A DNA stretch of 29,161 bases, taken from IMG/VR virus record IMGVR_UViG_3300021335_001490, positions 1 to 29,161 of that record; one strand, 5' to 3'. This document shows, piece by piece, positions 1-29,161 of this stretch (position 1 is the first letter of the stretch; each line of letters starts with the position of its first letter). The DNA comes from a virus. The notes under the pieces were generated by a model. The model was not told the origin of the DNA, made no database searches, and worked only from the letters and a program-made list of their open reading frames with translations. A program made the translations under genes and the position numbers.

Positions 1-25
1 TATACTAATAACAAAAATACGTGTT

Positions 26-376
26 TCACTTTAAGCTCTTTTCTAAACTATCCATCATCTCCATAATATTAGGTGCGTCTTTATCTGGCTCATAAACACA
101 TTGTAGAGTTCTAGGACAATATTCGAATTTACCTACAAATATAGTCTCTCTTGTTTTATTTGCACCTTCATATAAACATATTTTTTGATCTCTCACTACT
201 TTTCTTTTAGCCAAACGACAGGTGGTCATTCTCTTTTCTTCAACCATACCTCTCCATAGCTTTTGCATTGGAGTCCAATCAACAGCATTAGCTGTTGGTA
301 TATATGCAGCGAATGATAAGAACAATATAAAGAATAAGATGAGTAGGCTATTACCTATTATGACATACCATTTCAT
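26..376 (-). CDS. Small exported or membrane-anchored phage protein of unknown function
   Basis: The 116-residue product begins with a short basic start and a strongly hydrophobic stretch at about residues 5-25. An Ala-x-Ala sequence at 29-31 (TANA then VD) would suit signal peptidase I cleavage. The mature part has four cysteines (53, 67, 87, 93), which could form two disulphides in the periplasm, and a charged, Met-rich C-terminus. It lies 7 bases downstream of the next minus-strand gene (384-857), so the two are probably co-transcribed. I do not recognise a family. It could instead be an uncleaved single-pass membrane protein. The gene call is solid; the function is unknown. Confidence 0.75.
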   Translation of the reverse strand: MKWYVIIGNSLLILFFILFLSFAAYIPTANAVDWTPMQKLWRGMVEEKRMTTCRLAKRKVVRDQKICLYEGANKTRETIFVGKFEYCPRTLQCVYEPDKDAPNIMEMMDSLEKSLK

Positions 377-383
377 TTGACAC

Positions 384-857
384 CTATTTTAACGAAACGG
401 CGATCCAAACAAGACCGATGACCGATCCAGCAAAGACCATAATAGCTAATACAATAGCCACTGCTTCTAAAAATTTTCTACGTCTAGCTGCTTGTTTGTA
501 AATTGTTTCTTGACGCTCCTTACGAATTGTTCCTTCCATACGAACAAGTTCATCCCACGCACTGCGACCTAAAGTAAACCCAATATAATTCTTGAGTTCT
601 TCTCTCATTTGTTCTGCTTTTCTCTTAGCAGCAAAGATTTCCATCGCTTCTTGTTCAACAGATCCTTTGAATGCGAGCTTTTTAAATAACGGAGGATTTT
701 TTGCTTGCTTCTCTGCTTCAGTTAGATCAGACATAGCTGACATCCACCGGCCGAGGTCGCCTGCCATGGACTCGATATCTCTACCGATTGCAAAGCCCTT
801 CTTTAATACGCCGAATGCAGCTGAAGCTGTAGCTAAAGCTGATACTGGATCTACCAT
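384..857 (-). CDS. Conserved T4-like marine phage protein with C-terminal membrane anchor
   Basis: The 157-residue product has an alanine-rich N-terminus (MVDPVSALATASAAFGVLKK), a charged, probably helical middle (about 45-125, rich in Glu, Lys and Arg), and one clear membrane segment at about 131-154 preceded by RRRK. The architecture and the start resemble a conserved hypothetical protein I recall from T4-like cyanophages, where its role is not established. Topology by the positive-inside rule would leave the large N-terminal part in the cytoplasm. A T4-type late octamer lies upstream on the same strand (922-929), so late expression is likely. A structural or membrane-remodelling role is only a guess. 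Confidence 0.8.
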   Translation of the reverse strand: MVDPVSALATASAAFGVLKKGFAIGRDIESMAGDLGRWMSAMSDLTEAEKQAKNPPLFKKLAFKGSVEQEAMEIFAAKRKAEQMREELKNYIGFTLGRSAWDELVRMEGTIRKERQETIYKQAARRRKFLEAVAIVLAIMVFAGSVIGLVWIAVSLK

Positions 858-921
858 GGTAACCTCTAAATAAGTATTGCCATAGTCTATATCAATTAAA
901 AATATAATTCGCTCTTTACTT

Positions 922-929
922 TATTTATA
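922..929 (-). promoter_or_regulatory. T4-type late promoter octamer for the 857-26 genes
   Basis: On the minus strand this reads TATAAATA, the late-promoter element recognised by the gp55-type sigma of T4-like phages. It sits 65 bases upstream of the ATG at 857, a reasonable leader length, with no gene in between. Chance occurrences are expected in AT-rich DNA, but the position at the head of a minus-strand pair supports it. Confidence 0.6.
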
Positions 930-931
930 TG

Positions 932-960
932 TTTACATTATCAGAATATTGTGATATAAT
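932..960 (+). promoter_or_regulatory. Sigma70-type promoter for the tmRNA gene
   Basis: TTTACA (932-937) and TATAAT (955-960) are separated by exactly 17 bases. Transcription would begin near 967, just before the tmRNA acceptor piece. Spacing and the GTTTACATT start match the promoters at 10197, 10585 and 13482, so it looks like a member of the phage's own host-sigma promoter family. Confidence 0.8.
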
Positions 961-975
961 ATATAATATTATAGT

Positions 976-1032
976 GATGAAACAGACTGAAAGATAGGCC
1001 GGACGCGGGGGCAGTACCCGCCGCCTCCACCA
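976..1032 (+). ncRNA. ssrA: tmRNA acceptor piece (T-arm, acceptor 3' strand, encoded CCA)
   Basis: A five-pair T-stem is visible, GCGGG (1005-1009) with CCCGC (1017-1021), closing a seven-base loop GGCAGTA. It is followed by the acceptor strand CGCCTCC (1022-1028), A1029 and an encoded CCA (1030-1032). The loop lacks the usual TTC start. The 5' end at about 976 is estimated from the predicted transcription start near 967; the true processing site cannot be read from sequence. Confidence 0.85.
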
Positions 1033-1050
1033 TAAGCACACTAGGAGATC

Positions 1051-1284
1051 ATGGTTAAGATAACTAAAGAAAATACGCCTAACAAATACGTAAGATGGTT
1101 TTGTTGGTTCATACAATTTAGATATGTATGGGACATTACTACATTACTTGAAAAGTATTTGCCTATGGAAAAGGTATACAGATTTTTAGGCTTTTGGTTA
1201 TTTTGGCTATTGTGGTTTTGTATGATGATGTTTGTCTTATACAAGATTACAGGAAGCATGGATTTTCTTCTTTGGTTCGAATAG
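1051..1284 (+). CDS. Putative 77-residue membrane protein ORF inside the tmRNA spacer
   Basis: The ORF opens with ATG 1051, four bases after AGGAG (1043-1047), and closes with TAG 13 bases before the tmRNA coding piece. It fills nearly all of the segment expected to be cut out of the permuted tmRNA precursor. The product is rich in Trp and Phe and has one hydrophobic stretch at about residues 46-64. I recognise no family. Support for translation: a good ribosome binding site, an ATG start and a snug fit between the two RNA pieces. Against: AT-rich DNA gives open frames by chance, and the antisense strand is open here too. Confidence 0.55.
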   Translation: MVKITKENTPNKYVRWFCWFIQFRYVWDITTLLEKYLPMEKVYRFLGFWLFWLLWFCMMMFVLYKITGSMDFLLWFE

Positions 1285-1296
1285 TGTTCTTATGAT

Positions 1297-1464
1297 GGGG
1301 GCGAAACAGGATCGACGGATATTGGATAGGAACGTGGAGCTATCCCGCGCAAGCTGGGTTAACGCAAGACATGACTAAATGCAAACGATAACTTTGCTCC
1401 TGAGATGCGCTTAGCTGCGTAATCTGTGGGTTGGCCACTTACCTAGAAACAGAAAAGTGGTAAC
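1297..1464 (+). ncRNA. ssrA: tmRNA coding piece with proteolysis tag ANDNFAPEMRLAA
   Basis: The piece starts with the acceptor 5' strand GGGGGCG and continues with the conserved ATCGACGG block. The resume codon is GCA at 1381. The tag reads A-N-D-N-F-A-P-E-M-R-L-A-A with stop TAA at 1420-1422. It ends in Leu-Ala-Ala, the type of end recognised by ClpXP. The stop lies in a helix of the P5 type: GATGCGC (1404-1410) can pair imperfectly with GCGTAATC (1417-1424). The Caulobacter tag, AANDNFAEEFAVAA as I recall it, shares the ANDNFA start. The 3' end is approximate. Confidence 0.9.
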
Positions 1465-1469
1465 TTTTT
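1430..1469 (+). terminator. Terminator-like hairpin at the tmRNA 3' end
   Basis: GTT (1430-1432) plus CCACTT (1435-1440) pair with AAGTGG (1455-1460) plus AAC (1462-1464), with a small GG/T internal loop and a 14-base apical loop. Five T residues follow at 1465-1469. This could end tmRNA transcription, or the hairpin could belong to the coding piece (pseudoknot region), or both. Confidence 0.5.
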
Positions 1470-1480
1470 ATAAGCTGTTA

Positions 1481-1488
1481 TATAAATA
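1481..1488 (+). promoter_or_regulatory. T4-type late promoter heading the oxygenase cassette
   Basis: A perfect TATAAATA octamer. In T4 geometry transcription would start near 1494, leaving a leader of about 19 bases that contains the ribosome binding site AAGGAGAG before ATG 1513. It is the only good promoter I see before the overlapping genes that run to 9519. Confidence 0.7.
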
Positions 1489-1512
1489 GAGATATAATTA
1501 AAGGAGAGCTAT

Positions 1513-2577
1513 ATGCCGCCAAGAAATCATAAGAAGTGGTTAGAGACGCCGAATATAGAATATATCTCAAGTGAATGCTATAATAATCAGCAGATCCATG
1601 ACCAAGAGATGGAACAAATCTTTAGTAAAGTTTGGGTTCCTATGTGTCACATCTCTGAAATGCGTAACGAAGGAGACTTCAGAACTACTCAGATTGCAGG
1701 TGTACATGTAATTGCATGGAATACTGGTCATGGTGAAGTAAAAGCAAAAAGAGATACTGGAGTCCATAAACTATCTGGTAATATGGAAGTACTAACAACT
1801 GGTTTTCCGTTGCATTGCGAAGTAAAACATGGTGGAATGGTATGGGTCACGCTAGATCCGAATCCATCACAGTCTGTAGAAGAATGGACTGCTGGTGCGT
1901 TCGATTGTATCGCTGACGCAATTGATACCGAAGAGATGGAAGTATTCCATTATCATAAAGCAATCATCGACACAAACTATAAGCTATGGCATGATACAAA
2001 CAGTGAATTCTATCATGACTTTATGCACTACCATAACCGTGTGACAGGCTTTAACGATGCATATTTTGCACGTAAGAACATCCCATTTGACAATGGTCAC
2101 GTGAATGTAAGTAGCTTTACAGTGCAATATGAAGAGTATGAAGGCTTTGAAGACAGAGGCGAATTGTCATTCCCTAACCTGCCACCAAACCAGTGGTACA
2201 TGGTTGACCTGTTCCCAGGTTTCAACTTCAACCTCAGAGGTAGTGCATATCGCAGTGACTCGGTAACGCCACTTGGTCCGAACAAGGTTTTGATTGAGTT
2301 CCGTGGCTATGGACTTAAGAAAGATACACCTGAAGAGCGGGCAACTAGAATTGAGCATCATAACTCAATCTGGGGTCCATTTGGTCGTAACCTACATGAA
2401 GACCTTATCGGCGTTGCTGGTCAAGGTACAACCATGCGAGAAGGTACAGAGGCAAGACGCATCTTACATGGTCGTCATGAGAATGGTACTATCCACGATG
2501 AGGTTGGTATGAGACATTACTATGCTGCATGGGGTGATATGTTGGGTGTAAATCCAATGAGGCCTCTAGCTGCTTAG
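1513..2577 (+). CDS. Rieske-type ring-hydroxylating oxygenase alpha-subunit-like protein lacking Rieske cluster ligands
   Basis: The 354-residue product follows the plan of Rieske non-haem iron oxygenase large subunits. The N-terminus has the FSKVWVPMCHISEM block typical of the Rieske-domain entry. The catalytic part has the mononuclear iron motif (N163, E165, Y167, H168, with H172 or H174) and a late Asp (D297 in LHEDLIGVAGQG) that would be the third ligand. The Rieske part, however, is compressed: the usual Cys-x-His and Cys-x-x-His pairs are absent between residues 70 and 115, where only H101, C102 and H106 remain. It may bind only the mononuclear iron, or take electrons another way. ATG 1513 follows AAGGAGAG. 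Its GC content is visibly higher than that of the genes after it. Confidence 0.8.
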   Translation: MPPRNHKKWLETPNIEYISSECYNNQQIHDQEMEQIFSKVWVPMCHISEMRNEGDFRTTQIAGVHVIAWNTGHGEVKAKRDTGVHKLSGNMEVLTTGFPLHCEVKHGGMVWVTLDPNPSQSVEEWTAGAFDCIADAIDTEEMEVFHYHKAIIDTNYKLWHDTNSEFYHDFMHYHNRVTGFNDAYFARKNIPFDNGHVNVSSFTVQYEEYEGFEDRGELSFPNLPPNQWYMVDLFPGFNFNLRGSAYRSDSVTPLGPNKVLIEFRGYGLKKDTPEERATRIEHHNSIWGPFGRNLHEDLIGVAGQGTTMREGTEARRILHGRHENGTIHDEVGMRHYYAAWGDMLGVNPMRPLAA

Positions 2578-2592
2578 CCTGATAAAAAAAAT

Positions 2593-3219
2593 ATGATTAT
2601 CGGATTATCAATAGCAATAGGGTTAATATGGTCACAAATCATTTCGCATTTTGGCGCTTCTATACTATTGCACAGACATTACTGTCATAATCAGTTTAAA
2701 GTGCCAGCATGGTTTGAAACTTTAGGATTAGCTATGCTAATGATAGCCTGTATCAGAACTCCAATTGGATGGATAGCTTCACATAGAATGCATCATACCC
2801 ATTCTGATAGTCCAAAAGATCCGCATGCTGCTAAGTATGTTGGCTGGTGGAAAGTATTAACTACAACATGGGCTATTGATCGAATACCCATAAGATATGC
2901 TAGAGATTTATACAGAAATCCAAAGTTGGTGTTTTGTCATAAACATTGGCTAAAAATTTTAGTTATGGTCAATGTAATTAGTTTTATTATAAATCCATAT
3001 TTTTGGATTGCTTTTTGTGTAGTTCCATTTATATTCGCAAAAGTCGGGTTTGGATTACTAAACACGGTCGGGCATAAAGATGGACCTTCTAATGTTCCGT
3101 GGTTAAATATATTTATTGCCGGTGAAGGATACCATAAAGAACATCATAGAAATACTAAAAAGGTAAGATTACATATATGGGACACTGGAGGTTGGCTTGC
3201 GGAAAGATTATTCAAATAA
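2593..3219 (+). CDS. Membrane fatty-acid desaturase (acyl-CoA/acyl-lipid desaturase-like)
   Basis: The 208-residue product carries the three histidine boxes of the membrane di-iron desaturases: HRHYCH at 27-32, HRMHH at 64-68 and HKEHH at 181-185 inside the hallmark GEGYHKEHH. An extra His lies at 161 (NTVGH). Hydrophobic segments lie near 2-22, 42-58, 122-133 and 135-155. This is the delta-9-type family, which introduces a double bond into an acyl chain at the membrane using electrons from ferredoxin or cytochrome b5. At about 210 residues it is shorter than most bacterial members (roughly 270-300 or more) but keeps all boxes. The ribosome binding site is poor; translation may couple to the gene 15 bases upstream. 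Acyl chain length and position cannot be inferred. Confidence 0.9.
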   Translation: MIIGLSIAIGLIWSQIISHFGASILLHRHYCHNQFKVPAWFETLGLAMLMIACIRTPIGWIASHRMHHTHSDSPKDPHAAKYVGWWKVLTTTWAIDRIPIRYARDLYRNPKLVFCHKHWLKILVMVNVISFIINPYFWIAFCVVPFIFAKVGFGLLNTVGHKDGPSNVPWLNIFIAGEGYHKEHHRNTKKVRLHIWDTGGWLAERLFK

Positions 3220-4045
3220 GTTTGTACAAGCTCCACTTTCTGCTGAAGTAAAAAATTTGGTAAAGGATTGTGTACTATTAGAAACAAGAGGTACCGGAAA
3301 CGCGTATGCTAGATTAGAAAAACTTGAACAACTTCATCGAGAATGGATTGCTGACATAGTAGACGTAAATGAATTTCCATATTTTTATTTTGTTAATGGC
3401 GCAACTGAAGGTATTAATCAGTGGCGGATGACAGACAATCGAGATTGGCAATATTTAGAAGGAGAATATCAATGGGCAAATTTTTGCAATAAAAAAGGCT
3501 CTAAGATAACAACTCCTAAACATAATGAAGTTCTATATATTAGTAATCCTAAATGTTCTACAGGAAATTTTTTATCTAAAAGCGAATATAATAAAATAGA
3601 AGAAACAAAATGTCCAGTTATACTTGATTGTACATATCTCAGTGCCACTGAAAAAAGACGCATATCTTTATTTACTAATACTGAACAAATATTTTTTAGC
3701 TTTAGCAAAGGGTTTGGTCTCATCGGTCAAAGAGTAGGATTGTTGTATTCTAAAACTCCTCACCCTACTTTAAAACTTATGAAAGCATTTGAATGTTGGA
3801 ATTATAATGGAGTAGAAATAGCTATTAAATTATTACAAAACTTTCAGCCTGATAGTATGTGGAATAAATATAGAATGGAACAGATAAAAATATGTAACAA
3901 AGAAAATTACATACCTAGCGATACGTTTTTCTTGGCTACTAGTGAAAGTGAAAAGTACAAATCTTTCCGCAGGCAAGGAAATATAGCTAGAATATGTTTG
4001 ACAGAGAATTTTAATGAACAAGAAAAATTTACCAACAGTAGCTAA
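3197..4045 (+). CDS. PLP-dependent aminotransferase-like protein (fold type I)
   Basis: The 282-residue product has the landmarks of class I/II aminotransferases in order: a small cofactor-phosphate loop (NGATEG, 67-72), N117-P-K-C-S-T-G (the NPxNPTG equivalent), D144 and Y147 (ILDCTYLS), the Schiff-base lysine K171 in FSFSKGFG, and R179 in GQRVG. It is shorter than typical members (350-400), mainly at the C-terminus, where the substrate-binding Arg domain is reduced. The start is TTG 3197, supported by GGAGG (3187-3191), giving a 23-base overlap with the desaturase. Likely role: transamination or a related PLP reaction on an amine or amino-acid substrate of the cassette. Histidinol-phosphate aminotransferase-like is an alternative label. 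Confidence 0.78.
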   Translation: MRKDYSNKFVQAPLSAEVKNLVKDCVLLETRGTGNAYARLEKLEQLHREWIADIVDVNEFPYFYFVNGATEGINQWRMTDNRDWQYLEGEYQWANFCNKKGSKITTPKHNEVLYISNPKCSTGNFLSKSEYNKIEETKCPVILDCTYLSATEKRRISLFTNTEQIFFSFSKGFGLIGQRVGLLYSKTPHPTLKLMKAFECWNYNGVEIAIKLLQNFQPDSMWNKYRMEQIKICNKENYIPSDTFFLATSESEKYKSFRRQGNIARICLTENFNEQEKFTNSS

Positions 4046-4625
4046 CTTTAATCTTGATATTGATCCACAAGCATTGCAGGAAGCAACAAATAAACTCGCT
4101 GAACAGTTTGTTGATGTACGTACAGCTAACCCAATGTTGTGTATGAATCATGAAGAACTTGTTAAAGATGTTTATGATAATTTTGAACAGATTAATCTAA
4201 CTACCCCTAGTAAAATTCTACCTCACACAACTTCTATTAAAGAAAGATTGAAGCGTAGAGAAGAACATTTATATAATGTTCCCACTGATGATTACACTGG
4301 AAGTATATTTGAAGAAATTGTTACACAGTGTAAAGCTCCTGCAAGTAGAATTAGAATTACAAAACTAGCGCCTAGAAAACAAATTCCTTTTCATGTTGAT
4401 TATGATACATCATATGCAGTTCGCTGTATTTGTCCAATATACACGAACGACAATGTAATCAATCAATTCAAAAGAAATGGTCAAATAGAAGAATACTACT
4501 TAGAAGCTGGTAATGCATACTTTTTGAATATTGGTTATCCTCATGCAGTTTTAAATAATAGTGATCAGCCGAGAATAGCTTTGATGTTTAGTTTGGATGG
4601 AACAGATGATTTGGGATATATTTAA
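4014..4625 (+). CDS. 2OG/Fe(II) oxygenase, aspartyl/asparaginyl hydroxylase-like
   Basis: The 203-residue product has the iron facial triad H127-x-D129 (PFHVDYD) and H177 (YPHAVLNN), followed at ten residues by R187, the usual 2-oxoglutarate-binding Arg. The spacing and the form His-x-Asp...His-(A/R)-V-x-N...Arg match the Asp/Arg beta-hydroxylase type of double-stranded beta-helix proteins. The preceding strand (RITKLAPRKQIPFH) also fits. It would hydroxylate an amino-acid side chain or a small molecule in the cytoplasm. It overlaps the previous gene by 32 bases and the next by 29. The substrate is unknown. Confidence 0.8.
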   Translation: MNKKNLPTVANFNLDIDPQALQEATNKLAEQFVDVRTANPMLCMNHEELVKDVYDNFEQINLTTPSKILPHTTSIKERLKRREEHLYNVPTDDYTGSIFEEIVTQCKAPASRIRITKLAPRKQIPFHVDYDTSYAVRCICPIYTNDNVINQFKRNGQIEEYYLEAGNAYFLNIGYPHAVLNNSDQPRIALMFSLDGTDDLGYI

Positions 4626-5376
4626 AACTGCACAGCATGTGCAAAGACAGGGCTACGCCTTATTTCACGATATTAATTTTACTGAAAAAGAATATATCGA
4701 TTATCTAAAAAGGTTTGGAGAACTCGAGGCTCCTGGATTGTTTATGAATCCGGATAAGTATCCTGAACTCTTTATTGTTACAGATAAAAAAGATGAAGCC
4801 GGAAATAAAATTGGAATGTTTGGAGGCGGTGAGCTAGGCTGGCATTCTAATGGTAATAGTAGACATCTTATTGATAAAATATTAATCAGCTTGTATTGTA
4901 TTGAAGGAGATGTTAATACTACTTTGAGTGTTTGCAATACTTCCGATCCGTTTTATGATTTATCAGAAGATGAGCAACAATATTGGAAATCAATAAAAAT
5001 TAGACTTAAATTTCAGAATGATACGATGTATCATTTAGACGATGATGATCCAGAACTTGAGTTCATGAGTAAGAACAAAGGAAGTATTAGGTCTCTCGTG
5101 GGCCAACATCCTCATACAAACAGATTTTATTTTTATTTTCCATATCATTTTATAGTAAAAGCATGGGAAGGTAAGAAGCCAATTGACCATAAAGAAATGA
5201 TTGAGAGACTAAAACCTATTATTTTCCAAAGTAAATACCAATTTCACCACGTATTTGCAAGGGGTGATTTACTTTTAATGGATCAGTTTACTACATTACA
5301 TAGGAGATCTCCGGTGATGGGAGACAGACTTTTGTGGAGAATTGCTGGAGACTACAATAGATGCACCAACACTTAA
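4597..5376 (+). CDS. TauD/TfdA-type 2OG oxygenase-like protein with altered HxN iron motif
   Basis: The 259-residue product matches the TauD/TfdA plan: an N-terminal FGELEAPG block, the first iron-motif region GWHSNGNSR at 81-89, and the C-terminal RGDLLLMDQFTTLHRRSP with the distal His 235 and the Arg-rich end GDRLLWRIAGDY (R248 the probable 2-oxoglutarate contact). The usual His-x-Asp is here H83-S-N85, so one carboxylate ligand is replaced by Asn. A single base change (GAT to AAT) would explain it. The enzyme may be inactive, altered (halogenase-like enzymes also lack this carboxylate), or use another ligand. ATG 4606, nine bases later, is an alternative start. Confidence 0.78.
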   Translation: MEQMIWDIFKTAQHVQRQGYALFHDINFTEKEYIDYLKRFGELEAPGLFMNPDKYPELFIVTDKKDEAGNKIGMFGGGELGWHSNGNSRHLIDKILISLYCIEGDVNTTLSVCNTSDPFYDLSEDEQQYWKSIKIRLKFQNDTMYHLDDDDPELEFMSKNKGSIRSLVGQHPHTNRFYFYFPYHFIVKAWEGKKPIDHKEMIERLKPIIFQSKYQFHHVFARGDLLLMDQFTTLHRRSPVMGDRLLWRIAGDYNRCTNT

Positions 5377-5939
5377 AAGATTATGTTCAAAAGACACAAC
5401 TTTTCACACACATTGAAGTAGATAATATCATTAGTGAACTAGAAGCAGTTAACCTTTGGCGTGAATATCCATATGATAGTCCAGCTGATAATATCTGTGT
5501 ACAAGAAAATCCTACTATACCATACTATGATTGTGTACTTGGGCTAGACAATCCAATTGCTAAGATGATGCATGATCGTATAGCTATAGCTATTGATGAT
5601 CACGTCAATAATTTTTTAATAAACCTACCATGGTTCAGTTACTGGACAGGATCAGGAAATATTCATTTTATAAAATATCCTACTGGGACTGGGATGGATA
5701 CACATTGTGATCATGTCCGCAATCAGTTTGACGGAACAAAAAGAGGTATACCTATTCTAACAGTTTTAGGATCGTTAAATGATAATTATGATGGTGGAGA
5801 ACTGCTGTTTTGGGACAATACAAAAATGAAAATGAATAAAGGTGAAGTGCTAATCTTTCCATCAAATTACCTTTATCCACATAAAGTAGAACCTGTTGAA
5901 TCGGGCACAAGATATTCTTTTGTGAATTGGATATGGTAG
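5361..5939 (+). CDS. Prolyl-4-hydroxylase-type 2OG/Fe(II) oxygenase
   Basis: The 192-residue product is a compact P4H-type double-stranded beta-helix. It has H115-x-D117 (GMDTHCDH), the strand motif DGGELLFWDN at 144-153, KGEVLIFPS, distal H174 and the 2-oxoglutarate-binding R184 in SGTRYSFVNW. All catalytic positions of the family are present. Phage members of this family are common, and their substrates (proteins, peptides or free amino acids) are mostly undefined. It overlaps the preceding gene by 16 bases and the next by 7, so it is translationally coupled within the cassette. Confidence 0.88.
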   Translation: MHQHLKDYVQKTQLFTHIEVDNIISELEAVNLWREYPYDSPADNICVQENPTIPYYDCVLGLDNPIAKMMHDRIAIAIDDHVNNFLINLPWFSYWTGSGNIHFIKYPTGTGMDTHCDHVRNQFDGTKRGIPILTVLGSLNDNYDGGELLFWDNTKMKMNKGEVLIFPSNYLYPHKVEPVESGTRYSFVNWIW

Positions 5940-6556
5940 ATATTCCGTGGCCTAATATTAAAACCCAGATAGAGTCTGGTCAACGTCAACGCGTACCTTT
6001 AAAAGAAGATTATGCTTTTGAGGATATGTGGTACTTAGATACCCCACAAGCTTCTCCTATTTTTAAATTTCAGGCAGATATAATTACTAAAGAACAGTCT
6101 AAAGGTATTGTCGATATAGGGTGTCGACACGGTCCTGTACTAGAATATCTTGATCACCAGTTTAATTACATGGGATTTGACACTTCAGTAGAGCCTATTG
6201 AGATGGCTACAAAGCAATGGAAAGATAATCCTAATATTGAATTCAGATGTGAGAGTTGGAATGAGAAGGAAACGTTTATAGTTGACTTTAATGTTGATAT
6301 GGTTATTTTTAGCGGTGTATTATTATATCGCTCTGATCATTTTGATTTCTTTGAATGGATTATGAACTACTATGGTGCTAAGAGAGCTATTATTCAAGAG
6401 CCTTATCATCAACAAGATTATTGGGATGATAGCTTAATATTAAATACAATTACAGAAGAACTGGCAGAATATAAGAATAAATATAGGTGTAAAGAAACTT
6501 TAATTGAGTGTAAAATATTTGCTGGAAAAAGGTTAATAGTTGATGTCGAAATGTAG
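5933..6556 (+). CDS. Class I SAM-dependent methyltransferase
   Basis: The product (about 207 residues) has the SAM-binding motif I VDIGCRHG, then an acidic end to the second strand (NYMGFDTS, Asp as ribose contact), a motif near FRCESWNE and the fourth strand DMVIFSGVLLY. This is a Rossmann-fold methyltransferase; the atom methylated (O, N or C) and the substrate cannot be told. ATG 5933 gives the overlap ATGGTAG with the previous stop; a TTG two codons earlier (5927) is an alternative start. It sits between two oxygenases, so it may tailor a hydroxylated or aminated intermediate of the cassette. Confidence 0.82.
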   Translation: MVDIPWPNIKTQIESGQRQRVPLKEDYAFEDMWYLDTPQASPIFKFQADIITKEQSKGIVDIGCRHGPVLEYLDHQFNYMGFDTSVEPIEMATKQWKDNPNIEFRCESWNEKETFIVDFNVDMVIFSGVLLYRSDHFDFFEWIMNYYGAKRAIIQEPYHQQDYWDDSLILNTITEELAEYKNKYRCKETLIECKIFAGKRLIVDVEM

Positions 6557-7328
6557 AGTAGTAAAATCTTTACTTCCTAAAAATAAGGATGGAACTCCTA
6601 TACGCAAATATAGTAATATGGATCCACCTGACGATAGACCCGATTATACTAGTCTTCAAATTAATGAAGATTATTATGGATATAAGGGTATTGTTTATAC
6701 TCCAATAGATCTACCTAAATTAGAAGTTGATATGGATCAGGTGCTTGAATTAATTAATGATCCTCTTTTAGAGCAAATTTATCCCGGTACAACATTTGGT
6801 TGTCGTCATGGTGCGGGCAAAGTTTTATTCTTGAAAGAAAACAAATTTAGAGAACCTCATGGTGATGGTCCATGGTTTGAATGGGTGGAAGAAGAAATGC
6901 CCCATGTTAAAAAATTTATTGAAAGTTTACCATATAAAACTATTAGACAATTAAGCTTTGTAGCACCTCCTACTGCTACGCCTGCCCACTATGATGAGCC
7001 ATATTGGGGTAATCAATTTATGCCTAAACAATCTCCCTCTTGTTATAGAATTCGTTGGAGTAAAGTTACTAAGGCTAAAGAAGAAGTATTCTTCCTTACA
7101 AAGGATAGTGGCGAAACTAAATATTATCCTTACTTGCCTCCAGAAACTGATACATTTGTTTATGACGGCAGTGTTTGGGAACATGGCGCTGACAAAGGAT
7201 TTGCTATGAATGAAAGATGTCAAATAATCGTATCAGGTGTATTAGATATTCAAAAACACCAACAGCTTTTAGATAAAAGTATTTCCAAATACTCAGATTG
7301 CGTGTTATATGATGACCACATCGACTGA
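6543..7328 (+). CDS. 2OG/Fe(II) oxygenase-like (aspartyl hydroxylase/cupin-type) protein
   Basis: With ATG 6543 the product has 261 residues. The C-terminal half carries H149-x-D151 (TPAHYDEP), a strand RIRWSK, FVYDGSVWEHGAD with distal H214, and R225 (NERCQIIVSGVLD). This arrangement is again that of a 2OG/Fe(II) double-stranded beta-helix. The N-terminal 80 residues are not recognised. There is a TTG directly before the ATG; the ATG is preferred because of AAAAAGG upstream. It overlaps the methyltransferase by 14 bases. The conserved Trp-rich strand before the distal His resembles asparaginyl or aspartyl hydroxylases, but the family label is tentative. Confidence 0.7.
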   Translation: MSKCRVVKSLLPKNKDGTPIRKYSNMDPPDDRPDYTSLQINEDYYGYKGIVYTPIDLPKLEVDMDQVLELINDPLLEQIYPGTTFGCRHGAGKVLFLKENKFREPHGDGPWFEWVEEEMPHVKKFIESLPYKTIRQLSFVAPPTATPAHYDEPYWGNQFMPKQSPSCYRIRWSKVTKAKEEVFFLTKDSGETKYYPYLPPETDTFVYDGSVWEHGADKGFAMNERCQIIVSGVLDIQKHQQLLDKSISKYSDCVLYDDHID

Positions 7329-7791
7329 TAACGATTATGTATTTGAATTGCCTTATTTGAATATTGACACTAATATAAAATATGAATTTAATCAATCTAG
7401 ACACATGTTTGATTCCGGAACACGTGCCTGGAAAATTGATCCAATATACCCAATACACTTAAAATTAACAAGAATGTTTAATAAGATTGAATATTGGTAT
7501 CAAATAAAAGTAGCGGAAAAATATTTAAAGCCTCATAGTGATACGCACTTTAGAGATGCAGCAATCATAATACCTATTACAGACAATTCTAGAATATATT
7601 GGTATGATGATGATAATAATATAATTTTTAATCACACGTATATATGTCCTACACTTATTAACACAACATTATTACATGGCACTGAGGATATTGGTATTGA
7701 GAGACATAATATTCAAATTTCACTTTTTAATAAAAATAAAGACTGGGAAATAATTAAATTAAAATTACATGAGGCATTATATAATGGATAA
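7309..7791 (+). CDS. Small 2OG oxygenase-like protein, tandem paralogue A
   Basis: The 160-residue product has H76-x-D78 (LKPHSDTHFRDAA), distal H123 (TLLHGTED) and R132 (IERHNIQISLF), the spacing of an Asp/Asn hydroxylase-type 2OG oxygenase. It aligns with the next gene along most of its length: FELPYL/IELPHL at the start, PHSDTHFRDAAIIIPI/PHTDDTRDAALIFPI in the middle, and IERHNIQISLF/IERYYLQISLY at the end. Pfam-level identity is uncertain because the proteins are short. It overlaps the previous gene by 20 bases and the next by 8. The DNA is very AT-rich. Confidence 0.7.
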   Translation: MMTTSTDNDYVFELPYLNIDTNIKYEFNQSRHMFDSGTRAWKIDPIYPIHLKLTRMFNKIEYWYQIKVAEKYLKPHSDTHFRDAAIIIPITDNSRIYWYDDDNNIIFNHTYICPTLINTTLLHGTEDIGIERHNIQISLFNKNKDWEIIKLKLHEALYNG

Positions 7792-8296
7792 AAGATTTAT
7801 AATAGAGTTGCCACACCTCGAAGGTATTATTGATTTTAACTCACTTTTAAAAAGCTACGATTGGAATGATAATAAAGATTGGCCATGGCGCGGTATTAGA
7901 TGCTATGAAGTGTTTTCTGACCAACCAGAAATGCAAAATTTTATTAGCAAGTATCATGTAAATGAACATTATTCAAGTGCACCAAGGTATTGGCTTTCAC
8001 ACAAACCAATTGGTGTTCAGCTGTGGCCACATACAGATGATACGCGAGACGCTGCATTAATTTTTCCAATCATACCTGAATCACATACTTTACATTTTTT
8101 GGCAGATAAAAACAATGAGGACAGTATAATTTATTCACATAAGTATCGTTGTCCTGGAATTCCTAACTCAAAGATTGTGCATACGGCACATGATAAAGAT
8201 ATTGAAAGATATTACTTACAAATATCACTTTACTTTAAGGACTATAATTGGAACGATCTTTCTTTACTTGTTGCAAGTGGAGAAGTATTTGCTTAA
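7784..8296 (+). CDS. Small 2OG oxygenase-like protein, tandem paralogue B
   Basis: With ATG 7784 (overlapping the previous stop as ATGGATAA) the product has 170 residues: H83-x-D85 (LWPHTDDTRDAA), distal H133 and R142 (IERYYLQISLYF). An in-frame ATG at 7769 is a weaker alternative because it would run deeper into the upstream gene. The similarity to 7309-7791 is strong around the iron motif and the Arg, so the pair arose by tandem duplication and then diverged. Both copies keep all likely ligands, so both may be active on related substrates. Confidence 0.7.
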   Translation: MDKRFIIELPHLEGIIDFNSLLKSYDWNDNKDWPWRGIRCYEVFSDQPEMQNFISKYHVNEHYSSAPRYWLSHKPIGVQLWPHTDDTRDAALIFPIIPESHTLHFLADKNNEDSIIYSHKYRCPGIPNSKIVHTAHDKDIERYYLQISLYFKDYNWNDLSLLVASGEVFA

Positions 8297-8822
8297 TCTT
8301 ATTTCTTATATTAAAAATGGTAAAAGAATAAAAAAGAATGATGAATTAATTTTCGATGCTTTTCTTTTAATGCAAGATAGTAATGATCGTCTTTCAAATA
8401 ATTACAAATTTAATAATTTAAAACTTGACAGGATGTATCATTACAATTTCATATTTAATTGTAATCAACCAGTACTTGCTTCAGGCTGTGAAATCGTGTC
8501 ACATAACGTAGTAAGAGTGATGAGCAGATATTATGTATTTCCAAACTACAGAACAGATGGTACTAATCTATTAGAAAAAACAGATGATTTCTATGAACTA
8601 CAGTACGTATTAAAAAACTTAGAAGACTTTAAATTAATTATATGGTCACGCGATCAAGGATCTTATTTTTTTAAACGATTGAAGAAAGGCCGGCCGGATA
8701 TATTTTCTGATTGGAAAATATATCCTCAAAAAATAGAACTCAAGTACAAAGATAACTTTCAATCAATATTTTACGTTGGTGATATAACATATTTGAGTGA
8801 GGTTATCTATGATAGGAATTAA
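8289..8822 (+). CDS. Unknown conserved-looking protein of the oxygenase cassette
   Basis: The open frame extends upstream to 8175, but that would overlap the previous gene by over 120 bases. TTG 8289 just after GGAGAAG (8279-8285), overlapping the previous stop by 8 bases, fits the pattern of this cassette better and gives 177 residues. No domain is recognised. Visible features are the stretch LIIWSRDQGSYFFKRL, the motif RPDIFSDWKIYP, and an end QSIFYVGDITYLSEV. It could be an acyltransferase-like or nuclease-like small enzyme, but nothing decisive is seen. The start is uncertain. Confidence 0.6.
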   Translation: MLNLISYIKNGKRIKKNDELIFDAFLLMQDSNDRLSNNYKFNNLKLDRMYHYNFIFNCNQPVLASGCEIVSHNVVRVMSRYYVFPNYRTDGTNLLEKTDDFYELQYVLKNLEDFKLIIWSRDQGSYFFKRLKKGRPDIFSDWKIYPQKIELKYKDNFQSIFYVGDITYLSEVIYDRN

Positions 8823-9519
8823 CTATAACTATTATAACAATTTAGATTTGTTTAAGTGGGTTAGAGATTATTATCTTTGCCTTGACACTGAAGGATATAA
8901 GTTTACCGTTGTAGATGATGGCTCACAAAAAGTTCCATTACCTTTAGATGAAATACCAGAAGATTGGCTTTTTTATTTAGTAACTGAAGATGTTGGTTGG
9001 AATTGCAATGGCGCACGCAATCTAATAATGAGAGAAACTGATATAGATTGGAATATTCAGATTGATCTAGACATGGTTATAACACCACAATCTCTAAAAT
9101 ATATAAGAGAAAATATAGACACGTTTAATCCATATAAAGTATTAAATTTTGCTAGTCTTCCATACAATTTAATACCAACAACACCAGCGCTAGTAAAAAA
9201 ATATGGATGGGAACTAACTGAAGAAGACAAAAATAGCCAATATTCCTGTGGCTATAACGTATACATATGCACTAAAGAATTGTTTTGGCAAAAAGGTGGT
9301 TATGCTGAACTAGCACATAACGGTGAATATGGAGGAGATTATTTTCTCCTTGATAAGTTTAAGCCATGGCAAATGGATCCTAATTTGACTTATTTCAAAG
9401 TTATATATGACGCTACACCAAAAGAGTGGAAAAATGAATCTAAAAGACGTTTCGGTTATAAAAATATAGGAAAGGATGATGGAAAGAGAGTAAATTTTAA
9501 TTGGAAACGCATCCGATAA
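8809..9519 (+). CDS. GT-A (family 2-like) glycosyltransferase
   Basis: From ATG 8809 (after GTGAGG) the product has 236 residues. It begins with the Rossmann-like nucleotide-sugar-binding half: FTVVDDGS (D36, D37), then VGWNCNGARNLIM, a pattern seen in family 2 transferases (N-G-A-R-N), and the metal-binding D86-x-D88 in IQIDLDMVI. A GGYAELAHNGEYGGDY segment at about 165-180 resembles the acceptor-side ED/GGD region. It should move a sugar from a nucleotide sugar to an unknown acceptor in the cytoplasm. It is the last gene of the cassette, and its 3' end overlaps the convergent gene at 9497 by 23 bases. A GTG at 8797 is an alternative start. Confidence 0.85.
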   Translation: MIGINYNYYNNLDLFKWVRDYYLCLDTEGYKFTVVDDGSQKVPLPLDEIPEDWLFYLVTEDVGWNCNGARNLIMRETDIDWNIQIDLDMVITPQSLKYIRENIDTFNPYKVLNFASLPYNLIPTTPALVKKYGWELTEEDKNSQYSCGYNVYICTKELFWQKGGYAELAHNGEYGGDYFLLDKFKPWQMDPNLTYFKVIYDATPKEWKNESKRRFGYKNIGKDDGKRVNFNWKRIR

Positions 9520-9940
9520 TATGAATTCTATCTTCTAAAGAAGCATTAACTGCAGTATGCATCTTAGTTGTATCAACAATGTAACTATTACCATCAGCTG
9601 GGTATCTTAAAACTTTATCGTCTACAATAAGAAAACAACTATAATTTGTTATAAGAGGAATATGTAATCGCTTTGTCCAGTCTTGATGATAGGTATAGCA
9701 TGTTTTAGGTCTCATTCTCATAACGCGTGCACGATACACTTCTAGACGTTCTAAGATAGAATTTGTGTATGGTATGTCAAATAAATATTCTGTGAATTGC
9801 TCTTCTATATGATCTTTGTCTGTAATTCTTCCTGTAGCATAAAATGGATCGTCAATACCTGTCACTCCTTGTAGTCCTATTTGCGTATCATATGGTGGCA
9901 AAAGTTCAAGCTCCAATAAAATTCTATCAATGTCTATCAT
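9497..9940 (-). CDS. 2OG/Fe(II) oxygenase, aspartyl/asparaginyl hydroxylase-like
   Basis: The 147-residue product has H85-x-D87 (CYTYHQDWTKRLHIP), FLIVDDKV, then distal H128 in MHTAVNAS and R138 (EDRIHIIGCV). The His-x-Ala-Val-Asn with Arg ten residues later is the Asp/Asn hydroxylase pattern. It is shorter than 4014-4625 and diverges from it, so it is a separate lineage. It is transcribed convergently to the cassette, after the small gene at 10122-9937 with an ATGA overlap. The substrate is unknown. Confidence 0.8.
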   Translation of the reverse strand: MIDIDRILLELELLPPYDTQIGLQGVTGIDDPFYATGRITDKDHIEEQFTEYLFDIPYTNSILERLEVYRARVMRMRPKTCYTYHQDWTKRLHIPLITNYSCFLIVDDKVLRYPADGNSYIVDTTKMHTAVNASLEDRIHIIGCVSN

Positions 9941-10122
9941 TTAACTTTATACCATTCGTATACATCACTTGGCTCCTTCGACATGTACTTGCTAATACAT
10001 GCTAAGATTAATTTGCCATCACTACTATTATCTATAACAACCCAGTCGTTTGAGCCAGACGGAGATTTTACCACATCTCCTCTTACTAAAACCTTATGTC
10101 CCACTTTATCTTGCAAGTTCAT
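9937..10122 (-). CDS. Small 61-residue protein with probable SH3-like fold
   Basis: The start ATG at 10122 is preceded by AGAGGAG six bases upstream, a strong ribosome binding site, and the stop overlaps the next start (ATGA). The sequence (GHKVLVRGDVVKSPSG, DWVVIDNSSDGKLIL, DVYEWYKVK) alternates short hydrophobic strands with turns, which suggests a small SH3/KOW-like beta barrel. I recognise no family. It is probably co-transcribed with the hydroxylase-like gene that follows. Confidence 0.7.
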   Translation of the reverse strand: MNLQDKVGHKVLVRGDVVKSPSGSNDWVVIDNSSDGKLILACISKYMSKEPSDVYEWYKVK

Positions 10123-10155
10123 GCAGAACTCCTCTTATCTGTTGTAGGTAACTAT

Positions 10156-10163
10156 TATTTATC
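10156..10163 (-). promoter_or_regulatory. Possible late promoter for the 10122-9497 pair
   Basis: The minus strand reads GATAAATA, one base from the T4 late octamer, 34 bases upstream of ATG 10122. The position is right for a minus-strand promoter in the divergent gap, but the mismatch in the first base lowers confidence. Confidence 0.35.
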
Positions 10164-10196
10164 AAAAAAAAAAATTCAAATAAGTGCATTTTTTAG

Positions 10197-10225
10197 TGTA
10201 CATTTACGAAAAAATAGTATATAAT
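10197..10225 (+). promoter_or_regulatory. Host-sigma (early-type) promoter 1
   Basis: TGTACA (10197-10202), 17 bases, TATAAT (10220-10225), preceded by G. The whole element and the downstream leader (ATGAAAAGAGGAG) closely resemble the copy at 10585-10613. It serves the small genes at 10256 and 10327. Confidence 0.8.
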
Positions 10226-10255
10226 AGATCTATAAAATGAAAAGAGGAGATAAGA

Positions 10256-10327
10256 ATGTTTAAGTTTCTCGTAGGTACCTTCGGTATGTTGTTAGTTGCA
10301 TCACTTCCAATTATGTTGGTGTGGTAA
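10256..10327 (+). CDS. 23-residue hydrophobic peptide
   Basis: ATG 10256 follows AAGAGGAG at a good distance. The peptide MFKFLVGTFGMLLVASLPIM plus LVW is one membrane helix. Its stop overlaps the next start as TAATG. It is too short for homology claims, but the ribosome binding site and the coupling to 10327 support translation. It may be a small membrane effector or a leader for the downstream gene. Confidence 0.5.
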   Translation: MFKFLVGTFGMLLVASLPIMLVW

Positions 10328-10575
10328 TGAAAAACCCTGTTGCAAAATATCTGATGTGTGCTTATGCATATTATAAAGAGGATAGTCCTCTTATTTCAGA
10401 TGCAGAGTTTGATGAGCTAGGTAAATGGCTTTTCGAAAACTATGACAGCGTTGAGCATATGCATAAGCATCTAATCACAAAAGGTGATCTCGAAGCAGGT
10501 ACATTTCTTGGTGAATACCCACAAATGGTAATCGGTGCTGTAAAAAATTACAGAAAAAAAATGCAATTAAAGTGA
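10327..10575 (+). CDS. Small protein resembling the N-terminal motif of NAD-dependent DNA ligase
   Basis: From ATG 10327 the product has 82 residues. Residues 15-33 (AYYKEDSPLISDAEFDEL) match the YYxxDxPxxSDAEYDxL pattern of the Ia subdomain of bacterial NAD-dependent ligase (LigA), which binds the nicotinamide part of NAD. The nucleotidyltransferase core is absent, so it is not a ligase. Similar stand-alone proteins occur in T4-like marine phages. It may bind NAD or be a remnant fold reused for another contact. The longer frame from GTG 10321 is less likely because ATG overlaps the previous stop. Confidence 0.75.
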   Translation: MKNPVAKYLMCAYAYYKEDSPLISDAEFDELGKWLFENYDSVEHMHKHLITKGDLEAGTFLGEYPQMVIGAVKNYRKKMQLK

Positions 10576-10584
10576 AATTAACTG

Positions 10585-10613
10585 TGTACATTCACTGAGA
10601 AATAGTGTATAAT
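10585..10613 (+). promoter_or_regulatory. Host-sigma (early-type) promoter 2
   Basis: TGTACA (10585-10590), 17 bases, TATAAT (10608-10613), with AAATAGTG before the -10. It heads the run of nine small and medium genes that ends at the terminator at 13455. Confidence 0.8.
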
Positions 10614-10645
10614 ATATCTATCAAATGAAAAAAGAGGAGTTAAAT

Positions 10646-10930
10646 ATGTTGACTAGAAGAGAAATTGACGATATCAAACATCTTATGCTAAAAGCAACAG
10701 ACGATGATATGAATAAAATTGCAGACCTTTTCAATCGAGTTCGTGCTTTTCAAGCCAAAAATGCAGCTAATAAATTAACTGTTGGTGATAAGGTAGCTTG
10801 GACTGGAAGCAAAGGTCCAAGAATTGGCATCGTCCAAAAAATCAATCGCAAAACTGTGATTGTTGCAGAAGGTGGACATGGTGGTGGACCACGTTGGAAA
10901 GTAGCAGCAACTCTCTTGCAAGCAGCTTAA
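10646..10930 (+). CDS. Small protein with helical N-terminus and SH3/KOW-like C-terminus
   Basis: ATG 10646 is preferred over 10625 because AAAGAGGAG lies just before it, and the same AAGAGGAG leader precedes 10256. The 94-residue product has a helical start (LTRREIDDIKHLMLKATDDD) and, from about residue 45, a beta-rich part: VGDKVAWTGSKGPRIGIVQK, INRKTVIVAEGG and WKVAATLL. This resembles KOW or SH3-like barrels that bind RNA or protein. No specific family is claimed. First gene after promoter 10585. Confidence 0.75.
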   Translation: MLTRREIDDIKHLMLKATDDDMNKIADLFNRVRAFQAKNAANKLTVGDKVAWTGSKGPRIGIVQKINRKTVIVAEGGHGGGPRWKVAATLLQAA

Positions 10931-10941
10931 GGAGCTATATT

Positions 10942-11037
10942 ATGAATGAAGTTTTGATTTTACTTACTGGGTTTTTCCTAGGCATAGCGATGATGATGAT
11001 CATCGATTCTTTCACTATCTTGAGAGGTAACAAATAA
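10942..11037 (+). CDS. 31-residue single-pass membrane peptide
   Basis: AAGGAG lies seven bases before ATG 10942. The peptide is one hydrophobic helix (residues 3-24, including a run of three Met) with a polar end ILRGNK. The stop overlaps the ATG of the DUF932 gene (TAATG), so it is coupled to it. It is below the usual size threshold, but the signals are good. Confidence 0.6.
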   Translation: MNEVLILLTGFFLGIAMMMIIDSFTILRGNK

Positions 11038-11993
11038 TGGCACATATGGTTGAAACAATGGCTTATGCAGGACAGGTTCCTTGGCATGGTCTCGGTGTAC
11101 CGGTCTCAAACGATTTGACTCCAGTACAAATGATGGATAAAGCTGATCTGAACTGGAATGTTCGTGAAGTTGAGTCCTTTATCGAATTTGACGGTCAACG
11201 TCGATTTACTGGTCAAAAGTCTCTTGTAAGAGAAACTGATGGTCGTATTCTGACTAATGTTGGTGAGAATTGGAATCCTGTTCAGAATGAAACTGCATTT
11301 GAATTCTTCAATGAATACGTAATGGCAGGCGATATGGAAATGCATACTGCTGGATCTCTTAAAGATGGTCAGATGGTATGGGCACTTGCCAAAGTCAAAG
11401 AGTCATTCGATCTCTTTGGTGGAGATCAAGTCGATTCGTATCTTCTCTTCTCTAATCCACATCAGTATGGCAAAGCAATTGATGTTCGCTTTACTCCAAT
11501 TCGTGTAGTATGTAACAATACTTTGTCACTATCACTTGAAAGCAAGTCAAGTAACTCTGTGAAAGTTGGTCATCGTACTGAATTTGATCCACAGTCTGTT
11601 AAAGAAACTCTCGGTATTGCTAAGTCAAAGCTTGATACATACAAAGAATACGCTGAGTTTCTTGGTAAAAAGCGGTTTACTGGTGATTCTTACATCGAGT
11701 ATCTTAACGAAGTATTTCCTCGCACTGCAGACAAGCGTGTACAAGGAAAAGGTCTTTCAGTTGATACTCTGTCTCGTAATGCTAAACTTGCTTACGATGC
11801 TCTAGAAGAACAGCCTGGTGCAAAATATGCAGAAGGCTCTTGGTGGCAGGCATTTAATTCTGTCACATACATTACTGATCATGTACAAGGTCGTAATGCT
11901 GATAACCGTTTGTATTCATCATGGTTCGGTGGAAATCAAACTCGTAAAACTAACGCCTTGCAAAAGGCACTTGAAATGGCAGAAACCGCCTAA
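11037..11993 (+). CDS. DUF932 family phage/plasmid-like protein
   Basis: The 318-residue product begins MAHMVETMAYAGQVPWHGLG, the characteristic start of the DUF932 (phage/plasmid-like TIGR03299) family. It continues with the family's FTPIRVVCNNTLSLSL segment at about 151-166 and a long helical C-terminal part. The length is typical. The family is frequent in phages and plasmids; its biochemical role is not established to my knowledge. It is transcribed from the early-type promoter at 10585, which suggests a role in takeover or DNA metabolism rather than in the virion. Confidence 0.92.
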   Translation: MAHMVETMAYAGQVPWHGLGVPVSNDLTPVQMMDKADLNWNVREVESFIEFDGQRRFTGQKSLVRETDGRILTNVGENWNPVQNETAFEFFNEYVMAGDMEMHTAGSLKDGQMVWALAKVKESFDLFGGDQVDSYLLFSNPHQYGKAIDVRFTPIRVVCNNTLSLSLESKSSNSVKVGHRTEFDPQSVKETLGIAKSKLDTYKEYAEFLGKKRFTGDSYIEYLNEVFPRTADKRVQGKGLSVDTLSRNAKLAYDALEEQPGAKYAEGSWWQAFNSVTYITDHVQGRNADNRLYSSWFGGNQTRKTNALQKALEMAETA

Positions 11994-12007
11994 GGAGGGC
12001 ATATATT

Positions 12008-12262
12008 ATGAAAAGCTATACACGTGAACAACTTGAAGCAATGATTCAATTTGCGTCAAATAAACTTAACCAACTTGAAGAACAGCCGGAAATTGTTCTC
12101 AATTCTAAAGGTGCTGTTACATTCAAAAATTTGAAAGTAACTAAAGTAAATGGAAAGTCACTTATTCTTTCAGATGTTGATGGAAATCAGTATTTGTTTC
12201 AAGGTAAACCACACAAAAATGGTTATACTAGCGGTGCACGAATTAATGTAAGAGTTGCATAA
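12008..12262 (+). CDS. Small hypothetical protein (early operon)
   Basis: AAGGAGG lies 12 bases before ATG 12008. The 84-residue product has an N-terminal helix (REQLEAMIQFASNKLNQLEEQ) and a beta-rich C-terminal part (TFKNLKVTKVNGKSLILSD, NQYLFQGKP, GARINVRVA) that may form a small barrel. No family is recognised. The stop overlaps the next ATG by one base. Confidence 0.75.
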   Translation: MKSYTREQLEAMIQFASNKLNQLEEQPEIVLNSKGAVTFKNLKVTKVNGKSLILSDVDGNQYLFQGKPHKNGYTSGARINVRVA

Positions 12263-12453
12263 TGACAGATGGTCCTTTTAAATCTGCTCTCGATCACCTG
12301 CCAAGCCAAGGAGTGTATCAACACTCTTTGGTTACCTATAAGTATGTAAGTAATCAGCTGATCAAAGTGACTAACACTCGCACATATTCAACTGACGGTG
12401 ACTATGTAGATACATATAGTAGTGAACCAATTAAAAAAGGAAGTTCAGTATGA
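12262..12453 (+). CDS. Small hypothetical protein (early operon)
   Basis: 63 residues, starting in the TAATG junction with the gene before and overlapping the next start by four bases (ATGA). The sequence is beta-like and rich in Thr, Ser and Tyr (HSLVTYKYVSNQLIKVTNTR). No family is recognised; support comes from the coupled arrangement. Confidence 0.7.
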   Translation: MTDGPFKSALDHLPSQGVYQHSLVTYKYVSNQLIKVTNTRTYSTDGDYVDTYSSEPIKKGSSV

Positions 12454-12668
12454 GTTATGAAAGAAGCGTGATGAGAGATACCAAAGCAATTGCAATGGGT
12501 CTACCTCGCGTTAATGCAGAAATTGCTTTATGGGAAGGCAATCAAAAGAAAACTAAGTCTATTCGTCATCGTTTGTGGAGACTGTATGAAGCTCAAAAAC
12601 ATCTCACAGAGTCTCCGGAAGATTCGGTGTCACTAGTAGATCAACTGAAAGCGATTAACAATGGATGA
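12450..12668 (+). CDS. Small basic helical protein (early operon)
   Basis: 72 residues, basic and helical (RVNAEIALWEGNQKKTKSIR, RHRLWRLYEAQKHL). It starts in an ATGA overlap, and its stop region overlaps the next ATG (12661). No family is recognised. It could be a small nucleic-acid or host-protein binder, but this is not shown. Confidence 0.7.
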   Translation: MSYERSVMRDTKAIAMGLPRVNAEIALWEGNQKKTKSIRHRLWRLYEAQKHLTESPEDSVSLVDQLKAINNG

Positions 12669-12801
12669 TCGAAATCACATGAGATCATTGCTCGTTCAAC
12701 ATTGGATGAACCTAAATCCGGATAATGATTGGGTTCAACGGGTTGGAAGCATTTGGCTAGGTTCACTTATTAGAAGGAGAAATTGTAATGAAGGCACATA
12801 A
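12661..12801 (+). CDS. 46-residue hypothetical protein
   Basis: ATG 12661 overlaps the previous stop (ATGGATGA). The product reads MDDRNHMRSLLVQHWMNLNP, then DNDWVQRVGSIWLGSLIRRR, with a short tail, and is rich in Trp. Its end overlaps the following gene by 14 bases. It is probably real given the continuous coupling, but it is short and without recognised relatives. Confidence 0.5.
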   Translation: MDDRNHMRSLLVQHWMNLNPDNDWVQRVGSIWLGSLIRRRNCNEGT

Positions 12802-12958
12802 GCTTGATATGATTGCTGATTGGGCAAAAGAAAATGGCATTCGTGGCTATGAACATCTAGATAAAAAAGAAGTGGCAAAACGCCGAACTTATGGTGTTCA
12901 AAAAACTCTGGAAAGAGAACGTAAAGCTCGTGAAGAAAAGGGCATTTATGACAAATGA
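12788..12958 (+). CDS. 56-residue charged helical protein
   Basis: AGAAGGAG lies nine bases before ATG 12788, a good ribosome binding site. The product (MKAHKLDMIADWAKENGIRG, then a Lys/Arg/Glu-rich helix) may be a small DNA-binding or regulatory protein. The stop overlaps the Na/phosphate cotransporter-like start as ATGA. No family is recognised. Confidence 0.65.
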   Translation: MKAHKLDMIADWAKENGIRGYEHLDKKEVAKRRTYGVQKTLERERKAREEKGIYDK

Positions 12959-13434
12959 CAAACGAAGCTCAAAAGCTATGGAAGAAGGTAAGTAAAATGG
13001 ATCTAGGAAATCCCATTATCACTACTTTAGTAGGTCTAGTCGTATTCTATGTAGGATTAAAAATGTTTTCAGGTGGAATGAAATCTATGGGAAACATGGA
13101 ACATCTTGCATGGTTCCTCGGTAATCCAATCTATATGTTTGTAGGTGGAATTGTCATGACACTTCTGTGGCAATCATCTAGCTTATCAACTACTGCCATT
13201 ATTGGTTTAGTTGCTGCTGGAGCCCTACCTCTTCCAGCTGCTATTGCTGCAGTTCTTGGTGCAAACTTAGGTACTACTGGCACTATCTGGTTAGCAGGTG
13301 TTCTAGTTTCAGATGGTATGCCAAAAGGCGATACTCTTCGAATAGCAATGGCACATACTGGAGCCAACTTATTGATGGCAGCTGCACTATTACCATTTGT
13401 TGGACCAATTGCAAAATGGCTAGGGAAGTTTTAA
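12955..13434 (+). CDS. Half-length Na+/phosphate cotransporter (NptA/PF02690-like, single repeat)
   Basis: The 159-residue membrane protein carries one copy of the signature of Na/Pi cotransporters: Q73-S-S-S with TTAIIGLVAAG after it, and GANLGTTGT at 102-110. It ends with RIAMAHTGANLLMA, where the family has a His-x-x-Phe-Asn block. Full-length members hold two inverted repeats, each with a QSSS, in 300 or more residues; only one is present here. About four membrane segments are visible (20-38, 57-75, 80-100, 105-120, with another at 130-148). It may act as a homodimer, or join host subunits. It is the last gene before the terminator and early-type by position, which fits a phosphate-supply role during infection. 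Confidence 0.82.
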   Translation: MTNEAQKLWKKVSKMDLGNPIITTLVGLVVFYVGLKMFSGGMKSMGNMEHLAWFLGNPIYMFVGGIVMTLLWQSSSLSTTAIIGLVAAGALPLPAAIAAVLGANLGTTGTIWLAGVLVSDGMPKGDTLRIAMAHTGANLLMAAALLPFVGPIAKWLGKF

Positions 13435-13454
13435 GTAAATTAAAAATAGATAAG

Positions 13455-13480
13455 AAAGCGCCTTAAGGGCGCTTTTTTTT
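13455..13480 (+). terminator. Rho-independent terminator of the early-type operon
   Basis: AAAGCGCC (13455-13462) pairs perfectly with GGCGCTTT (13468-13475) around loop TTAAG, and eight T residues run from 13473 to 13480. It lies 20 bases after the cotransporter stop and just before the next promoter. Confidence 0.92.
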
Positions 13481-13481
13481 A

Positions 13482-13510
13482 TTTACAAAATATTATAAAT
13501 AGTGTATAAT
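13482..13510 (+). promoter_or_regulatory. Host-sigma promoter 3 overlapping a late octamer
   Basis: TTTACA (13482-13487), 17 bases, TATAAT (13505-13510), with the same AAATAGTG before the -10 as at 10585. Inside the spacer lies TATAAATA (13494-13501), the late octamer. The downstream genes from 13531 could therefore be read both early and late, from start sites near 13517 and 13507. Confidence 0.7.
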
Positions 13511-13530
13511 GCATGTAAATAGAGGCTGCT

Positions 13531-14298
13531 ATGAGATTTAATAAATTTTTTAGATTAATGGAAAATGCGGAGGCTAAAGGTATGGATAAAATTTTCTTAC
13601 AGCGCGCGATGAAAGTCACGTCATTTAACTTTTTAGCCAAAGACTTTGAAAGTTTAGATTACAAAAAAGAAATTCAATATCTTTTTAGTACGCACTTTTT
13701 TCCTAGAGTAGATATTAAGTTTCAGGATACAGTAAATGCCAGCAAGCTTAACGCAGAAATTTTAAAATTAAAAAGAACTAATAAAGCAAACTTTGACTTC
13801 TTGCACAAATATAATTTAAAAGGCATCGGACCTGGAGAAGTTGTTCTTTATTTCTTATTAAATAAAGGTCATCTTGGAGGAGGAGCCAGTGCCGGTGTTG
13901 ACTTAGTGGTAGGCCAAAAGAAATATGAAATTAAAGCAGTTGATTTGTCTGGTAATGGAAAGCAGGTGTTCAACTTTAAAACTGGTGGAACTTTCAATAC
14001 TTCTGATTTAATTACTAGAGCTCTTAAAATGAAATCAGATGTTAATGGTTCTGGTGAAGGAGTATCTAAGGGTGTTATTAATAAGATTAAAGAAAAAATG
14101 CCTTCAGAGTGGAAAAAATTAGAAAACGACTATAAGAAAAGAGTTTATGATAATTACTTTAAAAGCCATGAGATAATTTTTATGAATAATAAAACTGCAA
14201 AAATTGGAGAAATTATTGCAGTTAAGAATGTAACAATGAAAGATATAGAATTTGAGCGAGTTACTTCTGGCGTAATTAAGCCAAGAGTTAATGTATAG
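13531..14298 (+). CDS. PD-(D/E)XK nuclease-like protein
   Basis: The 255-residue product has a core that fits the PD-(D/E)XK nuclease fold: an acidic helix residue E103 (GPGEVVLYFLL), D124 at the end of the first strand (AGVDLVVG), and E133-I-K135 on the next (KKYEIKAVDL). That gives the E...D...ExK pattern. A Lys-rich C-terminal half follows. The N-terminus (MRFNKFFRLMEN) loosely resembles the short motif shared by several downstream genes. ATG 13531 follows AGAGG. It might cut host or competing phage DNA, or trim phage DNA; the substrate is unknown. Confidence 0.65.
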   Translation: MRFNKFFRLMENAEAKGMDKIFLQRAMKVTSFNFLAKDFESLDYKKEIQYLFSTHFFPRVDIKFQDTVNASKLNAEILKLKRTNKANFDFLHKYNLKGIGPGEVVLYFLLNKGHLGGGASAGVDLVVGQKKYEIKAVDLSGNGKQVFNFKTGGTFNTSDLITRALKMKSDVNGSGEGVSKGVINKIKEKMPSEWKKLENDYKKRVYDNYFKSHEIIFMNNKTAKIGEIIAVKNVTMKDIEFERVTSGVIKPRVNV

Positions 14299-14308
14299 GT
14301 GAAATATA

Positions 14309-15532
14309 ATGAACTTTAAAGAATTTATTACTGAACAAAAAAATACACACATGACTCATATCGAGGATAAAGTTATCTATGGTGGAGTTAATGGTACTCG
14401 TGAAGCAATCCTAGCTTTACGCTCTTTAAGAGATACTTTAGGAGGTGTGCATGAAGGTTCTATCTCGGTTAAATGGGATGGTGCGCCGGCTGTTTTCGCT
14501 GGCATTGATCCAGGAGATGGTAGATTTTTTGTTGCTAAGAAAGGAATTTTTAATAAATCACCAGTCGTCTATAAGACTAACGCTGATATTGATGCTGATA
14601 CTAGCGGCGATCTTAATTCAAAATTAAAACAAGCTTTACGCTATTTACCGGACTTAGGTATTAAAGGTGTTATTCAAGGAGACTTTTTATATGGACCTGG
14701 AGATGTGTCGACACAAAAAATCAAAGGTAAAAGCTATGTCACCTTTCACCCTAATACAATTGTATATGCAATTCCTGCAGGCACGGAAATGGCCAAGACG
14801 ATCAAAGCAAGTAAAATAGGAATTGTATGGCATACTTCATATGTAGGAAAAACATTTGAAACAATGAAAGCCCAATACAATTTCAATGCATCATCATTAA
14901 AAAAATCAAAAAACGTATGGTCTCAAGACGCATTATTGAGAGACCTCACTAAATTTACTATGTCAGCCAAAGATACGGAGGAAGTTAATGGATATCTTAG
15001 TGAAGCTGGTAAAATCTTTAATTCAATTGCTGCAACGACTCTTAAACAGCTTGAAGCAAATTCTGACCTTAACAAAACAATTGAGACGTTTAATAACAGC
15101 TATGTTAGGCGTGGCGAAATCATTATGGACACAGGTGCTCATGTTGAAAAGCTCATTCGTTACATTCGTCAAAAGTTTCAAAAAGAAATAGACAAGAAAA
15201 AAACCGATGCAGGAAGAGCAACTCAACGAGGAAAAATGAATGAATTACTTAAGTTCTTTTCTAAAGAAAATAAAGTAAATCTAAAAAAGATTTTTGACTT
15301 GCAAAAATTATTAGTTTTAGCGAAATTAAAACTTATAAATATACTAGATAAGTTAAACAGTTCTAAAACTTTCTTAAAAACACGTCGAGGTTATCGACTA
15401 ACTGGTCAAGAAGGTTATGTAGCTGTTGATAAACTTGGTGGTGATGCGGTTAAAATTGTTGACAGAATGGAATTTTCATTTGCCAACTTTAGCCCGACTA
15501 TATTAAAAGGATGGGATAAACCGGGGAGATAA
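14309..15532 (+). CDS. KxDG-type nucleotidyltransferase, DNA/RNA-ligase-like (DUF6267-like)
   Basis: The 407-residue product has the nucleotidyltransferase motif I K55-W-D-G (SVKWDGAPAVF), a motif III-like stretch QGDFLYGP (123-130), and late motifs QEGYVAVD (E368, motif IV-like) and VKIVDR (K382, motif V-like). This is the plan of the covalent nucleotidyltransferases (ATP-dependent DNA and RNA ligases, capping enzymes), with a long helical insertion at about 200-350 before motif IV. I recall conserved proteins of this kind in T4-like marine phages under DUF6267; the exact label should be confirmed. The N-terminus MNFKEFITEQ resembles the T4 internal-protein targeting sequence MKTYQEFIAE. Ligase, nucleotidylylation or capping activity are all possible. 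Confidence 0.72.
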   Translation: MNFKEFITEQKNTHMTHIEDKVIYGGVNGTREAILALRSLRDTLGGVHEGSISVKWDGAPAVFAGIDPGDGRFFVAKKGIFNKSPVVYKTNADIDADTSGDLNSKLKQALRYLPDLGIKGVIQGDFLYGPGDVSTQKIKGKSYVTFHPNTIVYAIPAGTEMAKTIKASKIGIVWHTSYVGKTFETMKAQYNFNASSLKKSKNVWSQDALLRDLTKFTMSAKDTEEVNGYLSEAGKIFNSIAATTLKQLEANSDLNKTIETFNNSYVRRGEIIMDTGAHVEKLIRYIRQKFQKEIDKKKTDAGRATQRGKMNELLKFFSKENKVNLKKIFDLQKLLVLAKLKLINILDKLNSSKTFLKTRRGYRLTGQEGYVAVDKLGGDAVKIVDRMEFSFANFSPTILKGWDKPGR

Positions 15533-15534
15533 CA

Positions 15535-15978
15535 ATGGCGAAGCCATTAGACTTTAAGCAATTTATGACTGTCGATTACAAGCCTGGCAGTGACGATCAC
15601 ATTAAATATATGGCGCAAAAGCGTAAGCGTGCTGATGTTGAAGAAGACAGTGCAAACGAAGCGCTGACTCTACAGCAGCGCATGAAGCGCTCACGTATGA
15701 TGAAAAAAATGAAGTCACGTATTAAAATTGGTAGAATGCGGGCCAAACGTAAAATGGCTTCAAAGGAAAAATTAGATAAGCGTTCTATGAGAGCAGCTCG
15801 TAATGCTGTAGTAAAAAAGATTACCAAAGACATCCCTAAATCAGAATTATCATTTGCTCGTAAACAAGAAATTGAAAAACGCCTTGATAAACCCTCGTTT
15901 AAAGCAAGAATTAAAAGACTTGCTAAGAGAATGTATCCTAAAATCAGAAAAGCAGAAGTACAGAGGAAAAAAGGTTGA
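15535..15978 (+). CDS. Highly basic conserved marine-phage protein
   Basis: The 147-residue product is dominated by Lys and Arg (RMKRSRMMKKMKSRIKIGRM, KASFK..RIKRLAKRMYPKIRK region). Predicted helices suggest a nucleic-acid-binding or head-core protein. Similar basic proteins with an IxKxxKRxxPKxRKAE end are, as I recall, conserved in T4-like cyanophages. The start ATG 15535 follows GGGAGA. Its N-terminus (LDFKQFMTVD) is a weak match to the targeting motif of its neighbours. It overlaps the next gene by four bases. Confidence 0.75.
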   Translation: MAKPLDFKQFMTVDYKPGSDDHIKYMAQKRKRADVEEDSANEALTLQQRMKRSRMMKKMKSRIKIGRMRAKRKMASKEKLDKRSMRAARNAVVKKITKDIPKSELSFARKQEIEKRLDKPSFKARIKRLAKRMYPKIRKAEVQRKKG

Positions 15979-17114
15979 TCAATTCATTTCGTAATTACCT
16001 AGTTGAAGAAGAGAAGACTCTGTATTTTGTGTGGGGACGCATGAATCCACCTACAGCCGGTCATGAAAAGCTTCTTGACTTTTTAAAAGATAAAGCGGGT
16101 CGTAATCCGTTTCGCATTTATCTGACTCAATCAGAAGATAAAAATAAGAATCCTATACCATATATGCAAAAAGTAAAGTTTGCACGTAAAGGTTTTCCAC
16201 AGTATGCTCGTCAAATTATGATGGAAAAAAACCTAAAAACAATCTTTGATGCAATGACTTTTTTTTATAATGAAGGTTTTAGGCGCGTGGTTATTGTTGC
16301 AGGTGAAGATCGTATAAGAGAATATGATATCACCTTAAAAAAATATAACGGTATAAAATCCAAGCATGGGTTTTATAACTTTGAAAGGATTACAGTATTA
16401 AACGCAGGTAAAAGAGATCCTGAATCAAAAGGCGTTGCTGGCGTATCAGGAACTAAACTTCGTGGATTTGCAGAGAAAGGTGACTTCACAAAGTTTGCGC
16501 AATACATGCCAAAAAGATTATCAAATGCAGATGCTAAATCTGTCTTTAATTCTGTTCGTAAGGGAATGGGATTAAAAGAACAAAAAGAATTTCGAAACCA
16601 TGTACAATTAGATACAATTTCAGAGACTAGAGAAGCTTATGTATCTGGTTCTCTATGTGATGTAGGTGATAAAGTTATTATTAAAGAGACTGATGAAGTA
16701 GCAGAAGTAAAAGTATTAGGTACTAACTATGTTATTGTTGAATCAAATGGTGTACAGACTAGAAAATGGTTAGATGCAATTGAAGTAATTGAAGATTATT
16801 ATAAGGGGCTGTCAAAATCTACAGCAGATAAAAGAAAAGCACACTTTAATAAGAATGCTAAAAAGGCAGATGATAATAAATCTGCTTATAAGCCAGCACC
16901 AGGCGACGCTAATGCCAAAACTAAGCCAAGTAAACATACACTGAAGTTTAAACAAATGTATGGCGAAAATATAGGTATGGCAAAACAAAGGATTTCTAAT
17001 CAAAAGAAAATTGAAAAAAGAAGAGATGCTGCAGATGCAAAACGCCATGATCGTATGATGGATACTGCAAGATTAGCTGCAGCTCGTAGAAAAAATAGGA
17101 ATACTCAACCATGA
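15975..17114 (+). CDS. HxGH-type nucleotidyltransferase (adenylyl/cytidylyltransferase-like) with basic tail
   Basis: The 379-residue product has three parts. Residues 15-200 form an HxGH nucleotidyltransferase domain: LYFVWGRMNPPTAGH (T27-A-G-H30), RRVVIVAGEDR at 103-113 and the late SGTKLR (S158-R163), the ISxTxxR motif. This family makes dinucleotides such as NAD or CDP-alcohols. Residues 225-275 form a small SH3-like barrel (DVGDKVIIKE, NYVIVESNGV). The last 100 residues are Lys/Arg-rich and probably disordered. The start TTG 15975 overlaps the previous stop (TTGA). The N-terminus FRNYLVEEE fits the targeting-like motif. The substrate nucleotide is not determined. Confidence 0.82.
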   Translation: MINSFRNYLVEEEKTLYFVWGRMNPPTAGHEKLLDFLKDKAGRNPFRIYLTQSEDKNKNPIPYMQKVKFARKGFPQYARQIMMEKNLKTIFDAMTFFYNEGFRRVVIVAGEDRIREYDITLKKYNGIKSKHGFYNFERITVLNAGKRDPESKGVAGVSGTKLRGFAEKGDFTKFAQYMPKRLSNADAKSVFNSVRKGMGLKEQKEFRNHVQLDTISETREAYVSGSLCDVGDKVIIKETDEVAEVKVLGTNYVIVESNGVQTRKWLDAIEVIEDYYKGLSKSTADKRKAHFNKNAKKADDNKSAYKPAPGDANAKTKPSKHTLKFKQMYGENIGMAKQRISNQKKIEKRRDAADAKRHDRMMDTARLAAARRKNRNTQP

Positions 17115-17353
17115 TGAAATTTAGTCAATACATTTCTGAAGATGCTACTAAAGGATTAGCAGCTAAGTCAAAAAAATCCGGGGTTTCTTTAGGAATTCTT
17201 CGTAAAGTATATAATCGTGGCATGGCTGCATGGAAAACTGGTCATAGGCCTGGTACAACACCTCAACAATGGGGTATGGCCAGAGTTAATTCATATATCA
17301 CCAAAGGTAAGGGTACTTACCATGGCGCAGACAAAGATTTAAGAGGTAAGTAA
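17111..17353 (+). CDS. Small conserved marine-phage protein (KVYNRGMAAWKTGHRPG domain)
   Basis: The 80-residue product (79 from ATG 17114) carries a compact, strongly conserved-looking core: GILRKVYNRGMAAWKTGHRP followed by TTPQQWGMARVNSY. I recall this block from many T4-like marine phages, as a domain of unknown function of about 50 residues (possibly DUF5872). It begins MMKFSQYISED, the best match in the window to the T4 internal-protein targeting sequence, with an I-x-E cleavage-like site at 8-10. It starts in an ATGA overlap. Confidence 0.8.
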   Translation: MMKFSQYISEDATKGLAAKSKKSGVSLGILRKVYNRGMAAWKTGHRPGTTPQQWGMARVNSYITKGKGTYHGADKDLRGK

Positions 17354-18147
17354 TGTCTAATAAAGAGTTATGGGAAGGATTCGTATCAGCAGCACAGCGT
17401 AGAGCTGTATGGGCTTCTAAAGCTGATGGCGGTAAAGGTCATCCTGACAATAAAAAGAAAAAGTCTAAAAAAGAAGATGCTTCTGTAGACGAAGCTTCAT
17501 GTGGCTCTAAGAAGAAAACCAATGAAGTTTCAAAAGGCATGGTCGGTAGATACTTGAAAAAAGTTCCTGCTAGTGCGGCTGATGCTGGAAGAAAATCTGC
17601 TGGTACCACAGGAATTGGTGCAGACGATCAAAAGAAAAATACAGAAAAAGGAATCAAAAAATTTGTTAATAGACACGTTGGCACGGGCATGGCAGTCGAT
17701 AAAATGACTGGTAAAGCAAAAGTTCCTGCTACAGAATCTGTAGAAGTTTCTGAAAAACATGTGTATCGTTTTTCAACTAAGACAAAACAAGGAAACATTC
17801 ATCATTCCTCTAAAGATGATGCAGGTGCTAAAAGAGCTATTGAAAAAAGAACCGGAGAAAAAGTACAAAGCATGACTTACAGAGGCCCGGTGTCAGGCAT
17901 GCCTACTAGACGTGAAGATTCTGATGCAGTTAAAGCATTCCTCGCAAAAGGCGGTAAGATCAAAAAGCTTCCTCCAGCAAAGGCACAAGGTTATCATGGC
18001 AAAGATGATCCAGGTAAAGATGTTGCTGGTGTGATGGATAAGCCTGACACTGACAAGTTTAAAACTAAAAAGAAAGTTAAGTCTATGGAAGGTAAAACAT
18101 TTGACAATTTAAGAACTCAATTATCCGAGTCTAAATTGGAGAAATAA
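17353..18147 (+). CDS. Lys/Asp-rich modular phage protein, possibly head-associated
   Basis: The 264-residue product is low in hydrophobic residues and built of short blocks: ELWEGFVSAAQRRAVWASKA at the start, a KKKKSKKED run, VSKGMVGRYLKKVPASAAD, a small beta-alpha segment (HVYRFSTKTKQG to TYRG, about 135-177), and VKAFLAKGGKIKKLPPAKAQ with GYHGKDDPGKDVAG. The blocks recur across marine phage proteins as I recall. Much of it is probably disordered. The composition suits a prohead core or DNA-condensing internal protein, but this is inference. It starts in a TAATG junction. Confidence 0.65.
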   Translation: MSNKELWEGFVSAAQRRAVWASKADGGKGHPDNKKKKSKKEDASVDEASCGSKKKTNEVSKGMVGRYLKKVPASAADAGRKSAGTTGIGADDQKKNTEKGIKKFVNRHVGTGMAVDKMTGKAKVPATESVEVSEKHVYRFSTKTKQGNIHHSSKDDAGAKRAIEKRTGEKVQSMTYRGPVSGMPTRREDSDAVKAFLAKGGKIKKLPPAKAQGYHGKDDPGKDVAGVMDKPDTDKFKTKKKVKSMEGKTFDNLRTQLSESKLEK

Positions 18148-18148
18148 T

Positions 18149-18427
18149 ATGAAAACCTTTAAGGAAGTATGCAGAAAAAGATTACGTAAAGAAAACGTAA
18201 AGCCTGAAAAAGTAAGTGAAGATGCTACATTCAAAGTAAATATTGAAGGTCTTCCTATGATGTTTATGTCTGGTATGGGTACTGGTGATGTTAAAGCAAA
18301 GCTTCGTGCTATCGTTAAACAGCCTAAGATGATTAAAGATGTTGAACGCGTAACTGACGCTGAAGTAAAAAAGAACTTTAGACTTAAAGCTCAAGGACGA
18401 GATGAAGAAGATCAAAGCAATGATTAA
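18149..18427 (+). CDS. Small conserved marine-phage protein (GLPMMFMSGMGTGDVK motif)
   Basis: The 92-residue product has a central FKVNIEGLPMMFMSG, GTGDVKAKLRAIVKQPKMIK and VERVTDAEVKKNFR. This resembles a conserved hypothetical protein of T4-like cyanophages. The N-terminus starts MKTFKEVC, close to the first residues of T4 internal protein III (MKTYQEF), but then turns basic. The ribosome binding site is GGAGAAA. The function is unknown. Confidence 0.75.
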   Translation: MKTFKEVCRKRLRKENVKPEKVSEDATFKVNIEGLPMMFMSGMGTGDVKAKLRAIVKQPKMIKDVERVTDAEVKKNFRLKAQGRDEEDQSND

Positions 18428-18782
18428 GTTTAAAACCTTTGTAGAAGAAATGAAATATGACTATGGTTCTGATGAATCAATTCGTATTATGAAGAAGCTT
18501 ACACCCGGTCAAAATGAAGCAAGAGGAGCTGATTCAAAAGGTCATTTTAGATCTACAAAGTCCGGAGCCGGTATGACTGCAAAGGGCGTAGCAGCTCACC
18601 GTAGAAAAAATCCTGGAAGTAAATTACAAACTGCAGTTACAGGTAAAGTAAAGCCAGGCAGTAAAGCAGCAGGTAGAAGAAAATCATTTTGTGCACGTAT
18701 GAGTGGTATGAAAGGTCCTATGAAAGATGAAAAAGGTAGACCTACTCGTAAAGCAATGTCATTGAGAAGATGGAAATGTTAA
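18420..18782 (+). CDS. Small basic phage protein with DUF6321-like C-terminus
   Basis: ATG 18420 overlaps the previous stop by eight bases and is preferred over 18402 because it gives the shared start MIKFKTFVEEM. The 120-residue product has a basic C-terminal half: NPGSKLQTAVTGKVKPGSKA, RRKSFCARMSGMKGPMKDEK and RKAMSLRRWKC. The invariant-looking SFCARMSGMK plus C-terminal Trp-x-Cys matches what I recall as DUF6321, common in phages. The two cysteines could bind metal or crosslink. The function is unknown. Confidence 0.8.
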   Translation: MIKFKTFVEEMKYDYGSDESIRIMKKLTPGQNEARGADSKGHFRSTKSGAGMTAKGVAAHRRKNPGSKLQTAVTGKVKPGSKAAGRRKSFCARMSGMKGPMKDEKGRPTRKAMSLRRWKC

Positions 18783-18794
18783 GGTTTAATTAAT

Positions 18795-19121
18795 ATGTCA
18801 TCACCATCTTTAAAGCCACAAATTAAGGTACAGCAAAAAATGTCAACAGATACGACACAAGTCCGTTTAGATAGGATCGAAGAAAAACTAGATAAGATGG
18901 GCGAGGTGCTTATTTCTATTGCTCGCTTTGAGGAGAAGATGGATGCTTATAACGAGTATCGACAAAACTCGTGGGAACGCATGAATAAGTTTTCAGAAAA
19001 ATTAGATGGTATTGAAAAAAAAGTAGATGATAATCAATATACGGTACGCGTAATTAACAAGTTATTCTGGGTGGCAATCGTTGCCGCGGCAGGTGCCATA
19101 TCAACACATATGTGGATGTAG
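18795..19121 (+). CDS. Coiled-coil protein with C-terminal membrane anchor (XhlA/holin-accessory-like)
   Basis: The 108-residue product has a heptad-rich region at about 23-82 (RLDRIEEKLDKMGEVLISIA, NKFSEKLDGIEKKVDDNQ) and one hydrophobic segment near the end (KLFWVAIVAAAGAISTHMWM). The plan of coiled coil plus C-terminal membrane helix resembles XhlA-type haemolysin or holin-accessory proteins, but also many phage membrane proteins. ATG 18840 is an alternative start with AAGG before it. The order after a basic protein block gives no further clue. Confidence 0.65.
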   Translation: MSSPSLKPQIKVQQKMSTDTTQVRLDRIEEKLDKMGEVLISIARFEEKMDAYNEYRQNSWERMNKFSEKLDGIEKKVDDNQYTVRVINKLFWVAIVAAAGAISTHMWM

Positions 19122-19131
19122 GAGAAAACAC

Positions 19132-19893
19132 ATGAACAAACAAGACATTGAGCGTATGGCCCGCGCTTGGCAAGAGGTCACAGAAAAAACAAAGCGTTGC
19201 TGCAAAGACTGTGGTGACGAGTTTGGTAAACCAACTACTGATTGTAAAAACGATTGCAATGATCCAAATGGTAGTTATTGGGAAACTGTAGATGAAGCTA
19301 AAATGGATCCTGTAAATAAAATGGCATTAAAAGGAAAACATGCCGATCGTAAAGACAAAGATATTGACAACGATGGTGATGTTGATTCGTCTGATAAATA
19401 TTTACATAATCGTAGAAAAGCGATTAAGAAATCTATGAGCAAAGATGAAGGCTATTATAAAGATATGGAAATTAAACGGCAGGATAAAGAGATGGGTGCT
19501 AAGCCAGTTTCTGCTAAAAAGAAGAAGTCTGGTGAAACTGCAACTATGAATCCTAAAATGGATACTGCTAAAGGTAGTAGTAAAGGAAGTGAAATGGAAC
19601 AAAAAGAATCACGCATTCGTACTGCGCTGAAGAGTGTGCTTTCAGAAAAAGATGCTCATAGTCCTAATAAAGATAAAGCTGAGAAGCCTGAAGATGCACT
19701 ACATGGCGCCGGCGCTAAGCAAATGAAAAAAGATTTAGAAGGACCTACAGTAGATATTGAAAAGCAAAGTCATGACGATGCAGCAAAAGCAGGTCGTGCA
19801 GGACCATCTACAAAGATGCGTTCAAATGATAATAAACAAGGTGACAAGAAAATTGTAAATCCTGTCGCCGGTGTAGTTACAAAGGAAAAATAA
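19132..19893 (+). CDS. Lys-rich phage protein with Cys cluster and EF-hand/dockerin-like loop
   Basis: ATG 19132 follows AGGAGA; the open frame upstream to 19081 overlaps the previous gene and is not used. The 253-residue product has a Cys cluster near the start (CCKDCGDEF, TDCKNDC), which may bind zinc, and a calcium-loop-like motif KDKDIDNDGDVDSSDKYL at about 75-92 (Asp at alternate positions as in EF-hand or dockerin loops). A long Lys/Asp-rich region of low complexity follows. It is probably a structural or core protein. The motif is one I associate with marine T4-like phages. The function is unknown. Confidence 0.7.
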   Translation: MNKQDIERMARAWQEVTEKTKRCCKDCGDEFGKPTTDCKNDCNDPNGSYWETVDEAKMDPVNKMALKGKHADRKDKDIDNDGDVDSSDKYLHNRRKAIKKSMSKDEGYYKDMEIKRQDKEMGAKPVSAKKKKSGETATMNPKMDTAKGSSKGSEMEQKESRIRTALKSVLSEKDAHSPNKDKAEKPEDALHGAGAKQMKKDLEGPTVDIEKQSHDDAAKAGRAGPSTKMRSNDNKQGDKKIVNPVAGVVTKEK

Positions 19894-19895
19894 TT

Positions 19896-20354
19896 ATGGC
19901 AATCAGACCCCCTTCATGGTGTGCAGATGCAATTCCCACCGATCGTGGTTGGACGCATCCTCATACCGGAGAATTGTTAAAGGCAGTTAAAATTAAACCT
20001 CATATGATTGACGAATGGCATGCTAATCAAAATGTAGAAGAAGTACAAGCCGCGCCTGTAGCGGTTGAAATTCAGCCAGTAGTTGAAGATACCGATGAAT
20101 ATAATATTGATGAAGGTCTACCAGAGATCATTGTAGATGAAACAATATTTGAAGATTTAAAAGAAGTGTTAGAAGAAGAAATCATGGCAAATACGCAAAT
20201 GGAAATGCTTACTGAAGCACCTGCTAATAATAAGTCACTCGAAGAAATGACAAAGCGTGAACTTGAAGAACTCGGTCGTCAGCACGGCGTAGAACTTGAC
20301 CGTAGAAAAAATAAGAAGACGCTTGTCGAAAGAATGAAAAGTATATTAGACTAA
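19896..20354 (+). CDS. Phage protein with acidic middle and C-terminal SAP/HeH-like motif
   Basis: The 152-residue product has three parts. A Trp-rich start (RPPSWCADAIPTDRGWTHPH, TGELL) is seen in many marine phage proteins. An acidic middle (EEIM, EDTDEYNIDEG, about 45-100) follows. At the C-terminus KSLEEMTKRELEELGRQHGV ending KTLVERMKSIL resembles the helix-extended-loop-helix (SAP/HeH/LEM-like) motif. That motif often binds DNA or protein. It starts after AAGGAAAA and ends just before a late octamer. The function is unknown. Confidence 0.72.
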   Translation: MAIRPPSWCADAIPTDRGWTHPHTGELLKAVKIKPHMIDEWHANQNVEEVQAAPVAVEIQPVVEDTDEYNIDEGLPEIIVDETIFEDLKEVLEEEIMANTQMEMLTEAPANNKSLEEMTKRELEELGRQHGVELDRRKNKKTLVERMKSILD

Positions 20355-20362
20355 TATAAATA
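20355..20362 (+). promoter_or_regulatory. T4-type late promoter abutting an ATG
   Basis: A perfect TATAAATA, five bases before ATG 20368. By T4 geometry (octamer at -13 to -6) transcription would begin on the A of that ATG, giving a leaderless message. It heads the structural and adhesin region. Confidence 0.7.
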
Positions 20363-20367
20363 GATTT

Positions 20368-20736
20368 ATGTTAGTTTTTAATGAATTGAATGAGGACAAC
20401 CTCTTTCTATATGCTGCGAAACATTATTATAATCCTAAGTTCTCTGATATTGAAGAGTTCTATGAGGATTTGAAAAGGTTCAAGTATATAAAGAGGTTGG
20501 TCAATCGTTATCTAGATCATGGTGAGTTGGCTGAAAGGTTGATTCTAAACCATTTGATTGTGGCATTCAATGCTTTTGGTGCTGAAGCGATGTTGAACAT
20601 CTTAGAATTAAAATTAGATGAAAAACATTGGCCAGTAGTAAAACCATTCTTAGTATTTTTGAAGTATATTACTAACGATCAGTATACGCAAGTTCCGATG
20701 GACCATATGGTAGTTAACGAATTAAGGAAGATCTGA
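20368..20736 (+). CDS. Conserved T4-like marine phage protein
   Basis: The 122-residue product is mostly helical: MLVFNELNEDNLFLYAAKHY, EEFYEDLKRFKYIKRLVNRY, ERLILNHLIVAFNAFGAEAM, EKHWPVVKPFLVFLKYI. I recall close counterparts in T4-like cyanophages beginning in the same way (MLxFNELNEDN), so the start is well placed. There is no Shine-Dalgarno sequence, only the late octamer directly upstream. It overlaps the next gene by one base (TGATG). The function is unknown; it may be a regulator or a small structural protein. Confidence 0.82.
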   Translation: MLVFNELNEDNLFLYAAKHYYNPKFSDIEEFYEDLKRFKYIKRLVNRYLDHGELAERLILNHLIVAFNAFGAEAMLNILELKLDEKHWPVVKPFLVFLKYITNDQYTQVPMDHMVVNELRKI

Positions 20737-21863
20737 TGCCAACAAGAAGTAGAAATCTAGCCGCAGCTCTCGGTGGTACTATTGCAAACAACGTATTTGG
20801 TACAGATGGTTCTCGTTCTGGTGCAGGTATTACTGTTTATGATTATGATTCGAACGGTGCATTACTTTTAACTGACAACTCTTCTTTTGCAGACGGTTCA
20901 TTACATTATCTTACCAATCAAAGAGAGCTATATGTTTGGGATGATAATGAATCAAAGTTTTATCAGTTAGATGAAATCTCTGATGATAAACTAGGAGGAT
21001 CCGTATTTTCTTACCAAGGATCAAATTACGGATATGTAGAAGGAGGTTCTTACACTAATATTATTGAGAGATATTCATTTACTGCTGATGGTGATGCTAC
21101 AGACACAGCAGATTTAGATGCTACTAACAGATATACATCTGGTATTTCTTCATCATCACATGGTTATACAGTGGCCGGTCAAAGTGGTGGTGATAAGATT
21201 AGAAAAAGAAGTTTTGCCACCGAATCAAATTCTTCTCAAGTTGCTTCATTGAATACAGCAGCTAACTATCAGCCGCAGATGGCCACAGAAGGTAATACTG
21301 GATTTGTTGCCGGCACAGACACTACTATGATCCAAAAATTCCCCTTTGCTTCTGATGTTAATTCTACTGATACTGGTGGTGACATGTATGGCGCTGTTAC
21401 CAGCGCGAGCTACTCAACATCAACAACGCATGGTTATATAGCCGGTGGTAATACACCTTTTGGATGGGGTGGACCAATAGTAAAATATCCATTTGCTATT
21501 TCTAGTGGCACAACATCTGATGTAGGTGATACTATCGGTAATACAAGACCATCAGGTGCAGGAACTCAATCTGACACTCATGGTTATATTCATGGTCAAT
21601 ATTTACAACCGGGTAATCAGGCCTCGAACCGAATAGAAAAATATTCATTTATTAGTGACGGTAATTCGACTGATGTGGGCGATCAAACTAGTACTACTAA
21701 TAACAGAACAGGCAGTTCTTCAACTACACACGGATACGCAGCAAATGGCAATCCTACTAGTGGTAAGATTATTGAAAAATATTCTTTTGCTAGTGACGGC
21801 AATTCGACTGATGTAGGTGATTGTATTAGTGGTAGATTCGGCGTCGGCGCCAATCAATATTAA
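20736..21863 (+). CDS. Kelch-like repeat tail/adhesin protein, copy A
   Basis: The 375-residue product starts with a short conserved tip (MPTRSRNLAAAL). A base module follows (YDYDSNGALLLTDN, DGSLHY, RELYVWDDN, KFYQLD; about 35-80). Then come six repeats of about 47 residues, each with an xxGYxxGG entry and a closing block like EKYSFASDGNSTDVGD. Six units suggest a six-bladed beta-propeller, kelch or galactose-oxidase-like, on the phage surface. It is rich in Ser, Thr, Gly and Asp. It begins in a TGATG junction. Binding to a host surface glycan or protein is likely but not shown. Copies B, C and D lie at 21916, 23065 and 28163. Confidence 0.85.
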   Translation: MPTRSRNLAAALGGTIANNVFGTDGSRSGAGITVYDYDSNGALLLTDNSSFADGSLHYLTNQRELYVWDDNESKFYQLDEISDDKLGGSVFSYQGSNYGYVEGGSYTNIIERYSFTADGDATDTADLDATNRYTSGISSSSHGYTVAGQSGGDKIRKRSFATESNSSQVASLNTAANYQPQMATEGNTGFVAGTDTTMIQKFPFASDVNSTDTGGDMYGAVTSASYSTSTTHGYIAGGNTPFGWGGPIVKYPFAISSGTTSDVGDTIGNTRPSGAGTQSDTHGYIHGQYLQPGNQASNRIEKYSFISDGNSTDVGDQTSTTNNRTGSSSTTHGYAANGNPTSGKIIEKYSFASDGNSTDVGDCISGRFGVGANQY

Positions 21864-21870
21864 TAACAAA

Positions 21871-21901
21871 GGACACATTATGGGATTAATTAAAAGGGCA
21901 G
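21871..21901 (+). repeat. Duplicated junction sequence, copy 1
   Basis: 31 bases starting GGACACATTATGGGATTAAT match 24204-24234 with one mismatch. The second copy is the ribosome binding site and first codons of the intact gene at 24213, so copy 1 marks an ancestral duplication boundary. Confidence 0.85.
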
Positions 21902-21915
21902 AGGATCGAGTATAA
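21880..21915 (+). pseudogene. 5' remnant of a second copy of the 24213 gene
   Basis: Reads MGLIKRAEDRV then TAA, against MGLIKRAADLTF in the intact gene at 24213. Only the first seven residues (MGLIKRA) are shared, with the same ribosome binding site (GGACACATT). It is either a leftover of the 24213 gene after a duplicated kelch gene was placed behind its first codons, or a short spared ORF that still drives coupling into ATG 21916, directly after its stop. Confidence 0.7.
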
Positions 21916-23055
21916 ATGTCAAGAGCAAGAGATATAGCGGATTTAATAACAGCTGCAATTGAAGCAAACACTATTCAATCCGACGGAACAATTACTGGCA
22001 CACCAACAAAAGTCAACACTCATGACTCTGATGGTGCGTTACTTGCTGCCGATAGTTCAGGTTATGCAGACGGTTCATTGCACTATATGACTACTCCTCG
22101 CAGACTTATGCTATGGGATGATAGTGACGGTGGTTTCTTTGAGATGACAATTGATTCTGATCAATTAACAGCACCATGGAGTATTCAAGGATCTCAGTTT
22201 GGTTATACGTCAGGAGGTTCGAGTCCAAGCACTGACGCAATTGATAAATATCCTTACAGTACTGATGGTAATGCTACTGATGTAGGAAATCTAACCACGT
22301 CTGGGCTCTATAGAATGACCGGTCACTCATCAATATCTCACGGCTATGTTGCTGGAGGAGGGCCTGGTTCTAAACGAAGCAAAATTCAAAGGTTTCCCTT
22401 TGCTGTTGATGAAAATTCTAGTGAAATGACAGCCACGTTAAATGAACCTCACTATTGGTCTGCAGCTTCTTCAACCGAAGACCATGGCTACATATATGGT
22501 AGTACACACACCTATCCTACTTCCGGAATAATAGAAAGATTTTCATTTGCTAGTGATGATAACTCTTCACAAGTTGGCTCGGCTTTAAATGGCAATGCAT
22601 ATGCAGCTGCCGGCACTTCAGATACTACGCATGGATATGTTACTGGCGGATTTCCCGATAAAACAATGATTCACCGGTATGATTTTTCTTCATCGGCCAC
22701 TGCTGCAGATGTTGGCAATCTTGCGCATGCGGCAACTTTTGCCACTTCCTCTAGTGATCCCACTAATGGGTATGGATACCATTTAGGAGGAAATAATCCA
22801 GGACCTTCGAATTATAATTATGTTCAAAGGTATGCTTTTGCGTCTAGTGGCAACGGTACTGATCATAGCGATCTTGCACAATCAGTAAAAGAAACAAAAT
22901 CCGGAACACAAAGTACCTCTAGTGGTTATATTGGTGGAGGGAGAGCAGGATCTACAAATATGATTCAAAAGTTTCCATTCGCTAACAACAGTAATGGTAC
23001 CGATGTCGGTGATTTAACTGTGGGCCGAAGAAATGCAGTAGGAAATCAAATCTAA
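21916..23055 (+). CDS. Kelch-like repeat tail/adhesin protein, copy B
   Basis: The 379-residue product starts MSRARDIADLITAAIEANTI and has the same base module (HDSDGALLAADS, DGSLHYMTTPRRLMLWDDS, GGFFEM). Six repeats follow, with entries such as HGYVAGG, HGYVTGG and SGYIGGG. The internal blocks (YPYSTDGNATDVGNL, KFPFANNSNGTDVGDL) match those of copies A and C. Its repeats have diverged from copy A, which suggests binding to different receptors. Its ATG follows the remnant ORF (TAA then ATG). Confidence 0.85.
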   Translation: MSRARDIADLITAAIEANTIQSDGTITGTPTKVNTHDSDGALLAADSSGYADGSLHYMTTPRRLMLWDDSDGGFFEMTIDSDQLTAPWSIQGSQFGYTSGGSSPSTDAIDKYPYSTDGNATDVGNLTTSGLYRMTGHSSISHGYVAGGGPGSKRSKIQRFPFAVDENSSEMTATLNEPHYWSAASSTEDHGYIYGSTHTYPTSGIIERFSFASDDNSSQVGSALNGNAYAAAGTSDTTHGYVTGGFPDKTMIHRYDFSSSATAADVGNLAHAATFATSSSDPTNGYGYHLGGNNPGPSNYNYVQRYAFASSGNGTDHSDLAQSVKETKSGTQSTSSGYIGGGRAGSTNMIQKFPFANNSNGTDVGDLTVGRRNAVGNQI

Positions 23056-23064
23056 GAGGCACAA

Positions 23065-24204
23065 ATGTCAAAAAATAGAAACATATCAGATAGAATCTCT
23101 GCAGCTTTAAGAGCCGGTAATCTTAATACTAGCGGTCAAATCATTGGTGGCGGTATCAATTCACATAACGATTCTGCTGAATCTGGTATATTGAGTAATG
23201 CCTCGGCCGGTGACGGTTCTATGCACTATGTTAATATTCCTAATAAGATGTATGTATATGATAGCAGTGATGCAGGTTATTATGAAATTAGTGTTGGCAA
23301 TTATTTAGGTTATGTTGCTCCTCATCAAGGTCAAGGTAGTACTTCAGGATTTATTTCTGGTAGTATAAATTCTAATCCTAACAATACAGTTCAATCGTTT
23401 GCATTTGCATCTGATGGTAACGCTACAGATCATGGCGACCTATCTTCTGATACTGGATATACCACTGGGGTATCATCATCTACAAATGGATACACTGTGG
23501 CTGGTTTTAAAACTTCTAGTTTTACAAGACACGATCACATTTTAAAATTTGCGTTTTCTAGTAATACTACTGGAACTGACGTAGGTGATACTTTAAGCGT
23601 AATGTATAGCCCTGCTGGTAACGAATCAACTACTCACGGTTATGTTGGTGGAGGATATAATCCCCCTAGTGTTTTAAATACAATACAAAAGTGGCCATTT
23701 TCTAGTGATGGTAATGCTACAGATGTAGGTGATTTATCTACTACAGTTGCGTACGCTGCAGGACAAACGTCAACCAGCGATGGCTATCTATCTGGTGGGT
23801 GGGGACCTGGTAATGAAACTAATGTAATTCAAAAGTATCCGTTTGCTTCTGATGCAAATGCTAGTAATGTTGGAACAATGACTGCAACTAGAAGAAGACT
23901 TACTGGAAGTAATTCAACTACACATGGTTACAACGCAGCTGGTGAACACGGATCATATAGAGATTTTATTGATAAGTTTCCGTTTGCCTCTGATGGATCT
24001 TCTACTCTTGTAGGAGATATTTACTATACAAGTACACAATATGCAGCAGGTTCATCGTCAACAGAAAATGGATACATTGCTGGCGGGACTGGTAATGCAG
24101 CAACTAATGATTTATCTAAATACTCATTTACCACTGACGGTGATGCCACAGATGTAGGAGATTTAACTATCACATCATTTGCCTCAGCAGGTCATCAAGT
24201 TTAG
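23065..24204 (+). CDS. Kelch-like repeat tail/adhesin protein, copy C
   Basis: The 379-residue product starts MSKNRNISDRISAALRAGNL and has a base module (GDGSMHYVNIPNKMYVYDSS, AGYYEI), slightly reduced compared with copies A and B. Six units follow, with GYVGGG, GYLSGG and GYIAGG entries and closing blocks such as WPFSSDGNATDVGDL. ATG 23065 follows AAGAGG. The stop is followed at once by the ribosome binding site and start of the 24213 gene. It is the most regular of the series. Confidence 0.85.
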   Translation: MSKNRNISDRISAALRAGNLNTSGQIIGGGINSHNDSAESGILSNASAGDGSMHYVNIPNKMYVYDSSDAGYYEISVGNYLGYVAPHQGQGSTSGFISGSINSNPNNTVQSFAFASDGNATDHGDLSSDTGYTTGVSSSTNGYTVAGFKTSSFTRHDHILKFAFSSNTTGTDVGDTLSVMYSPAGNESTTHGYVGGGYNPPSVLNTIQKWPFSSDGNATDVGDLSTTVAYAAGQTSTSDGYLSGGWGPGNETNVIQKYPFASDANASNVGTMTATRRRLTGSNSTTHGYNAAGEHGSYRDFIDKFPFASDGSSTLVGDIYYTSTQYAAGSSSTENGYIAGGTGNAATNDLSKYSFTTDGDATDVGDLTITSFASAGHQV

Positions 24205-24234
24205 GACACATTATGGGATTAATTAAAAGAGCAG
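24204..24234 (+). repeat. Duplicated junction sequence, copy 2 (intact context)
   Basis: Counterpart of 21871-21901, here in its functional place at the start of the 24213 gene. Thirty of 31 bases agree. Confidence 0.85.
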
Positions 24235-24800
24235 CAGACCTTACATTTACCTTTCGATTTATTCGTATGCTTGTGATGGATTGGAAGAATTGGGATGCCT
24301 ACAAATTAGGAATTATTGATGATGAAGGTAAACGTAATCGTAAGGTCGCTCTTGACAGTGATGAGAAAAAGTCTGCTTATACTCCTTTCATTCGCCTTGC
24401 TGCTAACGTTAAAAGGCTCGTTAGTAAAATACCAGGAGGTGGATCAAAACTTGGATCTTTTGCGAGCGCGCTATACCTCATCAAGGAGAAACACGGACTC
24501 GACGACACCAAGTTATTAAAGATTACAGAAAAATTAGGTTATGAGCCATTTGATTTTCTTGTTGAAGCAAATATGTGGTTTGTACTTGAAGATAAAAGAC
24601 TATCGCCTGGCATGTACAGAGTCAATGATTATAAAATGTTAAATTGTTCTTTTGATGAGATTGTGAAACCTAAAGATCAGATAAGAGTTTCAGAAACATG
24701 TTATCCAGTCGGTGATGTATTTGGTATTGACGTGTATGAAGTAACTCATATAAATACGAATAAGAACATTTACGTAGTAGTAAGCGAGCTAAACAAATGA
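24213..24800 (+). CDS. Conserved marine-phage protein of unknown function (MGLIKRAAD start)
   Basis: The 195-residue product begins MGLIKRAADLTFTFRFIRML. It contains RLAANVKRLVSKIPGGGSKL, FASALYLIKEKHGL and a beta-rich C-terminal half (GMYRVNDYKML, YPVGDVFGIDVYEVTHI, NIYVVVSE). The IPGGGSKL-x-SFASALYLIKE block is one I recall as conserved in T4-like marine phages. It overlaps the next gene by four bases (ATGA). A structural or regulatory role is possible. The gap before it and its remnant at 21880 show that it was next to the ancestral kelch gene. Confidence 0.8.
   Translation: MGLIKRAADLTFTFRFIRMLVMDWKNWDAYKLGIIDDEGKRNRKVALDSDEKKSAYTPFIRLAANVKRLVSKIPGGGSKLGSFASALYLIKEKHGLDDTKLLKITEKLGYEPFDFLVEANMWFVLEDKRLSPGMYRVNDYKMLNCSFDEIVKPKDQIRVSETCYPVGDVFGIDVYEVTHINTNKNIYVVVSELNK
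24749..24756 (+). promoter_or_regulatory. Possible late promoter inside the 24213 gene
   Basis: A perfect TATAAATA, 40 bases before ATG 24797 and inside the upstream reading frame. It could give extra late expression of the 24797 and 25047 genes. It may be chance, since it lies in coding sequence. Confidence 0.35.
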
Positions 24801-25060
24801 GTTTATGGGACAATATTAGAAAACGTAGAGCAGCTGGAAAGCGAAAGCTTAAGCCTGGAGATAAGAACTATCCAAAGACTCTAAATGTCGGTGAAATGAT
24901 GACAACGGCTGATGCTGGTATACCACAAGATACCAAAAACATGGGCCCTAAACTAAAAACTTATAATGTTACAGATCGTCGTAGAAGAAAAGATAAGGTT
25001 CCAGTTCTACTTAAAAGATTTAGAAAATACCACGAGGATTTAAGTAATGAGCAGAAGTAA
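24797..25060 (+). CDS. Small basic conserved phage protein
   Basis: The 87-residue product (MSLWDNIRKRRAAGKRKLKP, GDKNYPKTLN, ending in KRFRKYHEDLSNEQK) is strongly basic. The start MSLWDNIRKRR with KPGDKNYP resembles small proteins of marine T4-like phages. It starts in an ATGA overlap and overlaps the giant gene by 14 bases. The function is unknown; it may be a fibre-associated or assembly protein given its place. Confidence 0.75.
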   Translation: MSLWDNIRKRRAAGKRKLKPGDKNYPKTLNVGEMMTTADAGIPQDTKNMGPKLKTYNVTDRRRRKDKVPVLLKRFRKYHEDLSNEQK

Positions 25061-28000
25061 AGATATTGCCGAGATTCTCGGTTTAACAGAAGCCGAAAAT
25101 ACGACTAATGCTTCACTAGGAGATGGTTCTGGTGGAGGCAGCGTAACTACTTATGCTACTCCAGAAAACTTACCTACATCTGGAAACTCGTCAGGCGATC
25201 AAGCATTTGTTACAAGTAATAACAGATTATATATTTGGAATGGTAGTGGTTGGTACAACATTGCTCTCATTAATACTAACCCATCGTTTACTAGTTCACC
25301 AAATGGCACATATGAATTAAATACGGATGGAACTTCTACAACAATTACATTAGTAGCCACTGATCCTGAAGGGGTACCTATTACGTATACCACAGAAACA
25401 GACTCTAACTTTGACGGGTTGGCTACCGTATCTAATGATTCTTCTGTATTTACTATTACTCCGCTTTCTTCGCCTACTACAGGTTCTGGTAACTTAACAT
25501 TTAAGGCATCTGATGGAGTTAACATTGGATCTGCAGTTTCTCAATTTACACTGGCCTTAGCTATTGACAACTCGGCTTATACTATTGTACTAGCAAAAGC
25601 AACCGGCAACGCTGGAACAAATACTACATTTACTGATGGCTCAACAAACAGTCATACTATTACAACGGTAGGAAATGCATACTCATCATCGTTTACACCA
25701 CACCATCCTGGTGGTTACAGTGCTTATTTTGACGGCAGCGGTGATTATTTAACTATTCCTAGTTCAACAGATTTTAACTTTGGTACTAATGCATTTACTG
25801 TTGAGTGGTGGCAATATTGGGACGGAGATAATGGAAACGGATATGCAACACTATATAGTAACAACTATACTAGTGCCTCAGGAGTAGTAATCCAAACAGA
25901 TAATAATGTGAATAAGTATATAACGTATTTAAATGGTACAGGTACAACAATAACCGAGTCTACTGCCGCATCTGCAAATCAGTGGTATCACTATGCACTT
26001 GTCAGAAACGGTAACACCTTTACGTTCTACAGAAACGGCATCGCTGCCGGAACAGCTACACTTAGTGTTGGTATAGGATCAAGCGCAATACAAAGTATTG
26101 GTGCAAGAACTAATGGTATACTTCCAATAAGTGCTTCGTATATTAGAGATTTTCGTATAGTTAAAGGAACAGCCGTTTATACAACAGACTTTACTCCACC
26201 GGCTGAACCACTTACTGCTATTTCTGGCACTTCTTTACTCGTATGCAGTCTTCCATACATAACTGATGCATCAGCTAGTAATCATACTATTACAGCAAAT
26301 GGAAATACATCTACTGAAAGATTTGGTCCATATGACTATCTTTCATATAGTGCAGCCGATCATGGTTCTTCTGTAAGTCTCGATGGATCTGGTGATAAAT
26401 TAACAATTCCTGCTGATTCTGAATTAGCTGCAGATAACGGTGACTTTACATTCGAAACGTGGATATATCCTACCGCGTTTACTTCGTATGACATGATCGC
26501 GTCAATGGGCACACAAGGTTCCGCTTTTAATTATACCCTATTTGTTCATAATACTAGTCAACACTTGATGTTTGAAGCTGGGGACGGTAATTGGTCATCA
26601 ACTCAGTATACTAGTAGTGTTGATGATGGTATAGTTAAATTAAATCAGTGGCAGCATATTGCAGTTGTATACGATAGCGGCAATTTAACAATTTATAGAA
26701 ATGGTAAGATTGCTATCTATCAAGCTTCGGCCGCAACTGCAGATGGTCACTCCGGGACTTTCGCTTTAGGTGATTGGATGAATACCAGCAGTTATCCTGT
26801 TACAGGTTATATTGCTGATGCAAGGATTGTCCAATCAGCTGTATATTCAAATAATACAGCATTTACGCCACCTACTGCACCGTTATCTGCAATTACAGAT
26901 ACCGGAATGTTGCTTACAGCATCTCCTAATGTTTATAATGCTGCTGGGTTATCTAATGATTTAAAATTGTATGGTAATACCCAATCATCTACTGCTCAAA
27001 CTAAAAACGCTTCTTCAAGTGTGTACTTTGATGGTACTGGTGACTATCTTACTGCTGGAACATCTTCTGGCTTTACATATGGTACTGGTGACTTTACAAT
27101 CGAAGGATGGGTTTACGTAGATAATAATCCTGGAAGTTACGCATACTTTTTAGGTCAAGGTGGTACTATTAGTAGCACCGCTTCTATTGGAATGTATATA
27201 CAAGGCGGTGTCTTTAAAGTATATAATAATGGTGTAGTTATTACAGGCACAACATCATATAGCTTAGATACTTGGTATCACGTTGCACTAGTACGTGGCA
27301 GTGGCCAATTGACTTTATTCCTAAATGGATCGGTAGAAGGAACTGCTGCTAATACAAATAGTATTTCTTCTGGTTCAACAATGGGACTATCACTTGGCAG
27401 ATGGGCTGAGGTTGGAGACAATGGATACTTCAATGGATATCTAGAAGACTTTAGAGTTACAAAAGGATTTGCTAGATATCCGTTTATTCCAACACAAGAG
27501 ACATTGACAGCTGTTTCTAATACAGAATTATTAGCTGCTCATGCCTCAACGCTTGTTGATGGATCGGGTAACAGTGCAACTTTAACTGCTGCTGGAAATG
27601 CTGCAGTATCAACATTTGGTCCATATTCTGGTATGAATTCGATATATTTTGATGGTGCCGGTGACTATGTTACGTCTAGTAGATCGTCTTCTGATATGGG
27701 TATTGGCACCGGAGATTTTACAATCGAGTGTTGGTTCTATGATGATGGATCTGCTAGTGATAGAGGTATTTGGGAATCTAGAGCGACAGGCTCTTCTACT
27801 GGTATGACTTTGACAATGGTTGATTCTAATACTATTAGAGTTTGGACAACATCACAGCAACTAGTAACGGCCGATGTTACACTTACTAGTACATGGAATC
27901 ATTTAGCAGTTGTTAGAAATAGCGGTACTCTTGAATTATTCTTAAATGGACAATCGCAAGGTACGGTGTCTAATTCTACTACTTTTGCAGATACTGCGGA

Positions 28001-28139
28001 CTTTGTAATTGGCGGCGGTAGATACGCTGGCGGCGGGATTGACAGAACTATTAAAGGGTATATTTCTAATTTCAGAATTGTAAAAAGTGCACTTTATAGT
28101 AATTCGTTTACACCACCAACTAGTGAGTTAAAAGGATAA
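25047..28139 (+). CDS. Giant multidomain LamG/concanavalin-like adhesin or tail fibre protein
   Basis: The 1030-residue product starts with the shared tip MSRSKDIAEILGLTEAEN and a base module ending RLYIWNGSGWYNI. A cadherin/Ig-like domain follows (about 76-170; PSFTSSPNGTYELNTDGTST and ATDPEGVPITY). Then come four LamG-type jelly-roll domains starting near residues 225, 442, 659 and 866, marked by YFDGSGDYLTI, SLDGSGDKLTI, YFDGTGDYLTA and YFDGAGDYVTS. Each also has a WYHYALVRN-type strand and a FRIVKGTAVYT-type end. The domains recur about every 205-217 residues. LamG domains bind sugars or proteins, so a receptor-binding role is likely. It starts inside the previous gene. Confidence 0.88.
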   Translation: MSRSKDIAEILGLTEAENTTNASLGDGSGGGSVTTYATPENLPTSGNSSGDQAFVTSNNRLYIWNGSGWYNIALINTNPSFTSSPNGTYELNTDGTSTTITLVATDPEGVPITYTTETDSNFDGLATVSNDSSVFTITPLSSPTTGSGNLTFKASDGVNIGSAVSQFTLALAIDNSAYTIVLAKATGNAGTNTTFTDGSTNSHTITTVGNAYSSSFTPHHPGGYSAYFDGSGDYLTIPSSTDFNFGTNAFTVEWWQYWDGDNGNGYATLYSNNYTSASGVVIQTDNNVNKYITYLNGTGTTITESTAASANQWYHYALVRNGNTFTFYRNGIAAGTATLSVGIGSSAIQSIGARTNGILPISASYIRDFRIVKGTAVYTTDFTPPAEPLTAISGTSLLVCSLPYITDASASNHTITANGNTSTERFGPYDYLSYSAADHGSSVSLDGSGDKLTIPADSELAADNGDFTFETWIYPTAFTSYDMIASMGTQGSAFNYTLFVHNTSQHLMFEAGDGNWSSTQYTSSVDDGIVKLNQWQHIAVVYDSGNLTIYRNGKIAIYQASAATADGHSGTFALGDWMNTSSYPVTGYIADARIVQSAVYSNNTAFTPPTAPLSAITDTGMLLTASPNVYNAAGLSNDLKLYGNTQSSTAQTKNASSSVYFDGTGDYLTAGTSSGFTYGTGDFTIEGWVYVDNNPGSYAYFLGQGGTISSTASIGMYIQGGVFKVYNNGVVITGTTSYSLDTWYHVALVRGSGQLTLFLNGSVEGTAANTNSISSGSTMGLSLGRWAEVGDNGYFNGYLEDFRVTKGFARYPFIPTQETLTAVSNTELLAAHASTLVDGSGNSATLTAAGNAAVSTFGPYSGMNSIYFDGAGDYVTSSRSSSDMGIGTGDFTIECWFYDDGSASDRGIWESRATGSSTGMTLTMVDSNTIRVWTTSQQLVTADVTLTSTWNHLAVVRNSGTLELFLNGQSQGTVSNSTTFADTADFVIGGGRYAGGGIDRTIKGYISNFRIVKSALYSNSFTPPTSELKG
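25072..25135 (+). repeat. Shared N-terminal anchor coding repeat, copy 1
   Basis: 64 bases, of which 60 are identical to 28188-28251 (four differences, all silent). They encode the residues ILGLTEAENTTNASLGDGSG that follow the start in both proteins, though everything downstream differs. Confidence 0.9.
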
Positions 28140-28162
28140 AGAGTAATCAAAGGATATAACAG

Positions 28163-29161
28163 ATGACAAGAAATAGAGACATTGCTCAGATTCTCGGTTT
28201 AACTGAAGCCGAAAATACTACTAATGCTTCACTAGGAGACGGATCTGGTGGCGGTGGTTCTGGTGTTACTGCTTACAGCTATGATTCTTCAGGTGGATTG
28301 CTTTTAGCAAGCACTACAGATCACACTGACGGATCTTTACATTGGTTAGGAGAGGTTAACGAACTTTATGTTTGGGATAGTGCAGCTACTAAATATTACT
28401 TAGTTGAGAATACTAAAACCTTAGGTTTAGGAGAAGTTGCTCCTACTCAAGCTCAAGGATCTACATATGGTTTTGCTACAGGTGGCTATGCTCCAGGCGG
28501 AAGCTCAAACAATGCTATTGGTAGATTTGCATTTGCAAATGAATCAAGTACTACTTCTATCGGTAATTTAACAGTAGCAAGACAACTAGGAGGTAGTAAC
28601 TCCTCTTCTACTCATGGTTATTATATTGGAGGTTATCTTAGACCAGGATTTTCATCATCGAATGTAATTGACAAATTTGCAATGGCCTCAACTGGAAATG
28701 CTACAGACGTAGGTGATGATACAGGCACATATTATTATCGTAAAGGTGGTCCATCAGACACTCATGGCTATCATGCAGGAGGCAACTCACCCGCGCAATC
28801 AGAGATTGTAAGATATTCATTTTCAACTGATGAAAACGCTACAGACGTCGGTGATCTTGCTCAAAATACATCGGGTCGAGGAGCATTTACTAGTACAACC
28901 CATACATATATCTGTGGTCATGGTATGGATCGTCAAGTAGAAAAATTTGCGCATTCAACTGGTGTTACTGGAAGTTCTGTAGGTGATATTGGCAATACTC
29001 AATACGGAGTGGCAACAAATGACACGACTGCTGGTTATTTTTCATATATGAGTTCTAGTAGTAATATCCAAAAACATTTATTCGCAAGTGATGCAACAGC
29101 TTCAACTGCAGGAACTATTAACTCATCCGGTGGTGGTGTGAATGAAATTGCTGTTAGTAGT
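28163..29161 (+). CDS. Kelch-like repeat tail/adhesin protein, copy D (cut by the window end)
   Basis: From ATG 28163 (after AAGGAT) the frame stays open to the last base, 333 residues. It starts MTRNRDIAQILGLTEAEN like the LamG protein, then continues with the kelch base module (YSYDSSGGLLLAST, DGSLHW, ELYVWDSA, KYYLV). At least five repeat units are visible (YGFATGG, HGYYIGG, HGYHAGG, HTYICGH, AGYFSYM). Full-length copies have 375-379 residues, so about one unit should lie beyond the window. Confidence 0.88.
   Translation, partial: MTRNRDIAQILGLTEAENTTNASLGDGSGGGGSGVTAYSYDSSGGLLLASTTDHTDGSLHWLGEVNELYVWDSAATKYYLVENTKTLGLGEVAPTQAQGSTYGFATGGYAPGGSSNNAIGRFAFANESSTTSIGNLTVARQLGGSNSSSTHGYYIGGYLRPGFSSSNVIDKFAMASTGNATDVGDDTGTYYYRKGGPSDTHGYHAGGNSPAQSEIVRYSFSTDENATDVGDLAQNTSGRGAFTSTTHTYICGHGMDRQVEKFAHSTGVTGSSVGDIGNTQYGVATNDTTAGYFSYMSSSSNIQKHLFASDATASTAGTINSSGGGVNEIAVSS
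28188..28251 (+). repeat. Shared N-terminal anchor coding repeat, copy 2
   Basis: Counterpart of 25072-25135 in the next protein, with 60 of 64 bases identical. It joins a kelch body to the tip otherwise found on the LamG protein. Confidence 0.9.

Follow-up and report, generated by a model that had tools for sequence, protein, structure and literature searches.

Layout of the five-gene array

The analysed window is a metagenome contig of 29,161 nt from a marine T4-like virus (IMGVR_UViG_3300021335_001490, positions 1 to 29,161). The contigs designated by L numbers below (L006, L008, L009, L010, etc.) are its relatives from IMG/VR and are likewise metagenome contigs. Five neighbouring genes of the window, A, B, C, LamG and D, encode probable host-binding proteins, four of the kelch type and one of the LamG type, which are referred to here as adhesins. 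Their positions and those of the associated features are as follows.

20736..21863, + strand: adhesin A (kelch type), a 375-aa protein with its tip at about residues 1-31 (MPTRSRNLAAAL), hub at 32-95 and predicted propeller at 96-375
21864..21915, + strand: transfer scar; copied start of the 195-aa gene (ATGGGATTAATTAAAAG..), joined to the A/B spacer at GATC
21916..23055, + strand: adhesin B (kelch type), a 379-aa protein with the tip MSRARDIADLI
23065..24204, + strand: adhesin C (kelch type), a 379-aa protein with the tip MSKNRNISDRI
24213..24800, + strand: 195-aa gene (phrog_18642), conserved, a landmark of the locus
24797..25060, + strand: 88-codon gene (MSLWDNIRKRR..), overlapping the LamG start by 14 bases
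25047..28139, + strand: LamG adhesin of 1030 aa, with its tip at residues 1-32, hub at about 33-76, Ig-like part at about 77-172, and four Laminin_G_3 domains
25072..25135, + strand: 64-base tip copy within LamG
28163..29161, + strand: adhesin D (kelch type), 333 aa or more, as the window ends within the gene, with its tip at residues 1-34 and hub at about 35-100, followed by body X
28188..28251, + strand: 64-base tip copy within D

The array lies outside the structural operon; it is flanked by DUF7207 and the 195-aa gene, and on the other side by a holin-like gene and the ribonucleotide reductase gene. The 3' end of D and the next gene are legible in L090, which is 99.3% identical to the window across 151 bases, and a diverged version of the 88-codon gene is found instead in L009 and L010. 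Judged by two flanking genes, the nearest isolates are phage C48C1, pelagiphage HTVC008M, Methylophilales phages and cyanophages. Searches of 50,697 phage records with the tip and hub of D returned only weak hits in lytic enzymes, and those with the LamG hub and Ig-like stretch returned no match, so no isolate with a near copy was found. In a scan of genome collections, adhesin B matched a Bacteroidota MAG over 19 residues only, which was taken as chance. Elsewhere in the window, the genes at 14309-15532 and 15975-17114 each match a part of the same phage family (phrog_455), the latter additionally matching cytidyltransferase families, and 4597-5376 weakly matches a phage family of taurine-dioxygenase-like proteins (phrog_24590, E 1e-5).

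Tip, hub and body modules

The first-pass annotation had stated that LamG and D share 60 of 64 bases at their N-terminal tips, with silent differences only, on quite different bodies. The count is exact (25072-25135 vs 28188-28251): four of codons 10-29 differ, none changing the amino acid. Silence holds for these 64 bases only; codons 1-9 do differ in amino acids (MSRSKDIAE in LamG, MTRNRDIAQ in D). A weaker similarity of 85% spans 104 bases (25035-25138 vs 28151-28254), and the remainder of the two genes is unrelated. For comparison, the best off-diagonal 64-base match between the LamG gene and D was 37, and the best match in 20 codon-shuffled copies of D was 40, which sets the chance ceiling at about 40.

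A metagenome search for this tip, an idea of the same annotation, found it not on one constant body but on at least five kinds. By degenerate pattern search, the tip (ILGxTEAENTxN) occurs in 13 copies on 10 IMG/VR contigs, where it is attached to multi-LamG bodies (L008, L009 and the window), to several differing kelch bodies (L006, identical to L008; L009; two in L010; the window), to a shorter protein with a single LamG domain (L092/L093), to proteins of 437-441 aa without a Pfam match (L094, L097), and to a Gly_rich_2 protein (L095/L096). In those of its genes with readable flanks, the 195-aa gene precedes and/or the ribonucleotide reductase gene follows.

All five proteins fit one layout of tip and hub, in agreement with the common start and base module noted in the first pass, with the LamG hub in a diverged form (GDQAFVTSNNRLYIWNGSGWYNIAL). 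A tip and hub profile built exclusively from kelch-type proteins hits the LamG protein of L008, a close relative of the window's, at positions 1-82 with E 5e-13; the LamG hub itself was not reached at E<1 by an HMM of kelch hubs only. Profile-profile comparison links the LamG hub to the kelch hub (84% probability, pairwise E 8e-6). The LamG-type hub (LPTSG..GDQAFV..RLYIWNGSGWYNIALIN) was confirmed in at least 356 IMG/VR stretches, and the 79 hub loci retained carry many unrelated tips. Within the array, A, B and C each have a tip of their own, which is kept between strains. A PDB sequence search with the tip and hub profile gave chance-level hits only. Two further arrangements were seen among the relatives. 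Tip-and-hub-only proteins of 73-79 aa, with no body, are encoded directly before full-length adhesin genes (L010 909-1130, L015 3565-3804), and three genes of L078 (2327-3433, 5941-7059, 7069-8175) carry an Mtd_N (PF18454) N-terminus before kelch-like repeats, so that bodies of this kind also occur behind a different N-terminal module; Mtd_N is absent from the window's five proteins by Pfam search.

The AlphaFold2 model of protein A (20 aligned sequences, pLDDT 77.6) has a short helix near the N-terminus, at residues 4-17, in a tip whose pLDDT is below 50, a small beta-alpha-beta-beta-beta hub at 33-77, and a six-bladed kelch propeller at 96-375 with Z of about 35 to Keap1 and to designed SAKe propellers. 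Low-confidence stretches at 14-30 and 80-90 appear as linkers that coincide with the two junctions described below, which supports modular exchange. Adhesins B-D were assigned to the kelch type via sequence alignment to A, and none of A-D matched the Pfam kelch models at E up to 0.1; the four thus count as kelch proteins on their predicted fold and not on a Pfam model. Four stretches of the LamG protein match Laminin_G_3 (PF13385; 223 bits vs a cut-off of 27.6). The model of its N-terminal part is poor (pLDDT 54), so that fold matches to it carry little weight; in this low-confidence model the hub strands run in the same order as those of A. Collectively, these results are better pictured as three exchangeable modules, a variable tip, a conserved hub and a variable body, with the tip moving together with its 5' flank.

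Body replacement, scars and movement between loci

L008 and L009 derive from separate metagenomes, and in the surroundings of the D gene their identity is 99.7-99.9%. Their D genes are identical up to base +89, within the Gly linker; past this base, hub and body are unrelated (about 50%), and identity resumes at the stop codon. The same pattern, with the N-terminal part kept and the C-terminal part replaced, is found when A, B and D of the window are set against L008 and L009. Compared with L008, tip and hub of A are 93-98% identical in DNA and the body about 50%, the values for B are 90-100% and about 60%, and C is conserved over its whole length. There is a second junction where the hub meets the body, and on the 3' side the breaks fall at or just beyond the stop codon. 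L010 contains one hybrid gene: it has the 5' flank of the LamG slot, its codons 1-9 are identical to LamG at 27/27 bases (19-20/27 to D), and downstream of them it continues with a D-type linker and hub and ends in the D-slot 3' flank, which places the joint inside the tip. Both loss of LamG in L010, where the gene is absent from the LamG slot, and its gain in the others fit this arrangement. The hybrid makes the tip DNA, proposed in the first pass as the recombination site, one place of crossing over. The accompanying idea of swappable bodies on a fixed anchor stands in part: bodies do change behind a conserved tip (L008 vs L009), but there is no single fixed tip, as each of A, B and C has a separate one, a given body can be joined to tips that are unrelated, and the widespread part is the hub.

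Adhesin A is composite, with tip and hub as in the A gene of L008 and a body mostly 92-100% identical to that of the C-slot gene of L010 (7873-8985), whose tip is unrelated. Between A and B lies a scar (21864-21915), a vestigial start of the 195-aa gene that includes a 32-base near-perfect repeat of 24203-24234. Since the transferred DNA extends into the beginning of the 195-aa gene, which follows the C slot, the scar points to a transfer from a C slot to the A slot. A second scar was found in L071, where an adhesin gene follows the portal gene and is itself followed by a degenerate start of the gene downstream of the D slot; this adhesin has hub and body in common with D of L009 (81-98% per 60 bases) and a different tip.

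The same bodies recur at other loci on other tips. D of the window shares hub and body, but not the tip, with an adhesin of L072 that lies before gp67, gp21, gp22 and gp23; the hub and body of L010 9585-10799 recur with another tip in L068, directly upstream of neck genes; and the LamG hub and Ig-like part recur with other tips in L116/L117, again directly upstream of neck genes. An empty site was also observed, in that the adhesin gene of L072 (3541-4691) is cleanly missing from L071 (10692-10694), between a 110-aa gene and gp67. That tips are strictly bound to a locus is ruled out by MSINRDL, which occurs both beside gp67/gp21 (L072) and before the neck genes (L068); the 5' flanks of the two loci are homologous, so a tip follows its own 5' flank.

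Because the window and its relatives are metagenome contigs and the tip is repeated within a genome, some or all of these joins might be assembly errors arising from repeated tip and Gly-linker DNA. We regard this as very unlikely: L006 and L008 share their arrangement in two metagenomes, L072, L073, L074 and L084 agree across four samples, the D body differs from that of L072 by about 10%, so that no read could be shared, and scars with diverged sequence require real past events.

Bodies X (that of D) and Y occupy opposite places in two metagenomes. The D slot of 3300046387 contains Y (L009), with X located next to gp21 (L072), and that of 3300021335 contains X (L090), with Y located behind the portal gene (L071). 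The two metagenomes diverge to a similar degree, with identities of about 92% at one locus and 90-95% at the other, as expected if each X/Y pair comes from one genome. One might hypothesize a reciprocal exchange between the loci, read from contigs that do not span both. Whether one pool of bodies moves among at least three loci of one genome (the ribonucleotide-reductase array, portal-gp21 and neck), with the local tip as a fixed address, is a tentative extension that we hold to be rather doubtful; if true, the tip would determine where on the virion a body of any kind is placed, and the virion place of each protein could become predictable from about 30 residues.

Proposed role and relation to known systems

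We consider it probable that the five proteins are modular adhesins on the virion, whose bodies are swapped and relocated by recombination while tip and 5' flank stay in place. Each adhesin would start with a short, helical tip, continue with a small hub rich in beta structure, and end in a large body, either a six-bladed kelch propeller or LamG domains, with flexible linkers between these modules. The tip helix may dock the protein on the virion, with the hub as connector, and the propeller or LamG body would bind the host surface. Recombination would replace the body through breaks in the tip or linker DNA, where hub and body meet, and at the stop codon or just past it, and would also move bodies among the array genes as well as to portal and neck loci of related phages.

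A role on the virion is supported by the same bodies occurring in structural operons and on the Mtd_N N-termini of L078, and by the kelch protein CBB_552, a virion component of jumbo phage CBB (PMC5259590). The position of the array outside the host recognition cluster of pelagimyophages counts against it. Alternatively, the proteins could be non-virion products made in infection that act at the infected cell surface, e.g., against superinfection, as the location outside the structural operon and the neighbourhood of ribonucleotide reductase and a holin-like gene would allow; the presence of the same bodies inside structural operons of relatives makes this improbable. Swapping could also be real while the proteins serve as capsid or tail decorations (Hoc-like or whisker-like) with loose surface binding instead of specific receptor-binding fibres. 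LamG, Ig-like and kelch domains suit such a role, bodies adjoin head and portal genes in other phages, and phage CBB has both kelch proteins and tail whiskers; however, LamG-type relatives adjoin neck genes, where the host recognition cluster sits, and quick body replacement in near-identical genomes is described as typical of host recognition proteins (PMC3909814). We therefore judge decoration unlikely, if less so than a role at the infected cell surface. The array provides a base-level picture of a wild marine phage lineage altering its probable host-binding proteins, with junctions and scars still visible, and the hub module offers a means of detecting adhesins of this kind that annotation misses.

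The gp37/gp38 system resembles the array in belonging to T4-like phages and in swapping at short conserved motifs, which are Gly-rich in that system. It differs in that here several paralogues lie at a different locus and bodies move between loci, and no homology to gp37/gp38 was seen in the array proteins.

A conserved N-terminal anchor with an exchanged binding domain, and recombination at conserved motifs, are established for phage receptor-binding proteins (PMC10408124, PMC6872550, PMC8262889). As described in these sources for Klebsiella and E. coli phages, the N-terminal part is conserved, the C-terminal part is exchanged, and conserved DNA motifs around the exchanged part are proposed as recombination sites, likewise as here. 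Their anchors reach about 150 residues and their bodies are mostly beta-helical, whereas in the array the tip measures about 30 residues, the hub is a module of its own that can be exchanged, the bodies are kelch or LamG, and the genes are arranged in tandem.

Marine phages with near-identical genomes but different recognition genes are also known (PMC3909814). The pelagimyophage host recognition cluster (PMC7029224) and metaviromic islands (PMC3909814) are, by these accounts, similar to the array in concerning marine T4-like phages, in recognition genes that differ between near-identical genomes, and in concanavalin-type domains; that cluster lies between VrlC and gp14, and the array between the DUF7207/195-aa gene pair and ribonucleotide reductase. 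Jumbo phage kelch proteins such as CBB_552 share the six-bladed kelch fold, which is predicted here, at a low sequence identity of about 12-20% in fold matches, and no tip and hub module is reported for them (PMC5259590). In the excerpts of the literature consulted, we found no description of the three-module layout, of a tandem kelch/LamG array at this locus, or of scarred transfer between slots and loci. The principle of a conserved anchor with swapped adhesins is thus well known, the arrangement and the movement between loci are new, and as an instance of a strategy already known from phages the array is unusually well marked.
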